In this document: positions 1 to 64,000 of the stretch, piece after piece
How positions within the stretch are numbered: position 1 is the stretch's first letter
Layout of the letters: each line of letters opens with the position of its first letter
Origin: Desulfoplanes formicivorans
GTDB taxonomy: Bacteria > Desulfobacterota > Desulfovibrionia > Desulfovibrionales > Desulfomicrobiaceae
Direction of reading: 5' to 3'
Assembly (NCBI RefSeq): GCF_001748225.1
Contig: NZ_BDFE01000007.1
Span: 1 to 64,000 of the forward strand
DNA length: 64,000 nt
Translations under genes and position numbers: made by a program
Notes under the pieces: model-generated
The model's database searches: none
What the model saw: the letters and a program-made list of their open reading frames with translations, nothing else
Told to the model about the DNA's origin: nothing

Positions 1-40
1 GCCGGGAATAATTTTGTGCTCACATCATGAAATTATCCGC

Positions 41-1348
41 TTAAGTCTTTCCGTTTACTGTGAGCGACATTTTTACTTTTTGCAGGCAAATCTGATTTGA
101 TAACCATGAGAATCCTTTCTCTGCAGACTTAAGAGTCTGCTGTGTTTTTACCGAACTCTCATATTTATCGCCGATATTATGCGTTTCAATATCAATATCT
201 GCATTAGCATTAAGTTGATCTGTAGCTTGAAAATGATCGCTCAAAGCGGCTTTGAGTGACTCTGCTAGCGGGCTTGTATCCAGCTCTTGCAGTTCAGATT
301 CAAGAGTACTTAAAGCTGAATCGACGATTTTCTCAAGTTTCAGCTGGGTTTGTTTAACTTGAGCAAGAACATCATCTGCAGAGCGCAGCTGTTTTTGTTT
401 AAAATCCGCCTCGTTGAGGTCATCATCCACTGACTCCGCCAGCTCATCACCAATAAGTAGAATATTTTGCTCCATTTCAGCTAAATTGCCATCAAACTGC
501 TCTTGAAGCTGCTTTTGACTAGACTTTAATATCCTCATCTTTTGCTGAAGCAGTTCAAACAGTGCTTCCTGTGTCGGATCTTCAGCGGCCAACTTGCCTA
601 GTAAATCTTCTAACTGAGTGTGTATAGCGGCTAACGGTGTAGTCACCTTGCCTAGCAAACCTCGCTCTTGGGAAAATTTGTCAATAGCTTCGATAAAGCC
701 GCTAAAGTTGGATAGAGCCATTAACTCTGCTCTATCTTCTTCATCCTCTTCTTCCAATGACTCGAAATATGACTCTGCATCAACAAATACAATAGGAAAG
801 TCTTCCGGTATTCTGGGTTCTAAAACCTCAGCAATCCCATTTAATTTGGTCTCCACAGTACCTGAATCGCGTTGAGATTTATTTACTACCAGAAGAATTT
901 CTTTTTCTCTTCCTTTTGTAAAACATAGATCTCTAAATGCAGCCCCAACAACATCGTCAAACAGTTCATTTGTAATCACGTAAACCAACAAATCCGCTTG
1001 ATCCATCGCTGTAAATGATGCTTCATCATGCTGCTCCCTTTCACCAGCAAGTATGCCAGGGGTATCCCATACAACCAGATCTTTGTAGTCATACTTAGTC
1101 ACTTGATCGGTTGTCACGCCTGAGCCAATGGGAATGTCATCAAGTCCTGTTAATCCTTTAATTAGAGAGGATTTCCCAGAGCTATATTGGCCAACAAAAG
1201 CGATATTTAGCTTTGAATTTTGATACTCGTCTTGATTCGGAAAACTGAGGCCCAGTTCAGTTAACTCATTTCTCTTAGACAAATCAGCGATAAATGCCGA
1301 CACCATTTGTTTAGCCTGATTAAACTTCAACTCTTCCATTAATGACAA
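41..1348 (-). CDS. Dynamin-like GTPase, smaller partner of a pair (435 aa)
   Basis: This is a dynamin-superfamily GTPase of unknown cellular role. The G1 P-loop is GQYSSGKS (residues 53-60), G3 is DTPGI (95-99) and a G4-like NKSQ sits near 156-159. The rest is mostly charged and helical, as in a dynamin stalk. The start overlaps the end of the upstream 708-aa GTPase by 10 bases, so the two are probably co-translated and may act as a hetero-oligomer. Paired bacterial dynamins are known in membrane remodelling and in Leo-type or phage-defence loci; assignment to either is inference. The C-terminus ends abruptly in a short polar tail without the hydrophobic paddle expected of membrane-active dynamins, so the gene may be truncated or frameshifted near position 100. 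Base composition is AT-rich compared with genes after 4.3 kb, suggesting horizontal acquisition. Confidence 0.8.
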   Translation of the reverse strand: MSLMEELKFNQAKQMVSAFIADLSKRNELTELGLSFPNQDEYQNSKLNIAFVGQYSSGKSSLIKGLTGLDDIPIGSGVTTDQVTKYDYKDLVVWDTPGILAGEREQHDEASFTAMDQADLLVYVITNELFDDVVGAAFRDLCFTKGREKEILLVVNKSQRDSGTVETKLNGIAEVLEPRIPEDFPIVFVDAESYFESLEEEDEEDRAELMALSNFSGFIEAIDKFSQERGLLGKVTTPLAAIHTQLEDLLGKLAAEDPTQEALFELLQQKMRILKSSQKQLQEQFDGNLAEMEQNILLIGDELAESVDDDLNEADFKQKQLRSADDVLAQVKQTQLKLEKIVDSALSTLESELQELDTSPLAESLKAALSDHFQATDQLNANADIDIETHNIGDKYESSVKTQQTLKSAEKGFSWLSNQICLQKVKMSLTVNGKT

Positions 1349-3465
1349 ACCTCTCTCATTTCATGCATTGGTTTTGCAGATAACTTGATATTACAAATAG
1401 CAGCAGCCAACATAATATTGCGTCCCTGCTTTCCAATAATCCGGCCAAGATCTTCTTCTTTAGCAAAAATGAAATACTCTCCATTTTCACCTTCGACTCG
1501 AGCCCTATCTTTTCTAAGACCCAACATATGAGAAAGCATCTTTTCTACCGAGTTTTCGTATACCACTCTAACCCGCTCACCCAAAACTGTCTGCAACGAC
1601 GAGAGCAGCTCAGACTCTTTAAAATAATTGGTGACGGTGAAATAGCAAGCGTAACCGGGTTGGCGGACTATGCGTTTAAACTTTGGTTTTTGATATTTAT
1701 CTGAAGCCACGATATCCATAGACCGCAGCAAGTACCTTTCGTTTATGTCATGTTCTAATTGATCAAGCTGGAGAAACGCTTTTTCTAGAGACTGAATAAA
1801 CCTCTCAAGCCCCATGCAGACATCATTTAAGTCCGATTTAACCTGAAGTATCTGCTTTCGTTCGATATCCTTGTGAAACCATTTTGTGATTTCTTTAATC
1901 GAATTATCCCGTTGCACTGCTATTTCATCACGAATCTCTTTAATTCGACGACGCTTTTCCATTTGTAGCTTCTTGGTTTTTGAATCCGAGAACATTTGAA
2001 ACAAACCAAACACGAAACCTGCCGCTGCTAGTCCCCAACCAATGGGATTCCAGCTATTTACAAAAGCAATGGCAGAAAGAACACCCAGCCCGGCTGCTGT
2101 CCAACCATTCATGCGTTTATAATCGACAGGATCAAATGACCTTTTACTTCCCTCCATATTGAGCTTGCCACCAAGCTCAATATTCTTAGCCATATCCCGA
2201 TTGAATTGTTCAAGATCAGCAGCAAGCTCTTCAGCTATATTATTTGCCACATTTTTGCAGCGTTCTTCTAAATTAAAAGAAGCAATGTGATCTTCAAGTC
2301 TATTGCCAAAATACTTAGACTGAATATTGTCATCAACAAAACTTGATATTGACTTCATTAACGGAGCAAAAGCGCGTCCGACATCTTTTTCAATCTTATC
2401 CGGCACCCGTTTTGACTGGCGTTCGTGCCATTTATAAACACGCTTCTTGGTATTAGCATATTCCTTGAGCAGCCCTTTCACTGATTCTTTCTGGGAACGA
2501 ATCAATGTCTCAAGATCATCCGTATGAGTTAATGCCGATCCTAATAGCGTTTGAACTCGCCTAGCACGGCCTTTATGCGTAATTTCATCTGTTAATAGCG
2601 TCAGAAGATTATCCATTCGACTGACTCGATAAAGATCTTCTTTTTGATCGCTATAGGCTTCCTGAGTCGACAAAAAAGCTGCTTGAGCGTGTATAGGGAC
2701 AATATGGATGTATCTTGGGTTCATCCCCAGCTTTGCAGCTTCATTTCGCAACCTTTCCTTGTGCCCTTCGAGGTCTGAAGCATTGTAGATATAGCTATCG
2801 GGATCTTTTATCGCCTTTTTTCGATGAACATTCTTCTCCAGGTTTTTCTTCACATTCACAACAAATATTAAAGGCTTGTTCAACTGATAGGCGTATTTCA
2901 GCTCGGTAAATGTAGACTCCTGAATACTGTCATCGCTGAGTAAAAAGAGAATCACATCTGATTGTTCAAGAATGCTTCGTGCTATCTCTGTATCTTCCTC
3001 ACCGTTATAAGCACCAAACCCTGGTGTATCTATAATACGAAGATGATTCCAGTCATACTGACGCACGTCTCGGGTCGTTCTTTGTGCCCCCATCCCTATA
3101 GTTGATCCATCTCCTCCAGTGATGGCTTCACGCATAGTGCTTTTACCCGCCATAGTGCGACCAAACAACATAACACTAAAGCTTTTTAGTGACTTTTTCT
3201 GCTGTTCTAAAGCCTTTGCTTGCTTAGCCCTGAGCAACTCATAACCGACACCCAAGCTGCTTTGAATATCAGTCAATCCCTTTGCCGCAATCTGATCCTT
3301 GGCGGTAACTTGTTCTGCCTTCCATGCAATATCGTTAAATTCATTGTTTAGGTTGTTAACAATTTGATCGCAACGCTTACTAAACTTTACTGCCGCTTTG
3401 AATTCTTCCTGAGCAATCTTTTCGCAATCCTTCAATGCTTTGCGATAAGCATCCAGCTTCTTCAT
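1339..3465 (-). CDS. Dynamin-like GTPase with transmembrane hairpin and C-terminal KH domain (708 aa)
   Basis: The N-terminal helical region (about 1-95) is followed by a GTPase domain with P-loop GRTMAGKST (102-110), a QRTT switch (128-131) and DTPGFG (146-151); the usual NKxD is replaced by NVKK near 204. A long helical stalk follows, then two closely spaced hydrophobic segments (about 455-470 and 476-492) that look like a membrane hairpin. The last 80 residues resemble the KH fold of NusA, with the diagnostic GxxG loop as IIGKQGRN (676-683). KH domains bind single-stranded nucleic acid, so this may be an RNA-binding membrane dynamin; that reading is inference. It is first in a two-gene operon with the 435-aa GTPase. 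The promoter region upstream is AT-rich and no strong ribosome binding site is visible (only GAG before ATG). Function unknown; phage defence is one candidate role. Confidence 0.82.
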   Translation of the reverse strand: MKKLDAYRKALKDCEKIAQEEFKAAVKFSKRCDQIVNNLNNEFNDIAWKAEQVTAKDQIAAKGLTDIQSSLGVGYELLRAKQAKALEQQKKSLKSFSVMLFGRTMAGKSTMREAITGGDGSTIGMGAQRTTRDVRQYDWNHLRIIDTPGFGAYNGEEDTEIARSILEQSDVILFLLSDDSIQESTFTELKYAYQLNKPLIFVVNVKKNLEKNVHRKKAIKDPDSYIYNASDLEGHKERLRNEAAKLGMNPRYIHIVPIHAQAAFLSTQEAYSDQKEDLYRVSRMDNLLTLLTDEITHKGRARRVQTLLGSALTHTDDLETLIRSQKESVKGLLKEYANTKKRVYKWHERQSKRVPDKIEKDVGRAFAPLMKSISSFVDDNIQSKYFGNRLEDHIASFNLEERCKNVANNIAEELAADLEQFNRDMAKNIELGGKLNMEGSKRSFDPVDYKRMNGWTAAGLGVLSAIAFVNSWNPIGWGLAAAGFVFGLFQMFSDSKTKKLQMEKRRRIKEIRDEIAVQRDNSIKEITKWFHKDIERKQILQVKSDLNDVCMGLERFIQSLEKAFLQLDQLEHDINERYLLRSMDIVASDKYQKPKFKRIVRQPGYACYFTVTNYFKESELLSSLQTVLGERVRVVYENSVEKMLSHMLGLRKDRARVEGENGEYFIFAKEEDLGRIIGKQGRNIMLAAAICNIKLSAKPMHEMREVCH

Positions 3466-3616
3466 ATATCTATTCTCACAATGAATAATTCACTCAATTT
3501 CTACACCTATTCCCTTTCCGTCTGAATCACATTGACTGTTTCATGATTATTCATACGTGACAAAAATGAATTTTTCCGCCCTATCTGATAGAGGTTTAAT
3601 TCACTCATTTTTGTAT
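3466..3616 (-). promoter_or_regulatory. AT-rich leader of the dynamin pair with direct and inverted repeats
   Basis: This 150-bp stretch precedes the dynamin operon. TAATTCACTCA occurs twice in direct orientation (3486-3496 and 3597-3607). A 10-bp inverted repeat, ACAAAAATGA (3560-3569) and TCATTTTTGT (3605-3614), flanks a 35-base spacer. These could be operator sites or remnants of the insertion. No classical -35/-10 pair stands out clearly. Confidence 0.35.
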
Positions 3617-3698
3617 GCTTAACGGCCCGCGGATGAGCGGTGGCCGCGGGGCAAGTTTACTTGAACCTGTGGACATCCGCTCGATCCGCTTGTTGGGA
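3617..3698 (-). other. attC-like integron recombination site
   Basis: Read on the minus strand, the element begins with TCCCAAC (compare R'' box RYYYAAC; first base off) and ends with GTTAAGC (matches R' box GTTRRRY). Between them GCGGATCGAGCGG pairs with CCGCTCATCCGC, giving a 12-bp stem with exactly one extrahelical base (C, at 3683), as in the L''/L' boxes of attC sites. The total of 82 bp is within the attC size range. In this orientation the dynamin genes begin just downstream of the R' box, as the next cassette would. No integrase gene is in the window and the other end of such a cassette lies beyond position 1, so integron origin is an inference from the fold. Confidence 0.5.
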
Positions 3699-3725
3699 GG
3701 CTCTTGCGCCGAGCAACAAGCGGAT
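3684..3725. repeat. 12-bp perfect inverted repeat (hairpin)
   Basis: ATCCGCTTGTTG (3684-3695) is exactly complementary to CAACAAGCGGAT (3714-3725). The loop contains a further GCTC/GAGC mini-stem. It shares its left arm with the attC-like site, so the two folds are mutually exclusive. Confidence 0.6.
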
Positions 3726-3739
3726 GGTATCCGCAGGCC

Positions 3740-3771
3740 GTTGTTGCCTGCGCGAAGCGTCCGGCAACAAC
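3740..3771. repeat. 9-bp inverted repeat with inner stem
   Basis: GTTGTTGCC (3740-3748) pairs with GGCAACAAC (3763-3771). Between them CGC-GAA-GCG forms a second short stem across a small internal bulge. The box order (GTT first, AAC last) is the reverse of an attC site, so it is not a second attC. It ends a run of hairpins beginning at 3617. Confidence 0.5.
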
Positions 3772-4085
3772 AATATTTTGTCAGACATTATCCTGCAATG
3801 AATTGGCCCATATCATTACCCTTATGTATGACACAAGGTGCCCATCTCGATTTTTTGAAAAAAGTCGGAAATGACTCTGGATGAGGAAAATCTTTGCAAA
3901 AGGGACAGGATGAACTGGGTACGAGGAAGGGGGTACGAAGTGGGACCAAGCTTCGAGTCCTGAAAAAAAGTTGTCACTTTTTTGCGCTTCTCTCTCCTGG
4001 CCGACACCTTCATCTTGGTCGATTTTCTGTCATCCACATTAACATCGGCAACCGACTTTCATATGAACTGGCCTGAGCTCACCAT
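3772..4085. other. Non-coding junction between foreign segment and chromosome
   Basis: I see no convincing gene here. Short open frames exist on both strands but show no domain, no good ribosome binding site and low-complexity stretches. One AAAAAAGT/ACTTTTTT inverted repeat lies around 3964-3983. Composition changes gradually from AT-rich to the GC-rich chromosome. Confidence 0.4.
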
Positions 4086-4266
4086 CTGATCATTGGCACC
4101 GGCTCCGGCGTCGAAAGCGTTTCCATCAGCACCAAAGAATCTGCTGCAAGAATGGACCTCAAGGAAGGCTCGCAGATCAAGGCCATGGTCAGGGCGACCA
4201 GCGTCATGGTCGTCACCGACGAGCACTTACGCAGCATTTTTGAATCATTGAGAAATCAGGGATAGC
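4086..4266 (+). pseudogene. Remnant of a molybdate-binding Mop/TOBE domain protein
   Basis: The frame from about 4086 to the TAG at 4264-4266 reads as the last 59 codons of a Mop (molybdenum-pterin binding) domain: ISTKESAARMDLKEGSQIKA followed by MVRATSVMV, matching the C-terminal half of ModE/Mop/ModC-type domains. There is no start codon in the right place and the same frame has a stop at 4074-4076, so the N-terminal part is missing. It was probably cut when the AT-rich segment inserted or by a later deletion. The composition is like the rest of the chromosome, which places the island boundary to the left of it. Confidence 0.7.
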
Positions 4267-4286
4267 AATCCCCCAAAAAGCCAAAC

Positions 4287-4325
4287 AAAAACCGCCGGCA
4301 CGGGTTTCCCGTACCGGCGGTTTTT
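4287..4325. terminator. Bidirectional intrinsic terminator
   Basis: AAAAACCGCCGG pairs with CCGGCGGTTTTT, with a further ACGGG/CCCGT inside. T-runs on both strands let it serve both the Mop remnant (+) and the symporter gene (-). Confidence 0.85.
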
Positions 4326-4342
4326 GTCGAGGCATCACACTA

Positions 4343-5713
4343 CTACGCGCTCACACACGCTCCCGAGCACTCACGCAGGGAGGTGAAATACGCTCTGGTT
4401 TCCGCGATGACCACGCCCGAGAGGCCAAGCAGCCCGATCAGGTTGGGAATGGCCATGAGACCGTTGACGATATCGGCCAGAACCCAGATCGTTTCCAGTT
4501 TGAGAAACGCTCCTGAAGCCACCAGAACGATATAGATCATTTTATAGGGCCGGATTCCACGGACACCGAAGAGATATTCAGTGCACCGCTCGCCATAGTA
4601 ATTCCACCCCAGAATGGTAGTGAAGGCGAAAAAAATCAGGCCGATGGTAACGATATAATTACCAATGGTTCCAGCCAGCCCCTGGGCAAAGGCCGTATTG
4701 GTCATGGCGGCTCCGGCCAGGTCCGGAGAATTCCATACCCCGGTCATGACAAGAACGATTCCGGTCATGGTGCAGATGAGAATGGTGTCAAAAAACGTCC
4801 CGGTCATGGCAATGAGGCCCTGACGGACACAGGAATCGGTTTTGGCAGCAGCCGCGGCTATGGGAGCGCTGCCAAGGCCTGATTCATTGGAAAAAACACC
4901 CCGGGCAACCCCGCTTCTGAGAACCATCATCACGGTGACCCCGGCTGCTCCGCCAAAGGCCGCCTGGGGGTTGAAGGCCGAGTGAATGATCAGGGCAATG
5001 GTTGCTGGCAGCTGATGCACATTGAGGACCAGGATGACCAGAGAAGCCAGCACGTACAGGACCGCCATAAAGGGAACCACCTTTTTGGCCACATTGGATA
5101 TGGACTGAATGCCCCCCAGGGTAACCATGGTCACGAGCACCGTGAGCACAGCGGCAACCACCCATGCCGGAATCCCAAAGGTCATGAAGGTTGCGTCCTT
5201 GATGGCGTTGACCTGGGCAAAGGTACCAATGCCGAAAAAGGCCACGGCAATGCCGAACAAGGCAAACATCCTGGCCAGCAATTTACTGCCAAGGCCGCGC
5301 TCCAGATAGTACATGGGCCCACCCGACATCTGCCCGTTGGCGTCCACAACCCGATACTTCACGGCCAGCAGGGCCTCGGCATATTTGGTGGCCATACCGA
5401 AAAACGCGGCCATCCACATCCAGAACAGGGCTCCGGGCCCGCCGGCCTTGATGGCCGTGGCCACGCCCACGATATTGCCGGTCCCGATGGTTGCGGACAA
5501 GGCAGTACACAATGCGGCAAAGGGAGAAACATCTCCCTGGCAGCCCTTGCCCTCGTCCCTGGAAAACACATACTTCAATGCCAAGGGAAGGCGCAGGACC
5601 TGAAGAAAACCAAGACGCAGGGAAAGATACATTCCGGTTCCAACAAGCAGACCAAGAAGGGGGGCACCCCAGACATAGGAATCAATGGTGCCCAACAAGG
5701 CAAGTACATCCAT
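4343..5713 (-). CDS. Sodium:alanine/glycine symporter, AGCS family (456 aa)
   Basis: Inner-membrane carrier that couples Na+ influx to uptake of alanine or glycine. About ten or eleven hydrophobic segments are visible. Family signatures are GPMYYLERGLG in the first third and NESGLGSAPIAAAAAKT in the middle. The start was set at MDVLALLG (5713), with AAGGAT upstream; a longer open frame to 5854 runs into the riboswitch and is not translated. The tandem glycine riboswitch in the leader argues that glycine is the regulating ligand and probably a substrate. A bidirectional terminator follows. Confidence 0.92.
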   Translation of the reverse strand: MDVLALLGTIDSYVWGAPLLGLLVGTGMYLSLRLGFLQVLRLPLALKYVFSRDEGKGCQGDVSPFAALCTALSATIGTGNIVGVATAIKAGGPGALFWMWMAAFFGMATKYAEALLAVKYRVVDANGQMSGGPMYYLERGLGSKLLARMFALFGIAVAFFGIGTFAQVNAIKDATFMTFGIPAWVVAAVLTVLVTMVTLGGIQSISNVAKKVVPFMAVLYVLASLVILVLNVHQLPATIALIIHSAFNPQAAFGGAAGVTVMMVLRSGVARGVFSNESGLGSAPIAAAAAKTDSCVRQGLIAMTGTFFDTILICTMTGIVLVMTGVWNSPDLAGAAMTNTAFAQGLAGTIGNYIVTIGLIFFAFTTILGWNYYGERCTEYLFGVRGIRPYKMIYIVLVASGAFLKLETIWVLADIVNGLMAIPNLIGLLGLSGVVIAETRAYFTSLRECSGACVSA

Positions 5714-5816
5714 TTCGATCAAATCCTTGTAATTACAGGTGAACGAAAACGGATGACGCAAAGGGAGGATACAGCGGGGCAACGTGACGGGGCAATGGAC
5801 AACACCCGCACCAACA

Positions 5817-5989
5817 CTCTGTCCTTGATACCTGAGAGTTTCACCGATTTCCATCGGCTTGCTCCTTCGGTGCTCCCTTGTGGGAGTCTCTCCAGAGGCT
5901 CGTCAGACAGCTGTTCTTGAACCTGAAAGATTCACTTCTTCGGTGGTCCCTTGCCACACCAACACGCAAGGAGACGCTCTCCAGCTGCC
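5817..5989 (-). promoter_or_regulatory. Tandem glycine riboswitch
   Basis: Two glycine aptamers follow each other on the minus strand. Aptamer 1 is closed by CAGCTG/CAGCTG (starting about 5987) and contains CACCGAAG and CTTTCAGG. Aptamer 2 is closed by CTCTG/CAGAG (ending 5817) and contains GCACCGAAGGAG and GAAACTCTCAGG. A short linker joins them. The control target is the AGCS symporter. No clear terminator stem is seen between 5816 and the gene start, so control may be translational or use a stem I could not resolve. Confidence 0.92.
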
Positions 5990-6320
5990 GTCATCCGAAA
6001 TACAAAAAAAGCGGAATTGCCTCTATCCATTGCTTTTATCGGATGCAAGCCTTATTTTGTGCCCGTGAACGCATCCAGCAACGCGCAGCACACTACGGGC
6101 GGGCCTGGAAGGGATATTGAAAATCCTACAATTGCGTTGGACAAAATTTCCAACAAGCCGCATTACTGGTCTGATATCAGTACATCAACCTGAAATGACT
6201 CCCCTTGCAATGCATCCGGAAAAGGAAATATTTCCGAATGACGAGTTTTTTTCATTGTCAAGGCCAAAACATTCTGTTAGAGAGCCGAAAATTTATCTGT
6301 TTAGGGGGTATGTATCTAAA
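5990..6320. other. Divergent promoter region of symporter and rpsA
   Basis: This holds the promoters for the riboswitch RNA (-) and rpsA (+). No gene is seen. The open frame extending upstream of rpsA from 6117 has atypical codon use and is judged to be leader. Confidence 0.5.
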
Positions 6321-8033
6321 ATGGAAAACCTTGCAACGCAACCGAATTCCAACGCTGACGTAGACATTGACAACGAAATGGATTTTGAGACCGCTCTTGA
6401 GGATTATCTCGATTCCGATTTCGGCAATGTGCAGGTCGGCAACATCGTCACCGGCGAAGTCGTCAAGGTTGACGACAACTATGTTCTGGTAGACGTCAAC
6501 TTCAAATCCGAAGGCCAGCTGCCTGTTTCCGAATTCAAGGACAGCGAAGGAAATTGTTCCGTCCATGTCGGCGACAAGGTCGATGTGTATGTGGTCTCCA
6601 AGAAAGATTCCACTGGAACGATCATCCTTTCCCACCAGAAGGCCAAGAGGATGCAGTTCCTCAACGAACTTGAGGACATTCTTGAAAACAAGAAGACCAT
6701 CACCGGTCGGATCGTCCGGCGCATCAAGGGCGGCTATATCGTTGACATCAACGATATGGAGGCCTTCCTGCCCGGATCACATGTTGATCTGCGACCGGTA
6801 CCAGATATGGACGCATTGGTTGACCAGAGCTTTGAATTCCGTGTTCTGAAAATCAATCGTCAGCGCAGCAATATCATTGTTTCCCGCCGCGTACTTCTTG
6901 AAGAAGCCCGGGAACAGAAACGTGCAGCCCTGCTGAGCGTTCTCGAGGAAGGACAGCTGGTCAAGGGTGTGGTCAAGAACATCACCGATTACGGTGCGTT
7001 CATTGATCTGGGAGGCCTTGACGGTCTGCTGCACATCACCGACATGTCCTGGAAACGGATCAAGCATCCCAAGGAGCTCGTCCAGCTGGGCGACGAACTG
7101 GAACTCAAGGTGCTCAAGTTCGACAAGGAAAAGCAGAAGGTCTCTCTGGGCCTCAAGCAGCTCATTCCTGATCCGTGGGAAAACATCTCGGAAAAATATC
7201 CCGCAGAAACCAGATGCACCGGCAAGGTGACCAACCTGGTGGACTATGGCGCTTTTGTGGAACTGGAGCCCGGTGTTGAAGGTCTGGTTCACATTTCCGA
7301 AATGTCCTGGACCCGCAAACTCAGACACCCCTCCCAGATGGTCAACCTCGGTGATGAAGTCGAAGTGGTCATTTTGGGTGTAGAACCCGAGAAAAAGCGC
7401 ATCTCCCTGGGCATGAAGCAGGTCAGCCCCAATCCTTGGGATCTGGTTGCCGAAAAGTATCCTTCCGGAACCATCATCGAAGCCCCCATCAAGAGCATCA
7501 CGGATTTTGGTCTGTTCATTGGTATCGAAGAAGGTATCGACGGTCTCATCCATGTCTCGGATCTCTCCTGGACCAAGAAGATCCACCATCCCAACGAGCT
7601 CTACAAGGTCGGTGACATTGTCCAGGCCAAAGTGCTCCTGGTGGACAAGGAAAACGAGAAGTTCACCCTGGGTATCAAGCAGCTTGCCGATGACCCCTGG
7701 CTGGACGTTCCCAACAGATACCCCGTGGGAAGCACGGTCAACGGCGTGATCACCAACATCACGGATTTCGGTCTGTTCGTGGAAGTGGAAGAAGGCATCG
7801 AAGGTTTGGTGCACATCTCCGAAATGGGCAAGAAGATCAAGGACCCCAAGGAAGCCTTCAAGGAAGGGGAAACCATCGAAGCCCAGGTCATTCATGTCAG
7901 CTCGGATGATCACAAGCTCGGCCTGTCCATCAAGCAGCAGCAGAAGGAAGTGGCCAAGAAACAGGCCGCTGCAGCTGGTGGCAGCAACCTGGGCGATCTC
8001 ATCAAGCAGAAGATGGAAGAAGAAGGCATGTAA
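6321..8033 (+). CDS. rpsA: 30S ribosomal protein S1 (570 aa)
   Basis: Binds mRNA to the 30S subunit during initiation. Six S1 (OB-fold) repeats run in order; the last four are almost regular, each with a DYGAFVEL / GLVHISEMSW type core followed by a basic loop and a SLGxKQ tail. The start at MENLATQPN is preceded by an AGGGGG Shine-Dalgarno; upstream in-frame codons do not look coding. A strong terminator lies 30 bases after the stop. Confidence 0.96.
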   Translation: MENLATQPNSNADVDIDNEMDFETALEDYLDSDFGNVQVGNIVTGEVVKVDDNYVLVDVNFKSEGQLPVSEFKDSEGNCSVHVGDKVDVYVVSKKDSTGTIILSHQKAKRMQFLNELEDILENKKTITGRIVRRIKGGYIVDINDMEAFLPGSHVDLRPVPDMDALVDQSFEFRVLKINRQRSNIIVSRRVLLEEAREQKRAALLSVLEEGQLVKGVVKNITDYGAFIDLGGLDGLLHITDMSWKRIKHPKELVQLGDELELKVLKFDKEKQKVSLGLKQLIPDPWENISEKYPAETRCTGKVTNLVDYGAFVELEPGVEGLVHISEMSWTRKLRHPSQMVNLGDEVEVVILGVEPEKKRISLGMKQVSPNPWDLVAEKYPSGTIIEAPIKSITDFGLFIGIEEGIDGLIHVSDLSWTKKIHHPNELYKVGDIVQAKVLLVDKENEKFTLGIKQLADDPWLDVPNRYPVGSTVNGVITNITDFGLFVEVEEGIEGLVHISEMGKKIKDPKEAFKEGETIEAQVIHVSSDDHKLGLSIKQQQKEVAKKQAAAAGGSNLGDLIKQKMEEEGM

Positions 8034-8062
8034 GCCTGATCCTTGCCGTCCATGGCAAACTC

Positions 8063-8098
8063 AAAAGGCCGCATCCACACGGATGCGGCCTTTTTTTT
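8063..8098 (+). terminator. rpsA terminator
   Basis: AAGGCCGCATCC and GGATGCGGCCTT flank an ACAC loop and are followed by eight T residues. Confidence 0.93.
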
Positions 8099-8129
8099 GG
8101 ATGACAATCCGGCACATTGGGCCATATAA

Positions 8130-8171
8130 CCAGCGCGCATGTCGTTTTTTTGCAAACGACATGCGCGCTGG
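8130..8171 (+). promoter_or_regulatory. Perfect 18-bp hairpin in the zupT leader
   Basis: The arms CCAGCGCGCATGTCGTTT (8130-8147) and its exact complement (8154-8171) flank a six-base loop. It lies 36 bases before the zupT start and has no T-run, so it is not an ordinary terminator. It could be a DNA operator, an mRNA stability element or a metal-responsive RNA structure. Confidence 0.6.
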
Positions 8172-8206
8172 TCCTTTATGAAGCATTTTACAAGGAGTGG
8201 TTTGCA

Positions 8207-9097
8207 ATGACAGCCGTATGGACAGCCTTCGGGCTTACCTTGTTTGCCGGTTTGGCAACCGGTATTGGCAGCGCCATCGCCTTTACGGCCAAGCGGACCA
8301 ATTACCGTTTCCTGTCTGTGGCAACGGGATTTTCCGCAGGGGTCATGCTCTATGTGTCCTTTATTGAAATTTTTTCCAAAGGACGTGACGCCCTGGTGAG
8401 CGTCTATGGCGACCCGTGGGGTTATTGGGCCAATGTGGGCTCCTTTTTTGCCGGGATACTGGTGATCGGTCTCATTGACGCCTTGATCCCCGAGGCCGAA
8501 AACCCCCATGAGGTTCACAGCGAAATGGAAACCGCGCCCCTCCATGATCCTTCAGCCCCCTTGCCTGATTTTGAGGCCATAGCCCGCACCAGGGATCGCG
8601 GCCTCGGGACCCATGTGCACCCCAAGGGGACCAGACTCATGCGCATGGGACTGTTTACCGCTCTGGCCATTGGCATTCACAATTTTCCCGAAGGTCTGGC
8701 CACTTTTCTGGCCGCCCTGCAGGATCCGGCTCTGGGGATAGCCATTGCCATAGCCATTGCCCTGCACAATATCCCGGAAGGAATCAGTGTTTCCGTGCCC
8801 ATATTCTATGCAACCGGAGACAGGAAAAAGGCCTTTGTCTACTCCATGCTCAGTGGTCTGGCAGAACCTGTGGGAGCGGGCATTGCCTATGCGGCCATGC
8901 GTCTTTTTATGGGAGGCGACGCCATCCCGGGCCAGGTCATGGGCTTCTTGTTCGGTGGTGTTGCCGGAATCATGGTCTACATCAGTCTCGACGAACTCCT
9001 GCCCACCAGCCGAGCCTACGGGCAAGGCCACGACAGCCTTTTGGGCCTGCTGGCCGGCATGGCCATCATGGCCTTGAGTCTGCTGCTCATGCGCTAG
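8207..9097 (+). CDS. zupT: Zinc/metal transporter ZupT, ZIP family (296 aa)
   Basis: ZIP-family permease importing Zn2+ and other divalent metals across the inner membrane. Eight hydrophobic segments are visible. The two metal-binding signatures of ZIP proteins are present: HNFPEG in helix IV and HNIPEG in helix V. An acidic/histidine loop (around [10 protein letters not shown]) lies between helices III and IV. The start at MTAVWTAFG has AAGGAG nine bases upstream; the longer frame from 8117 runs through the hairpin and is rejected. Confidence 0.92.
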
Positions 9098-9113
9098 GAA
9101 ACATCACCGGCAG

Positions 9114-9914
9114 TTATTCTTCCCGGGCTTCAGGAAAAATGGTTCCGATGGGAAGATGCGGAATGATCACCCGTTCCAGATCCCTGTACCCGGGGCGCCA
9201 GATGGTGGCGGCTGGTTTTCGTACGCGTGTATGGGGAGTCAGGCTCAACCGAGTGATATTCCCTGGATTGGCCCAGCAGGTCATCCCCTTGGTAACGGAA
9301 GGCTGGGGACGATGGATATGCCCGTTGACCACCCAATGGACTCCGGGAATTTCCACCAGGGGTACGGGCTTGTCCCTGAAATCAGGAAACGCCACATTGT
9401 GATGACTGATCCACATGACCATGGTGTCTTTAGGCCCCTTGACCGAGGACGGCAATGCATACCCGTCGGGAGAAGCACCCAGCACAAGGCGCTGCCCGCC
9501 TGTTACCAGCCTGAATACCGGACCTGGTTGCCCAATGAGATGGATCGCCCCCCGTGTGTGCAAATGCATGAGGGAGACATCCGGCGTAACGGTCCTGGCA
9601 CCCAGATGTTTATCGTGATTGCCCACCAGAACCCACGGCACATGCGCCTTGAACATCGTGGTAAGCTCCTCAAGCAGAGAAGAAGAATTGTCCACAGGCA
9701 CGTGGAGCAGATCACCGAGAAAAATCGGAATCAAATGGTGTTTTCTGGCCGTACGCAGACAAAAACGCACTTTGGCCAGAATCTGCTTGCGATAATTTCC
9801 CACCCGGTCATTGGGCGGATGATCGGCCACATGAGGGTCGGCCACAAAAAGCAATCCCTTGGCCCGAACCTCGGGGACCGAGGCATCCTGTTCATTTCCT
9901 ATTAATATATCCAT
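9114..9914 (-). CDS. Calcineurin-like metallophosphoesterase (266 aa)
   Basis: Hydrolase with the di-metal phosphoesterase motifs in order: DPHVADH, GDLLH, GNHDKH, SHHN and GHIHR. This is the arrangement of the SbcD/Mre11-like and YfcE-like families; the substrate is unknown. The start is uncertain: ATG at 9914 (MDILIGN) lacks a strong ribosome binding site, and a TTG at 10028 with AGGAT upstream would add 38 residues. It stands alone, convergent with zupT. Confidence 0.8.
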   Translation of the reverse strand: MDILIGNEQDASVPEVRAKGLLFVADPHVADHPPNDRVGNYRKQILAKVRFCLRTARKHHLIPIFLGDLLHVPVDNSSSLLEELTTMFKAHVPWVLVGNHDKHLGARTVTPDVSLMHLHTRGAIHLIGQPGPVFRLVTGGQRLVLGASPDGYALPSSVKGPKDTMVMWISHHNVAFPDFRDKPVPLVEIPGVHWVVNGHIHRPQPSVTKGMTCWANPGNITRLSLTPHTRVRKPAATIWRPGYRDLERVIIPHLPIGTIFPEAREE

Positions 9915-10201
9915 GAAATTTCTGCCGGTTTCTCCTGCTGCGTTTATGATACGTGTTGATAAAATAGGACCAAGAGCCTCACAACGCATGAAAGTGCTCA
10001 CATTCTCATTCCATGAGTTGTTCAACAAAACATCCTAACCATGAGGGGTCCTCGAATATTCTCAAGGGATAAGTCACCCGGCACAACCTGCCACGCCTTT
10101 TCCTGTGGTTGACAACCGCCACGAGTTAGCCCATGCTAATAGAGTTTTCCATATCTTCGGACACAAAATTCCATCATCCAACTCCAACCATGAGGAATAC
10201 A

Positions 10202-10465
10202 ATGCCATACTCGAACCTGCAACGTTATCCCCAAACGATATGGCGCTCTGTGCACAACGGGCTGAACCGCATGGGAATTCATCCCCTTGTGGCCCTTGGG
10301 TGTGTGCTTCTCCTGATCATCATCCCCCGTCTGGTTATTCTTGCGGTCTTTGTGTACGCGGGTTACTGGCTGTATCGCAACGGCGTCTTTTCCGGCCATG
10401 GACCAACGACCCGCGCCAAGGGCTGCCATGGACGGGGAGGTGGCAGAAGAAAAGGCCGAAGATGA
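10202..10465 (+). CDS. Small membrane protein of unknown function (87 aa)
   Basis: The start ATG has GAGGA a few bases upstream. One long hydrophobic stretch (about residues 26-52: VALGCVLLLIIIPRLVILAV) is followed by a glycine/arginine-rich basic tail (GRGGGRRKGRR). I do not recognise a family. It is closely followed by another small membrane protein, probably in the same transcript. Confidence 0.55.
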   Translation: MPYSNLQRYPQTIWRSVHNGLNRMGIHPLVALGCVLLLIIIPRLVILAVFVYAGYWLYRNGVFSGHGPTTRAKGCHGRGGGRRKGRR

Positions 10466-10484
10466 TCAATGACCTTGGAAAGTC

Positions 10485-10715
10485 ATGAATAACGAACAAA
10501 AACATGCCTTGATCACCAGCATTCTGGTCCTTGCTCTTTTGATTGGCGGCGCAGTGATGTTCACCATGTTCCAGAGCCTGCAAACCATGGCCATGGCGGG
10601 TCTGCTCCTGTTGGCCGGAATCGGTTGCTGGGTCCAGGGACGATCTGCTGGTTCTTCAAAACCCCGATCTTGCGAAAAATCAGGGTCCTCGGCAAGCCCA
10701 AAGGATCCGCAATGA
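10485..10715 (+). CDS. Small two-helix membrane protein of unknown function (76 aa)
   Basis: GGAAAG lies just before the ATG. Two hydrophobic segments (about 9-27 and 35-49) are followed by a short polar Ser/Lys tail. It begins 20 bases after the previous small membrane gene, so they probably form one unit. No known domain recognised. Confidence 0.55.
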   Translation: MNNEQKHALITSILVLALLIGGAVMFTMFQSLQTMAMAGLLLLAGIGCWVQGRSAGSSKPRSCEKSGSSASPKDPQ

Positions 10716-10819
10716 CGTAATGGCGCTCTCTTCCCTTTGTCTTCACGGGTTGCCCCCTGGGAATGACACCACAAAGGGCATTCTGATCCTGCCCCCATTT
10801 TACAAACCCGCTTTATGGT

Positions 10820-10865
10820 GAAAACGCCAATGGTCCGGCAATGCTGCCGGACCATTGGCGTTTTC
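10820..10865. terminator. Bidirectional terminator with 21-bp perfect stem
   Basis: GAAAACGCCAATGGTCCGGCA and its exact complement are separated by four bases, with A/T-rich ends on both sides. It separates the small membrane genes (+) from the large transglutaminase gene (-). Confidence 0.9.
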
Positions 10866-10894
10866 TTTTCAAGACAGGTTGGCAACCACCGCTA

Positions 10895-13800
10895 TTACTG
10901 CATTTCCAGAACCAGAGATCCCCTGGCATTGCCCACCAGAATGTCCTCGGCCTTGCGCACCTGCGCATATTCTGCCGGGCCGATGACCGTGGGCACGGCA
11001 ACGGCCTGAATCTCCATTTCCAGGGCCTGGGGAGGCACATGGGCCAGTTTCCCGGACCGCGATGGCAATACCTGGGTATGCACGCGAATTCCCCCGGCCC
11101 TGCCAATGGGCAGGAAAAGATCCCGGGCGGGCAAAACAAGAATTCTTTCAGTACCCTGAGGCAACTCGACGCGAATGCCAATGGTTGTTTTCCGGTCCAG
11201 ATCCCGCAACAGGGGATTGGTCCGGGTACGTCCATCAACCCCGGCAATATCTCTGATCATGCCCGGAAGATCCACATACAAGAATTTTCCCTGACGGATG
11301 CCCATGGCGGGCACTTGAACCGCCAGAACTTCTTTGCCGGGATATGAGGCAAAATCCTCTTCGTATCGGGTCATCACCCCGTTCAGGCTGATGGTTCCCG
11401 TCTGCTCCTGCCGATACCTGGCCGCCATTTCCGGAGACATCTCGGCAAGCATTCTGTGGTAGGTATTGTACATGGTTCCCCGGAAAACCCGGGTTCGGGT
11501 GACAAGGGCATCCCCGTTTGCCTTGAGATCAAGGACATAGTCCACGTCCAGAGCATCACCCCTCCCTTTGGCAGCCATGATGGTCGTCAAGCGACCACTG
11601 GGCAGTTCAAGACCTGCTCGCCCCTGCAGGGCCGTACTGCCAAGGGCCGCATATTCATCCGTGTCATTCAGATAGATGGTACCCTCGCCCACACGGACCC
11701 TCACAAGGACCTGGTCCAGCCAGTCACGGGCAACATATTCCCGCATGAATTCCTGCAAAGCCGGTACAGAAGGCGCATTGCCGGCAATGACAAAAGACGG
11801 CTCAAACCCCGCGGCCTTGAGCATGGCATAGAAGACAGTGGCCCGGTCGGCAGAGCAACCATATCCCGCCTGCACAACCCTGTCGGCCCCAAAGGTCGCC
11901 TCCATGGGATAGGTATCGGTTCCCGGCCCCTTCAAAAGGATATTTCTGGACACAAAATCCCGGATCAAGCGGATTTTTTCCAGATCATCGGCCGCATGGG
12001 CAACCAGCTTCCTGGCTGTGACAGCGGCCTGTTGGCCCTGGCGAGCCGCATCTTCCAGCAGGCGGCCAAGGTTTGCCGCCACTTCAGGCCATGTTTTTGA
12101 GGTCAAGGCCACAACAGGTTGAAATGCATACGCCGGGGGCAGATCGTTTTCCTGGGCCACCGGAGCCACGTGGCGGGCCGTAAAGGTGTAGGTCACCCGA
12201 CCATCCCGGGCATGCCTTGATTGTTCGATGATCTTCCGGGGTTCCCTGACCCAATATCTGGCCAGTCCCCACCCCTGATCAGCAGCAAAAACCCTCACCT
12301 TCAAGGTATCGGGCAGCTGAATCCGCACTGTTTTGTGCACAACCGGATATTCGCCCGACATGACCTCTTTCATGGCAAAAAAATCACCCTGTTTGACCAC
12401 CCTTTCCAGGGTATAGTCGATCACCGAGCCCTGTTCCACCCCGGGCAGACCAGCCACCAGGGTCTTGGCCGCAGGATACATGGGCGCTTCTCCCACCCAG
12501 GGAGCATCCATGAGATTGATCTCCTGGGGTTCGATGGTCTTGACGGTTCCATCCCTGCCCGTAACCGTGGCATTGACAAGGCGAACCTGTTCATGGGCCG
12601 GGGTGAAGTCCACCCGGATCTCGCTGTTCTTTTTCTTGCCCGCATAGGTGAGAATTCTGGTTCGCACATGATCCCTGCGCACCCAGGCATGGTCATTGCT
12701 GACCCGAACATCCACATCATGGTGCAACACCACGGCATCGGGATTGAACGATCCATACCAGGCCGCCATGTCGGACTCTTCTTTTGGGGCAGCAAACAGG
12801 CATCTGCTTCGTTCGTAAATTTCCTGCCGGGCCAGGCTCTTTTGCAGGGCAAGATACTGAGCAGGGGAATATTCAGGGAGATTCAGGGTAAACAGATGCC
12901 GGGCAACAAGATTTCCGTCCTGGAGGGTGAACAACCGGGTGAAGTCGGTCTCCCGGGACTGCTCGGTCACGGGATCAGGAGCGCTGAGCAAGGGACCCAC
13001 CGTGTCCCCGAGGTGAATGCGTACACGTTCATCCACCCCGCAGGCATACTGGGTGAACAGGGGATACCGTCGTTTTTTGAGACCCATCTTGTCGATGAGC
13101 ATCCGGGCCACGCCCACATGACGACCCAAAAAGAGAGAGGGAAGCATGTGGGTTTCCTGCTTGCCGGTCAGGAAGCGGTCCATCTGAAAATCAAGACGGA
13201 CGGTCAACGTCTCGGACGTATCCATGATGTTATCGGGCGATACCTTCATGGCAAGCAACCGGGCTCCGGGGTATCCCTTCTTGAGTACGTTTTCAAAATA
13301 GGCCCGCTGTTTTTCCCGAGGGGAACGGGCAAAAAATCCCCGGTAGGCGCTGTCGTTGATCCCGTTGAACGTCAGTACGGTTGTGGCATTGAGGCCGCCG
13401 TCCTCGTGCAGTTCTCCGGAGGTCTTGATGCACAGCATGTTCTCCCTTGCCGGGACAATGGGACTGGTGCGCAGGGAATCACCCTCGGGGGTGGCCACAA
13501 GATAACTGCAATTGTTCAGATAGGGAGGAAAAAGATCCCGTGTGTGTTCGTCCGTGGAATCCATGAGCACCATGTGCCCATTGTCCAAACGCGCACAGCT
13601 GACCGCATGGTTGAAAAAAGGCAGGGGGATTTCAGGGTCCTTTTGGGGCCCGGACATGATGAGCACAGGATAGGCATCAAACCCGGCCAAACGGAGCATG
13701 GACACCAGGAGCGCGGCCTTGTCCCTGCAGACCCCGGCCCGGCGATCAAAAGTCATGCTCGCGGGATGGGGTTCATAGCCTGGTGCCGTTGTTTCCAGTG

Positions 13801-14782
13801 TCAGGCCGAGATAGCGGATTTCCTGGGAAACCCAGGTAAAAATCGCCTGGATGCGTTCCATGGGGTCATCCACCCCGTCCACCAACTCATGCACCTTTTT
13901 CTGCATGGCCGGAGTGACCTGATCCAAATGGGGTTTGGACAGCTGCCAGTACCAACGGGAAATCCATTCCCAATGGGGGATGGTACTCACCAGGACCCGT
14001 TGAGCCACCGTATGAAAGGACGGCATGTCCGGCTCGGGAAAGGCCTGGGGAATATCCCGGCCTTCCCAGACATGAACAATCTCATCGCCCACACGTTCCT
14101 GTGTATGGGTCAGGGTTGTCCCCACCTTGTCCCGAATGGCCATGCGGGCCAGAGGCAGAGAAGCAGGGCCTGTCAACGTATATTTTTTGTGCAGGATGGG
14201 CGAGGTACTTTCAAACAGAATGAGATCGCTGAAGCTTCCGGGCACGCGCACCTTGGCAAAAACATCCTCAATGGAGTAATGAACCACGTCCCCCACCTGG
14301 AGATCAGGCACATGGAGCATAAGTATCTTGTCATTGGGGTTGTAGATGTTGGCATCCATCTGGCTGCGATCGATCATCACTCGGGAGTTGGCCTCAATAT
14401 CCACGGGAACAACCGATCCGTCGGGACGGATGACCTCGACCTTGTCGAACCGGGTGGTATTGTAGGGGATGGTGAACCAGGAGGACAGAGAGCGGGAAGC
14501 GTCAACACCCTCACGAGTCAGGACTTTCTGATAGGTTTCATCTCGCTGCACATAGGTTCCGTCTTCCTGATACTTGACCCATGTATGGCTTTCCACAATG
14601 ACCGAGTCGGCATTGGGGTAAGCCTCGGGTGTAACCCGGGCAGCCGCGGCCAGGGCCTGATCCCGATCAATGAGGACCAAAGGGGCTTCAACACCGGCAA
14701 AAGCCTGGGAAAAGGTCCAGAGAACCAGACACACAACGTGCAGAACAAGAAAGTGACGCATGGACATGGGTCTTGTTTTCAT
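10895..14782 (-). CDS. Secreted tandem DUF3857/transglutaminase-like protein (1295 aa)
   Basis: An N-terminal signal peptide (MKTRPMSMRHFLVLHVVCLV, cleavage near AFA-GVE) points to the periplasm or cell surface. The protein holds two similar halves, each a DUF3857 beta domain followed by a transglutaminase core. Half 1 has the Cys in AGVCRDKAALL, a His in FFNHAVSC and Asp in LMDSTDEH. Half 2 has the Cys in GYGCSADRA, but the segment where His is expected reads WLDQVLVRV, so the His seems replaced by Gln. Half 2 may therefore be inactive. The start is supported by GGGAGGT nine bases upstream. Substrate unknown; related proteins are often near polysaccharide or cell-wall genes, but these neighbours give no clue. 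Confidence 0.85.
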   Translation of the reverse strand: MKTRPMSMRHFLVLHVVCLVLWTFSQAFAGVEAPLVLIDRDQALAAAARVTPEAYPNADSVIVESHTWVKYQEDGTYVQRDETYQKVLTREGVDASRSLSSWFTIPYNTTRFDKVEVIRPDGSVVPVDIEANSRVMIDRSQMDANIYNPNDKILMLHVPDLQVGDVVHYSIEDVFAKVRVPGSFSDLILFESTSPILHKKYTLTGPASLPLARMAIRDKVGTTLTHTQERVGDEIVHVWEGRDIPQAFPEPDMPSFHTVAQRVLVSTIPHWEWISRWYWQLSKPHLDQVTPAMQKKVHELVDGVDDPMERIQAIFTWVSQEIRYLGLTLETTAPGYEPHPASMTFDRRAGVCRDKAALLVSMLRLAGFDAYPVLIMSGPQKDPEIPLPFFNHAVSCARLDNGHMVLMDSTDEHTRDLFPPYLNNCSYLVATPEGDSLRTSPIVPARENMLCIKTSGELHEDGGLNATTVLTFNGINDSAYRGFFARSPREKQRAYFENVLKKGYPGARLLAMKVSPDNIMDTSETLTVRLDFQMDRFLTGKQETHMLPSLFLGRHVGVARMLIDKMGLKKRRYPLFTQYACGVDERVRIHLGDTVGPLLSAPDPVTEQSRETDFTRLFTLQDGNLVARHLFTLNLPEYSPAQYLALQKSLARQEIYERSRCLFAAPKEESDMAAWYGSFNPDAVVLHHDVDVRVSNDHAWVRRDHVRTRILTYAGKKKNSEIRVDFTPAHEQVRLVNATVTGRDGTVKTIEPQEINLMDAPWVGEAPMYPAAKTLVAGLPGVEQGSVIDYTLERVVKQGDFFAMKEVMSGEYPVVHKTVRIQLPDTLKVRVFAADQGWGLARYWVREPRKIIEQSRHARDGRVTYTFTARHVAPVAQENDLPPAYAFQPVVALTSKTWPEVAANLGRLLEDAARQGQQAAVTARKLVAHAADDLEKIRLIRDFVSRNILLKGPGTDTYPMEATFGADRVVQAGYGCSADRATVFYAMLKAAGFEPSFVIAGNAPSVPALQEFMREYVARDWLDQVLVRVRVGEGTIYLNDTDEYAALGSTALQGRAGLELPSGRLTTIMAAKGRGDALDVDYVLDLKANGDALVTRTRVFRGTMYNTYHRMLAEMSPEMAARYRQEQTGTISLNGVMTRYEEDFASYPGKEVLAVQVPAMGIRQGKFLYVDLPGMIRDIAGVDGRTRTNPLLRDLDRKTTIGIRVELPQGTERILVLPARDLFLPIGRAGGIRVHTQVLPSRSGKLAHVPPQALEMEIQAVAVPTVIGPAEYAQVRKAEDILVGNARGSLVLEMQ

Positions 14783-14848
14783 CACCAATGTACCTCCCGA
14801 ATCACAATAAAGATGACCTGAAATGGACAATTCTGATCCCCTTTTCCA

Positions 14849-15607
14849 TCACAAACCTGTATTGCAGGCCAGAAAGGGACAAAACCCAAGGGCTTCCGGG
14901 GTAATCCGATTCCGGTTCTCCCCTGTTTCATACAAGAACAGGGGATTTGTCAGAACCATTCCCGGCCCTCCGTTCTTGCGCCCTTCCACCAGCACAAGAC
15001 GAGCCGGAGCCCCCTGCCGGCCGTGAACCGGCATCACCCGTTTGGGCATGAGCCTGCATGTGCGCATGGTCCCCAGCAGCACATCCAGCCCCTCGGCCAA
15101 AAACACAAGATAGATCCGCCCGCGGTTCTTGAGGGCGCAGGCAGAGGCAGCCAAAAAATCATCCAGTGTGGCAGAAACCTGAAACCGCGCGTGGGTGCGT
15201 GAATCCTGAGGACATGTTTTGCCCCTTCCGGTTACCCGATACGGAGGATTGCATACGACCACATCAGCCCATTCAGGGCGTAAAAACCGGGGAGCCTCTC
15301 GAACATCGCCCTGCACAATATCCATGCGCTCCCCCAATCCCATGGCGGCCACATTGATCCGTGCCGAGCCAACCATATCGGGGTCCCTGTCCAGGCCGAC
15401 AACCTGCACAGAAGGCAGATCATGGTGCAGCAAAAGTCCCAGCCCGATCACCCCGCATCCGGTTCCCAGATCCAGAACCCGATCGTTTTTCCTTATCCGG
15501 GCAAAGCAGCTTGCCAGAAGCGCGTCCACGGCAAACCTGAAGCCCTGAGGGGGCTGCACAAGGCCGCGGGGAAAAAGGTTTCTTGCCTGCTCAATCGAAA
15601 TAGTCAT
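14849..15607 (-). CDS. SAM-dependent methyltransferase, TrmN6/YfiC-like (252 aa)
   Basis: Probably an N6-adenine methyltransferase acting on tRNA. It has a class I SAM-binding motif (DLGTGCGVIGLGL) and the N6-adenine/N5-Gln catalytic motif NPPYR. The preceding PQGFRFAVDALL segment is typical of the YfiC (TrmN6) group. It lies downstream of murJ in the same direction, 119 bases away. Exact substrate not provable from sequence. Confidence 0.8.
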   Translation of the reverse strand: MTISIEQARNLFPRGLVQPPQGFRFAVDALLASCFARIRKNDRVLDLGTGCGVIGLGLLLHHDLPSVQVVGLDRDPDMVGSARINVAAMGLGERMDIVQGDVREAPRFLRPEWADVVVCNPPYRVTGRGKTCPQDSRTHARFQVSATLDDFLAASACALKNRGRIYLVFLAEGLDVLLGTMRTCRLMPKRVMPVHGRQGAPARLVLVEGRKNGGPGMVLTNPLFLYETGENRNRITPEALGFCPFLACNTGL

Positions 15608-15726
15608 GAAGGTAGGAGATATTCGAAATGCGCGTTAGCTGGTGTATCGGCAAGAATTCTGGCTGCCGACAATTGCTGGCCATTGCACAGAAAACCCCCG
15701 GCCTGCCGGGGACAGGACAGACCTGC

Positions 15727-17265
15727 TCATGCTGGTGGCTCCTGTTTTTTCCGCCGCAGAACACCAAGGAGCAAGGACACCTCGGGTACACTCCACCAGA
15801 TGGCCACCCCGATGAACCCAGCCACCCAGACCGGAATAAGCGCAAAGGCCATGACAGCATGACCCGCCGTGAGCATGGTCCCGGCCAGGACACAGCCGCT
15901 CAGGACCAGCATCTTGCCCAAGGCGGAAGAAGGACGCAGGCGGTCCAGTTCCTGTTTGCGGCCAAGATATCGGACCAGAAGAACCACATTGGCCCAGGAA
16001 GAAAGGCTGGTAGCTGCTGCCAGTCCCACATGATCGTAGAATTGCATCAGTATCAGACCCAGGGAAATATTGAGACAAAGACACACCATGGCGATCCAGA
16101 CCGGGGTCCTGGTATCCTCCAGGGCATAGAACGCGGCTACCAATGATCTGACACAGGAAAACGCGGGAAGCCCCAGGGCATAGGCCTGCAGGGCCAGGGC
16201 CGTCTGCACCACGTCCGGGCCGGTAAACGCACCACGTTCAAACAGCAACTCCACAATGGGCTCGGCCAGACCACCCAATCCGGCAGCCGCGGGCAGACTG
16301 ATGAACAGGGTCAGATTGAGGGCCGAAGACAGGCCACTGCCAAATCCCTTCCAGTCTTTTCTCCCGGCCAGACCGGACAGGGAAGGAAGAGCCGCCGTCC
16401 CTATGGCCACGCCGAAAATGCCCAGGGGGAACTGAACCAGCCGGTCCGCATAATACAGATAGGAAATACTCCCCAAAGGCAAAAACGAAGCCAGCACGGT
16501 CCCCAGAAGAATGTTTATCTGGTACACGGCAGAACCAAGCACCGAAGGGCCCATGAGCCGACCTATCCGCTTGACGCCGGTATCCAGCAGGCCAACCTGC
16601 CCCCACCAGGAAAAACCCTTTTGCCGCAAAAACGGCTGTTGAACCGTCCACTGGGCCACTCCGGCCACAAGCACTCCCCAGGATAACGCATGGGGCACGG
16701 AAAGCCCCATGCCAACAGCCGTCAGAGCTGCAACAATGAGCACGATATTCAACATGCACGGCGCCAGGGCCGGAGCCAGGAAATGGTCCATGGCATTGAG
16801 CACGCCCATGCACAGGGCAACGGCCGAGATGAACAGGATATAGGGGAAACAGATTCTAACCAGGGTGGTGGTCGTGGCCAGAAGTTCGGGAGAGCGGGAA
16901 AAACCGGGAGCAACCAGCAGGGTGATGGGTTCGGCAAAAACCATGGCCGCCAGCACAATCGCCCCCAGGATGATCAGCAGCCAGACCTGGATCGAACGGG
17001 CCAGGACAAAAGCGGCCCTGTCCCCCTCTGTCTGCCGCATGCGGGTGAATACCGGCACAAAGGCCATGGTCAGCGAACCCTCGGCAAAAAGACGCCTGAG
17101 CAGATTGGGCAACCGAAAGGCCACAAAAAAGGCATCGGCAAGGGGACCCGCCCCCAGGGCAAAGGCCACGATGAGATCCCTGGCAAACCCCAAAACGCGG
17201 CTGAGCAGCGTTGCTCCGGCCACAACCGAAGCGTTTCTCGTGATTTGCCGGGCATGATCGGACAT
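15727..17265 (-). CDS. murJ: Lipid II flippase MurJ (512 aa)
   Basis: Moves lipid-linked peptidoglycan precursor to the outer face of the inner membrane. About fourteen hydrophobic segments are present. The N-terminus has the MurJ signature (LLSRVLGFARD, ADAFFVAFRLPNLLRRLFAEG). The start was set at ATG 17265 (MSDHARQ), with GGAG upstream, in preference to an in-frame TTG three codons earlier. Confidence 0.95.
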   Translation of the reverse strand: MSDHARQITRNASVVAGATLLSRVLGFARDLIVAFALGAGPLADAFFVAFRLPNLLRRLFAEGSLTMAFVPVFTRMRQTEGDRAAFVLARSIQVWLLIILGAIVLAAMVFAEPITLLVAPGFSRSPELLATTTTLVRICFPYILFISAVALCMGVLNAMDHFLAPALAPCMLNIVLIVAALTAVGMGLSVPHALSWGVLVAGVAQWTVQQPFLRQKGFSWWGQVGLLDTGVKRIGRLMGPSVLGSAVYQINILLGTVLASFLPLGSISYLYYADRLVQFPLGIFGVAIGTAALPSLSGLAGRKDWKGFGSGLSSALNLTLFISLPAAAGLGGLAEPIVELLFERGAFTGPDVVQTALALQAYALGLPAFSCVRSLVAAFYALEDTRTPVWIAMVCLCLNISLGLILMQFYDHVGLAAATSLSSWANVVLLVRYLGRKQELDRLRPSSALGKMLVLSGCVLAGTMLTAGHAVMAFALIPVWVAGFIGVAIWWSVPEVSLLLGVLRRKKQEPPA

Positions 17266-17307
17266 GGGAACCAAATCTCCTGCTACCGGACCACACGGTC
17301 CTGATCA

Positions 17308-17333
17308 CAAAAAATGCCGACAAAGTGCCGGCA
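17308..17333 (-). terminator. Probable lon terminator
   Basis: On the minus strand TGCCG and CGGCA flank an eight- to nine-base loop and are followed by TTTTTT. The stem is short, so confidence is moderate. Confidence 0.55.
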
Positions 17334-17404
17334 AAAAGGGGCCGAGGGGCTCGCATGAGCCACCCGGCCGATCATCATTCGCAAAACATGACGGGCGCAC
17401 CCAT

Positions 17405-19855
17405 TCACTGGGGTTGAACCCGGGTATCATCCTGAAACAGGGTTGAAGCCAAAGGCACGATATGCTCCTTGCCGCAGAACAGGGTTTCGGCCGAGGTGTT
17501 GACCAATGCCCTGCAAAGCACGTCATCAAGGTGATCCACACAGGTGATTTCGATATCCTTCAAAATGGCCTCGGGAACTTCCTTCAAATCGGCCTCGTTA
17601 TCCGCCGGAATGATCACATTCTTGATGCCGCCCCGATGGGCAGCCAGGAGTTTCTCACGCAATCCGCCGATGGGCAGAACCCGACCCCGCAGGGTAATCT
17701 CCCCGGTCATGGCCACATCATTGCGCACCGGAATATGCAACAGAGCGGAAATAAGACTGGTTGCCAGGGTAACCCCGGCAGACGGACCATCCTTGGGCGT
17801 TGCGCCTTCGGGCACGTGCACGTGGATGTCCACTTCCTTGTAAAAATCCGAACGCAGTCCGAACATTTCCCCCCGGGATCGGATATAACTGAGGGCTGCC
17901 CGGGCGCTTTCCTGCATGACATCACCTAGCTTGCCCGTAATCTCGATTTTGCCCGAACCCGGCATGAGCGCCACTTCCACCAGAAGGAGTTCCCCGCCCA
18001 CACGTGTCCAGGCAAGCCCCGTGCACACCCCGACCAGGGGTTTGTCCTCGCCCACCTCGTGACGAACCTTGGGCACGCCCAGATAGGAACGGACATTGGT
18101 CTTGGTCACGGCAATGCTCTTGCCTTCCAGAGACTTGTCCTCAACGATCCTGCGGGCGATCTTCCGGCAAACCGAAGCGATTTCGCGTTCAAGATTCCTG
18201 ACCCCGGCTTCCCGGGTGTATCTGCGGATGATCTCCTGAACCGCTCCCTTGGACATATTCACGGAAACATTGGCCAATCCGTTGGCCTCAAGCTGCTTGG
18301 CCAGAAGGAAATCCATGGCAATGCAGGTCTTTTCCGTCTCCAGATACCCGGGAATCTCTATGATCTCCATGCGATCCTGCAAGGGCTCGGGGATGGAGGC
18401 AAGGCTGTTGGCCGTGGTGATGAAAAAAATGCGGGACAGATCATAGTCCAGATCCAGATAATGATCGCTAAAAGCGTAATTTTGCTCGGGATCTAGGACT
18501 TCCAGCAAGGCGGCCGAGGGATCACCGCGAAAATCCGTGCTCATCTTGTCCACCTCGTCCAGGCAGAAGACCGGATTGCTGGAAGAAACCCGCTTCAAAG
18601 ACTGGATAATCTTTCCGGGCAGGGCCCCCACATAGGTTCTCCGATGGCCACGGATCTCGGCTTCGTCCCGCACCCCGCCCAGAGACAGACGGACAAACTC
18701 CCGTCCCATGGCCCGGGCAATGGATTTGGACAACGAGGTCTTGCCCACCCCAGGAGGCCCCACAAGGCACAAGATGGGTCCCTTGACCTTGTCCACCAGG
18801 GCCTGCACGGCCAGATATTCCAGGATGCGCTCCTTGGGCTTTTTCAGGCCGTAATGATCTTCGTCCAGGATCTTCTGGGCCGCGTGAATGTCGATCTCAC
18901 CTTCCCTGATCCGGTTCCAGGGCAGACTCAGAATCCAATCCACATAATTTCTGATGACCCCGTGTTCGGCCGACGACGGCGGAATGCGCCGCAGCTTGCC
19001 GATCTCTTCCCGAGCACGCTCACGGGCCTCTTGGGGCATATCCATGGCATCAAGGGTTTCTTCCAGTTCCTGAAATTCGGACTGGAGATCGTGGTCATGC
19101 CCCATTTCCTTGTGGATGGCCTTGAGCTGTTCCCCCAGATAATACTCTTTCTGGTTGCGTTCCATCTGCTTCTTGACCCGGGACTTGATCTTGCGTTCCA
19201 GATCATACACCTCGATTTCCTCTTGCAGAAAAGCATACACCTTTTCCAAACGCTCCACAGGATGGAGCTCTTCGAGAACCGTCTGCTTTTTCTGAAAATC
19301 AAGGCGCAGATGAGGCATTATTGAATCAGCCAGTCGTCCTGGATAATGAAGGGAGGAAATGGCCAGGATGCTTTCCTTGGCCATTTTCTGATTGATCCTG
19401 GCGTATTCCTTGAGGGCATCCTGGGTCACGCGAACCAGGGCCTCTGACTCGGCGGTCTGGGTATCCACTTCGGGCAAAACAGCCACGTCAGCCATGGGTA
19501 CCGCAGAATCCAGGCCCGTGATGTCACTGACCCGGGCCCGGTACAATCCCTCGAAAAGGACCTTGATGGTGCCGTCAGGCAGCTTGAGCATCTGCAGGAT
19601 CTTGCTCACCGTTCCAACATCATAAAGGTCCCCGGTCTGGGGGGTCTCGATGTTGGCATCACGCTGGGCAACAAGAAAGATTTCCTTGCCGTGCTCCTCT
19701 ATGGCCGTTTCAATGGCCCTGATGGAAGATTTGCGACCAACAAAAAGAGGAATGATGGCCCGGGGGAACATAACCACTTCCCGCAGGGACATGAGCGGCA
19801 AATGCAGCGGGGAATCACTCTCTTCAGGTCGTGAGGACGTGTAAAGTGTGGACAT
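17405..19855 (-). CDS. lon: ATP-dependent protease Lon (816 aa)
   Basis: Degrades damaged and regulatory proteins in the cytoplasm. In order: the LON substrate-binding N-domain ([13 protein letters not shown]), coiled coil, AAA+ domain with Walker [10 protein letters not shown], and the protease domain with catalytic Ser in PKDGPSAG and Lys in [13 protein letters not shown]. Full family length. It follows clpX with a 122-base gap, completing a tig-clpP-clpX-lon block. Confidence 0.97.
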
Positions 19856-19977
19856 ATGCCTTTTGGTCTAAAATGAAATAATGAAGTTGCAGGTGTCTGG
19901 TTGGACGCATCCGGTCCAGGACCATGCGGCAGGCGCCCGGTCGGGAAGCTTTGACACGGCGCCAAACCGCACAGCAG

Positions 19978-21222
19978 TTAGGCCGACTGGGCCTGTTTGT
20001 CGTACAGAATAATCGGCTCAACCCCGTTTTCAACAACGGACTTGTTGATCACGCATTCCTTGGCGCCTTCCAGGGAAGGAATGGAATACATGACGCCGAG
20101 CATGATCGTTTCCAGAACGTTGCGCAATCCCCTGGCACCGGTCTTGCGTTTGATGGACTTGGCCGCAATGGCCTTGAGGGCGTTCTGGGTAAACGACAGC
20201 TTGACGCCGTCAAGCTCGAGCATTTTCTGATACTGCTTGACCAGGGCGTTCTTGGGTTCGGTCAGGATCCTGACCAGGTCGGACTCGTCAAGTTCCTCAA
20301 GAGAGGTGATGATGGGAATCCGGCCGACAAACTCGGGAATGACCCCGAACTTGATCAGGTCATCGGGATGGACATCCTTGAGCAATTCCGAGGCCTTTTT
20401 CTTGACCCCGACCCCTTCGGCACCAAAGCCCATGACGCTGCCCTGCTGACGCTGCTGCACAATGTTCTCGAGGTTGATAAACGCTCCGCCCAGGATGAAC
20501 AGGATGTTACTCGTATCCAGGCGGATAAATTCCTGCTGGGGGTGCTTGCGGCCGCCCTTGGGCGGTATGTTGGCCACCGTGCCTTCGATGATCTTGAGCA
20601 GGGCCTGCTGTACCCCTTCTCCGGAAACATCCCGGGTGATGGAGGTACTTTCGGACTTTCTGGCGATCTTGTCGATCTCGTCCACATAAATAATTCCCTT
20701 GGAAGCCGCCTCAAGGTCGTAATCCGCATTCTGGACCAGCTGGACAAGAATGTTTTCCACATCCTCACCCACATACCCGGCCTCGGTAAGGGTCGTGGCA
20801 TCGGCAATGGCAAAGGGAACGTTCAGGATTTTGGCCAAGGTCTGGGCGAGCAGGGTCTTGCCGCTCCCCGTGGGACCGATGAGCAGGATGTTGCTCTTGT
20901 CCAGCTCAACGTCATCGGTATCTCCCAGATAGTTGATCCGCTTGTAATGATTGTACACGGCAACGGAAAGAACCCTTTTGGCCATTTCCTGGCCAATGAC
21001 ATAGTCGTTCAGATCCTTGTGGATCTGATCGGGGCGGGGGATTTCGCCGGTTGAGAATGCGTCGTCACCAGCATTGTCCTGCATGATGATTTCCTGGCAC
21101 AGGGCCACGCATTCGTTGCAGATGTAGACGTCGGGACCGGCAATGAGCCGGGCAACCTCCGTCTGAATCTTCCCGCAGAATGAACAGTACAATTCGTCGG
21201 ACTTCTTGGTTCTTTTTGCCAT
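19978..21222 (-). CDS. clpX: ClpXP unfoldase subunit ClpX (414 aa)
   Basis: AAA+ unfoldase that feeds substrates to ClpP. The N-terminal zinc finger has CSFCGK and CNEC cysteine pairs; Walker A is GPTGSGKT and Walker [10 protein letters not shown]. The IGF-type ClpP contact appears as VMGFGAEG. It begins 10 bases after clpP ends. Confidence 0.97.
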
Positions 21223-21232
21223 AATATATCCT

Positions 21233-21841
21233 CTATTCCTGGACGTTCATGGCACTTCTGCTCGCCAGGACCTCGTCAATGATACCGTATGCAGCCGCCT
21301 CGTCGGAACTCATGAAATAATCTCTGTCCGTATCGTTTTCAATCTTGCTCATGTCGGCACCGGTGTGCTTGGAAAGAATCTGGTTCAATGTTGCCTTCAA
21401 ACGAATAATTTCTTTGGCCTGGATGTCAATGTCCGTGGCCTGGCCCTGAAATCCGCCCATGGGCTGATGAATGAGGATTCTGCTATGCGGCAATGCATAT
21501 CGCATACCCGCTTCTCCGGCAGCCAGCAGAACAGCTCCCATGCTGGCGGCCTGACCCATGCACAAGGTGGCCACAGGTGCGGAAATGTACTGCATGGTAT
21601 CGTAGATGGCCAAACCAGCGGTCACGGAACCGCCAGGAGAATTGATATACATGTTGATCTGCTTTTCGGAATTTTCCGATTCCAGAAACAGAAGCTGGGC
21701 ACAGATGAGATTGGCTATATTGTCGTCAATGGGAGTTCCAAGCAGGATGATCCTGTCTCGAAGCAACCGGGAATAAATGTCATAGGCCCTTTCCCCGCGG
21801 CCCGAGGTCTCGATGACAATGGGTACATTATTGGTGACCAT
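21233..21841 (-). CDS. clpP: ATP-dependent Clp protease proteolytic subunit ClpP (202 aa)
   Basis: Serine peptidase barrel. Catalytic Ser is in GQAASMGA, His in [10 protein letters not shown], and Asp in the following helix region. The start at MVTNNVPIV is supported by GGAGGAT directly upstream; the extra 35 codons before it are not part of ClpP. Confidence 0.97.
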
Positions 21842-22158
21842 ATGATCCTCCGTTTTGATGGATGGGTCTGCTCGTTGGGTAGGCAGGAGTGTACACGTAA
21901 CCAAACACACTGCAAACAACGTGAAAAAAGGCATGAGGCACGACAATCAACAGCCTGTCCTGGACCGTCTTTGTTCAAGACGACATGTCAGGACTTCGGT
22001 GCAACCACAGGGCAATTGCGTGCAATGATGAAAAATTTGCGGATGAAGAATACAGAAAAGGGCCAGGGAGAACAAGAACTCGCCGGAAGGAAAAAATGCA
22101 AAAACCGGGAGGATGTTTCCCTTCCCCCCGGTCCAAGCGTTACAACGAAACGGAAACG
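21842..22158 (-). other. tig-clpP intergenic region
   Basis: No gene is seen in 317 bases. It contains the tig terminator at its upstream end and the clpP leader, so clpP probably has its own promoter here. Confidence 0.5.
22100..22133 (-). terminator. tig terminator
   Basis: On the minus strand an ACCGGG...CCCGGT stem with GGGA/TCCT continuation is followed by TTTTTGCATTTTTT. Confidence 0.75.
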
Positions 22159-23511
22159 TTAGGCGTCATCCTCGTCGCCGGCCTCCTGGGAAGTCTCGGG
22201 TGCCAGGGCTTCTTCACCGGGAACAATGGTGACATTGGCATGCTCATAGATCAGATCCATGGCCTTGTCCTGGAGAACCCGGTCACGAAGGGGAACCATG
22301 AGATTGTTCTGCTCGTAATAATCCTTGAGGGCGTTGAAGTCCTGACCGGTCTGCATGGCCATCTTCTGGAGCATGAAATCAACTTCCTGCGGATCAACCT
22401 TGATCTCTTCCTCCTCCGCCACGGCCATGAGAAAAATTTCGGACTTGACGATATCCTCGCACTCCTCACGAAACTGCTCACGCAGTTCTTCGGGCGTCTT
22501 GCCAAGAGATTCCAGACTCTTGCCTTGCTGCTCGGTTCGCTGCCGCAGGGTCTCGACCTTCTGGTCGATATGGGCTTCCACAAGCACGGGCGGGAGCTCG
22601 AATTCCACCTGGCTCTTGAGCTCGTCCAGCAGTTTTTTCTGGGCAGCACTCTTGTGGAGGTCCTTGCGAGACCGCTCATAGGACTTGGTGATCATGTCAC
22701 GCAATTCGTCCATGGTCGAGCATCCACCGGCATGACTGGCAAAAGCATCATTGAGCTCGGGAAGCTTTTTCGTCTTGATGGCGTGCAAGGTGACCTTCAT
22801 CTCCACTTCCTGTCCGGCAAGATCCTTGTTCAGGAAGTCCTCGGGAAAAACAACAATGCCTGAACCTTCTTCCCCGGCCTTGAGTTTCGTGACAATGGCT
22901 TCGAAACTCTCCAGGGCACTGCCTTCGCCGAGTCGGAGCTCAAAGTTTTCAGCCTTGACGGTTTCAAGGGGTTCGCCATCCTTGTAGCCCTGAAAATCAA
23001 TCATGACCACATCACCGTTCTGAGCGGTACGCGGCTCGTCCACCCTGGTCAGGGTTGCGGAATTCTCGCGCATGCGCTCCAGAACCTGATCAACCTCTTC
23101 GGGCTTGATGACCACCTCTTCCTCTTCCACGGCCAGGCCCTTGTATTCGGGCAGATCAAAGGAGGGCACCACCTCAAAGGAAAAGGAATACTCATAGGGT
23201 TTCCCCTTTTCCAGAAGTTCCGCGCCCTTGGGGTTCATATCCAACCGTCCCAGAGGAGTGACTTCCATCTCGTTGAGGATGGTATTGATATGATAATTGA
23301 GCAGATCCTGGGTGGCCTCGCTGTACAGCTTCTTGCCGTAACGGCCTTCAATGATCGCTGCCGGGACCTTGCCCTTCCGGAACCCCTTGATCTCCACATC
23401 ACGACGGTACAAGGCTATGGTTGCCTGGATGGAGGCGTTGACCTCCTCCTCGGGGACCACGACATTGACGGTTCTCTTGACCGGGCTGACTTCTTCCACA
23501 GTGTATTCCAT
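22159..23511 (-). CDS. tig: Trigger factor (450 aa)
   Basis: Ribosome-associated chaperone and prolyl isomerase. The N-terminal ribosome-binding region carries GFRKGKVP; the FKBP-type domain starts at GDVVMIDFQGYKDGEP; a long helical C-terminal chaperone domain and an acidic tail follow. The start was set at MEYTVEE (10 bases after AGGAGG); an ATG three codons earlier is too close to the same site. tRNA-Leu lies 68 bases upstream. Confidence 0.95.
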   Translation of the reverse strand: MEYTVEEVSPVKRTVNVVVPEEEVNASIQATIALYRRDVEIKGFRKGKVPAAIIEGRYGKKLYSEATQDLLNYHINTILNEMEVTPLGRLDMNPKGAELLEKGKPYEYSFSFEVVPSFDLPEYKGLAVEEEEVVIKPEEVDQVLERMRENSATLTRVDEPRTAQNGDVVMIDFQGYKDGEPLETVKAENFELRLGEGSALESFEAIVTKLKAGEEGSGIVVFPEDFLNKDLAGQEVEMKVTLHAIKTKKLPELNDAFASHAGGCSTMDELRDMITKSYERSRKDLHKSAAQKKLLDELKSQVEFELPPVLVEAHIDQKVETLRQRTEQQGKSLESLGKTPEELREQFREECEDIVKSEIFLMAVAEEEEIKVDPQEVDFMLQKMAMQTGQDFNALKDYYEQNNLMVPLRDRVLQDKAMDLIYEHANVTIVPGEEALAPETSQEAGDEDDA

Positions 23512-23579
23512 GAAAAACATTTCCTCCTTATATATGCAACGACCAGGACAGCGCATGGCCTGCGGGGTGTCACGAACAG

Positions 23580-23662
23580 TGGTGCGAGAGGAGAGACTCG
23601 AACTCTCACGGTCACCCGCTGGCTCCTAAGGCCAGTGCGTCTACCAATTCCGCCACTCTCGC
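23580..23662 (-). tRNA. tRNA-Leu (anticodon UAG)
   Basis: Acceptor GCGAGAG pairs with CTCTCGC, then discriminator A and an encoded CCA. The D-arm GGCGGAATTGGTAGACGC is typical of leucine tRNAs, the anticodon stem CTGGC/GCCAG holds loop CTTAGGA (anticodon TAG), there is a long variable arm and a T-loop TTCGAGT. It reads codon CUA. Confidence 0.96.
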
Positions 23663-23703
23663 AAGTTATAAAGTCGGCTTTGTAAACAGGGACCCGTAAG
23701 GTG

Positions 23704-24525
23704 TCAACATGTGAAATGAGACACGAACGGAGCCAGATGGTTGGTGGGACCGTCTCCCTTGCCCAGATCAAACCCCGTGTCCAGAGCCGCGACCAGGTAC
23801 TCCTGACCGAGTCTGACGGCCTGTTCCAGTTCACATCCCCGGGCAAGATATGCAGCAATGGCCGCAGACAAGGTGCATCCCGTGCCATGGGCATTGTGGG
23901 TATCGATTCTCTCATGCTCAAGAGGTACGGGAGCTGTTCCGGGAATTCCCAGCCAATCAACCATGACATCCCCCTGGAAATGACCGCCCTTGATGAGGAC
24001 GGCCTTGGCTCCCATGTCCATCAACCTGTTGATGGCCTCGGCAATATCCCTGGGCGTGGAAATGGACATGCCCGTCAGGGTCTCGGCCTCGGGTCGGTTT
24101 GGAGTGAGCAGACCGGCCAGGGGAATGATCCGTTTTTTCAGGGCTGCAACAGCATCTTCTTCAAGAAGCCGGTGCCCGCTTTGACTCACGCAGACCGGAT
24201 CGACCACCAAGGGAAACGGCACCTTTTCAAGGATCGGTGTCATGGCTTCAATGATCCCGGCCGAGAAGAGCATCCCGGTCTTGGCCGCCCTGATGGGAAA
24301 ATCATCTAGCACCACGGTCAGCTGCTGGGCCACGAATTCAGGAGATGCAGGCTCGATGCCGTACACCCCGGTAGTATTCTGGGCCGTCAAGGCGGTAATC
24401 ACCGAAAGCCCGTAGGTCCCGAGCACGGTCATGGTCTTGAGATCGGCCTGAATGCCTGCCCCGCCGCCGGAATCAGACCCGGCAATGGTCAGCACACATG
24501 GTGGAACATAGGTTGAATGTGACAT
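23704..24525 (-). CDS. thiD: Hydroxymethylpyrimidine/phosphomethylpyrimidine kinase (273 aa)
   Basis: Thiamine biosynthesis: phosphorylates HMP and then HMP-P. Ribokinase fold with the signature IAGSDSGGGAGIQADLKT near the N-terminus, LTPNRPEAETL in the middle and the anion-hole DTHNAHGTGCTLSAAIA near the end. Start from AGGAGGACC before MSHSTYVPP. It may be co-transcribed with tRNA-Leu and tig. Confidence 0.93.
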   Translation of the reverse strand: MSHSTYVPPCVLTIAGSDSGGGAGIQADLKTMTVLGTYGLSVITALTAQNTTGVYGIEPASPEFVAQQLTVVLDDFPIRAAKTGMLFSAGIIEAMTPILEKVPFPLVVDPVCVSQSGHRLLEEDAVAALKKRIIPLAGLLTPNRPEAETLTGMSISTPRDIAEAINRLMDMGAKAVLIKGGHFQGDVMVDWLGIPGTAPVPLEHERIDTHNAHGTGCTLSAAIAAYLARGCELEQAVRLGQEYLVAALDTGFDLGKGDGPTNHLAPFVSHFTC

Positions 24526-24611
24526 GAAAGGTCCTCCTGAAACCCGTTGCGAATACAAAAGGCAGAAGCAGCACTCAAAATGATGGTCGCCCTGCCATGG
24601 GGCAGATGTCT

Positions 24612-25775
24612 TCAGATGGCCGCATCAAGAAGCATGTTGTCGCGATGAATGGTCTCGGGATAGGACGCATGCCCGAGGATGGTTTCGATCTCCGAGGTGT
24701 TACGTCCCTTGATGCGTCTGAGTTCTTCGGCCGTGTAGTTGGTCACTCCCACTCCGATGGACCGACCGGACACGTCTTCGATCCGGACCATGTCTCCCAT
24801 GCCGAAATCGCCCTGCACATCGGCTATGCCCGCGGGAAGCAAACTCTTGCCGTGATCCGTCAGAGCGCACACCGCCCCCTGGTCAATGACAATGGTTCCA
24901 CCGGGATCAAGGTTGTAGGCCATCCAGAACTTTCTTCGTGAGATACTGCGAGCCTCGGGCATGATCCAGGTTCCCAGTTCTTCTCCGGCAAACACCTTTT
25001 CCAGACCGAAACGGGTCTTGCCCGAGAGAATCAAGGTGGGCACCCCCAGCTGGGCCGCACGCCGAGCAGCAAGGAGCTTACTGTACATGCCCCCGGTTCC
25101 GCTTCCTGTCTTGCCCCGGCAGATGTTCGCCAGGGGCATGGACGCTATATCCTCTATGTAGGGAAGAAAACAGGCATCGGGATTCTCAAGGGGATTGTCC
25201 GTGAACACCCCGTCGGCCGAGGTCAGATTGATGAACAGGTCCGCTTCCACCGCATTGAGGATCAGGGCAGCCAGGGCGTCATTGTCCCCGAACTTGAGCT
25301 CGTGCACGGCAACAGTATCATTCTCGTTGACAATGGGGATCACCCTCCACCCCAGGAGCATGGACAGGGTATTTCTGGCATTGAGGAATCTTTCCCGATC
25401 CTGGAGATCAGCCCGAGTCAGCAGAACCTGGGCGGTCACGGTATCGTAACGGGCAAAGGCCTCGTCATAAAAATGCATGAGCCGGCTCTGGCCAATGGCC
25501 GAGGTTGCCTGCTTGTAGGCCAGATCCTGACGAGCATGACACGAACCCATGACCCGACAGCCTGCAGCCACCGCGCCCGAGGAAACAAGCACCAGATCAA
25601 TGCCCTTGTCATGCAGACCGGCCATTTGGTCGGCCAACCGGTTGACCACGCGCAGATCCAGCCCGTTGCTTCCCGTCAGGACCGCGCTCCCCACCTTGAT
25701 GACCACACGCTTGGCATGGGTCAGAACATCACGGCGTGCCTTCTGGCAATCACTCATCACTGCTGATCGGGACAT
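24612..25775 (-). CDS. proB: Glutamate 5-kinase with PUA domain (387 aa)
   Basis: First step of proline synthesis: glutamate to glutamyl-5-phosphate. The amino-acid kinase domain begins VVIKVGSAVLTGSNGLDL and includes IPIVNENDTVAV and GTGGMYSKLLAAR (substrate loop). A C-terminal PUA domain starts near GTIVIDQGA. It begins six bases after the end of obgE, as in the conserved obgE-proB pairing. Confidence 0.95.
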   Translation of the reverse strand: MSRSAVMSDCQKARRDVLTHAKRVVIKVGSAVLTGSNGLDLRVVNRLADQMAGLHDKGIDLVLVSSGAVAAGCRVMGSCHARQDLAYKQATSAIGQSRLMHFYDEAFARYDTVTAQVLLTRADLQDRERFLNARNTLSMLLGWRVIPIVNENDTVAVHELKFGDNDALAALILNAVEADLFINLTSADGVFTDNPLENPDACFLPYIEDIASMPLANICRGKTGSGTGGMYSKLLAARRAAQLGVPTLILSGKTRFGLEKVFAGEELGTWIMPEARSISRRKFWMAYNLDPGGTIVIDQGAVCALTDHGKSLLPAGIADVQGDFGMGDMVRIEDVSGRSIGVGVTNYTAEELRRIKGRNTSEIETILGHASYPETIHRDNMLLDAAI

Positions 25776-25781
25776 GTTGCC

Positions 25782-27140
<1,359 letters not shown>

Positions 27141-27410
27141 CTAGGCCGATACGGGCACAATGTGTACCCTGCTCTTGACCTTTTTCTTGCGACGATACTT
27201 TTCGTATTCGACCACGCCGTCGCACAAGGCGAACAAGGTATAATCCTTGCCCATGCCGACGTTCTTGCCGGGATGAACCTTGGTTCCCAGCTGACGGACC
27301 AGAATATTGCCTGCCAAAACCTGCTGTCCGCCGAATTTTTTGACGCCCCGTCTCTGACCGGCACTGTCGCGGCCATTGCGGGAGCTACCGCCTGCTTTCT
27401 TATGTGCCAT
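27141..27410 (-). CDS. rpmA: 50S ribosomal protein L27 (89 aa)
   Basis: Small basic protein near the peptidyl transferase centre. Begins [16 protein letters not shown] and carries [16 protein letters not shown], both characteristic. It starts 12 bases after rplU. Confidence 0.97.
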
Positions 27411-27422
27411 GGTGCCGCCCTC

Positions 27423-27734
27423 CTAGGCCTGGATCGCCGTCACTTTGAGAGTTGTGAAATCCTGACGATGGCCCTGCTTTTTTCTGTAATCTTTGCGCCG
27501 TTTCTTCTTGAAGACGATGATCTTCTTGTCCCGACCATGCTCAACCACCTGGCAGGTCACCTTGGCACCATCGACATAAGGGGTGCCGATCTTGAGATCT
27601 TCACCTTCACCGGCCATCAAAACCTTATCCAAAGAGAGCTCGGAACCGGCCTCGGCGTCCATCTTGGCAACCTTGACGGTAAGGCCCTCTTGTACTCGAA
27701 ACTGTTTTCCACCTGCTTCAACTATAGCGAACAT
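27423..27734 (-). CDS. rplU: 50S ribosomal protein L21 (103 aa)
   Basis: Begins MFAIVEAGGKQFRVQEG and ends with the basic RRKDYRKKQGHRQDFTTLKV tail of L21. GGAGGTAACGAAA precedes the start; an in-frame codon five residues earlier lies inside the ribosome binding site. Confidence 0.97.
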   Translation of the reverse strand: MFAIVEAGGKQFRVQEGLTVKVAKMDAEAGSELSLDKVLMAGEGEDLKIGTPYVDGAKVTCQVVEHGRDKKIIVFKKKRRKDYRKKQGHRQDFTTLKVTAIQA

Positions 27735-27763
27735 TTTCGTTACCTCCAAAGAATGAAACGTGG

Positions 27764-27793
27764 GTACTAGTCCTTTTTCCGGCTATCCGTCAA
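27764..27793 (-). promoter_or_regulatory. Candidate sigma-70 promoter of rplU-rpmA
   Basis: On the minus strand TTGACG (27788-27793) and TAGTAC (27764-27769) are 18 bases apart, about 30 bases before the rplU start. The -10 match is only partial. Confidence 0.4.
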
Positions 27794-27878
27794 GGACTTT
27801 TTCATTTCCTGGCAAACCGGACCGTTGTGTCACCCTCTTGCCCGAAAACCCTTGTGCCCTGCGTTGCAATCCAACAGG

Positions 27879-28619
27879 CTATGCCCGGGCAACAACCAGG
27901 ACATCCACCCGTCCGGCACCGCACGCACGCAGGGCCCGGGCACACGAGGTCAGGGTCGAGCCCGTTGTCATGACATCATCCACCAGCAGGACGCGCTTGT
28001 TCTCGAGCCGCCTGCCCCGAACAGCAAAGGCGCCCTTGAGGTTGCTGCGCCGGGCCTTTTTGCCCAGCCCCCTTTGAGCCCTGGTGTTACGCACACGAAC
28101 AAGGGAACGGACGTCCACCTCGGGTCCCCAAACCGGAACCAGTCTGCGGGCCAGCTCCAGGCTCTGGTTGAATCCTCGTTCCTGTAACCGCCGGGGATGC
28201 AGGGGAACAGGCACAATCACGTCTGCAGGCTGTATGTCATGAAGAACACCCCCCTGAAGAAGCATCCTTCCAAGGAGGGTAACCAGAGGCAATCGGGCAT
28301 TGAACTTGAAATCCGTGATCATCGACCGGACCAGTCCGGAATAGGGGCCAAAGAAACCCAGGGAAGACCATGGACGGGGAGAACGCCTGCAGTCCGAGCA
28401 CAGATACACCTCCATGCTGTCTGAAGGATAGCACATCCCGCATCCAGGGCAATATCCCCGGGTTTGGGGCCGGATATCAGCCAGGCAGTCCGGACACAAT
28501 TCAGGGAACACGGAATCACGCTGCACAATTCGACGTCCACAGATCAGACACCTGCGCCCCGCAGCCAGAGCAAACTGTTGCACAATCCCGCGTATCCGGT
28601 CCAAGACTCCGGTGTTCAT
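27879..28619 (-). CDS. ComF-family phosphoribosyltransferase-like protein (246 aa)
   Basis: The N-terminal zinc-ribbon has four CxxC-type pairs (CLICGRR, CPDC, CPGCGMC, CSDC). The C-terminal phosphoribosyltransferase domain has the PRPP loop VLLVDDVMTTGSTL and PVPLHPRRLQERGFNQS. The family is linked to DNA uptake in transformable bacteria, but many members are in species with no known competence; role here unknown. Confidence 0.9.
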   Translation of the reverse strand: MNTGVLDRIRGIVQQFALAAGRRCLICGRRIVQRDSVFPELCPDCLADIRPQTRGYCPGCGMCYPSDSMEVYLCSDCRRSPRPWSSLGFFGPYSGLVRSMITDFKFNARLPLVTLLGRMLLQGGVLHDIQPADVIVPVPLHPRRLQERGFNQSLELARRLVPVWGPEVDVRSLVRVRNTRAQRGLGKKARRSNLKGAFAVRGRRLENKRVLLVDDVMTTGSTLTSCARALRACGAGRVDVLVVARA

Positions 28620-28631
28620 ACCGGCCTCACA

Positions 28632-29270
28632 TCATCCCCTGTGTCTGACGGCTTGTTTCCATGCCTCACGGCCAAGAGACCGCATCCGGCCCAGGGCCGC
28701 TGCGCTGGCCATAAAATCGCCAGGATCATCCATGGATCGAAACAGTTCGGGATCGTGCAGGGAAAACCCGAACACATCCAGAAAATATTTCAGGGTCAAG
28801 AGGCTTCCCTTAAACAGGTTCTCCCCACGGGGACGCCCTGCACACAACGCCACATACGCCCGCCGCCGCGGCAGCGGCACACTGGCCTGATCCCTGTTGG
28901 GCAAACAAACATACCGGCTCTGCCCCCTGTCAATGAACCCCTTGAACAGGGCCGGAACATGATAGAAATAAATGGGTGCGGCAAACAGGACAAAGGGGGC
29001 CGCCTCCATGCAGGCAAACAGGGATTCCACATCATCCCTGTTCCGTAAAATGCACCTGCCTGACGGGTTGCAGGCCGAACACCCCTTGCACGGCAGAATC
29101 TTCTGGTCGCGAAGATAGACAGTGGTGCTCGTCCCTCCGGATTCCTCAATGCCGGCGGCAAAGGCTCGGGCAGCAGCATCCGAATTGCCTCCGGACCGGG
29201 GGCTGCAGGCAAAAATAATCGGAGGACCCGACACCACGTCCTGACCTGGTGCCATTTCAGGCCGACCCAT
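28632..29270 (-). CDS. Iron-sulfur flavoprotein / NADPH-dependent FMN reductase family (212 aa)
   Basis: Flavodoxin-like fold with the FMN phosphate loop ACSPRSGGNSD near residues 21-31. A compact cysteine motif, Cys61, Cys64, Cys67, Cys73 (CKGCSACNPSGRC), matches the CX2CX2CX4-7C cluster ligand of the iron-sulfur flavoprotein family. The likely role is electron transfer or reduction of small molecules such as O2 or peroxide in anaerobes. Its start (MGRPEMAPG) overlaps the end of the upstream selenoprotein gene by 14 bases, so the two are probably translationally coupled. Confidence 0.82.
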   Translation of the reverse strand: MGRPEMAPGQDVVSGPPIIFACSPRSGGNSDAAARAFAAGIEESGGTSTTVYLRDQKILPCKGCSACNPSGRCILRNRDDVESLFACMEAAPFVLFAAPIYFYHVPALFKGFIDRGQSRYVCLPNRDQASVPLPRRRAYVALCAGRPRGENLFKGSLLTLKYFLDVFGFSLHDPELFRSMDDPGDFMASAAALGRMRSLGREAWKQAVRHRG

Positions 29271-29499
29271 CAGCCCCTTCCTCGTTTTTGTAAAATCGGG
29301 CTCGGATAAACCCGTCCTCGTTTGCTGTCTCCATCTTCCATTCCCCGAGATCGGACAGGGCATGGCGCAACTGGGGAACCGCCTTTTCCTGCACAAGCGC
29401 CTCCACCTCCTGGCCCTGATTGAACTGGAGGTAAAGACCTACCTCCTGACCGACCCCTCAACACGTTTTGCGAAAATCCAGGACAATCTTTCTGGACAT
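29257..29499 (-). CDS. Small selenoprotein with Cys-Sec motif (80 aa, in-frame TGA at codon 14)
   Basis: GAGGAG lies three bases before ATG 29499. The reading begins MSRKIVLDFRKTC, meets TGA at 29458-29460, and continues in frame for 66 more codons with normal coding character (GVGQEVGLYLQFNQGQ to KNEEGADGSA) to a TGA at 29257-29259, overlapping the start of the next gene. Directly after the internal TGA is a hairpin that fits a bacterial SECIS, so TGA is read as selenocysteine next to Cys13 (a C-U pair). Such pairs are redox active. I do not recognise the family. The context is an operon with an MBL hydrolase upstream and an iron-sulfur flavoprotein downstream. The alternative is a 13-codon peptide or a pseudogene, but the intact downstream frame argues against it. 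Confidence 0.8.
29427..29460 (-). promoter_or_regulatory. SECIS element (selenocysteine insertion)
   Basis: After UGA come 11 bases, then GGAGGUA pairing with UACCUCC (7 bp) around the loop GGUCUU. The loop starts 18 bases after UGA. In the E. coli fdhF SECIS the apical GGUCU also starts 18 bases after UGA, and its G and U contact SelB. The bulged U of fdhF is not evident here. Confidence 0.78.
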
Positions 29500-29516
29500 G
29501 GTCTCCTCGTCTTTTC

Positions 29517-30152
29517 CTAGAGCATATGAAAATCGGTAAAAAAGGGATTGTTCTCCCGGGCGTCACGCACATCGGTTTGGGGTCCGTGCCCCGGATAGAT
29601 GATGGTTTCCTCGGGCAGCACAAGGATCTGTGAACAGGCAGACTCCTTGAGCACCTTTTCATCCCCGCCAGGAAAATCCGTTCGTCCCACAGAGCGGTAG
29701 AAGATGAGGTCACCGCAAAACACCGCACCGAGTACGGGAAAATACAGGGACAAACTGCCCGGACTGTGCCCCGGAGTTGCCAGCACGTGGCATGTCTCGC
29801 CCACAAAAGTATGTGTGCCCGGTGTCAGAGGCGTGAAAGAAAAGGACGGCGTCTTGGGAAATCCCATGAACCCACCGGAACCCAGCTCACTGGACAACAA
29901 GGGCCTGTCGGCTTCACCTGCCAGAATTTCGGCTCCCGTGGCATCCGAGAGGGCGGCATTGCCCCCGATATGATCGAAATGCAGATGCGTGTTCAGGATA
30001 TGGGTCAAGGTGAGTCCTTGGGAGCGCAACACGGCGAGCACCTCGGCAGGATCGCCTCCCGGATCAATGACCACGGCCTCTTTGGCGTCATTATAAACAA
30101 GGTAGCAATTGGTTTCCAGGGGACCAAGCTGAAAAATGTTGACGTACAGCAC
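29517..30152 (-). CDS. MBL-fold metallo-hydrolase, glyoxalase II-like (211 aa)
   Basis: Metallo-beta-lactamase fold with the metal motif THLHFDH, then GHSPGS, a FCGDLIF aspartate and the final GHG. This pattern fits small glyoxalase II / persulfide dioxygenase relatives; substrate unknown. A GTG start at 30152, with GAGG upstream, is favoured over the longer frame to 30215. It ends 17 bases before the selenoprotein ATG and forms the first gene of that operon. Confidence 0.85.
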   Translation of the reverse strand: MLYVNIFQLGPLETNCYLVYNDAKEAVVIDPGGDPAEVLAVLRSQGLTLTHILNTHLHFDHIGGNAALSDATGAEILAGEADRPLLSSELGSGGFMGFPKTPSFSFTPLTPGTHTFVGETCHVLATPGHSPGSLSLYFPVLGAVFCGDLIFYRSVGRTDFPGGDEKVLKESACSQILVLPEETIIYPGHGPQTDVRDARENNPFFTDFHML

Positions 30153-30546
30153 GTAACCTCGCAGGGGTTGAACATGAACCGGAAACAGGGCGGTCCATGA
30201 TGGACCGGTGCCCATGCAATGCCAGCGGACAAAGCCCTCGTCTACCCCATATCCCTTCAGGAGAAAAGAGGGCAGTCACCCTCCCAACCGGCCGAAAAAA
30301 CACAAAGACTGGACAAAGGCAGTTGCCTGGGGCAAAAACATCACCTGATTCTACGAGGTATCCTTGCGCTACCGGTGCGGCTACCAGCCAAAACCTTACT
30401 CCCTGCACCTTTGCACGGAACAGGGATAGCTCACAAGCCCTGGCGGACCCTGGCCGATGTCACCTTGTCCGTCATCCCGGGAAACCAAGGCACCCATGCC
30501 TTGCCCTTGAAATTTTCACTATCCTTTTTCTTGTATCCTCTTTGCC
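30153..30546. other. Divergent intergenic region
   Basis: This separates the MBL operon (-) from the GGDEF/TPR gene (+) and should hold both promoters. Open frames here have no domain or good ribosome binding site; I see no gene. Confidence 0.45.
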
Positions 30547-32958
30547 ATGCATCTGCCCACCATCTTTTTGCCCTGGGATCGATCGCCCCTGACGGGCAAA
30601 GACCTCATCGCGTACGAACCCCAGCTTGCAAGCTGCTTCAAGCGATGCTTTGCCTTCCAGACCCATGCCCTGCGATTCCCCACGTCCATTCCCGGCTCCA
30701 TGCTCCCCGAAAAGGAAGGCATGGCCCTGCGTGCATTCATGGAACATGACAGGGTACACATCCCCCTGCAAGCGGACGACAGACTCCTGGGGATTTTTGT
30801 GGCCGGAGGCATTGACGAAAAGGATCTGACCCCTCTGCTGGCCACACTGCCGAACATTGCAGCCATGGCGCTGGAAACGGTTCGTCTTTATAAAGCCACG
30901 CTCACCGATCCCCTGACCGGTCTGTACAACCACTTCTTTCTCCAGGCCCTTTTGGAGACCGAGATCGCCACCATTCTCTCGTCCATCCTCCCGGGACCTG
31001 ATTCCAGTGCAGACACGGAATATCGGGGCTGTTTCGGACTCATTCATCTGGACATGGACCGATTTGCCGTGATCAATTCGCGATTCGGCCATTGTTTCGG
31101 CGACAAGCTCCTGGGCAAGGTCGGCAGGGCCTTGCAGGCCCAATGTCCAAGTCAGGCCCACGTGTGCCGGACAACAGGCGCAGCCTTTATCGTGTTCTGG
31201 CCGCAAGGCACCCCCACCCGATGCAAGAACCTGGCGCACAAGCTGGTGGAAACAATCGCCAGCCTTCCCCTGGAAGGCCCCATCTCACGGGAGACCTTCA
31301 CCCTTACGGGCAGCGCAGGGGTTGCCACCTATCCAGCGGACATGCAGGGCAACCAGTTCAGGCGCCCGGCCGAAGAGCAGGCCAGAATCATCCTGGAAAA
31401 GGCCCACAAAGCGACCCGGTCCGCCAAAATGGCGGGTGGAGATACCATCTTTTCCTACAAGGATATCCTCAAGCAGGGTGCAACCATTCTTGAAACCCTG
31501 CCCCTGAACCGGGTCGTGATCAATGCGGGAAACGACCTTGATCTTACCGAGGGGACACGATTTCTTGTCTGGCCCCAGGCAGCTGGCAACCCGTCTGTTC
31601 CGGCCAGCAATCAGGACATGCTGTACCCGGACATGTACAAGGGTGAAATTCTGGTACAGGAAGTCCGGGAACAAACAAGCGTGGGCGAGATCCTGTTTCT
31701 CAACGATCCTTCCTGGTCTCCCCGACCCGGGGACAGGCTGAGTCTGGCCGATCACCAGGAACCCCAGACCCTGCCCCGGGAACAGTCCGACAAGGACTCC
31801 CCCAAGCAGGACAAGTCGTGCCTTCTCAACCTCAGGGATTTCATCCGGGCCTGGACACGCATACGGACCTCCACATCCGCCTTTGTCATTGCCCTGTGCC
31901 AGATGTCGCCTTTGACCGCTTCCTCCGGCGTTCAGGACGGCGGGCCTGAAGAACGCCTTGCCCATGTTCACAAGGCCCTATGTGCCACCTTTCCCGGCGA
32001 GCACCTGATGGGCCGATACAGCGCCAACACCCTGATCTGCTGCTTTCCGGACCTTGATGCGGATTCCGCCCTTGCCCAGGGCCAAAAGCTCTGTACCGAA
32101 TATGGCGAGACAACCCGTATCGACCTGCGCATGGGCATGGCCGGGTACCCCTTTCTGCATTGCGCCAAATCGGAGATTCTGGACAATGCCCGCAAGGCAC
32201 TGGATCACGCCCTTCTCCTGCCTGCGGCCGGGGCGGTCCTGTTCGATTCCATTTCCCTGACCATCAGTGCCGACCGCATGTTCACCAAGGGTGATTTTTA
32301 TTCGGCCCTGGAAGAATATCAACGCGCCCTGGTCATTGATCCGGCCAACCTGCTGGCACGCAATTCCCTGGGAATATGCTATGCCAGACTGGGACGTATG
32401 GCCGAGGCCAAACAACATTTCAAGACAGTGGTGGAACAGGGGGGCAAGGATCTGATGCCCCTGTACAATTTCGGATGCGCCTGCTTCAAGACCGGCGACC
32501 AGCAAGCCGCCCGCAAGGCGTTTGCCGAGTGCCTGACCATTGACCCCTCTCACGTGTACAGCCTGATCCGCCTGGGACAACTGGCCGAAAAGGACGGCGA
32601 TGTGCAGGCAGCCGAGCATCACTACCTCAAGGCGGGCGAAACCGAACAGGGCAAGGGCATGGCTGCCCGACATCTGGCCAAGCTGGCCATGGACAGGGGG
32701 GAGCAGGACAAGGCACGGGAATTTTTGCACCAGGCTCTGGTTTTCGATCCCAACGACGCCTTTGCCCTGAACATGCTGGCCAAACTCTATCTAGACCGGG
32801 GCGAGGACCCGGAAATCGCCGAGAACCTGGCCCGTCAAAGTGTACACCTGAGGCCCGACATCCCGGCGATGTGGATCGAAGTAGCCCGTGCCCTGGAAAC
32901 AAGGGGCAAGAAGGACGAGGCCCGAACCGCCCACTTGCGCAGCCGTTCCAGGCATTGA
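30547..32958 (+). CDS. GAF-like/degenerate double GGDEF/TPR protein (803 aa)
   Basis: Three parts are seen. A GAF-like sensory N-terminus (about 60-120: VHIPLQADDRLLGIFVAGG) leads into a GGDEF domain whose framework is clear (LTDPLTGLYNHFFL; LDMDRFAVINSRFGHCFGD) but whose catalytic GGDEF reads TTGAAF. A second GGDEF-like domain (about 430-580) has SANTL at the same place. From about 590 several TPR repeats follow (ALEEYQRALVIDPANLLARN and later units). With both active sites lost, it is unlikely to make c-di-GMP and probably acts as a protein-interaction hub or nucleotide sensor. Monocistronic; tRNA-Asn follows. Confidence 0.8.
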   Translation: MHLPTIFLPWDRSPLTGKDLIAYEPQLASCFKRCFAFQTHALRFPTSIPGSMLPEKEGMALRAFMEHDRVHIPLQADDRLLGIFVAGGIDEKDLTPLLATLPNIAAMALETVRLYKATLTDPLTGLYNHFFLQALLETEIATILSSILPGPDSSADTEYRGCFGLIHLDMDRFAVINSRFGHCFGDKLLGKVGRALQAQCPSQAHVCRTTGAAFIVFWPQGTPTRCKNLAHKLVETIASLPLEGPISRETFTLTGSAGVATYPADMQGNQFRRPAEEQARIILEKAHKATRSAKMAGGDTIFSYKDILKQGATILETLPLNRVVINAGNDLDLTEGTRFLVWPQAAGNPSVPASNQDMLYPDMYKGEILVQEVREQTSVGEILFLNDPSWSPRPGDRLSLADHQEPQTLPREQSDKDSPKQDKSCLLNLRDFIRAWTRIRTSTSAFVIALCQMSPLTASSGVQDGGPEERLAHVHKALCATFPGEHLMGRYSANTLICCFPDLDADSALAQGQKLCTEYGETTRIDLRMGMAGYPFLHCAKSEILDNARKALDHALLLPAAGAVLFDSISLTISADRMFTKGDFYSALEEYQRALVIDPANLLARNSLGICYARLGRMAEAKQHFKTVVEQGGKDLMPLYNFGCACFKTGDQQAARKAFAECLTIDPSHVYSLIRLGQLAEKDGDVQAAEHHYLKAGETEQGKGMAARHLAKLAMDRGEQDKAREFLHQALVFDPNDAFALNMLAKLYLDRGEDPEIAENLARQSVHLRPDIPAMWIEVARALETRGKKDEARTAHLRSRSRH

Positions 32959-33047
32959 TACCGGTCAACGAACTTTTGGAAAAAAACCATTGACTTCTGT
33001 ATGCGCTTTCCATAGAAGCATTCGCACTGGACGTTGTTCCAGCATGT

Positions 33048-33123
33048 TCCCCGGTGGCTCAATCGGCAGAGCGGGTGGCTGTTAACCACTAGGTTGGCGG
33101 TTCAAGTCCGTCCCGGGGAGCCA
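33048..33123 (+). tRNA. tRNA-Asn (anticodon GUU)
   Basis: Acceptor TCCCCGG pairs with CCGGGGA, discriminator G, CCA encoded. The anticodon stem GTGG/CCAC holds loop CTGTTAA (anticodon GTT), and the T-loop is TTCAAGT. Confidence 0.96.
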
Positions 33124-33130
33124 GTAGACC

Positions 33131-33165
33131 AAGCTCCCATGCATCTCATGTATGGGAGCTTTTTT
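33131..33165 (+). terminator. tRNA-Asn terminator
   Basis: AAGCTCCCAT and ATGGGAGCTT flank a short loop, with TTTTT after. Confidence 0.88.
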
Positions 33166-33246
33166 ATGCGCTTTTTCCAAAGGGTTTCTGCGGTTCCCCA
33201 AAAGTTTCTTCCCGCGCCTTGCCGGGACGGACATACCCGGCTGCTC

Positions 33247-33290
33247 CAAAAACAGAGACCGCATGCACGAAAGCAGTGCATGCGGTCTCT
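33247..33290 (-). terminator. Terminator of the rpsF-paaK gene run
   Basis: AGAGACCGCATGCAC and its exact complement (15 bp) flank a seven-base loop; GTTTTTG follows on the minus strand. Confidence 0.85.
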
Positions 33291-33315
33291 TGCGTCAATG
33301 CGAAACAACCATCTC

Positions 33316-34620
33316 CTATGATTCTTGCCGGCGATCTTCCACCCTCTTGGCCTTGCCCTGAGTGCGGGGCAGGCTGTTGCGTTCCACCAATTCCACCCTC
33401 GGGGTGATGAGAATTTCGTCCCGGAGCCTGCGGGCAATGGACTGCTGCATATTTTTCAGAACCCGCATATCTTCCACAAAAAACTCTTCCTTGACCTCCA
33501 CCTTGATGCGCATCTGGTCCAGGAAACCATCCCGTTCCAGAACAATAAGATAGTTCTGCCCCACTTCCGGGATACTCATGAGAACCCGTTCAATCTGCAT
33601 GGGATAGATGTTGACCCCCTTGAGGATGATCATGTCGTCGGCCCGGCCAAGAATCCGGTCGAGACGGCGATGGGTCCGGCCGCAGGGGCAGTCGCCGGGC
33701 AGAAAACGGGTCAGATCCTTGGTCCGGTACCGGATAAGAGGCATGCCCTCCCTGGTAAGCGTGGTCAGGACAAGTTCCCCGATTTCCCCTTCGGGCACGG
33801 GTTCCAGGGTTTCTGGATCCAGGATCTCCGCAACATAGGCGTCCTCCCAGATGTGCATGCCGTTTTGCTCCGGGCATTCAAAGGCCACCCCCGGACCGTT
33901 CATTTCCGACAGGCCATAGGAATTGTACGCCTTGATGGCATAAAGATCTTCGATACGTCGACGAACAGCTTCCGAGTGGGGTTCCGCGCCAATGATGGCA
34001 ATGCGCAGATCCAGAGACTTGGGATCCATGCCCATGGACTCGAACACCGTGGCCAGATGCAGCGCATAGGAGGGGATGATATGAATGACCGAGACATGAA
34101 AATCATGGAGCAGCTTGATCTGGCGCTTGCTGTTGCCGGCACCGGCTGGAATGGTGCAACAGCCCAGCCGCTCGGCCCCGTAATGAATACCCAGCCCCCC
34201 GGTGAACAACCCGTATCCGGACATGTTCTGAAAAACATCTTCAGGTCGGACACCTACGCCATACATACATCTGGCCATGAGATCTGCCCAGGTCTGGAGA
34301 TCGTTCTTCGTGTAGAACACGCAGGTGGGCGATCCCGTTGTTCCTGAGGAGGCATGCATCCGGTTCATCTTGTCCACGGGCATGGCCAACATGCCGTCAG
34401 GATAGTGGTTCCTCAGATCATCCTTGGTGGTGAAGGGAAGTTTGCGGATGTCTTCGACAGAATTGATGTCTGCAATGCGCACCCCGGCTCTGAACAATTG
34501 ATCCCGGTAAAACCTGGATTTGCTGGCCTGGAAGACAACATTCTTGAGGCGTACCCCCTGAAGGGTGTGGAGGGACTCTCTGTCGAGCAATTCATTCTTG
34601 TGGAACACGTCGTTGGTCAT
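33316..34620 (-). CDS. paaK: Phenylacetate-CoA ligase family AMP-forming enzyme (434 aa)
   Basis: Adenylate-forming ligase. AMP-binding signatures are SSGTTGSPTCVFYT, YGLSEMNGPG and LIRYRTKDLTRFLPGDCPCGRTHRR; the hinge/Lys region is DDMIILKGVNIYPMQIE. In anaerobes PaaK-type ligases activate aryl acetates formed from aromatic amino-acid fermentation; whether the substrate is phenylacetate or indoleacetate cannot be told. It follows dnaB with a 34-base gap. Confidence 0.88.
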   Translation of the reverse strand: MTNDVFHKNELLDRESLHTLQGVRLKNVVFQASKSRFYRDQLFRAGVRIADINSVEDIRKLPFTTKDDLRNHYPDGMLAMPVDKMNRMHASSGTTGSPTCVFYTKNDLQTWADLMARCMYGVGVRPEDVFQNMSGYGLFTGGLGIHYGAERLGCCTIPAGAGNSKRQIKLLHDFHVSVIHIIPSYALHLATVFESMGMDPKSLDLRIAIIGAEPHSEAVRRRIEDLYAIKAYNSYGLSEMNGPGVAFECPEQNGMHIWEDAYVAEILDPETLEPVPEGEIGELVLTTLTREGMPLIRYRTKDLTRFLPGDCPCGRTHRRLDRILGRADDMIILKGVNIYPMQIERVLMSIPEVGQNYLIVLERDGFLDQMRIKVEVKEEFFVEDMRVLKNMQQSIARRLRDEILITPRVELVERNSLPRTQGKAKRVEDRRQES

Positions 34621-34654
34621 GACTCCCTGTCCTTGGCTGCAGGTTCAAGGGTGA

Positions 34655-36145
34655 TTATGTATTTTCCTGAGGCATCTCCTCGGAAGGCGCGATGTCGGCA
34701 AGGTTTTCAAAGGCCGTGTATTTGTTCAGATAGGTAAGCTCTACTGTGCCGACCGGACCGTTACGCTGCTTGCCGATGATGATTTCGGCAATCCCCTTTT
34801 TGGGATTGTCCTCGGACTTGTTGTAGGCGTCGTCCCTGTAGAGGAAGACAATGACATCAGCATCCTGTTCAATGGCTCCGGATTCACGCAAGTCCGAAAG
34901 CATGGGACGTCTGTTGGTCCGTTCCTCAACCTTGCGGTTGAGCTGGGACAAAGCCACCACGGGCACGTGGAGTTCCTTGGCCAACGCCTTGAGGGTTCGG
35001 GATATTTCGGAAATTTCCTGTTCGCGGGAATCAATACGGTGACTGGCCTTCATCAGCTGGAGATAATCAACAATGACCAGACCGAGATTCTTTTCCGCCT
35101 TGAGGCGACGGCACCGTCCTCGCATTTCCAGGGTGCCAAGGGAGGGGGTGTCATCGATATAAATGGGTGCCTTGGAGAGAACTTCTGCGGATTCATAAAG
35201 ACGCTTCCAATCCTCGTCGTCCAGAAAACCGCTGCGCAAATGACTCAAATCCACCTTGCCCCAGCAGCAAAGCATGCGCATCATCAGCTGTTCCATGGAC
35301 ATTTCCAGAGAAAAGACAGCCGTAGGCACATCATGCATGACAGCAGCCCGCATGCCCATGTTCAGGGCAAAAGCGGTCTTTCCCATGCTCGGACGCCCGG
35401 CAACAATGATCAGATCCGAGGGCTGCAGCCCGGCCGTCATCTCGTCGAACTTGTGATAGCTGGTGGGAACTCCGGTGACCAGTTCCTTTCTCTCCACCCG
35501 CTTTTCCAATTCGGAAAACACGTCAGCCACCAGTTCTTTGGCCGACTTGAAAAGGGGTTTGACCTTGGCCTCGGCAATGGAAAAAATTTTCTGTTCAGAC
35601 TGGTCAAGCAGGGACTCCACATTTTGCGAGGCATCAAAACACTGGGTCAGGATGTCCGTGCTCGCGCCGATCAGCTCTCGCCGCAGGGCCCGTTCCTTGA
35701 CGATATTGGCATGAAAGAGGGTATTGGCAGCATTGGGCACCGATTCCACAAGCGAGGCCAGATACATGCCGCCGCCCACCTTGTCCAAGGTACCGTTGGA
35801 TTCGAGATACTCGGTCACCGAAAGCAGATCAATGGGAATGCTCCGACGATAGAGGTCCTGGAATGCGGCAAAGATGATCCTGTGCACCGGAGAATAGAAA
35901 TCATCCTCGGTAAGGATATCCACCAGGGAATGGAACACCCCATTGCGCAAAAAAACCCCGCCCAGCACGGCCTGTTCGGCCTCCAGATTCTGGGGGGGGA
36001 GTTTACGCAAGAGGTCGGCAGAGACCTTATCAAGACCTGCTGCCGACCTCTTTGGTGCGGTATGGGGAGAACCGGCGTTATGCTTCTTCTGAAACTGGCT
36101 CAACGGCTGGTTCTTCGGATTCGGGTTCTTCGGATTCGGGTTCAT
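34655..36145 (-). CDS. dnaB: Replicative DNA helicase DnaB (about 496 aa)
   Basis: Hexameric fork helicase. The N-terminal domain begins at LPPQNLEAEQAVLGGVFL; RecA-like core has Walker A GRPSMGKTA, Walker B VIVDYLQLM, and the DLRESGAIEQDAD motif. The start is uncertain. ATG 36145 lies inside rplI and its first codons share the 12-base tandem repeat there; a TTG at 36169 is also in frame; neither has a good ribosome binding site. The conserved protein certainly covers from about 36015 on. Confidence 0.95.
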   Translation of the reverse strand: MNPNPKNPNPKNQPLSQFQKKHNAGSPHTAPKRSAAGLDKVSADLLRKLPPQNLEAEQAVLGGVFLRNGVFHSLVDILTEDDFYSPVHRIIFAAFQDLYRRSIPIDLLSVTEYLESNGTLDKVGGGMYLASLVESVPNAANTLFHANIVKERALRRELIGASTDILTQCFDASQNVESLLDQSEQKIFSIAEAKVKPLFKSAKELVADVFSELEKRVERKELVTGVPTSYHKFDEMTAGLQPSDLIIVAGRPSMGKTAFALNMGMRAAVMHDVPTAVFSLEMSMEQLMMRMLCCWGKVDLSHLRSGFLDDEDWKRLYESAEVLSKAPIYIDDTPSLGTLEMRGRCRRLKAEKNLGLVIVDYLQLMKASHRIDSREQEISEISRTLKALAKELHVPVVALSQLNRKVEERTNRRPMLSDLRESGAIEQDADVIVFLYRDDAYNKSEDNPKKGIAEIIIGKQRNGPVGTVELTYLNKYTAFENLADIAPSEEMPQENT

Positions 36146-36599
36146 CGGCTTTATGTCCGTGCGGTACAACCGAAACGCTCAATTCCGCTTTGACATCAGG
36201 ATGCAGTTTGACTTCCAGGGTGTAATCGCCCAAGGCGCGAATGGCATCATCCAACACGATCTTCCGTTTGTCCACTTCGATGCCCATGGCTTCCAGGGCT
36301 TCGGCAATATTGGCCGAGCTGACGGAACCATACAGTTTGCCACCTTCGCCCACACGCACGTCAATGACAACCTTGGCCTCTGCCAGTTTGTCGGCAAGTT
36401 CCTGGGCGGCAAAACGGATGGCGTCCATTTTTTCCTGCAGCCGTTTGCGTTCGAATTCAAAGGCCTTGATATTGGCCTTGGTGGCCAGCATGGCCAGTCC
36501 CTGGGGAATGAGGTAATTGCGGCCATAACCGGGCTTGACAGTGACCAGGTCACCGAGCCTTCCAAGATGATCGATATCTGCTCGCAAGATAAGTTTCAT
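36078..36599 (-). CDS. rplI: 50S ribosomal protein L9 (173 aa)
   Basis: Begins MKLILRADIDHLGRLGDLVTVKPGYGRNYLIPQGLA, the L9 signature, followed by the connecting helix and C-terminal domain. An acidic extension with two EPESEEP-type repeats makes it about 25 residues longer than usual. GGAGAG precedes the start. Overlaps dnaB. Confidence 0.96.
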   Translation of the reverse strand: MKLILRADIDHLGRLGDLVTVKPGYGRNYLIPQGLAMLATKANIKAFEFERKRLQEKMDAIRFAAQELADKLAEAKVVIDVRVGEGGKLYGSVSSANIAEALEAMGIEVDKRKIVLDDAIRALGDYTLEVKLHPDVKAELSVSVVPHGHKADEPESEEPESEEPAVEPVSEEA

Positions 36600-36611
36600 A
36601 AGGCAACTCTC

Positions 36612-36872
36612 CTAAATAGTCCGTTTCTTGACTTCGGAACTATGCGTAGCAGTATAGTACAACAAGGCCATCTGACGGGACTTCTTGATCTCGCGGGTCA
36701 GGACCCGCTGATGCTTCGCACATGTGCCGGTGATACGCCGGGCAATGATCTTACCACGATCGGTAATGAAATCCTTGAGGATCTCGGGATGCTTGTAATC
36801 CAGGGGCAGTTCCTTGTTCTCACAGAAACGGCAGAACTTTCTCCGGGGTGTAAAACGACGTTTGTAGGCCAT
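36612..36872 (-). CDS. rpsR: 30S ribosomal protein S18 (86 aa)
   Basis: [20 protein letters not shown] with later [26 protein letters not shown] identifies S18. It retains two cysteine pairs of the zinc-binding form. Start after GGAGGGAGAATAAC. It begins one base after rpsF. Confidence 0.96.
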
Positions 36873-36873
36873 G

Positions 36874-37185
36874 TTATTCTCCCTCCGGCTCATAGGTTTC
36901 AGCAAGCTTGACGGTCATAAACTTGAAAATACCGTCGGCAATGCGGATGTTCCGTTCCAATTCGGCAACGGCCTCACCGGGCAGGGCATACTCCAATCGG
37001 GTATAGTAGCCACGCATGACCTTCTGGACCGGATACGCCAGATCACGGATGCCCCAATCGTCCACGACCAGGACTTTGCCTCCGTCACGGTCAATGATCC
37101 CGGACACGGTGTCCAGGAGCTCCTGCCGTGCTTCGGAACCCAGCTCCGGGCTCATCAGCAACAGGGTCTCATACTTTTGCAACAT
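36874..37185 (-). CDS. rpsF: 30S ribosomal protein S6 (103 aa)
   Basis: [19 protein letters not shown] and [26 protein letters not shown] match S6. GGAGG lies upstream of the ATG. First gene of rpsF-rpsR-rplI-dnaB(-paaK). Confidence 0.96.
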
Positions 37186-37424
37186 CGAATAAACCTCCTT
37201 GCGGTCTATGGGCCCTTCCTGGCGTTCACGACAACATGACAACCGGAAGAGCAAGGAAAGAGGAGTTTTTATTTTTTTTGGAGGGGGATGTCAATGGATA
37301 TTCCTGAAAGGCCGCAGTTCACGGTTTGTCTTCCATGAACCATACCTGGCAGTCGGTTGGAGACACCAGACTCACCATGCCCGACCTCCCTGGCATCAGT
37401 CCAAACGGGCTTCTTCTACGCAGG

Positions 37425-38549
37425 TCATGAACAATATTCCCGTTCATTCTGCCCAAGCAGACAAAAGACCTCATACGGAATGGTTCCCCACCAACCGGCC
37501 AGTTCCTCGGGAGTAACAGGATGCGCCCCCTCACCGCCGAGCAGATACACCTTGTCGCCGGGAACCACCGACGGAATACGGGTAATGTCCACAGCACTCA
37601 TCTGCATGCACACCCTGCCCACCAAGGGAGCGCGCTGCCCGTGGACAACCACCTCCGCATGGTTCGACAGGCCACGGGAATAATTGTCCGCATAGCCGGC
37701 GGCAACAATGGCCACCCGCATGTCGTGGGGTGCGTAAAAGGTCCGCCCGTAGCTAATGGGTGCACCCTTGACCAGGTCATGCACGGCAACGACCCGGGTG
37801 ACCACCTCCATGGCCGGTCTGAAACCCTGGGCCCGGCTCTCCCAACGCGTCCCGGCAAAGGGACTGGACCCGTACAGGGTGATGCCGGGCCGCTGGCAAT
37901 CAAAGGCAAGTTCGGGATACGCCTGGATGGCTGCGGAATTGGCCAGACACCGTTTGAAGGAGAGCCCGCCCGCAGCCAGATCATCACACATGCGGGTAAA
38001 GGTTTCCCCCTGCTGGAGCACAAAATCACGGCTCTCGGGATCATCTGCGGTTGCCAGGTGGGAACAAACCATGTGAACCCGGACATACCTTGCGCCTTCC
38101 AGCAGGGAACGAACCTGCTGCATATCGCCGGGGCCAAAACCAATGCGCCCCATGCCCGTATCCAGGGCCAGGGCGATATCCAGAACCCTGCTCTGCCTCC
38201 TGCCCTCTTCCTCGAGCAACCGAATCTGTTCCCTGCGCCCCACAAAAGGCATGATCTCGTATTCCCACAACAGGGGATACTCTTCAGGGAGCAAAGGACC
38301 TAGCAGGGACACGATCTTTCCCTCAAAAGGAGTCAACCGCAGGGCAACGCCCTCGCCCACGGTCCCGACGGCCAGCCCCCGGGCTCCGCACCGGGCCAAA
38401 AGAGAAGACACGGGGCCGATACCGTGGCCATAGGCATCCGACTTGACCACCGGGATGGGACACGGTGCCTTGGCTTGTATGAGCCGAAAATTATGCTCCA
38501 GAATATTCAGATCAATCCGGGCTCTGACATGGTTGTACCAGATAGTCAT
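37425..38549 (-). CDS. alr: Alanine racemase (374 aa)
   Basis: PLP enzyme making D-alanine for peptidoglycan. PLP Lys is in VVKSDAYGHG, catalytic Tyr in AGYADNYSRG; the C-terminal beta domain has VGRVCMQMSAVDIT. It begins 38 bases after degP/Q and is probably co-transcribed with it. Confidence 0.95.
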   Translation of the reverse strand: MTIWYNHVRARIDLNILEHNFRLIQAKAPCPIPVVKSDAYGHGIGPVSSLLARCGARGLAVGTVGEGVALRLTPFEGKIVSLLGPLLPEEYPLLWEYEIMPFVGRREQIRLLEEEGRRQSRVLDIALALDTGMGRIGFGPGDMQQVRSLLEGARYVRVHMVCSHLATADDPESRDFVLQQGETFTRMCDDLAAGGLSFKRCLANSAAIQAYPELAFDCQRPGITLYGSSPFAGTRWESRAQGFRPAMEVVTRVVAVHDLVKGAPISYGRTFYAPHDMRVAIVAAGYADNYSRGLSNHAEVVVHGQRAPLVGRVCMQMSAVDITRIPSVVPGDKVYLLGGEGAHPVTPEELAGWWGTIPYEVFCLLGQNEREYCS

Positions 38550-38587
38550 ATAATGTTTCCATATGGTTATAAATGACGGGCAACATC

Positions 38588-40012
38588 TTACTGAATGGTG
38601 AGGCGGGCGTAATACCCCTGCCGACCCCGGGCCACGAGCAAAATGAGACTGTTTTGCATCCTGTATCTTTTAAAAGCCCGGGCAAAATCCTTGGGCTCAT
38701 TCACGGGTTGTCCGGCGATTTTGAGAATCACATCACCCCGTTCCAGGCCCAGACGGTCGGCCGGACTGCCGGAGCGAATCCGGGTAACCACCAGCTGCTT
38801 GCGCGCGAACCGGGTCCCCACTTCCAGACCCCACACATCATAGGCCAATTGCAGGGCCCGATCGTCTTCGAAAATTTCCGCACGGGCCGTTACGGTTTTT
38901 GTCGCTCCCTCGCTGAGGACCTCCAGACGAACATCCTGATCCCGGGTAAAATTCCGCATCAGATCCAGATAGCCCTGCTTGTCCGTCACCGGATTTCTAC
39001 CGATTTTCAAAAGCACGTCTCCGGGATGCAGTCCCGCACGCTCGGCAGGAGATCCTGCATACACCTCGGAAACAAGCAGTCCGCCAACAGAGGAGAGCCC
39101 AAAATACCGGGCAATGCGCTGATCCACATCCTGTCCCCGAATTCCCAGCCAGACGGGATCAACCCGCCCATGGCTCAATAATTCGGCAATGACCCGCTTG
39201 GCCTTGTTGATGGGGATGGCAAATCCGATGCCCTGGGCCTCGGCATAGATGGCGGTATTGACTCCGATCAGCTCGCCCATGCGGTTCAGCAGCGGCCCGC
39301 CGCTGTTGCCCGGATTGATGGCCGCATCCGTCTGAATGAAATCCGTGAAGGTACCGTGCTTGGTCTTGATGGTTCTGTGCACGGCCGAGACCACGCCGGT
39401 GGTCACCGTGTTGCTGAATCCATACGGATTGCCAATGGCAATGACGGTTTCCCCGATGAGGATATCCGAGGAATCACCCACAACAACCTGAGGCAGGTCG
39501 TCAGATCCTTCCAGCCGGAGAATGGCCACATCAAAATCCGGATCAGACCCCACCAGGTCAGCCTTGTACTGACGACCGTCCAGAAACGTGGCCATAATGG
39601 ACGAGGCCCCGCTGATCACGTGGGCGTTGGTCAACACAAGGCGTTTGGCCGCATCGATGACCACCCCGGAACCCAGACTGGTCTGCTCGTATTGGCGGGT
39701 TATTCCCGGCCCCGGGAAAAAATGTTCGAACAAGTCTCCGCCAAACAATCCGCCAAAGGGATTGACCTGCTGCTCCACCAGGGTGGAGGTGTGAATATTG
39801 ACCACGGCCGGGGCAACCGCCTGCACCGCCCTGACCACCGGGGTCATGCGCAGGTTTTCCCGGGCCTGAACCGTCATGGGAAGGATCAGGAACAGCGCCA
39901 CAAAAACGATCAGGCCAAGACACCTTGACGTATTGTTGACCAGGCCAGATCCATGTTCACGATCATCCCCCGACAAGGGCAAACGGTGTGTGATAGTGTA
40001 TGGTGTATGCAT
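38588..40012 (-). CDS. Periplasmic serine protease DegP/DegQ family (474 aa)
   Basis: Quality-control protease. A signal segment (LGLIVFVALFLILPMTVQA) follows a longer than usual N-terminus. The catalytic triad is His in LTNAHVI, Asp in DFDVAILRL, Ser in INPGNSGGPL. Two PDZ domains follow (starting near VDPVWLGIRG and LGLERGDVILKI). ATG 40012 is chosen because GGGGAG lies 11 bases upstream; a GTG at 40039 is also in frame. Confidence 0.92.
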   Translation of the reverse strand: MHTPYTITHRLPLSGDDREHGSGLVNNTSRCLGLIVFVALFLILPMTVQARENLRMTPVVRAVQAVAPAVVNIHTSTLVEQQVNPFGGLFGGDLFEHFFPGPGITRQYEQTSLGSGVVIDAAKRLVLTNAHVISGASSIMATFLDGRQYKADLVGSDPDFDVAILRLEGSDDLPQVVVGDSSDILIGETVIAIGNPYGFSNTVTTGVVSAVHRTIKTKHGTFTDFIQTDAAINPGNSGGPLLNRMGELIGVNTAIYAEAQGIGFAIPINKAKRVIAELLSHGRVDPVWLGIRGQDVDQRIARYFGLSSVGGLLVSEVYAGSPAERAGLHPGDVLLKIGRNPVTDKQGYLDLMRNFTRDQDVRLEVLSEGATKTVTARAEIFEDDRALQLAYDVWGLEVGTRFARKQLVVTRIRSGSPADRLGLERGDVILKIAGQPVNEPKDFARAFKRYRMQNSLILLVARGRQGYYARLTIQ

Positions 40013-40349
40013 TACTGTGCCAACTCCCCGCAGATTCACATATTGTTCATCCCTTATTATGGCTTGCCCAGTGCCGGTTTTTGCCCGTGCAAAAAACGAT
40101 CAAAGGGCAAGCACCCTTTCCCGGTCAAACACCTCTCCTTGCAAGCTGCGCGTTTGTACGCCCCCTTGGGGGCAATTTCAACCAGCATGTGGGTCACGCA
40201 AACCAGCCATCCCGGTGGTTTCCCGGACGCAGCCATCTCACCGGGCGCATGTTCGGCACACTGCACAAGCAAGAATACCTGCAACAAATCAAAAAGCGGT
40301 GACACCCCCTGTGGAATGTCACCGCTTATTTTTGGACTGTTGCCTGCCC
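40013..40349. other. Intergenic region between degP/Q and putA
   Basis: It holds the putA terminator and the degP/Q promoter. A cysteine-rich 82-codon open frame (40057-40305, minus) overlaps the terminator; I cannot support it as a gene. Confidence 0.4.
40289..40327 (-). terminator. putA terminator
   Basis: AAGCGGTGACA and TGTCACCGCTT flank a 12-base loop; TTTTTGATTT follows on the minus strand. Confidence 0.88.
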
Positions 40350-43349
40350 TTAAACGACCCAGTCATCCCCTTCTTCAATAGGGGTGAAGCCACGGCGCAT
40401 GGTGTTTTCGGTGACCACCCGTGGATCCATGAACTGGACCAGATAATCCGGGCCGCCGGTCTTGGAGCCGATGCCGGACATGTTGAATCCGCCAAAGGGC
40501 TGACGCTCAACAATGGCACCGGTTGAACCCCGGTTCAGATACAGGTTCCCGACCCGAAAATGTTTGCGGGCCTTTTCCAGGTTGTTGGGACTTCTGCTGA
40601 AAACGGCCCCGGTCAAAGCGTAGTCGGTGGCGTTGGCCCACTCCAGGGCCTGATCAAAGGTCTTGACCCGCATCACGGCCAAAACCGGGCCAAAAATCTC
40701 TTCCCGGGCGGTCCGGTGTTCGGGACGAATGTTCTCAACAATGGTCAATGGCGCATAATACCCCGGAACATCCAGATCATCGCGGCACACCAAAACCGAA
40801 CCTTCCTGTTTGGCAATGTCAATGCACTGCATGATCTTTTCCAGGGCTTCCTCGCTGACAACGGGGCCCATGTAGTTGGCCGGATCTTCGGCAGGGCCAA
40901 TGGCCAGGGACAGGGCCGCTTCCTTGAGTCTTCGCACGAATTTGTCGTAAATGGGTTCAAGAACAATAACCCGGGAACACGCCGAACACTTCTGACCCTG
41001 ATAGGCAAAAGCCGAATAGACAATGGCCCGAACAGCCTCGTCCAGATCGGCGTCATCATCCACAATGATGGCGTTCTTGCCGCCCAGCTCGGCCACGACC
41101 TTCTTGATCTGCTTCTGACCTTCCTGAACCCTGGCTGCCTTTTCAATGATGCGAAGGCCCACGGGTTTGGACCCGGTAAAGGCGATCATGGACAGCTGGG
41201 GATGCTCCACCAGATAGTCGCCCATGACGCTGCTGCGACCGGGAACAAAATTGAAGACCCCGTCAGGCACGCCGGCTTCCTGATAGATGCGGGCAAGGGT
41301 GCTGCCGATGACGGAAGAGGGTCCGGCCGGCTTGTACAAAACGCAATTGCCCGTGACCAAAGCGGCCGAGGTCATGCCCGCGCTGATGGCAAAGGGAAAA
41401 TTCCACGGTCCGATCACCGCGGCAATCCCCTTGCCCTGGTAAAAATATTCGTTCACTTCGCCGGGAACATTGCCCATTCTTCGCGGGGTTCCCAGGCGCA
41501 GCATTTCCCGGGCATAATATTCCATGAAATCAATGCCCTCTCCCACGTCGGCATAGGCCTGGTCCCATTGTTTGCCCACCTCAAGGACCTGCCAGGCCGA
41601 CAGCTCGAAGATGCGTTTGCGCGCGATGTCTGCGGCCCGCATAAGCAGTTGGGCCCTTTCCTCAGGCGACGTATCTCTCCAGGAAGCCATGGCCTTGCCG
41701 GCTGCCTCCATGGCCATATCGATTTCGGCCCTGCCAGCCTGACAGACCTGACCTATGATTTCCGAAGGATCGGCCGGATTGACCGAATCCATGCGATCGT
41801 CTGTCAACACCTCCCGGCCATTGATGAACAGGGGGCAGACCCTGCCGCATTGGGATCGGACCTGCTTGATGGCCTCGGGAAACCCTTCCCGGACGCTCTT
41901 TTTGGTAAAATCGGCAAAGGGTTCGTTCTGAATGACCGATTTCCTGCCTTGTGATGGCGCGGGCATGCGCTTGATCTCCCGCTCCAGGGTCACCGCGGGA
42001 TCTTCCAGAAGACGCTCGATTTCGGCCTCCTCGGCAAAACTCTGGCGCAAAAAGGATTCATTGGCCGTATTTTCCAGAAGACGGCGCACAAGATAGGCCA
42101 TGCCGGGCAAAAGATCGCCATAGGGAGCGTACAACCGAACCCGCTTGGCCACCTTGAGCAGTCCCTTGCGCACGGGTTCGGCCATGCCGTAAAGAATCTG
42201 GAATTCGTACCTGTCATCGGGAACGCCAAGCTTCTTGGCCGTCTCCATGACCGAGGAAATGGTCCTGACATTGTGGGAGGCACAGGCAAAATGGCAGATG
42301 TCGTGATTTTCCAGAATCCTGGTGGACAGACGTTCATAAGCCACATCGGTCTCGGGCTTGCGCACATATACCGGAATGTCCCACCCGTTCTGCTTGGCAA
42401 TGACTGTCTCGTAATCCCAATAGGCGCCCTTGACCAAACGCAGGGAAATGGGGAGCTGCTCGGCCCTGGCCCATTCGAGCATGGCACTTAAATCGCTGTC
42501 CGTGTCTTTCAGATAGGCCTGCATCACCACGGCAAGCTGGGGATAGTCCCGGAATTCCTCGGAAGCACGGATTCGCCGATAGCACTCAAGGGTGATGTCC
42601 TTGTAGGCATATTGTTCCATGTCGATGCACAGATGGCCACCCATTTCACGAACCTTGCGAAAAATGGGGATGATCCGCGCGCAGATGCCCTGAACCGATC
42701 CCTCGAAGTCGGCGGGATGGGCCTGGGAAAACAGGCAGGACGGCTTGACCGAGATATTGATCCGGGGAGCGTGCCCCCAATCGAGTTCCGAGGTGCTGTC
42801 CAGGTTGTTCCACTTGGTATAGGAGGATGACAATCCTTCGAGCAGATCAAGATAGGACTGCATGTACTCCTCGGCCTCAACCTCGTTCACCGAGGCCTCC
42901 CCAAGGATGTCGATGGTAAAGGCAAAATGGTCCTTGCGCAGCTTGGCCAGGGTTTTCAGGGCCTGCTTGGTATTTTCCCCGATGATGAACTGTTTGGCCA
43001 TGGCCTCGATATTTGCCCGGATGGTCCGGGACATGACCTTGGTGGCCAATTTGCCGCCAAGGCCCGTGGCCCCCTTGGCCCCCCATTTCATGACCGAAGG
43101 GATGTCCTGATCTTCGGCTGCAAAATATTCCTGGATATGCCGGTTCAGGGAATCCCCCGTGTTCAGATAGGGCAGGACATCCACAAACCGGAACAGCTGA
43201 ACCTTGAAATTCTCGTTTTGCATGGCCCAGTCCATGACCTTGCCGGTCCACCACCCCTTGTTGAAGATCGACGGAGCCTCCCCGCTGATACTGGCAAAAA
43301 ATTCCTTGCCTCGTGCAACAATCTGCTGATTCAGGTGTTCATCGGCCAT
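40350..43349 (-). CDS. putA: Bifunctional proline dehydrogenase / delta-1-pyrroline-5-carboxylate dehydrogenase (999 aa)
   Basis: Oxidises proline to glutamate in two steps. The N-terminal half is the FAD TIM-barrel proline dehydrogenase (LRLVKGAYWDYE; YEFQILYGMAEPVR). The C-terminal half is an aldehyde dehydrogenase with IGPWNFPFAIS, FTGSKPVG, catalytic Glu in ELGGKNA and Cys in GQKCSACSR. It lacks the DNA-binding N-terminal domain of E. coli PutA, so regulation probably comes from the adjacent Lrp-type gene. GGAGG upstream of the start. Confidence 0.94.
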   Translation of the reverse strand: MADEHLNQQIVARGKEFFASISGEAPSIFNKGWWTGKVMDWAMQNENFKVQLFRFVDVLPYLNTGDSLNRHIQEYFAAEDQDIPSVMKWGAKGATGLGGKLATKVMSRTIRANIEAMAKQFIIGENTKQALKTLAKLRKDHFAFTIDILGEASVNEVEAEEYMQSYLDLLEGLSSSYTKWNNLDSTSELDWGHAPRINISVKPSCLFSQAHPADFEGSVQGICARIIPIFRKVREMGGHLCIDMEQYAYKDITLECYRRIRASEEFRDYPQLAVVMQAYLKDTDSDLSAMLEWARAEQLPISLRLVKGAYWDYETVIAKQNGWDIPVYVRKPETDVAYERLSTRILENHDICHFACASHNVRTISSVMETAKKLGVPDDRYEFQILYGMAEPVRKGLLKVAKRVRLYAPYGDLLPGMAYLVRRLLENTANESFLRQSFAEEAEIERLLEDPAVTLEREIKRMPAPSQGRKSVIQNEPFADFTKKSVREGFPEAIKQVRSQCGRVCPLFINGREVLTDDRMDSVNPADPSEIIGQVCQAGRAEIDMAMEAAGKAMASWRDTSPEERAQLLMRAADIARKRIFELSAWQVLEVGKQWDQAYADVGEGIDFMEYYAREMLRLGTPRRMGNVPGEVNEYFYQGKGIAAVIGPWNFPFAISAGMTSAALVTGNCVLYKPAGPSSVIGSTLARIYQEAGVPDGVFNFVPGRSSVMGDYLVEHPQLSMIAFTGSKPVGLRIIEKAARVQEGQKQIKKVVAELGGKNAIIVDDDADLDEAVRAIVYSAFAYQGQKCSACSRVIVLEPIYDKFVRRLKEAALSLAIGPAEDPANYMGPVVSEEALEKIMQCIDIAKQEGSVLVCRDDLDVPGYYAPLTIVENIRPEHRTAREEIFGPVLAVMRVKTFDQALEWANATDYALTGAVFSRSPNNLEKARKHFRVGNLYLNRGSTGAIVERQPFGGFNMSGIGSKTGGPDYLVQFMDPRVVTENTMRRGFTPIEEGDDWVV

Positions 43350-43373
43350 ACGTATTTTTCCTCCATGCTTGGA

Positions 43374-43877
43374 TTACGAATCACTTCCCGACTTCTTGCG
43401 TTTGTGACTGGGTGCCCGCGTGGGCAGCCTGTCCACGGGCAGACACAAGGACTCTTTGATGGAATCCAGAACCAGGATGGTACGGGTGTCCCTCACCTCG
43501 GATATATCACCAATGGACTTGAGCAGATCCACCAGATCGTCGGCGTCCCTGAGCCTGGCCTGGAGCATGTACGAATATTCGCCGGCAATGAAATGCACCG
43601 CCTGGATATTCGGGAGCTCGGCCAGACAATGCCCCACATTGGTCCTGCCGACCTGTTCCTCGGTCCTTACCTGGATGAAGACGTTCAGGGGAAGTCCCAG
43701 GACCTTGGCATCGAGACGGACCTCATAGCCCCTGATGATCCCTGATTTCTCGAGCTTTTTCTTGCGTTCCAGAATGGCGGACGGGGCCATGCCCAGCTCC
43801 CGGGCCATGTCCACGTTGGAAACACGGCCATCTTTCTGAAGAATATTTAGCATTTGAGCATCAAGGCTATCTATCAT
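43374..43877 (-). CDS. Lrp/AsnC family transcriptional regulator (167 aa)
   Basis: N-terminal winged helix-turn-helix (MIDSLDAQMLNILQKDGRVS; MARELGMAPSAILERKKKLE) and C-terminal RAM ligand domain (AVHFIAGEYSYMLQARLRDADDL). A 25-residue basic tail extends past the usual end. AAGGAT nine bases before the ATG. It is 24 bases upstream of putA in the same direction, so it probably controls putA in response to proline or another amino acid. Confidence 0.9.
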   Translation of the reverse strand: MIDSLDAQMLNILQKDGRVSNVDMARELGMAPSAILERKKKLEKSGIIRGYEVRLDAKVLGLPLNVFIQVRTEEQVGRTNVGHCLAELPNIQAVHFIAGEYSYMLQARLRDADDLVDLLKSIGDISEVRDTRTILVLDSIKESLCLPVDRLPTRAPSHKRKKSGSDS

Positions 43878-44092
43878 TCTTGAAAATCCTTTTTTTAAAG
43901 CATATAATTCAAATTTATCCTTACGGTCAAGAACAATCATCACAAACCACCCTCTGGACGTATTCCCTCTGGTGGATCATGTCGAGAAACAGGGTTCATT
44001 GCCACGTTCGTCTACCTGTCCTATGAAGTGACATGACCCTTCCGGGGAATATGACCCTCGGGATGATGTACGTACCCATCAAGGAGCGTGTC

Positions 44093-44560
44093 ATGAAACT
44101 CTTGAGAGCCTTACGCATGGAGCGTTGCATCGGATGCCATTCCTGCTCCCTGGCCTGTGCCAGGATGGTCCACCAGACCCTTTCCTGGGAACGGGCCGGA
44201 ATCCGCATCCATTCTGCAGGAGGCCTGAGCACGGGATTTACCGCCCAGGTCTGCCTGGGCTGCAATCCGGCCCCTTGTGCGGCGGTCTGCCCCACCGGAG
44301 CCCTGACTCAGCGCAAAAACGGCGGCGTGATCTTCAAAAAGAAAAAGTGCATAGGTTGTGAAGAATGCGTTCCGGCATGCCCGGTCGAGGCCATTCTCAT
44401 GGACCGGACAACAGGATTGCCGGTCATGTGCATCCATTGCGGACGATGTGTTGCCTTTTGTCCCCACGACTGTCTGGAGATGGTCGATACGGACAAGGAG
44501 CATGGCAAGGACAACATAGATCAGCAAGAGAACAGGGACGTTGAGAGGGAAACATCATGA
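44093..44560 (+). CDS. 4Fe-4S ferredoxin-type subunit (155 aa)
   Basis: Four cysteine clusters typical of DMSO-reductase-B-like or AOR-partner ferredoxins: CIGCHSCSLAC, CLGCNPAPCAAVCP, CIGCEECVPACP and CIHCGRCVAFCP. Start after AAGGAG. Its stop overlaps the ATG of the aldehyde oxidoreductase (ATGA), indicating a direct electron-transfer partner. Confidence 0.9.
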   Translation: MKLLRALRMERCIGCHSCSLACARMVHQTLSWERAGIRIHSAGGLSTGFTAQVCLGCNPAPCAAVCPTGALTQRKNGGVIFKKKKCIGCEECVPACPVEAILMDRTTGLPVMCIHCGRCVAFCPHDCLEMVDTDKEHGKDNIDQQENRDVERETS

Positions 44561-46320
44561 CGGACAGCTTCAAAGTCATCCACGTGGACCTTACCACGGG
44601 CCGATCGCAGGTTCTGGACATCCCGGGCAGAAACACCTGGCTCGGGGGGTCCGGACTGGCCGCAGTATTGTTTGAGCAATTCGCCCGCATGGACGAGCTG
44701 GCAGACCACCCGGATCAGCCCCTGATTTTTGCCATCGGCCCCCTGACCGGATTCTATCCCCTCATGAGCAAATGCGTCCTGGGATTCATGTCCCCGTATC
44801 ACCATCAATATGCCGAAAGCCACGCAGGCGGACGACTGGCCCTGGCCCTGCGCTTTGCCGGGTACGAGGCCCTTGTGGTCACCGGGCATGCCCCCACCCT
44901 GTCCTGTCTGCATGTGGGAGCCAGGCAGGTGGGCATCCGGGACGTCCATTTCATGAAAGGCATGGACATCTTCAAGACGGGCAAGCTGTTGCGAACCATG
45001 TACCACAAGCATTCGGGCCACCGGAGCATCCTGCGTATCGGGCCGGCAGGGGAAAACAAGGTCAGCTTCGCGGCCATCAACGTGGATACCTACCGCCATT
45101 TCGGACGACTGGGAGCGGGCTGTGCCATGGGGATGAAAAACCTCAAGGCAATCATTGTTTCCGGCAACAAGGCCCAGGATATTTCTGCCTTCAAGGAATA
45201 TCCCAAGGTCTATCAGGACATTTTCCAGGCCATCACGGCCTCGGAACTGATGAAAAAATACCACGACCTGGGCACGGCAGAAAACCTGAACAAACTGGAC
45301 CGATCCGGCTGTCTGCCCTGGCGCAATCTCAAACAGACATCCGACCCGGGAAGCATCAAGGGTATTTCCGGCGAGACCTTTGCCAGGGACCTGCTGCTGC
45401 GGCAGACAGCCTGCGCCGGGTGCCCGGTTGGCTGTATCCACGTTGGTCTCCTGCGGGAAAAATTCGGTCCGGAACATGAATTCCTGTACCGCCAGGTGGC
45501 CTATGACTACGAACCCATTTTTGCCGTGGGCTCCATGCTCGGGATGGGGGAGGCTTCTGAAGTCCTGACCCTGCTCGAAGACGTGGAACGTGCCGGACTG
45601 GATGTGATGAGCGCGGGTGTCGCCCTGGCCTGGGCCACCGAAGCCCTGGAACAATCCCTCATCACAACAGCGGAAACCAGGGTTCCACTGGCCTTTGGCC
45701 ATGTTGGCCCGTACAGACAGGCCCTGCAACTGCTCAGTAGCCCGCCCAACGCCTTCTACTCCACCCTTGGCCAGGGCACCCTTCATGCTGCCGCCACCTA
45801 CGGCGGCAAGGACTTTGCCTGCGTCCTTGGCCAGGAAATGGCCGGATACGCCACCGGAGAAAACTTCTTTGTCAGCCAGGCTCTGGGATTCAGGCACTCC
45901 CATCTGGACACCGGCGCCTATGCCTTTGATCAGCAACAAACCTCCAGAGACGTATCCACGGCCGTATCATTTCTGCTGGAAGAAGAACGCCAGCGGATCC
46001 TGCTGTGTTCCATGGTGGCCTGTCTGTTTGCCCGCAAGGTCTATACCCCCAAGCGGCTTCACGAGGCATTGATGGCCCTTGGCCTGGAAGAAATGACACG
46101 CGACCTGGAGCAGAAAACAACCGCCATCCAGGCCAAACGCTGGAACCTCAGGTTCAGGTCCGGATTTGATCCCCGAACCGTGAGCATCCCCAAACGATTC
46201 CAACAGGTGGTAACCGCCAAGGGACCCATGGACAGCACCTATATGAAGGAGCTCTTCAATGCCTATGCAGGGACTCTTGAGGCCTTTCGGCATCAAGATA
46301 AACCGGGTTCACCCGCCTGA
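44557..46320 (+). CDS. Aldehyde:ferredoxin oxidoreductase family, tungstopterin enzyme (587 aa)
   Basis: AOR family; oxidises aldehydes to acids with a tungsten (or molybdenum) bis-pterin cofactor. N-terminal domain contains LGGSGLAAVLFEQ and a cofactor-binding segment FGRLGAGCAMGMKNLKAI; the cluster ligands appear as CAGCPVGC near residue 286. Length is slightly below the classical 600-620. Specific aldehyde unknown. It ends at a bidirectional terminator. Confidence 0.88.
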   Translation: MTDSFKVIHVDLTTGRSQVLDIPGRNTWLGGSGLAAVLFEQFARMDELADHPDQPLIFAIGPLTGFYPLMSKCVLGFMSPYHHQYAESHAGGRLALALRFAGYEALVVTGHAPTLSCLHVGARQVGIRDVHFMKGMDIFKTGKLLRTMYHKHSGHRSILRIGPAGENKVSFAAINVDTYRHFGRLGAGCAMGMKNLKAIIVSGNKAQDISAFKEYPKVYQDIFQAITASELMKKYHDLGTAENLNKLDRSGCLPWRNLKQTSDPGSIKGISGETFARDLLLRQTACAGCPVGCIHVGLLREKFGPEHEFLYRQVAYDYEPIFAVGSMLGMGEASEVLTLLEDVERAGLDVMSAGVALAWATEALEQSLITTAETRVPLAFGHVGPYRQALQLLSSPPNAFYSTLGQGTLHAAATYGGKDFACVLGQEMAGYATGENFFVSQALGFRHSHLDTGAYAFDQQQTSRDVSTAVSFLLEEERQRILLCSMVACLFARKVYTPKRLHEALMALGLEEMTRDLEQKTTAIQAKRWNLRFRSGFDPRTVSIPKRFQQVVTAKGPMDSTYMKELFNAYAGTLEAFRHQDKPGSPA

Positions 46321-46335
46321 CAAACGCATACCACT

Positions 46336-46375
46336 ACCATGAACAAGGGCGCCCAAAGGCGCCCTTGTTCATGGT
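46336..46375. terminator. Bidirectional terminator between AOR and glpV
   Basis: ACCATGAACAAGGGCGCC and its exact 18-base complement flank CAAA. The two genes converge here. T-runs are poor, so it may act mainly as an mRNA 3' end. Confidence 0.75.
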
Positions 46376-46392
46376 ATGTCTTTCTGAAACGT

Positions 46393-48147
46393 CTATCTGA
46401 CCCGACCTTCACGCCAGGCCTGAAGGAGCTTGTCATAATCCACGGTTTCTCCCCGTGGTTTTTCGTTGGCCAGTTTGGCCTTGGGGGCGCCGGGCTGGCT
46501 CAGCCAGTATGCAGCGCTTTTGCGGGGATTGAGCTTGGGTCCGCACTCCCCCTGGACCTGGGCACGTTCCAGACGCGCAAGCACCTTATCCATGCTCGCA
46601 GCCAGGTTATCCATGGCCTCCTGAGGCGTCACCTCGCCCGACAGGGTTTCCCCGATGTTCTGCCACCAGAGCTGGGCCAATTTGGGATAATCCGGAATAT
46701 TGGTTCCCGTGGGGGTCCAGGCCACCCGGGCCGGGCTGCGATAAAATTCCACCAGACCACCCAGTTTGGGGGCTTCCCTGGTCATGGCCTCGGTCATCAG
46801 GTCGGATTCCCGGATGGGAGTCAGTCCCACAAGAGTCTTTTTCAAAGAGGTTGTCTTGGCTACGCAAAACTGGGCGTACAGCCAGGCGGCCTTCATGCGG
46901 GCCTCAGGCGTTGACTTGAGAAAGGTCCAGGAACCACAGTCCTGATATCCCAGTTTCATGCCTTCTTCCCAGTACGGACCATGGGGAGAGGGTGCCATGC
47001 GCCACTTGGGCAGTCCCTTTTCATCCACAACGGGAATCCCGGGCTTGACCATGTCCGCGGTAAACGCGGTGTACCAGAAGATCTGCTGGGCCACGTTCCC
47101 CTGGGAAGGAACCGGACCGGACTCGTAAAAGGTCATGCCCAGCGCCTCGGGCGGGGCGTACTTCTGGAGCCACTGCATGTACTTGGTCAGGGAATAGACT
47201 GCAGCCGGACCATTGGCAGCCCCTCCGCGCTCAACACTGGTTCCAACGGGACGACAGCCGTCAACACGCATGCCCCATTCGTCAACAGGCTTGCCATTGG
47301 GCAACCCCTTGTCCCCGGCACCCGCCATGGACAGCCAGGCGTCAGTGAATCGCCATCCCAGATCAGGACTCTTTTTGCCGTAATCCATGTGCCCGTAAAC
47401 GCGCACGCCATCAATGGTCTTGACCTTGTCGGTAAAGAATTCGGCAATGTCTTCATAGGCGGACCAGTTGACCGGTACGCCCAGCTCGTATCCGTAGATC
47501 TCCTTGAATTTCTTTTTCAGATCAGGACGCTGAAACCAGTCATAGCGGAACCAGTACAGATTGGCGAACTGCTGGTCAGGAAGCTGGTACAGCTTGCCGT
47601 CAGGACCCGTGGTAAAGGACTTGCCGATGAAATCATCAAGATCAAGGGTGGGCAGGGTCACATCCTTGCCCTTGCCCACCATGAAATCCGACAGGGGAAG
47701 CACGAAACCGTAACGCATGTGGGTCCCGATGAGATCGGAATCGTTGATGTATCCATCGTAGATATTCTTGCCCGACTGCATCTGGGTCTGGATTTTCTCG
47801 ATAACGTCACCTTCTCCAATCAGATCATGGGTGACATTGATCCCGGTAATCTCGGCAAAGGCCTTGGCCAGGACCTTGGACTCGTACTCGTGAGTGGTAA
47901 TGGTTTCCGAAACAACCTTGATGTCCATGCCCCGGAAGGGCTTGGATGCCTGAATGAACCATTCCATTTCCTTCATCTGTTCGGCCTTGGTCAGACTGGA
48001 CGGCTGGAATTCCTGGTCCACCCATTTTTTGGCAGCGGCCACATACGGATCATCAGCGGCCATCCCGACACCGGCCATCCCCGCAAGGGCGATACAGGTC
48101 AGGACAACCGCCATGGGGTACAGCCATTTCGACAGGTTTGACTTCAT
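46393..48147 (-). CDS. glpV: Glycerol ABC transporter substrate-binding protein GlpV-like (584 aa)
   Basis: Periplasmic binding protein of a carbohydrate-type (CUT1) importer. Signal peptide MKSNLSKWLYPMAVVLTCIA with cleavage near GMA-ADD. GGAGGAG precedes the ATG; the longer frame to 48513 is a shadow over glpU. The order S-T-P-Q-U-V on the same strand equals the rhizobial glycerol importer operon, and glpA, glpB and glpK are adjacent, so the ligand is most likely glycerol. Confidence 0.85.
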   Translation of the reverse strand: MKSNLSKWLYPMAVVLTCIALAGMAGVGMAADDPYVAAAKKWVDQEFQPSSLTKAEQMKEMEWFIQASKPFRGMDIKVVSETITTHEYESKVLAKAFAEITGINVTHDLIGEGDVIEKIQTQMQSGKNIYDGYINDSDLIGTHMRYGFVLPLSDFMVGKGKDVTLPTLDLDDFIGKSFTTGPDGKLYQLPDQQFANLYWFRYDWFQRPDLKKKFKEIYGYELGVPVNWSAYEDIAEFFTDKVKTIDGVRVYGHMDYGKKSPDLGWRFTDAWLSMAGAGDKGLPNGKPVDEWGMRVDGCRPVGTSVERGGAANGPAAVYSLTKYMQWLQKYAPPEALGMTFYESGPVPSQGNVAQQIFWYTAFTADMVKPGIPVVDEKGLPKWRMAPSPHGPYWEEGMKLGYQDCGSWTFLKSTPEARMKAAWLYAQFCVAKTTSLKKTLVGLTPIRESDLMTEAMTREAPKLGGLVEFYRSPARVAWTPTGTNIPDYPKLAQLWWQNIGETLSGEVTPQEAMDNLAASMDKVLARLERAQVQGECGPKLNPRKSAAYWLSQPGAPKAKLANEKPRGETVDYDKLLQAWREGRVR

Positions 48148-48245
48148 GCTCTCCTCCATTGGTAAAATGTTCAGATGCAACGTCAACACCTCTGACACGG
48201 TATGCAACCGTCTGTTTGCCAAAGCAGCCGGGGAAACAGATTCTG

Positions 48246-48524
48246 TTATCCCTTCCAGATGACCAACCCGAGAAAACAGACGGAGATGAGCGTGGCCATG
48301 TACAGGGGAGCGGATGCCAGCCCGATCCAGGCCAGATGGATGTAGGCACTTCCCAGAAGACCGATGAACAGCCGGTCCCCCCGGGTGGTGACCATGGGCA
48401 AAAAACCCTTGCGCGGCACCGTGGGGCACAACACCTGCCAAAAAGTCATGGTCACGAGTATCAAACCTATACAGACGAAAAACCAGGCCGTTACCGGCGT
48501 CCAGGCCATCCATTGCATGTTCAT
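48246..48524 (-). CDS. glpU: Small membrane protein DUF2160, GlpU-like (92 aa)
   Basis: Two or three hydrophobic segments; sequence MQWMAWTPVTAWFFVCIGLI with TRGDRLFIGLLGSAYIHL is the DUF2160 pattern seen only with glycerol ABC importers. Role unknown but conserved in the operon. Separated by about 100 bases from glpV and 150 from glpQ. Confidence 0.8.
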   Translation of the reverse strand: MNMQWMAWTPVTAWFFVCIGLILVTMTFWQVLCPTVPRKGFLPMVTTRGDRLFIGLLGSAYIHLAWIGLASAPLYMATLISVCFLGLVIWKG

Positions 48525-48673
48525 GGTCACCACCCCCAAATCATTTCATTCACATCACCCGTTAAACCGATCAACACCCCCAACACAATCGACCGTGTAT
48601 GTGGGTCAAAACGTACCCAGATACGAAGCGCAAGGGATTTTGAAACCGCAGTGCATACCTGCGTTTCCAGATA

Positions 48674-49477
48674 CTATACCCGCCCCATGGCAAACCCCTT
48701 GGCCATGTAATTGCGCACGAACCAGATGACGATGGTTCCCGGAATCAGGGTCAACACGGCTGCAGCGGCCAGTCCGCCCCAGTCCATGCCCGAAGCGCTG
48801 ATGGTCCGGGTCATGATGGCGGCAATGGGCTTGGCATTGACCGTGGTCAACGTCCTTGCAAGAAGCAGTTCAACCCAGCTGAACATGAAGCAGAAGAACG
48901 CGGTCACCCCGATGCCCGCCTTGATCAGGGGGATGAATATGGTCAGGAAAAACCGGCCAAACCCGTACCCGTCAATGAACGCGGTCTCGTCGATCTCGCG
49001 GGGCACCCCGGACATGAATCCTTCCAGGATCCACACGGCCAGGGGCACGTTGAACAGACAATGGGCCAGGGCCACGGCAATGTGGGTATCAAACAGGCCG
49101 ACCGTCTGGTAAAACTGGAAAAAAGGCAGCAAAAACACGGCAGGAGGAGACATCCTGTTGGTCAGCAGCCAGAAGAACATGTGCTTGTCCCCGACAAACG
49201 AGTATCTGGAAAACCCGTAGGCCGCGGGCAGGGCCACGGAAAGGGAGATGACCGTGTTCATGACCACGTACTTGATGGAATTGACATACCCCATGTACCA
49301 GGAAGGATCGGTAAAGATCATGGCATAGTTGGCCAGGGTGAAATGCTCGGGGATCAGATTGAAGGCCCCGAGAATTTCGTCGGTGGTCTTGAAGGACATG
49401 TTCAGCAGCCAGTACAGGGGCAACACCAGGAACACGAGATAGGTCGTCAGGGCTACAAGTTTCACATTGATTTTCAT
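48674..49477 (-). CDS. glpQ: Glycerol ABC transporter permease GlpQ-like (267 aa)
   Basis: MalG-type inner-membrane permease with six hydrophobic segments; the ATPase-contact EAA loop reads EIDETAFIDGYGFGRFFLTIFIPLI. The start ATGA overlaps the glpP stop. Confidence 0.87.
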   Translation of the reverse strand: MKINVKLVALTTYLVFLVLPLYWLLNMSFKTTDEILGAFNLIPEHFTLANYAMIFTDPSWYMGYVNSIKYVVMNTVISLSVALPAAYGFSRYSFVGDKHMFFWLLTNRMSPPAVFLLPFFQFYQTVGLFDTHIAVALAHCLFNVPLAVWILEGFMSGVPREIDETAFIDGYGFGRFFLTIFIPLIKAGIGVTAFFCFMFSWVELLLARTLTTVNAKPIAAIMTRTISASGMDWGGLAAAAVLTLIPGTIVIWFVRNYMAKGFAMGRV

Positions 49478-50346
49478 TGTGCATCTCCCTGTCCCATATG
49501 CATCATGGCCGTATAGAACACGAAACAAAACAGCAGGATGATCAAAAAGTACATCAGGGAAAAGGCCGCGGCCGGGCCGATATCAAACTGGCCCAGGGCC
49601 ATCTTGGTCAGGTACTGGCTGAGAAAGGTGGTGGAATTGCCCGGGCCACCGCCGGTGAGCACAAAGGGTTCGGTGTAGATCATGAAGCTGTCCATGAACC
49701 GCAGGAGCACGGCAATGAGCAGGACCCCTCGCAGCTTGGGAAGCTGGATATACCGGAATACCGCCCACTTGGATGCACCATCAATACGAGCGGCCTGGTA
49801 ATAGGCCTCGGGAATGGCCTGCAGCCCGGCATAGCAAAGAAGAATGACAAGGGGGGTCCAGTGCCAGACCTCCATGACCACCACGGTGAGCCAGCTGTCC
49901 AGGGCGTCGGCCGTGAAATTGTAATCAATACCCAGCCAGTTCAAAAACACCCCGGCCAGGCCGATATCCGGGCGGGCAAACACCACCCAGGTGGTTCCCA
50001 CCACGTTCCACGGGATGAGCAGGGGCAGGGCCAGGACCACCAGGCAGAAGGAAGCACCCCACCCCTTTTTGGGCAGGGTCAGGGAAATACCGATCCCGAG
50101 AACCAGCTCGATCCCCAAAACGGTAAAGGAAAAAATGATCTGCCTGAGCAAGGCCTCGTGCAGCCGGCTGTTATGAAGCATTTCCCTGTACCATTCCGTG
50201 CCCACGAAATAGGCCTGCCCGGGTCCGAAGATGTCCTGAACCGAATAGTTGACCACGGTCATGAGAGGAATGATGGCACTGAAGGCCACAACGGCAAAGA
50301 CCGGCAGAATCAGGAACCAGGCCTTGTTGCTTTCCCATTTGGTCAT
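49474..50346 (-). CDS. glpP: Glycerol ABC transporter permease GlpP-like (290 aa)
   Basis: MalF-type permease with six hydrophobic segments; the EAA loop is EAYYQAARIDGASKWAVFRYIQLP. Start overlaps glpT by four bases (ATGA). Confidence 0.87.
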   Translation of the reverse strand: MTKWESNKAWFLILPVFAVVAFSAIIPLMTVVNYSVQDIFGPGQAYFVGTEWYREMLHNSRLHEALLRQIIFSFTVLGIELVLGIGISLTLPKKGWGASFCLVVLALPLLIPWNVVGTTWVVFARPDIGLAGVFLNWLGIDYNFTADALDSWLTVVVMEVWHWTPLVILLCYAGLQAIPEAYYQAARIDGASKWAVFRYIQLPKLRGVLLIAVLLRFMDSFMIYTEPFVLTGGGPGNSTTFLSQYLTKMALGQFDIGPAAAFSLMYFLIILLFCFVFYTAMMHMGQGDAQ

Positions 50347-51449
50347 GAACCCACCTCCACGTCTATGAGCTTGTCATCACAAAAGAGCTTGGTCTTGTCA
50401 GGGGGAAAACAGATCCAGCAATCCGCGCCCACGGGAGGAACATGGGCCCCTTCAACACGCCGTGACTTGAGCATGTCCGCACCCGCCTCAAGGGTGACGA
50501 TCCTGCTGCTGCCCTCGTCTTCCATGCTCACGACCCGGGCCTTGATTCCGTTGTCGCAGGGGGCGGATGCAAGATCGAGATACAGGGGCCGGATGCCCAG
50601 CTGCAGGGTCCCCTTCAACCCCCTGGCCCTTGCGGCCAGAGGAGCGGGAAGGGTCAGAGAACCTGCCGAAACAACGGCCCTGTCGCCTTCCACCCTGCAG
50701 TCCACAAAATTCATGCCCGGACTTCCAATGAAATAGCCCACAAAGGTATGAGCCGGATTCTCGAAAAGCTCCTCAGGGGTGCCGATCTGAACCAGCCGGC
50801 CATCGTACATGAGGACGACCTTTTCGGCAAAGGTCATGGCCTCGGTCTGATCGTGGGTCACATAGATGAGGGTCAGGCCGAACTGCTTGTGGATCTCCTT
50901 GAGTTTACGCCGCAACTGCCATTTGAGATGGGGGTCAATAACCGTAAGGGGTTCGTCAAACAGGATGGCCGCCACGTCGTCGCGCACCAGCCCCCGCCCA
51001 AGGGAAATCTTCTGCTTGGCGTCAGCAGCCAGACCACTGGCCCGTTTGTGCAAAAAGGGCGTCAGATCAAGGGCATCGGCGATTTCGTGAACCCGCCTGG
51101 TAATGAAGGGACGATCCTTGCCCCGGTTTTTCAGGGGGAACGCCAGGTTATCAAACACGGTCATGGTGTCGTACAACACCGGGAACTGAAAAACCTGGGC
51201 AATGTTCCGCTTTTCCGGGGGAAGTCCGGTCACATCCCTCCCATCGTACAGGATCCGCCCCTGGCTGGGAGTAAGCAGCCCGGAAATGAGATTGAGCATG
51301 GTGGTCTTGCCGCATCCCGAAGCGCCGAGCAGGGCATAGGCCCCGCCATCCTCCCAGACGGTGTTGACCTCCTTGATGGCGTAATCCTCGGGTCCGGCCG
51401 GGTTGTCCCGGTAACTGTGGGCAATGGAATCGAGCTTGATCTGGGCCAT
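50343..51449 (-). CDS. glpT: Glycerol ABC transporter ATPase GlpT-like (368 aa)
   Basis: Walker A GASGCGKTT, degenerate signature region (ADAKQKISLGRGLV replaces the usual LSGGQ), Walker B AILFDEPLTVID, H-loop TLIYVTHDQTEAM, and a C-terminal TOBE domain. One of two non-identical ATPases, as in the rhizobial glycerol system. GAGGATTCC before the ATG. Confidence 0.87.
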   Translation of the reverse strand: MAQIKLDSIAHSYRDNPAGPEDYAIKEVNTVWEDGGAYALLGASGCGKTTMLNLISGLLTPSQGRILYDGRDVTGLPPEKRNIAQVFQFPVLYDTMTVFDNLAFPLKNRGKDRPFITRRVHEIADALDLTPFLHKRASGLAADAKQKISLGRGLVRDDVAAILFDEPLTVIDPHLKWQLRRKLKEIHKQFGLTLIYVTHDQTEAMTFAEKVVLMYDGRLVQIGTPEELFENPAHTFVGYFIGSPGMNFVDCRVEGDRAVVSAGSLTLPAPLAARARGLKGTLQLGIRPLYLDLASAPCDNGIKARVVSMEDEGSSRIVTLEAGADMLKSRRVEGAHVPPVGADCWICFPPDKTKLFCDDKLIDVEVGS

Positions 51450-51467
51450 GGAATCCTCTGGGAGCCT

Positions 51468-52544
51468 CTAGTGTTCCGGGGAAAGAACCAGCTTCCCCTG
51501 TTCATCAAAAACATAAAAATATTGGGGCCTGACATACACGCATATATTTTCGCCCACCCCCCGGGAATGAACGCCCTGGGCCTGCATGACCAAGGACCGA
51601 TTGCGGTAATGAAAATGCAGGAAGGTCTCTGAGCCATTGATTTCGCTCAGTTCCACCCGGGAACATATTTTCACGTCCTGTTGGGAATGGGGATGCAGGC
51701 TGAAATGATGCGGCCGGATGCCGAACTGGTAAACGCCCGGAGCCAGCCCTTTGAGATGTCCGGTCAGGGGAAAATCGATATTGATGCGCAGATGGGCGGT
51801 GGTTCCATTGACCTCGGCCCGGACAAAATTGATGGGGGGATCACTGAACACCTCAGCCACCTGCATGGTCGCAGGATGACGATAGATCGTTGATGTGGGA
51901 CCGACCTGCAGGACACGTCCTTCGTGCATGATAACGACATTCCCCCCCAGCATGAGGGCCTCGGAAGGCTCGGTGGTCGTGTACACCACAATGGACTCGC
52001 GCTGAGCAAAAATGCGCAGCAGTTCGTCCCGCAATTCCTCCCGCAACTTGTAGTCCAGATTCACCAGGGGTTCATCCAGGAGCAGAAGCCGGGTATCCTT
52101 GGCCAGGGCACGGGCGATGGCCGTACGCTGCTGCTGCCCCCCGCTGAGTTCCTCGGGAAGACGATGAAGCAGGGGGGTCAGGTGGAGCATGTCGGCAATG
52201 GCCCGGACCCGCTCATCGATCTGGGCTCTGCTCATGGAGGTATTCTTCAGGGGGGAAGCGATATTTTTGTAAATGTTCAGGGAGGGATAATTGATGAATT
52301 GCTGGTAGACCATGCCCACGTCGCGCTTGCGCACCGACACCCCGGTGACATCCTGACCATCCATGATCACCTTGCCCGAGGAGGGTTTGTCCAGGCCGGC
52401 CATGATCCGCAGCAGGGAGGTTTTGCCAGCCAGTGTTCGCCCCAGGATCACGTATCTGGAGCCTGACTCAAGGGTCAGATCAATGTCCTTGAGATGCATC
52501 TCCCCTGCCACGAATTTATCAACCTTGGCCAGCTCAAGTCCCAT
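51468..52544 (-). CDS. glpS: Glycerol ABC transporter ATPase GlpS-like (358 aa)
   Basis: Walker A GRTLAGKTS, signature ELSGGQQQRTAIARAL, Walker B LLLLDEPLVNLD, and an H-loop region reading VYTTTEPSEAL where the His is replaced (TTEP instead of THD). First gene of the importer operon; GAGGT precedes the ATG. Confidence 0.87.
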   Translation of the reverse strand: MGLELAKVDKFVAGEMHLKDIDLTLESGSRYVILGRTLAGKTSLLRIMAGLDKPSSGKVIMDGQDVTGVSVRKRDVGMVYQQFINYPSLNIYKNIASPLKNTSMSRAQIDERVRAIADMLHLTPLLHRLPEELSGGQQQRTAIARALAKDTRLLLLDEPLVNLDYKLREELRDELLRIFAQRESIVVYTTTEPSEALMLGGNVVIMHEGRVLQVGPTSTIYRHPATMQVAEVFSDPPINFVRAEVNGTTAHLRINIDFPLTGHLKGLAPGVYQFGIRPHHFSLHPHSQQDVKICSRVELSEINGSETFLHFHYRNRSLVMQAQGVHSRGVGENICVYVRPQYFYVFDEQGKLVLSPEH

Positions 52545-52984
52545 GCATACCTCGCTGTTCTGCGGACAGTGGAATCGGATGTGACGTATACATTTCGGTA
52601 GCATTGCCTGACGGATAAATCAATGGGGGTGATGAAAATCTTCTGCATATTCTCCCGAGGTAATCCACCAGACGCCCCCAAGGCTTGCAGCCAGGCATCA
52701 AAGAACATGCAAAAAAAATCTCCACAAATCCAAAGTGTTTTGCTACCAGTCACGCAGTGGCAAAAAAATCCGTGACGCGCCAAAGCCCCTGCCGCACGCA
52801 TCAATCATGTTCCACGCCAACCGTTGCATGACAGGCATGGCATAAGATTTTGCCAGCGTTGCGTGTCGGGAGGTCTCCGGGACCCTGTGCTTTGTCATGG
52901 CCCGGTCATTGCCTGCCGACGACCAGTCCTTGCCAGGTATGTTTATGTCCAGGACAGTTGTCTCACCTCCAACCCCCATTACCC
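52545..52984. promoter_or_regulatory. Divergent control region of glpSTPQUV and glpAB
   Basis: 440 bases without a supported gene; promoters for both directions should lie here. A GTCACG (52749-52754)/CGTGAC (52771-52776) inverted repeat is one operator candidate. A TGGCAT-N-TTGC sequence at 52838-52853 resembles sigma-54 but has one base too many. Confidence 0.45.
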
Positions 52985-54559
52985 ATGCCCATCCAAACCC
53001 AGGTACTGATCATCGGTGGTGGCGCCACGGGAACCGGTCTGGCCCGGGACCTTTCCCTGCGGGGCGTTTCCTGCCTTGTGGTCGAAAAACAGGACATCAA
53101 TGCAGGCGCTTCCGGCGGCAATCACGGTTTGCTCCATAGTGGAGCACGGTATGTGGCCGCGGACCGTGAAGCCGCCATGGAGTGTCGGGAAGAAGGAGAG
53201 ATCCTCAAAAACATGGCTCCCCAATGCATTGAGAACACGGGCGGACTCTTCGTGGCCGTGGCCGGGGACGACGAAAACTATGTGGCCCGTTTTCCCCACA
53301 TGTGCCGCAAGTGCCATATTCCCTGCACCGAAATCACTCCGGACCAGGCCCGGGAATGGGAACCCTGTCTGTCCAAGGATATCATTGCGGCCTTTGAGGT
53401 GGAAGACGGGGCCATTGATCCGTTCATGCTCTCCCTGGACAATCTGGCCCACGCCATGTCCCTGGGCTGCAAGGTCATCCGCAACGCCCGGGTCACCGGA
53501 TTTGACATCTCCAGCCAGGCCATCCGCCGGGTGTGCCTCACCAACGAAACCACCGGAAAAGAGTTTCACATTGAGGCCGAGATGGTGGTCAATGCGGCCG
53601 GGGCCTGGGCCGGAACCATTGCGGCCATGGCCGGAGCCGAAATCCATATTCTCTATTCCAAAGGCAGCCTTCTGGTCACTCAGGACCGGCTGGCCAAACG
53701 GGTCATCAACCGCCTGCGCAAGGCCTCTGATGCGGACATCCTGGTGCCCGGAGGCACGGTTTCCGTACTTGGAACCACCTCGGTCCGCATTGATGATCCC
53801 GACATGTACCGACCGACCATCGAGGAAACCGACAGGATGATCGACAATGCCACGGCCATGATTCCCGTGCTGGAAACAACCCGGTACATCAGGGCCTATG
53901 CCGGTGTCCGGCCTCTGGTCTTTACGGGGAAAGGCGCGGACGGCCGGAGCCTGAGCAGGGGATTTTCCCTCATTGATCACCAGGAAAACGGTGTGGACAA
54001 TTTCGTATCCATCACAGGGGGCAAACTGACCACCTACCGGCTCATGGCCGAGAAAACAGCCGACATGGTCTGCCGGAAACTCGGCATCACCACGCCCTGC
54101 GCCACACGAACCACCCCCCTTCCCGCATCCAGCCGGGGACACTGGACAGAACCGGGATACGCTCCCAGATCATGGATCAGGCACAAGGCCGACAATGATC
54201 TGATTCTATGTGAATGCGAGATGGTCTCCCGCCAGGGAATCGACCAGATCATCAGCAACATGGACACCATGCGCGGCAGGTCCATGCTCACGGCCATGGG
54301 ACTGCGCAGCCGGGTGGGCAAGGGCCCCTGCCAGGGAGGGTTCTGCGGTCTGCGCATCACCGGCCACCTGTATGACCAGGGACACGTCACGGGCAACCGG
54401 GGAATCAGGGAACTGACCCATTTCATCGAGGGCCGCTGGAAGGGGTTTGCCCCCATTCTCTGGGATCTTCCCCTGATGCAGGCCGAACTGCAGGAGGCCT
54501 TGTACTGCGGCATGCTCGACCTTGAGCTTCAGGCAAAAGAACAGGACAGGGACCAATGA
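52985..54559 (+). CDS. glpA: Anaerobic glycerol-3-phosphate dehydrogenase subunit A (524 aa)
   Basis: FAD enzyme oxidising glycerol-3-phosphate to dihydroxyacetone phosphate. N-terminal FAD loop LIIGGGATGTGLARDLSLRG and G3P-oxidase region GASGGNHGLLHSGARYV. The C-terminal BFD-type [2Fe-2S] domain (CECEMVSRQ ... GKGPCQGGFCGLR) distinguishes anaerobic GlpA from aerobic GlpD. Start at MPIQTQVLI has no strong ribosome binding site. Stop overlaps glpB. Confidence 0.93.
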   Translation: MPIQTQVLIIGGGATGTGLARDLSLRGVSCLVVEKQDINAGASGGNHGLLHSGARYVAADREAAMECREEGEILKNMAPQCIENTGGLFVAVAGDDENYVARFPHMCRKCHIPCTEITPDQAREWEPCLSKDIIAAFEVEDGAIDPFMLSLDNLAHAMSLGCKVIRNARVTGFDISSQAIRRVCLTNETTGKEFHIEAEMVVNAAGAWAGTIAAMAGAEIHILYSKGSLLVTQDRLAKRVINRLRKASDADILVPGGTVSVLGTTSVRIDDPDMYRPTIEETDRMIDNATAMIPVLETTRYIRAYAGVRPLVFTGKGADGRSLSRGFSLIDHQENGVDNFVSITGGKLTTYRLMAEKTADMVCRKLGITTPCATRTTPLPASSRGHWTEPGYAPRSWIRHKADNDLILCECEMVSRQGIDQIISNMDTMRGRSMLTAMGLRSRVGKGPCQGGFCGLRITGHLYDQGHVTGNRGIRELTHFIEGRWKGFAPILWDLPLMQAELQEALYCGMLDLELQAKEQDRDQ

Positions 54560-55863
54560 TCAAGGACACGCAGACCTGTGACCTCATGGTTATGGGCTCG
54601 GGATTTGCCGGTATGGCCGCGGCCCTGTTCGCGGCCAATCGGGGACTGAAGGTGGCCCTGTGCGGGTCCACCGGGGGCATTGATTTCAGCACCGGGCTTA
54701 TTGATCTCATGGGGGTCCACCCCGTGGAAAAGGGGGTCTACTGGGACGACCCCTGGGCAGCGCGCCAGGCACTCATTGAAGATATGCCCACCCATCCCTA
54801 CGCACGGGTGAGTCACGAGCATACCCGCCAGGCCATTGAGGAATTCTGCCATTTCCTGGCCCAACAGGGCCTGCCCTACACGGGTCGCGCAGAAACCAAT
54901 GTCCGGATTCTCACTCCTCTGGGCACGGTCAAGCCGACCCACAAGGTTCCTGTATCAGCCTGGCAGGGAGTCCTGGCCCTGGAAGCCAAGGCGCCCACAT
55001 TGATTGTGGATTTTGACGGTCTCAAGGGATTCAGCGGCAGGCAGATGGTGGAAAACCAGGGCACGAACTGGCCCGGGCTGCGCACGGCCACCATCGAATT
55101 TCCCGGATGCGCCGGGGAACTCTACCCTGAACATCTGGCGTGGATGATGAATGATGCCGCCCTGCGTGAACAATTGGCCAAACGGATTCTCGCCCTGGGC
55201 CATGACACCAGGTACATCGGTTTTCCGGCCATTCTGGGCCTTACCGAACCCACACGCATCATCCAACATCTCCAGGCGCTCACCGGAAAAACCATTTTTG
55301 AGATTCCCACCCTGCCCCCTTCCATTGCAGGCACTAGGCTGCGTCAGGCCTTTGACCGGGGTCTGCCTGCCAAAAACGTGTGCACCTTTTCCCAGAAAAT
55401 GGCCCTTGATGCGCACGTTCCTGCAGGTCCCAACGAGCCCTTTGTCTTTCACCTGGGCAAATCGCGACCGGAAATCACGGTGCAGGCCCGTTTTGCCCTC
55501 CTGGCCACCGGCCGTTTCCTGGGCAAGGGACTGAAGGCCGACCGGACAACGGTCCGGGAAACGGTATTTGACCTCCCGGTCACCCAGCCCGGTCCCCGAA
55601 CAGCCTGGCACAACCAGACCTTTTTGCACCCCCAGGGCCACCCCATCAACCGGTGCGGCCTGGAAACCGATGCAGCCATGCATCCCACCGACAGCTCTGC
55701 CCGGCCCATTCACCCGCGTCTTTTTGCTGCAGGAGCCATCCTGGCTCACCACGACTGGATGCGCATGAAATGCGGGGCCGGTCTGGCCCTGGCTACGGCC
55801 TTTCAGGCGGTGGCCCATATCTGCGAGCACAACAAGGCACAAGGAAACCCATGGATTTCCTGA
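54556..55863 (+). CDS. glpB: Anaerobic glycerol-3-phosphate dehydrogenase subunit B (435 aa)
   Basis: Flavoprotein partner of GlpA; FMN/FAD loop VMGSGFAGMAAALFAANRG, STGGIDFSTGLIDLMGV, and a C-terminal CGLETDAA / LFAAGAILAHHDWMRMKCGAG pattern typical of GlpB. ATGA overlap with glpA; overlaps the next gene by 13 bases. Confidence 0.92.
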   Translation: MIKDTQTCDLMVMGSGFAGMAAALFAANRGLKVALCGSTGGIDFSTGLIDLMGVHPVEKGVYWDDPWAARQALIEDMPTHPYARVSHEHTRQAIEEFCHFLAQQGLPYTGRAETNVRILTPLGTVKPTHKVPVSAWQGVLALEAKAPTLIVDFDGLKGFSGRQMVENQGTNWPGLRTATIEFPGCAGELYPEHLAWMMNDAALREQLAKRILALGHDTRYIGFPAILGLTEPTRIIQHLQALTGKTIFEIPTLPPSIAGTRLRQAFDRGLPAKNVCTFSQKMALDAHVPAGPNEPFVFHLGKSRPEITVQARFALLATGRFLGKGLKADRTTVRETVFDLPVTQPGPRTAWHNQTFLHPQGHPINRCGLETDAAMHPTDSSARPIHPRLFAAGAILAHHDWMRMKCGAGLALATAFQAVAHICEHNKAQGNPWIS

Positions 55864-57530
55864 ACACGGGCGTACGCATTGCAGGCCTCATCTGCCTCAT
55901 GGGCACCATCTGGCGTGTACGGGGATGGTTTTCGCGATCATGGCTTGCCCCCTGGCAGTTGCGCGCACACCATGCCGGGAAGAAGAAACAATGGTCTCTT
56001 GGCCGGGGCATGGTCACCAAAGCCCTGACCTTTTTACAGGACATCCTGCTTCTTGGGCGTACCGCCCGGACCAACCCTGTGCGCTGGGTCATGCACATGC
56101 TCATCTTCTACGGGTTCATGGGCCTGCTCCTTTTTCACGCATTGGACGACCAGATTACCCTCTCCCTATTCGACGACTACCAGCCGACCCTCAACCCCTG
56201 GCAATGGCTGCGCAATCTCTTCGGGCTCATGGTCCTTGCGGGTGTAGTACTGGCCGGAGGGCGGCGCATTGCCAACAGCAATCTGCGCGCCCTGTCCCGG
56301 ATTCAGGATTGGGGACTGCTGGTCCTTGTGGCGGCCATCTGTCTGTCCGGTTTTTTGCTGGAAGCAGGCAAAATCATCTCCCCGGCCGTGTTCGAACGGA
56401 TGGTCGAGGAATATGCAGGACTCGACCAGGAAGAACATCGTGCGCTGCAAACCCTGTGGGTCAGGGAGTTCGGCCTGGTGGCGCCTGCACCGATCAGCCT
56501 TGATCCGGCGGTCCTTGAGGCAGGTCGGGGCATTCACGAAGACAGCTGCGCCACCTGCCACGCGCCCATGACCTCGGCCTTTGTCTCCCTGCCCCTGGCT
56601 CGAGCCCTGCGCCCCATGGCCGGTTTTCTCAACAGCATTGGAGGGGATCGGATCTTCTGGTACGCCCATGTCCTGCTCTGTCTTGCGGGCCTGGCCCTGC
56701 TCCCCTTTGGCAAATGGTTCCATGTGCTGGCCACCCCGGCCAACCTTGTCATGCGGGAAGGACGTCAAGACAGCGTCGCCCCCGACAAGGCACTCCCCCG
56801 GGGAAACATGGCCAACGGACTGGGGCTGGACGCCTGTACCCGTTGCGGAGAGTGCAGCCTGCACTGCAGCGTTCGTCCGGCCTTTGTCATGCTGGGCAAC
56901 CCGGACATCCTGCCTTCGGAAAAGCTCATTTCCCTGCGCAACCTGACCCTGGGCAAACCCCTGGACAACCACGCTCTGGAAACCCTGGTGGAAGGAAGCC
57001 GCATCTGCACCCAGTGCATGCGCTGCACAACCATCTGCCCGGCAGGCATTGATCTGCAGCGGTTGTGGATGGAATCCACCAGGAAATTGCACCAGCAAGG
57101 GCGGGGAGGTCCCAACACTGATATCCGAAAATTTCCGCCAGCCACCTGGGCCAGGGCCTTCAGCTCCCAGGAAGCCGGTATCACCAGCACTCCGGCAGGC
57201 GAGGGTCTGGCCGACCGCAGGGCCTCCTTCTGGTCCTGCATCCAGTGCACCACATGTACCAGTGTCTGCCCTGTGGTCGCTGTAAGCGAAAATCCCACCA
57301 GGGATCTGGATCTGACCCCCCAGCAGATCATGAACCTGCTGCGCATGGGCCTCAAGGAAGAAACCATGGCCGCGCGCATGGTCTGGAGCTGTACCACCTG
57401 CTACAAGTGTCAGGAATATTGCCCCCAGAATATCCCTGTGGCCGACATCCTCTATGAACTGCGCAATATCGCCTCGACCCGTCTCAGGCACCGGCGTTTT
57501 CAACATCCCAGCCACGAGGAAGTATCATGA
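55851..57530 (+). CDS. Membrane cytochrome / 4Fe-4S fusion electron carrier (GlpC-HdrE/C-like, 559 aa)
   Basis: N-terminal NarI/DsrM/HdrE-like membrane part with about five hydrophobic segments (20-30, 77-100, 120-137, 152-172, 268-290) and several His candidates for heme b. Between segments four and five sits one c-type heme motif CATCH (233-237). The soluble C-terminal part carries four cysteine clusters: CTRCGECSLHC (329), CTQCMRCTTICP (386), CIQCTTCTSVCP (463), CTTCYKCQEYCP (514). It should take electrons from GlpAB and pass them to the quinone pool or a periplasmic cytochrome; direction is inference. AAGGAAACCC before the ATG; four-base overlap with the next gene. Confidence 0.85.
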   Translation: MDFLNTGVRIAGLICLMGTIWRVRGWFSRSWLAPWQLRAHHAGKKKQWSLGRGMVTKALTFLQDILLLGRTARTNPVRWVMHMLIFYGFMGLLLFHALDDQITLSLFDDYQPTLNPWQWLRNLFGLMVLAGVVLAGGRRIANSNLRALSRIQDWGLLVLVAAICLSGFLLEAGKIISPAVFERMVEEYAGLDQEEHRALQTLWVREFGLVAPAPISLDPAVLEAGRGIHEDSCATCHAPMTSAFVSLPLARALRPMAGFLNSIGGDRIFWYAHVLLCLAGLALLPFGKWFHVLATPANLVMREGRQDSVAPDKALPRGNMANGLGLDACTRCGECSLHCSVRPAFVMLGNPDILPSEKLISLRNLTLGKPLDNHALETLVEGSRICTQCMRCTTICPAGIDLQRLWMESTRKLHQQGRGGPNTDIRKFPPATWARAFSSQEAGITSTPAGEGLADRRASFWSCIQCTTCTSVCPVVAVSENPTRDLDLTPQQIMNLLRMGLKEETMAARMVWSCTTCYKCQEYCPQNIPVADILYELRNIASTRLRHRRFQHPSHEEVS

Positions 57531-58330
57531 ACTACGCCTATTTCCCGGGTTGCAAGATTCCCTATCATCTTCCCGCATACGGAAAGTCGGTGAAAAACGT
57601 GTGTGCAGCCCTTGATATCGGTCTGACCGATATTGAATTTTCCTGCTGCGGATGGCCCCTCAGGCACCGCAGCTTCGAGGCGTCCATGTATGCGGCCGCG
57701 CGCAACCTGGCCCTGGCCGAACGCGAGAACCTCCCCATCATGACCCCGTGCAAATGCTGCTTTGGCAACCTCAAGCACGCCCAGGAACGCCTGGCACGAG
57801 ATCAACGACTCTACGATCTTGTTGCGACCAAATTGGCTGAAGAGGGTCTGCAACCGGCGAAAAATGTCCAGGTCAGGCACCTGCTCACCGTCCTGGACAA
57901 GGACGTCGGCATCAAACGATTGGGCCAACTGGTGGTGCATCCGTTGACGGACCTGACCGTTGCCTGTCACTACGGGTGCCACGCCCTGCGCCCGAGCACG
58001 GTGACCGGATTCGACGATCCCTTTGCCCCAACCCTTTTCGAACGGATCATCCAGGCCCTTGGTGCCTCCACCGTGGACTGGGATCTGCGCCTGGAATGCT
58101 GCGGCTACCCCCTTCGTGGCCGCGATGATGTGGTTTCCACGGCGCTCATGCGCAAGAAACTTGAAAACGTCCGCGCTTCCAAAGCCCAGATCATGGCAAC
58201 GGCCTGCACCTATTGCCAGATGCAATTTGAACAGGAACGGGACAAACTGCCTCCAGACGACCCCCTGCACACGGCACCCAAAGCGGTATTGTTCACGCAG
58301 CTGATGGAAAAGGCATTGAGGTTGGCATAG
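57527..58330 (+). CDS. CCG-domain protein, HdrB/GlpC C-half-like (267 aa)
   Basis: Two CCG (cysteine-rich) motifs as in heterodisulfide reductase subunit B: FSCCGWPLRHR ... PCKCCFGNLKHA and LECCGYPLRGR ... ACTYCQMQ. These bind the noncubane 4Fe-4S cluster in HdrB. In E. coli GlpC this domain is fused to the ferredoxin part; here it is separate while the ferredoxin part is fused to a membrane cytochrome. Start overlaps the previous stop (ATGA). Confidence 0.88.
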   Translation: MNYAYFPGCKIPYHLPAYGKSVKNVCAALDIGLTDIEFSCCGWPLRHRSFEASMYAAARNLALAERENLPIMTPCKCCFGNLKHAQERLARDQRLYDLVATKLAEEGLQPAKNVQVRHLLTVLDKDVGIKRLGQLVVHPLTDLTVACHYGCHALRPSTVTGFDDPFAPTLFERIIQALGASTVDWDLRLECCGYPLRGRDDVVSTALMRKKLENVRASKAQIMATACTYCQMQFEQERDKLPPDDPLHTAPKAVLFTQLMEKALRLA

Positions 58331-58412
58331 GGAAAAAGTACGCAGTGCGCGCACGCGGGGACGTGACCCGGAACCGATATTGCTGATTGATAGCTGATTG
58401 ATATTGGTATTG

Positions 58413-58446
58413 ATCCGGGATCCTGATCCCGGATGACATTTTTTTG
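58413..58446 (+). terminator. Possible terminator of the glpAB electron-transfer operon
   Basis: ATCCGGGATC (58413-58422) and GATCCCGGAT (58425-58434) flank two bases and are followed by GACATTTTTTT. Loop is very small; the stem would open to a four- or six-base loop. Confidence 0.55.
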
Positions 58447-58555
58447 TTCTCTATCCGTCATCCAGATCACCCCTTGCCACGCAGTTACCGTTTCCCCGGA
58501 GGAACGGGGTTGCCCCCCGAACCTTCCTAGCATCCATCCAATCATCTCCCCAGAC

Positions 58556-59479
58556 GTGAAACAATCCGCCAACCGCAAACAATGGGCCGCACGCTCGGCC
58601 ATCCAAAAGGCAATCCGAAGATCCCATGTGGGCATGTTCCGGGCCGCCTTTGCCATCTTGTGGGACATGGACAAAAGCTGGCTTATGTGGCGCCTGCCCA
58701 TTCTGGCCATTGAGGAAGTCTGGCAGTACGCGGGCAGGGTTCCAGACCACAAGGACCCGTGTCGTCGGGCATCTGTCAAAACAGACGTGCATGACTTTCT
58801 GGAAACCCTGTGCCTCTCGGTCAAGGATCATTCCACCTATGCCCTGCTCGTTCTTCTGGATCTCCATGGCCGGGGAAGGTATGCTGGACCGGATCAGGAA
58901 CCCTTCAAACGCCGCTGGCATTCCCTGGTACGCATGATCGCCTATCGGAACGCCCATGGGGACGAAGCCGTAGCCAGGGCCATTCTGGACAAGGCAACCA
59001 CCCTTGAAAACCCTGAGGCCAGGGACATTGCCCGGACATGCATGGATCGGTTCGCCATCAAAGGCGGCATGGAAGGAGACCGGACCATGGCCCTTATTGG
59101 AGGATTCCTCGCCCTGACATCCTACACCGGGCTGCCGTCCAGGGCTCAACCCGCCCACCTGTCCGAGCCTGCGGACTGGCCCTGGTGGGTCTATGACCAT
59201 CACACAAGTGTGGGTAAACACGTCTTCCCCCGGGTCGCACAGGAACTGGGCATGTCCAAAACGGAACTCACCCGCCTGAGTTTTGCCTTTACCGGCGGCA
59301 TCAGAACTCCGGTGGCTCAGGAAGCCTTCTGGCCCCTTGAAATGGACCGTGTCCTGGACCGCCTTCACCCGGGCAGACACATGCAATGGAACCGGGTTCG
59401 GGGTGCTATCCGCCAGGCCCTTGTGGACCAGATCCGGCAAGACCCCCTGGAACAGCCCCTGACCCTGCCTTTTACCTGA
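58556..59479 (+). CDS. Orphan protein resembling the C-terminal region of RarA/MgsA (about 307 aa)
   Basis: No ATPase motif. AARSAIQKAIRRSHVGMFRA and the following helical region resemble the tetramerisation part of RarA/MgsA AAA+ ATPases, but the match is seen by eye only. The start is unclear: a GTG at 58556 (used here) or an ATG at 58433 in the terminator stem, neither with a good ribosome binding site. Between glpA and glpK it interrupts an otherwise glycerol-specific run, in the same direction. Function unknown. Confidence 0.6.
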   Translation: MKQSANRKQWAARSAIQKAIRRSHVGMFRAAFAILWDMDKSWLMWRLPILAIEEVWQYAGRVPDHKDPCRRASVKTDVHDFLETLCLSVKDHSTYALLVLLDLHGRGRYAGPDQEPFKRRWHSLVRMIAYRNAHGDEAVARAILDKATTLENPEARDIARTCMDRFAIKGGMEGDRTMALIGGFLALTSYTGLPSRAQPAHLSEPADWPWWVYDHHTSVGKHVFPRVAQELGMSKTELTRLSFAFTGGIRTPVAQEAFWPLEMDRVLDRLHPGRHMQWNRVRGAIRQALVDQIRQDPLEQPLTLPFT

Positions 59480-59618
59480 CACCGTCTCGGATCCTTCACC
59501 AGGGAGAACCCGGGGAAAGAGCCTGCCCCCTTGAATCTTGGGGCAATGTCTCCTATCCATTGTGGCACACCAACCGAATTTTCCGTCCCTGGACCTACAC
59601 CCCAACCAAGGAGCAAAC

Positions 59619-61130
59619 ATGGCAACCTACATTGGCGCCATCGACCAGGGAACCACCAGCAGCCGGTTCATCATCTTTGACAAGCACGGCCGTATCGTGG
59701 GCATGGACCAGAAGGAGCACAGACAGATCTATCCCCGCCCGGGCTGGGTGGAACACGATCCCCTGGAGATATGGAAAAATACCCAGGAGGTCATTGCCGG
59801 CGCCCTGGCCAAATCCGGCATCAGGGGCAACCAGCTCCAGGCCGTGGGCATCACCAACCAGCGTGAAACAACGGTTGTCTGGGATCGCCACACCGGCAAA
59901 CCCTTTTACAACGCCATTGTCTGGCAATGCACCCGAACCCATGAAATATGCAAACAACTCATGGCCGAGGGAGGACAGGACCGTTTTCGGGACATAACCG
60001 GCCTGCCTGTTGCCACCTATTTTTCAGGCCCCAAGATCAAATGGATTCTGGACAATATCCCCGAGGCCCGCAATGCGGCCCAACAGGGAGACGCCATGTT
60101 CGGAACCATTGAAACCTGGATCATCTGGTGGCTCACCGGCGGTCCCAGGGGGGGAGCCCATGTGACCGACGTGACCAACGCCAGCCGGACCATGCTCATG
60201 AATCTGCACACCCTGACTTGGGATGAGGACATTTTGTCCGTCTTGGACATTCCCGATCAGGGCCTTCCGCGCATTGTTCCGTCTTCCGACGAGGCCACCT
60301 GGGGCCCAACCTGCGAGGACGGGCCCTTTGGAGCTCGCATTCCGGTCTGCGGAGCCGTGGGCGACCAGCAGGCCGCTCTGGTCGGCCAGACCTGTTTTGC
60401 CCCGGGTGAAGCCAAAAACACCTATGGGACGGGCTGCTTTCTCCTCATGCATACCGGGCACAAGCCCATGGTCTCCCGACACGGACTGATCACCACCCTG
60501 GCCTACCAGTTCAGCGGACGCAAACCCTCATACTGCCTGGAAGGATCCATTGCCATTGCCGGCGCCCTGGTCCAATGGCTGCGGGACAATCTGAACATGT
60601 TTGATTCCGCTCCCCAGGTGGAGGAGCTGGCCCGTCAGGTGGAGGATACCGGCGGTATGTATATTGTGCCCGCATTTTCCGGACTTTTTGCCCCGTATTG
60701 GCGGCCTGACGCCCGGGGAGTCATGGTGGGGCTGACCCGTTACATCAACAAGAACCATATTGCCCGGGCGGCCCTGGAAGCCACGGCCTACCAGACCAGG
60801 GACATCGTGGAGGCCATGAACAAGGATTCCGGAGTCAAGCTCACCAAACTCAAGGCCGACGGAGGCATGGTCCACAACAACCTGCTCATGCAATTCCAGG
60901 CCAATATCCTTGACGTGCCCGTGGTCCGACCCAAGGTTGCGGAAACCACCTGCCTGGGCGCCGCCTATGCTGCAGGCATTGCCAGCGGCTACTGGTCCGG
61001 TCGGGAGGATCTGTACAACAATTGGGAAGAGGACATCACCTGGTACCCCGACATGCTCCAGGAGGTTCGGGACAAGGGCTACCAGGGCTGGCAAAAGGCC
61101 GTGGCCAGGACCCTGGACTGGGAGGCATAA
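59619..61130 (+). CDS. glpK: Glycerol kinase (503 aa)
   Basis: Phosphorylates glycerol with ATP. FGGY family signatures: [19 protein letters not shown] at the N-terminus, [43 protein letters not shown] and [19 protein letters not shown]. Full length. AAGGAG seven bases before the ATG. Confidence 0.97.
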
Positions 61131-61164
61131 AGATATCTCCCAATCCACACCGTATGACTTCAAC

Positions 61165-61203
61165 AAAAAAACGCCCGGCAGGACATCATCCTGACGGGCG
61201 TTT
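61165..61203. terminator. glpK / htpX bidirectional terminator
   Basis: AAACGCCCG and CGGGCGTTT enclose CAGGA/TCCTG; A-run before and TTT after. The genes converge on it. Confidence 0.85.
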
Positions 61204-61230
61204 GCCTTTGAAGGCCGACCTTCTCCTGGC

Positions 61231-62079
61231 CTATGGGGCCATGTTCCGAAGACGCCGGACCCTTTCCTCGGTGGGGGGATGGGTGCTGAAAAGTCTGGCA
61301 ACGGACATGCCCGCAAAGGGATTGACAATAAACATATTCTCGGTGGCCGGATTGCCGTGCTGCAAAGGCATGCTCCGGCTATAGGCATCAAGCTTTTCCA
61401 GGGCATTGGCCAGATAATGGGGATTGCCAGCCAGGCGGGCCCCTGTCTCATCGGCCAGAAATTCCCTGGACCGGGAAATGGCCATCTGAATAAGGGAGGC
61501 CGCAATGGGGGCGATCAGGGCAAAGACAAAGGCAACCAGGGGGCTGCCACCTTCCTCGTCATCACGGCTACCGAATCCGAACAGGGTGGCCCACTTGACC
61601 ATGTTGGCCACGATCATGATGGCCCCGGCCAGGGTGGCGGCCACGGACTGGATAAGGATATCGCGATTCTTCACATGCCCCATTTCATGGGCCAGAACAC
61701 CCTTGATCTCTTCGGGCGACAGCGTCTGCAAAAGACCCTGGGTCACGGCCACCACCGCGTGCTTGGGATCACGTCCCGTGGCAAAGGCATTGGGGGTGTT
61801 CTCGGGAACCAGGACCACCCTGGGTTTGGGCAACCCGGCCCGTTGGGCAAGTTCCTCGACAATGGAATGGATCATGGGGGCATCCGAAGGGGACAGATCC
61901 ACGGCCCGGTACATGGAGAGAACGATCTTGTCCGAGTACCAGTAACTGCCCACATTCATGACCACGGCAATGAGGAAGGCCACCACCATTCCGGTTTGTC
62001 CCCCCAGAAAACGCCCAAACAGAATGATCAAGGCGGTAAGAACGGCCAAAAGCACTCCGGTTCGCAATTGAGAACTCAA
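61231..62079 (-). CDS. htpX: Membrane zinc metalloprotease HtpX (282 aa)
   Basis: Cleaves misfolded inner-membrane proteins. Zinc site HEMGH with downstream Glu in SREFLADETGA; two N-terminal and two central hydrophobic segments. Start is TTG with GGAGGG 12 bases upstream; no ATG nearby. Confidence 0.94.
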   Translation of the reverse strand: MSSQLRTGVLLAVLTALIILFGRFLGGQTGMVVAFLIAVVMNVGSYWYSDKIVLSMYRAVDLSPSDAPMIHSIVEELAQRAGLPKPRVVLVPENTPNAFATGRDPKHAVVAVTQGLLQTLSPEEIKGVLAHEMGHVKNRDILIQSVAATLAGAIMIVANMVKWATLFGFGSRDDEEGGSPLVAFVFALIAPIAASLIQMAISRSREFLADETGARLAGNPHYLANALEKLDAYSRSMPLQHGNPATENMFIVNPFAGMSVARLFSTHPPTEERVRRLRNMAP

Positions 62080-62149
62080 GCTGATCCCTCCAATAATGTT
62101 CTTTCATTCACCCAGCTAACAAACCTACAACCTGATGACACCGATTACC

Positions 62150-62605
62150 CTACCCGTCCTGAACCTGGATCCGCCTGCCGTCCTGTTTCGCGACATGCTT
62201 GGGCAGGGTCACACTCACAATCCCCTGTTGCATGACGGCCTTGATGGCCGAGGTATCTGCATCATGGGGGAGATCGAATCGTCTGGCAAAAGGACCGTAG
62301 GAACGTTCCAGAACATGATAGGCGCTTCCTCCCACATCCTTTTCATGTCGACGCTCACCGTAGATGACCAGTTCATGGCCAATGACTTCGATACTCACGG
62401 CATCCCTTTCCAAACCGGCGAGCTCCACCTCAATGACATAGCTGTCACGAGTTTCATAAACATCAGCCACCGGCTTGAAGTGGGCCTGACGTTCCCGGGC
62501 AGGATAAAAGGAAGGATCATCGTCGTGAACTTCCTCCATCATTCTGCCGATTTCGTCCTTCATGGCCTGGATCTCGAGCCAGGGGTTCCGCGTGAACTTG
62601 GCCAT
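62150..62605 (-). CDS. Small heat-shock protein Hsp20 (151 aa)
   Basis: Alpha-crystallin domain (FKPVADVYETRDSYVIEVEL ... VIYGERRHEK ... RRFDLPHDAD) with a C-terminal IRIQV-like IxI motif (RIQVQ). GGAGAGGAGA precedes the ATG. Lies next to htpX in the same direction, consistent with a protein-stress pair. Confidence 0.92.
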   Translation of the reverse strand: MAKFTRNPWLEIQAMKDEIGRMMEEVHDDDPSFYPARERQAHFKPVADVYETRDSYVIEVELAGLERDAVSIEVIGHELVIYGERRHEKDVGGSAYHVLERSYGPFARRFDLPHDADTSAIKAVMQQGIVSVTLPKHVAKQDGRRIQVQDG

Positions 62606-62770
62606 CAGGCAGTCTCCTCTCCGTTGGGGTGTATCAGCCGGCCACATCTGTCTCAAAGCCAACAACAGGTCTGGAATTGTTTAACCATTTGGGAGATCGT
62701 GTCAACGGTGCCAACCTGTTTTCACCAACCTGCAGAAAAAGACTTGACTTTCAATCAAATTTCATAAAAG

Positions 62771-62782
62771 TAATAATTATTG
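62771..62782. promoter_or_regulatory. Candidate PerR/Fur operator upstream of perR
   Basis: The perfect palindrome AATAATTATT (62772-62781) lies in an AT-rich stretch about 25 bases before perR and resembles the TTATAATNATTATAA box of PerR. It would give autoregulation. Confidence 0.5.
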
Positions 62783-62804
62783 ATAACAACTACGAGGTCA
62801 ATCC

Positions 62805-63230
62805 ATGAACACCCCATCCCCAGCTCGTCGGCTGACCAAACAGCGCCAGATCATTCTGGAAAAATTGCGGGCCGTCACCTCTCATCCCACAGCAGATGAG
62901 GTGTACGACATGGTCCGCAAGGATCTTCCCAAAATCAGTTTGGGCACCGTGTATCGCAACCTTGAAGTCCTGAACGCCGATGGCCACATCCAGATCATTC
63001 GGGCCCCCGGCGGGCAGAAGCGGTTTGATGCAGACACAAGCCCCCACCACCACGTGGTGTGCATCCATTGCGGCGCTGTTGGGGATGTGTTCAACGTCAA
63101 GGACAACCCCGTGGATCAGACACGCATGATGTCCGATTTCACCATCCTCGGTCAAACAACCTTTTTTTACGGGATCTGTCCGCAGTGCCAGCCCAAGAGC
63201 GTGCCCAATGCGCCCCGGGGCATCTCATGA
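62805..63230 (+). CDS. perR: Fur-family peroxide regulator PerR-like (141 aa)
   Basis: DNA-binding domain (LTKQRQIILEKLRAVTSHPTADEVYDMV; ISLGTVYRNLEVL), metal site HHHVVCIHCG and a second CPQC pair for structural zinc. The downstream rubrerythrin and rubredoxin-like genes identify the PerR rather than Fur branch; iron Fur cannot be excluded. GAGGTC before the ATG. Confidence 0.88.
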   Translation: MNTPSPARRLTKQRQIILEKLRAVTSHPTADEVYDMVRKDLPKISLGTVYRNLEVLNADGHIQIIRAPGGQKRFDADTSPHHHVVCIHCGAVGDVFNVKDNPVDQTRMMSDFTILGQTTFFYGICPQCQPKSVPNAPRGIS

Positions 63231-63325
63231 TATGTCGGCTTGCCCTCTTGCCCCGTCCCGTTTTCTGGTTATTGTTGTAGGTTAATGTCATTTTCAATGT
63301 ACCAAACAAGCTTATGGAGAATCAC

Positions 63326-63901
63326 ATGAAATCGATCAAGGGAACACGTACTGAAAAGAATCTGTTGACTGCTTTTGCCGGAGAATCCCAGGCTCGCAAC
63401 CGTTATGACTATTTTGCCAGCCAGGCCAAAAAAGAAGGGTATGTCCAGATCTCTCAGATCTTTGCCGAAACCGCTCTTCAGGAAAAGGAACACGCCAAAA
63501 GGCTGTTCAAGTTCATGGAAGGCGGAGATGTGGAAATCCAGGCCGCCTATCCTTGCGGAGTGATCGGGACCACCGAGGAAAATCTCGTGGCCGCTGCCAG
63601 TGGCGAACACCATGAACACGAGAGCATGTATCCCGAATTTGCCGACATTGCCCAGGAAGAAGGGTTCCCCGTGATTGCCGCTGCCATGCGCAGCATCGCT
63701 GTTGCCGAAAAGCAGCACGAAAAACGGTTCCTGGATCTCGTGGAAAACATCAGGCAGGGCCGGGTGTTCAAACGGGAGGAAAAAGTTGTCTGGAGATGCA
63801 TCAATTGCGGCTTCATCATCGAGGCCACCGAGCCCCCGGCCAAGTGTCCCGCCTGCGATCACGAGCAGAAGTACTTCGAACTCCTTGGAGAAAACTGGTA
63901 G
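63326..63901 (+). CDS. rbr: Rubrerythrin (191 aa)
   Basis: Non-heme di-iron peroxidase reducing H2O2 to water. The four-helix di-iron domain has the Glu/His ligands in FAGESQARNRYDYF, ALQEKEHAKRLF, SGEHHEHESM and AEKQHEKRF; the C-terminal rubredoxin domain is CINCGF ... CPACDHE. The start at MKSIKGTRTE follows GGAG; four codons earlier another ATG exists. Electrons probably come from the following rubredoxin-like protein. Confidence 0.96.
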   Translation: MKSIKGTRTEKNLLTAFAGESQARNRYDYFASQAKKEGYVQISQIFAETALQEKEHAKRLFKFMEGGDVEIQAAYPCGVIGTTEENLVAAASGEHHEHESMYPEFADIAQEEGFPVIAAAMRSIAVAEKQHEKRFLDLVENIRQGRVFKREEKVVWRCINCGFIIEATEPPAKCPACDHEQKYFELLGENW

Positions 63902-63955
63902 CACTCCCTTTGGCCCGCATGTATCATGTCAACCTTGCCGAAGAGAGAGGCAACC

Positions 63956-64000
63956 ATGGCTCATCCTGAAGAAATGTACAGGTGTCAGACCGTTAATTGT
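63956..64000 (+). CDS. Start of a rubredoxin-like gene (partial)
   Basis: ATG at 63956 reads MAHPEEMYRCQTVNC to the window end. The first cysteine pair with x4 spacing and the place after perR-rbr fit the rdl gene of the Desulfovibrio perR-rbr-rdl operon. Only 15 codons are visible. Confidence 0.7.
   Translation, partial: MAHPEEMYRCQTVNC

Follow-up and report, generated by a model that had tools for sequence, protein, structure and literature searches.

A predicted selenocysteine-containing protein with a TusA-like fold, encoded across an in-frame UGA codon in Desulfovibrionales

Does the UGA codon of a short reading frame in Desulfoplanes formicivorans end a peptide of 13 codons, or does it encode selenocysteine (Sec) within a protein of 80 residues? 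The frame, here called selX, lies on the minus strand of the first 64,000 nucleotides of contig NZ_BDFE01000007.1 (hereafter the window). An earlier note, written from the letters of the window, had read it as a hidden selenoprotein, and this reading is supported by homologs in related genomes, by the Sec machinery and by the occurrence of Cys at the Sec site. We estimate the probability that selX is a true selenoprotein with a TusA-like fold at about 0.88, a judgement that draws on comparative sequence analysis and on a predicted structure. Given that gene finders read UGA as a stop, selX is likely missing from most annotations.

The elements from which the earlier note had assembled the gene are all present on the minus strand (Table 1): a ribosome binding site and an ATG are followed by 12 further codons, the in-frame TGA and 66 sense codons. 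The predicted product, obtained by translation, is MSRKIVLDFRKTCUGVGQEVGLYLQFNQGQEVEALVQEKAVPQLRHALSDLGEWKMETANEDGFIRARFYKNEEGADGSA. The frame closes where the next gene starts, as had been described; the ATG of that gene is at position 29255, and use of an alternative in-frame ATG at 29270 would create an overlap with selX of a few codons. The 7-bp stem and its loop downstream of the UGA were likewise recovered. Open reading frames of 13 codons are common by chance, and the hairpin of the window (-12.6 kcal/mol, z = -1.19) is unremarkable alone, with 25 of 200 shuffled sequences folding equally well, so that only comparative evidence lifts selX above chance.

Table 1. Positions of selX, its predicted signals and the neighbouring genes in the window.
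Feature	Position	Strand	Evidence or remark
selX, predicted 80-aa selenoprotein, with stop codon	29257..29499	-	translation; homologs; dN/dS
Start codon ATG of selX	29499-29497	-	direct reading
Ribosome binding site AGGAG of selX	about 29503..29507	-	direct reading
UGA, predicted selenocysteine, residue 14, right after Cys13	29458..29460	-	homolog comparison
Stop codon of selX	29259-29257	-	direct reading
Predicted SECIS hairpin GGAGGUA-GGUCUU-UACCUCC, loop 18 nt after UGA	29427..29446	-	position, spacing and pairing kept in family
Upstream gene, MBL-fold hydrolase, glyoxalase-II type	29517..30215	-	PF00753, 3e-33
Downstream gene, flavodoxin-like / NADPH-dependent FMN reductase	28632..29255, could start at 29270	-	PF03358, PF02525
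ComF-like phosphoribosyltransferase	27879..28619	-	function assigned by eye; conserved neighbourhood

When 150 related genomes were searched with the selX protein, Sec being written as Cys, 84 gave matches, nearly all with a single in-frame TGA, located at one common residue. This residue follows a Cys within the motif LDLRxKCUGxGxEVGWYLR. A profile built from 30 members extended the family to 175 of the 348 genomes of the order Desulfovibrionales, distributed over 38 of 59 genera, and nearly all of these members carry UGA at this position. The same profile indicated that the family is practically absent outside the order: run on 395 genomes of the phylum, it gave only two weak matches there, one to a distant DDCUA protein (E 5e-4), the other not convincing (L114). 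The former, from another family of the phylum, might be a distant relative and has an in-frame TGA after a Cys (L113, G471:C10:384530-384736; ADYRDDCUAGFLDVSLRLRF). From a species collection, a DNA pattern including the TGA retrieved 46 loci, and all records whose titles name an order or a lower rank were from Desulfovibrionales, the genera including Pseudodesulfovibrio, Solidesulfovibrio, Nitratidesulfovibrio, Fundidesulfovibrio, Humidesulfovibrio, Desulfocurvus, Desulfonatronovibrio and Desulfonatronospira. Homologs were not found on plasmid records. A locus search with the single selX protein, back-translated, yielded zero loci, presumably since UGA is not matched by the Cys codons of a back-translation.

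Conservation is seen on both sides of the UGA. Ahead of it, the LD.R..C motif is kept; downstream of the hairpin (codons +13 to +55 after the UGA, 156 usable pairs), the median dN/dS is 0.23 in the selX frame versus about 1.54 in the other two frames, from which we conclude that the predicted downstream frame is under purifying selection. The Cys-Sec pair that the earlier note had pointed out is conserved in all Sec members examined except one: Cys directly precedes the UGA in 78 of 78 Sec-type loci, and one further member has GU instead of CU (L172, G128:C13; RNIGUGLGLEISFYL), so that the Cys beside Sec may be dispensable in some members. A diverged Sec copy in one genome (L189, G696, genus g22; RGKCUGVGLKARWYLLHSKTYRIES), where a Cys paralog is encoded elsewhere (L178), may be decaying.

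Bacterial SECIS elements have been modelled as hairpins with a loop 16-37 nt from the UGA, G at the first two loop positions, a stem of 4-16 bp and an energy of <= -7.5 kcal/mol (PMC13188914). When folded, as the earlier note had suggested, the hairpin of the window lies within each of these limits (18 nt, GGUCUU, 7-8 bp, -12.6 kcal/mol), and in the same features of spacing, loop, upper stem and energy it resembles the SECIS of E. coli fdhF. The fdhF loop is GGUCU; the loop of the selX family, in contrast, is usually GGUUGG, the GGUCUU of the window being nearer to fdhF. Across 104 distinct sequences the hairpin is usually found at the same place, its loop starting with two G residues some 18 nt downstream of the UGA. 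RNAalifold, applied to 32 diverse sequences, predicted exactly the proposed stem, with 96.9% of cells paired versus 36.6-68.3% when the partners were slid and with 18 cells changed on both sides; the covariation score of 0.251 (0.137 +/- 0.018 in shuffles) was reached by 0 of 500 shuffles. While the stem overlaps the EVGWYLR codons, so that amino-acid conservation contributes to its conservation, the covariation of the predicted stem extends to synonymous positions. An Ile codon (AUA or AUC, with A at the first position) is accompanied by the Tyr codon UAU in 30 of 30 cases, whereas a Val codon is accompanied by UAC in 26 and by UAU in 11 (Fisher 5e-10, uncorrected for relatedness). In a lineage with DASW or DAGW residues, the stem re-forms in a shifted register in several members (L081, L094).

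The earlier note had suggested looking for selA, selB, selC and selD, and all four were found in the genome from which the window derives (617.2 bits for selA, 409.7 for selB, 82.4 for tRNA-Sec, i.e. selC, and 333.4 for selD). The selD gene has an in-frame TGA of its own, and selB is present in 134 of the 150 relatives. The note had also named Cys homologs at residue 14 as support, and these occur both in an orthologous operon and in a separate paralog family. Of the outcomes that the note had named as refuting, neither a lack of Cys or Sec homologs nor a lack of selB and selC was thus observed. Two genomes of one genus of the same taxonomic family (G003 and G007, genus g3) possess selB, tRNA-Sec, the Sec form RRVCUGLTRDASWHLRF and an intact hairpin. 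In a third genome of this genus (G005), selB and tRNA-Sec were not detected, the slot between the MBL and flavoprotein genes holds RQACPCTLTRDTSWYLRF, and the hairpin is broken; the encoded ortholog (L175) has CPC at the Sec site, with one residue inserted and two thiols kept. Sec, SECIS and Sec machinery thus appear to have been lost together within one genus, which would amount to a natural experiment, with the proviso that this genome is 85% complete, so that selB and tRNA-Sec might lie in its missing part. A sister genome (G001) keeps the UGA, yet selB and tRNA-Sec were not found there, which its completeness of 77% can explain. The Cys paralogs have the same length and the motif IDL..V.CGLVPAI...SGFGSGG.W, and are encoded in several genera away from the MBL-flavoprotein cluster (L093, L095, L116, L178-L183, L186-L188, L190 and L191); the family has no credible match in Pfam or NCBIfam. 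In Cys orthologs and paralogs alike, the frame is continuous through the Sec position.

These observations bear on two readings without selenium, both of which we consider very improbable. If the UGA were an ordinary stop, as annotation programs would call it, the 13 codons would be noise or a leader peptide and the sequence downstream a pseudogene or a separately started gene; the z score of the hairpin alone would be in keeping with this. It would leave unexplained, however, that throughout the order nearly all members have UGA, and not UAA or UAG, at one particular residue, that both flanks are conserved with an in-frame dN/dS of 0.23, and that Cys relatives cross the position without a stop. 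Alternatively, the UGA might be read as Trp or Cys by a near-cognate tRNA, or be subject to programmed read-through without selenium. Nothing specific speaks in favour of this, and it is opposed by a SECIS that covaries and keeps the expected spacing, by the presence of the four sel genes, among them a selD with its own in-frame TGA, and by the Cys replacement in a genome that has also lost the hairpin and any detectable Sec machinery. Comparison gives good support to the UGA signals, the frame, the SECIS, the machinery, the Sec-to-Cys exchange and the gene order; selenium incorporation into selX is a prediction.

While the earlier note had recognised no protein family, the present analysis adds a TusA-like fold, a conserved neighbourhood and a check of novelty. 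An AlphaFold2 model based on 41 sequences (mean pLDDT 83.6, pTM 0.69) predicts the order beta-alpha-beta-alpha-beta-beta. Its top PDB matches are TsuB/YeeD (8k1r, Z 10.1) and a SirA-like protein (3hz7, Z 10.1, rmsd 1.8 over 69), E. coli TusA (3lvj) scores Z 8.5, and the Alba, IF3 and SpoVS folds come next with Z about 7-8; Foldseek E-values were no better than 3e-3, and Z scores of 8-10 can reflect a common arrangement. Compared with the sequences of solved structures, the family profile gave only chance matches. With TusA-type sequences, hhalign aligned Sec14 with the TusA Cys in a weak match (E 0.015-0.043, probability 1-3%). None of the 30 members matched PF01206 at E <= 1, and the CPxP motif is absent, its place being taken by CUGVG, CUGLG, CUHVG or CUxxG without the prolines. 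Membership of the TusA family was rejected on these grounds, and we accordingly describe selX as TusA-like in its predicted fold but outside PF01206. Shared with TusA, SirA and TsuB (YeeD) are the length of about 80 residues, the predicted fold and an Asp six residues before the reactive residue, just ahead of helix 1 (D8 and U14 in selX); selX differs in having Sec for Cys and a second Cys immediately before it.

A TusA-type domain has been linked to selenium use before, in the form of a SirA-like (YedF-type) selenium-metabolism protein encoded beside selD (PMC2432076). The genome of the window has this arrangement as well: selD (L196, G000:C17:78963-79883) directly follows a YedF-type gene (L192, G000:C17:78270-78461) with a TusA domain, an ordinary CPQP motif and no UGA. 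This is a gene separate from selX, which is located elsewhere and encodes a stand-alone domain with Sec.

In the window, selX is flanked by the MBL-fold hydrolase and flavoprotein genes. The best NCBIfam match of the MBL protein is GloB, at 86.9 bits below the cut-off of 200.8, with weaker resemblance to sulfur transferase/dioxygenase. The flavoprotein has a cysteine cluster, Cx2Cx2Cx5C, whose spacing appears to resemble that of iron-sulfur flavoproteins. Downstream of comF follow rplU, rpmA, obgE and proB (named by eye), which also belong to the conserved neighbourhood. Of the 78 Sec-type loci, 61 have an MBL gene in the same orientation no more than 2 kb upstream of selX (directly upstream in 51), and 64 have a flavodoxin-like gene no more than 500 nt downstream; 61 loci have both neighbours, and 14, largely from Solidesulfovibrio, Fundidesulfovibrio and relatives, have neither. 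A greedy ORF map of the neighbours was unreliable in G+C-rich genomes and was left out. On the basis of gene order, a partnership of selX with its neighbours is likely. An obligate partnership with the flavoprotein was rejected, since many genomes that lack selX nevertheless encode the flavoprotein; the 14 loci lacking both neighbours point the same way. In some genomes, a nitroreductase-like gene (named by eye) precedes the MBL gene, and in the genomes of family f2 (L105, L052 and L084) a glycosyltransferase-like gene is placed between the MBL gene and selX, about -1100 to -40 from the UGA. In Solidesulfovibrio-type loci such as L028, L032, L047 and L145, selX lies outside the MBL-flavoprotein cluster and the flavoprotein gene is found elsewhere; some selX copies of this type are downstream of an apparent UPF0016/TMEM165-type membrane protein gene.

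How might such a protein work? SelB with tRNA-Sec would recognise the hairpin just downstream of the UGA and have it decoded as Sec. In the model, Sec14 occupies the beginning of helix 1, which is the site of the catalytic Cys in TusA, with Cys13 adjacent. Most likely, Sec14 would serve as the nucleophile that accepts sulfane sulfur or an oxidised thiol; Cys13 could then close a selenenylsulfide to release the bound group, and the neighbouring flavoprotein or a thioredoxin might re-reduce the Cys-Sec pair, while a thioester or persulfide may be the substrate that the MBL hydrolase provides or uses up. We judge the chances of sulfur-carrier chemistry to be slightly below even. The fuller proposal, that selX represents the first selenoprotein with a TusA fold and carries sulfur or selenium, with Sec for the persulfide-forming Cys, operating as a redox/sulfur-relay unit with the glyoxalase-II-like hydrolase and the flavoprotein in several Desulfovibrionales families and missed by gene finders, is put forward tentatively. 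It raises the question of why selenium would be used in a sulfur-carrier-shaped protein of an anaerobic sulfate reducer living in sulfide.

The adjacent Cys and Sec of nearly all members would also suit a thiol/peroxide redox enzyme or electron relay, cycling between selenenylsulfide and selenol like the GCUG tail of animal thioredoxin reductase, with the flavoprotein as its reductase. The FMN-reductase-type gene downstream in 64 of 78 Sec-type loci, the nitroreductase-like gene further upstream in some genomes and the two thiols retained in the CPC version of G005 are all compatible with such a role, to which we assign a real, if minority, chance. It fits less well with a predicted fold of the sulfur carrier type instead of a thioredoxin-like one, with the flavoprotein being found without selX and with paralogs that have a single Cys at the Sec position (L116 and L178-L183). 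A role of the pair in binding or cleaving metal or organometal species, of the kind suggested for the CU-motif proteins SaoL and HgcA, with the operon serving detoxification, appears improbable to us. CU motifs are listed for SaoL, HgcA, SaoC and MbdU (PMC13188914), and the MBL, nitroreductase and flavoprotein neighbours resemble detoxification genes; against this, selX has no sequence match to these four families, and the inspected neighbours include no recognisable transporter, corrinoid protein or metal regulator.

The selX family is undescribed in the databases and literature that we searched, although a recent unpublished or closed-access description is possible. The 30 members gave no credible match in Pfam or in NCBIfam (June 2026), where scattered chance matches concerned one member each (best E 0.054) and the selenoprotein models, including the KCU-star and SAO families, did not match. 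An inventory of 119 prokaryotic selenoprotein families and subfamilies from May 2026 (PMC13188914) lists no such motif with the size or context of selX and does not mention TusA or SirA; the families of Haft and Tolstoy (2025) were compared through its table. TusA and SirA are likewise unmentioned in a 2022 review, in a 2008 ocean survey and in a survey of stop codons from 2007 that covered Desulfovibrio (PMC1914089). We therefore regard selX as a new predicted selenoprotein family, probably with a fold unlisted among selenoproteins in these sources, and as a likely annotation gap affecting a gene conserved in about half of the sampled Desulfovibrionales genomes. An adjacent Cys-Sec pair is shared with other small CU-motif selenoproteins (KCU-star/DUF466, the Csac_0668 2Fe-2S protein, SaoL, SaoC, HgcA and MbdU), from which selX is distinguished by context, length or Sec position.
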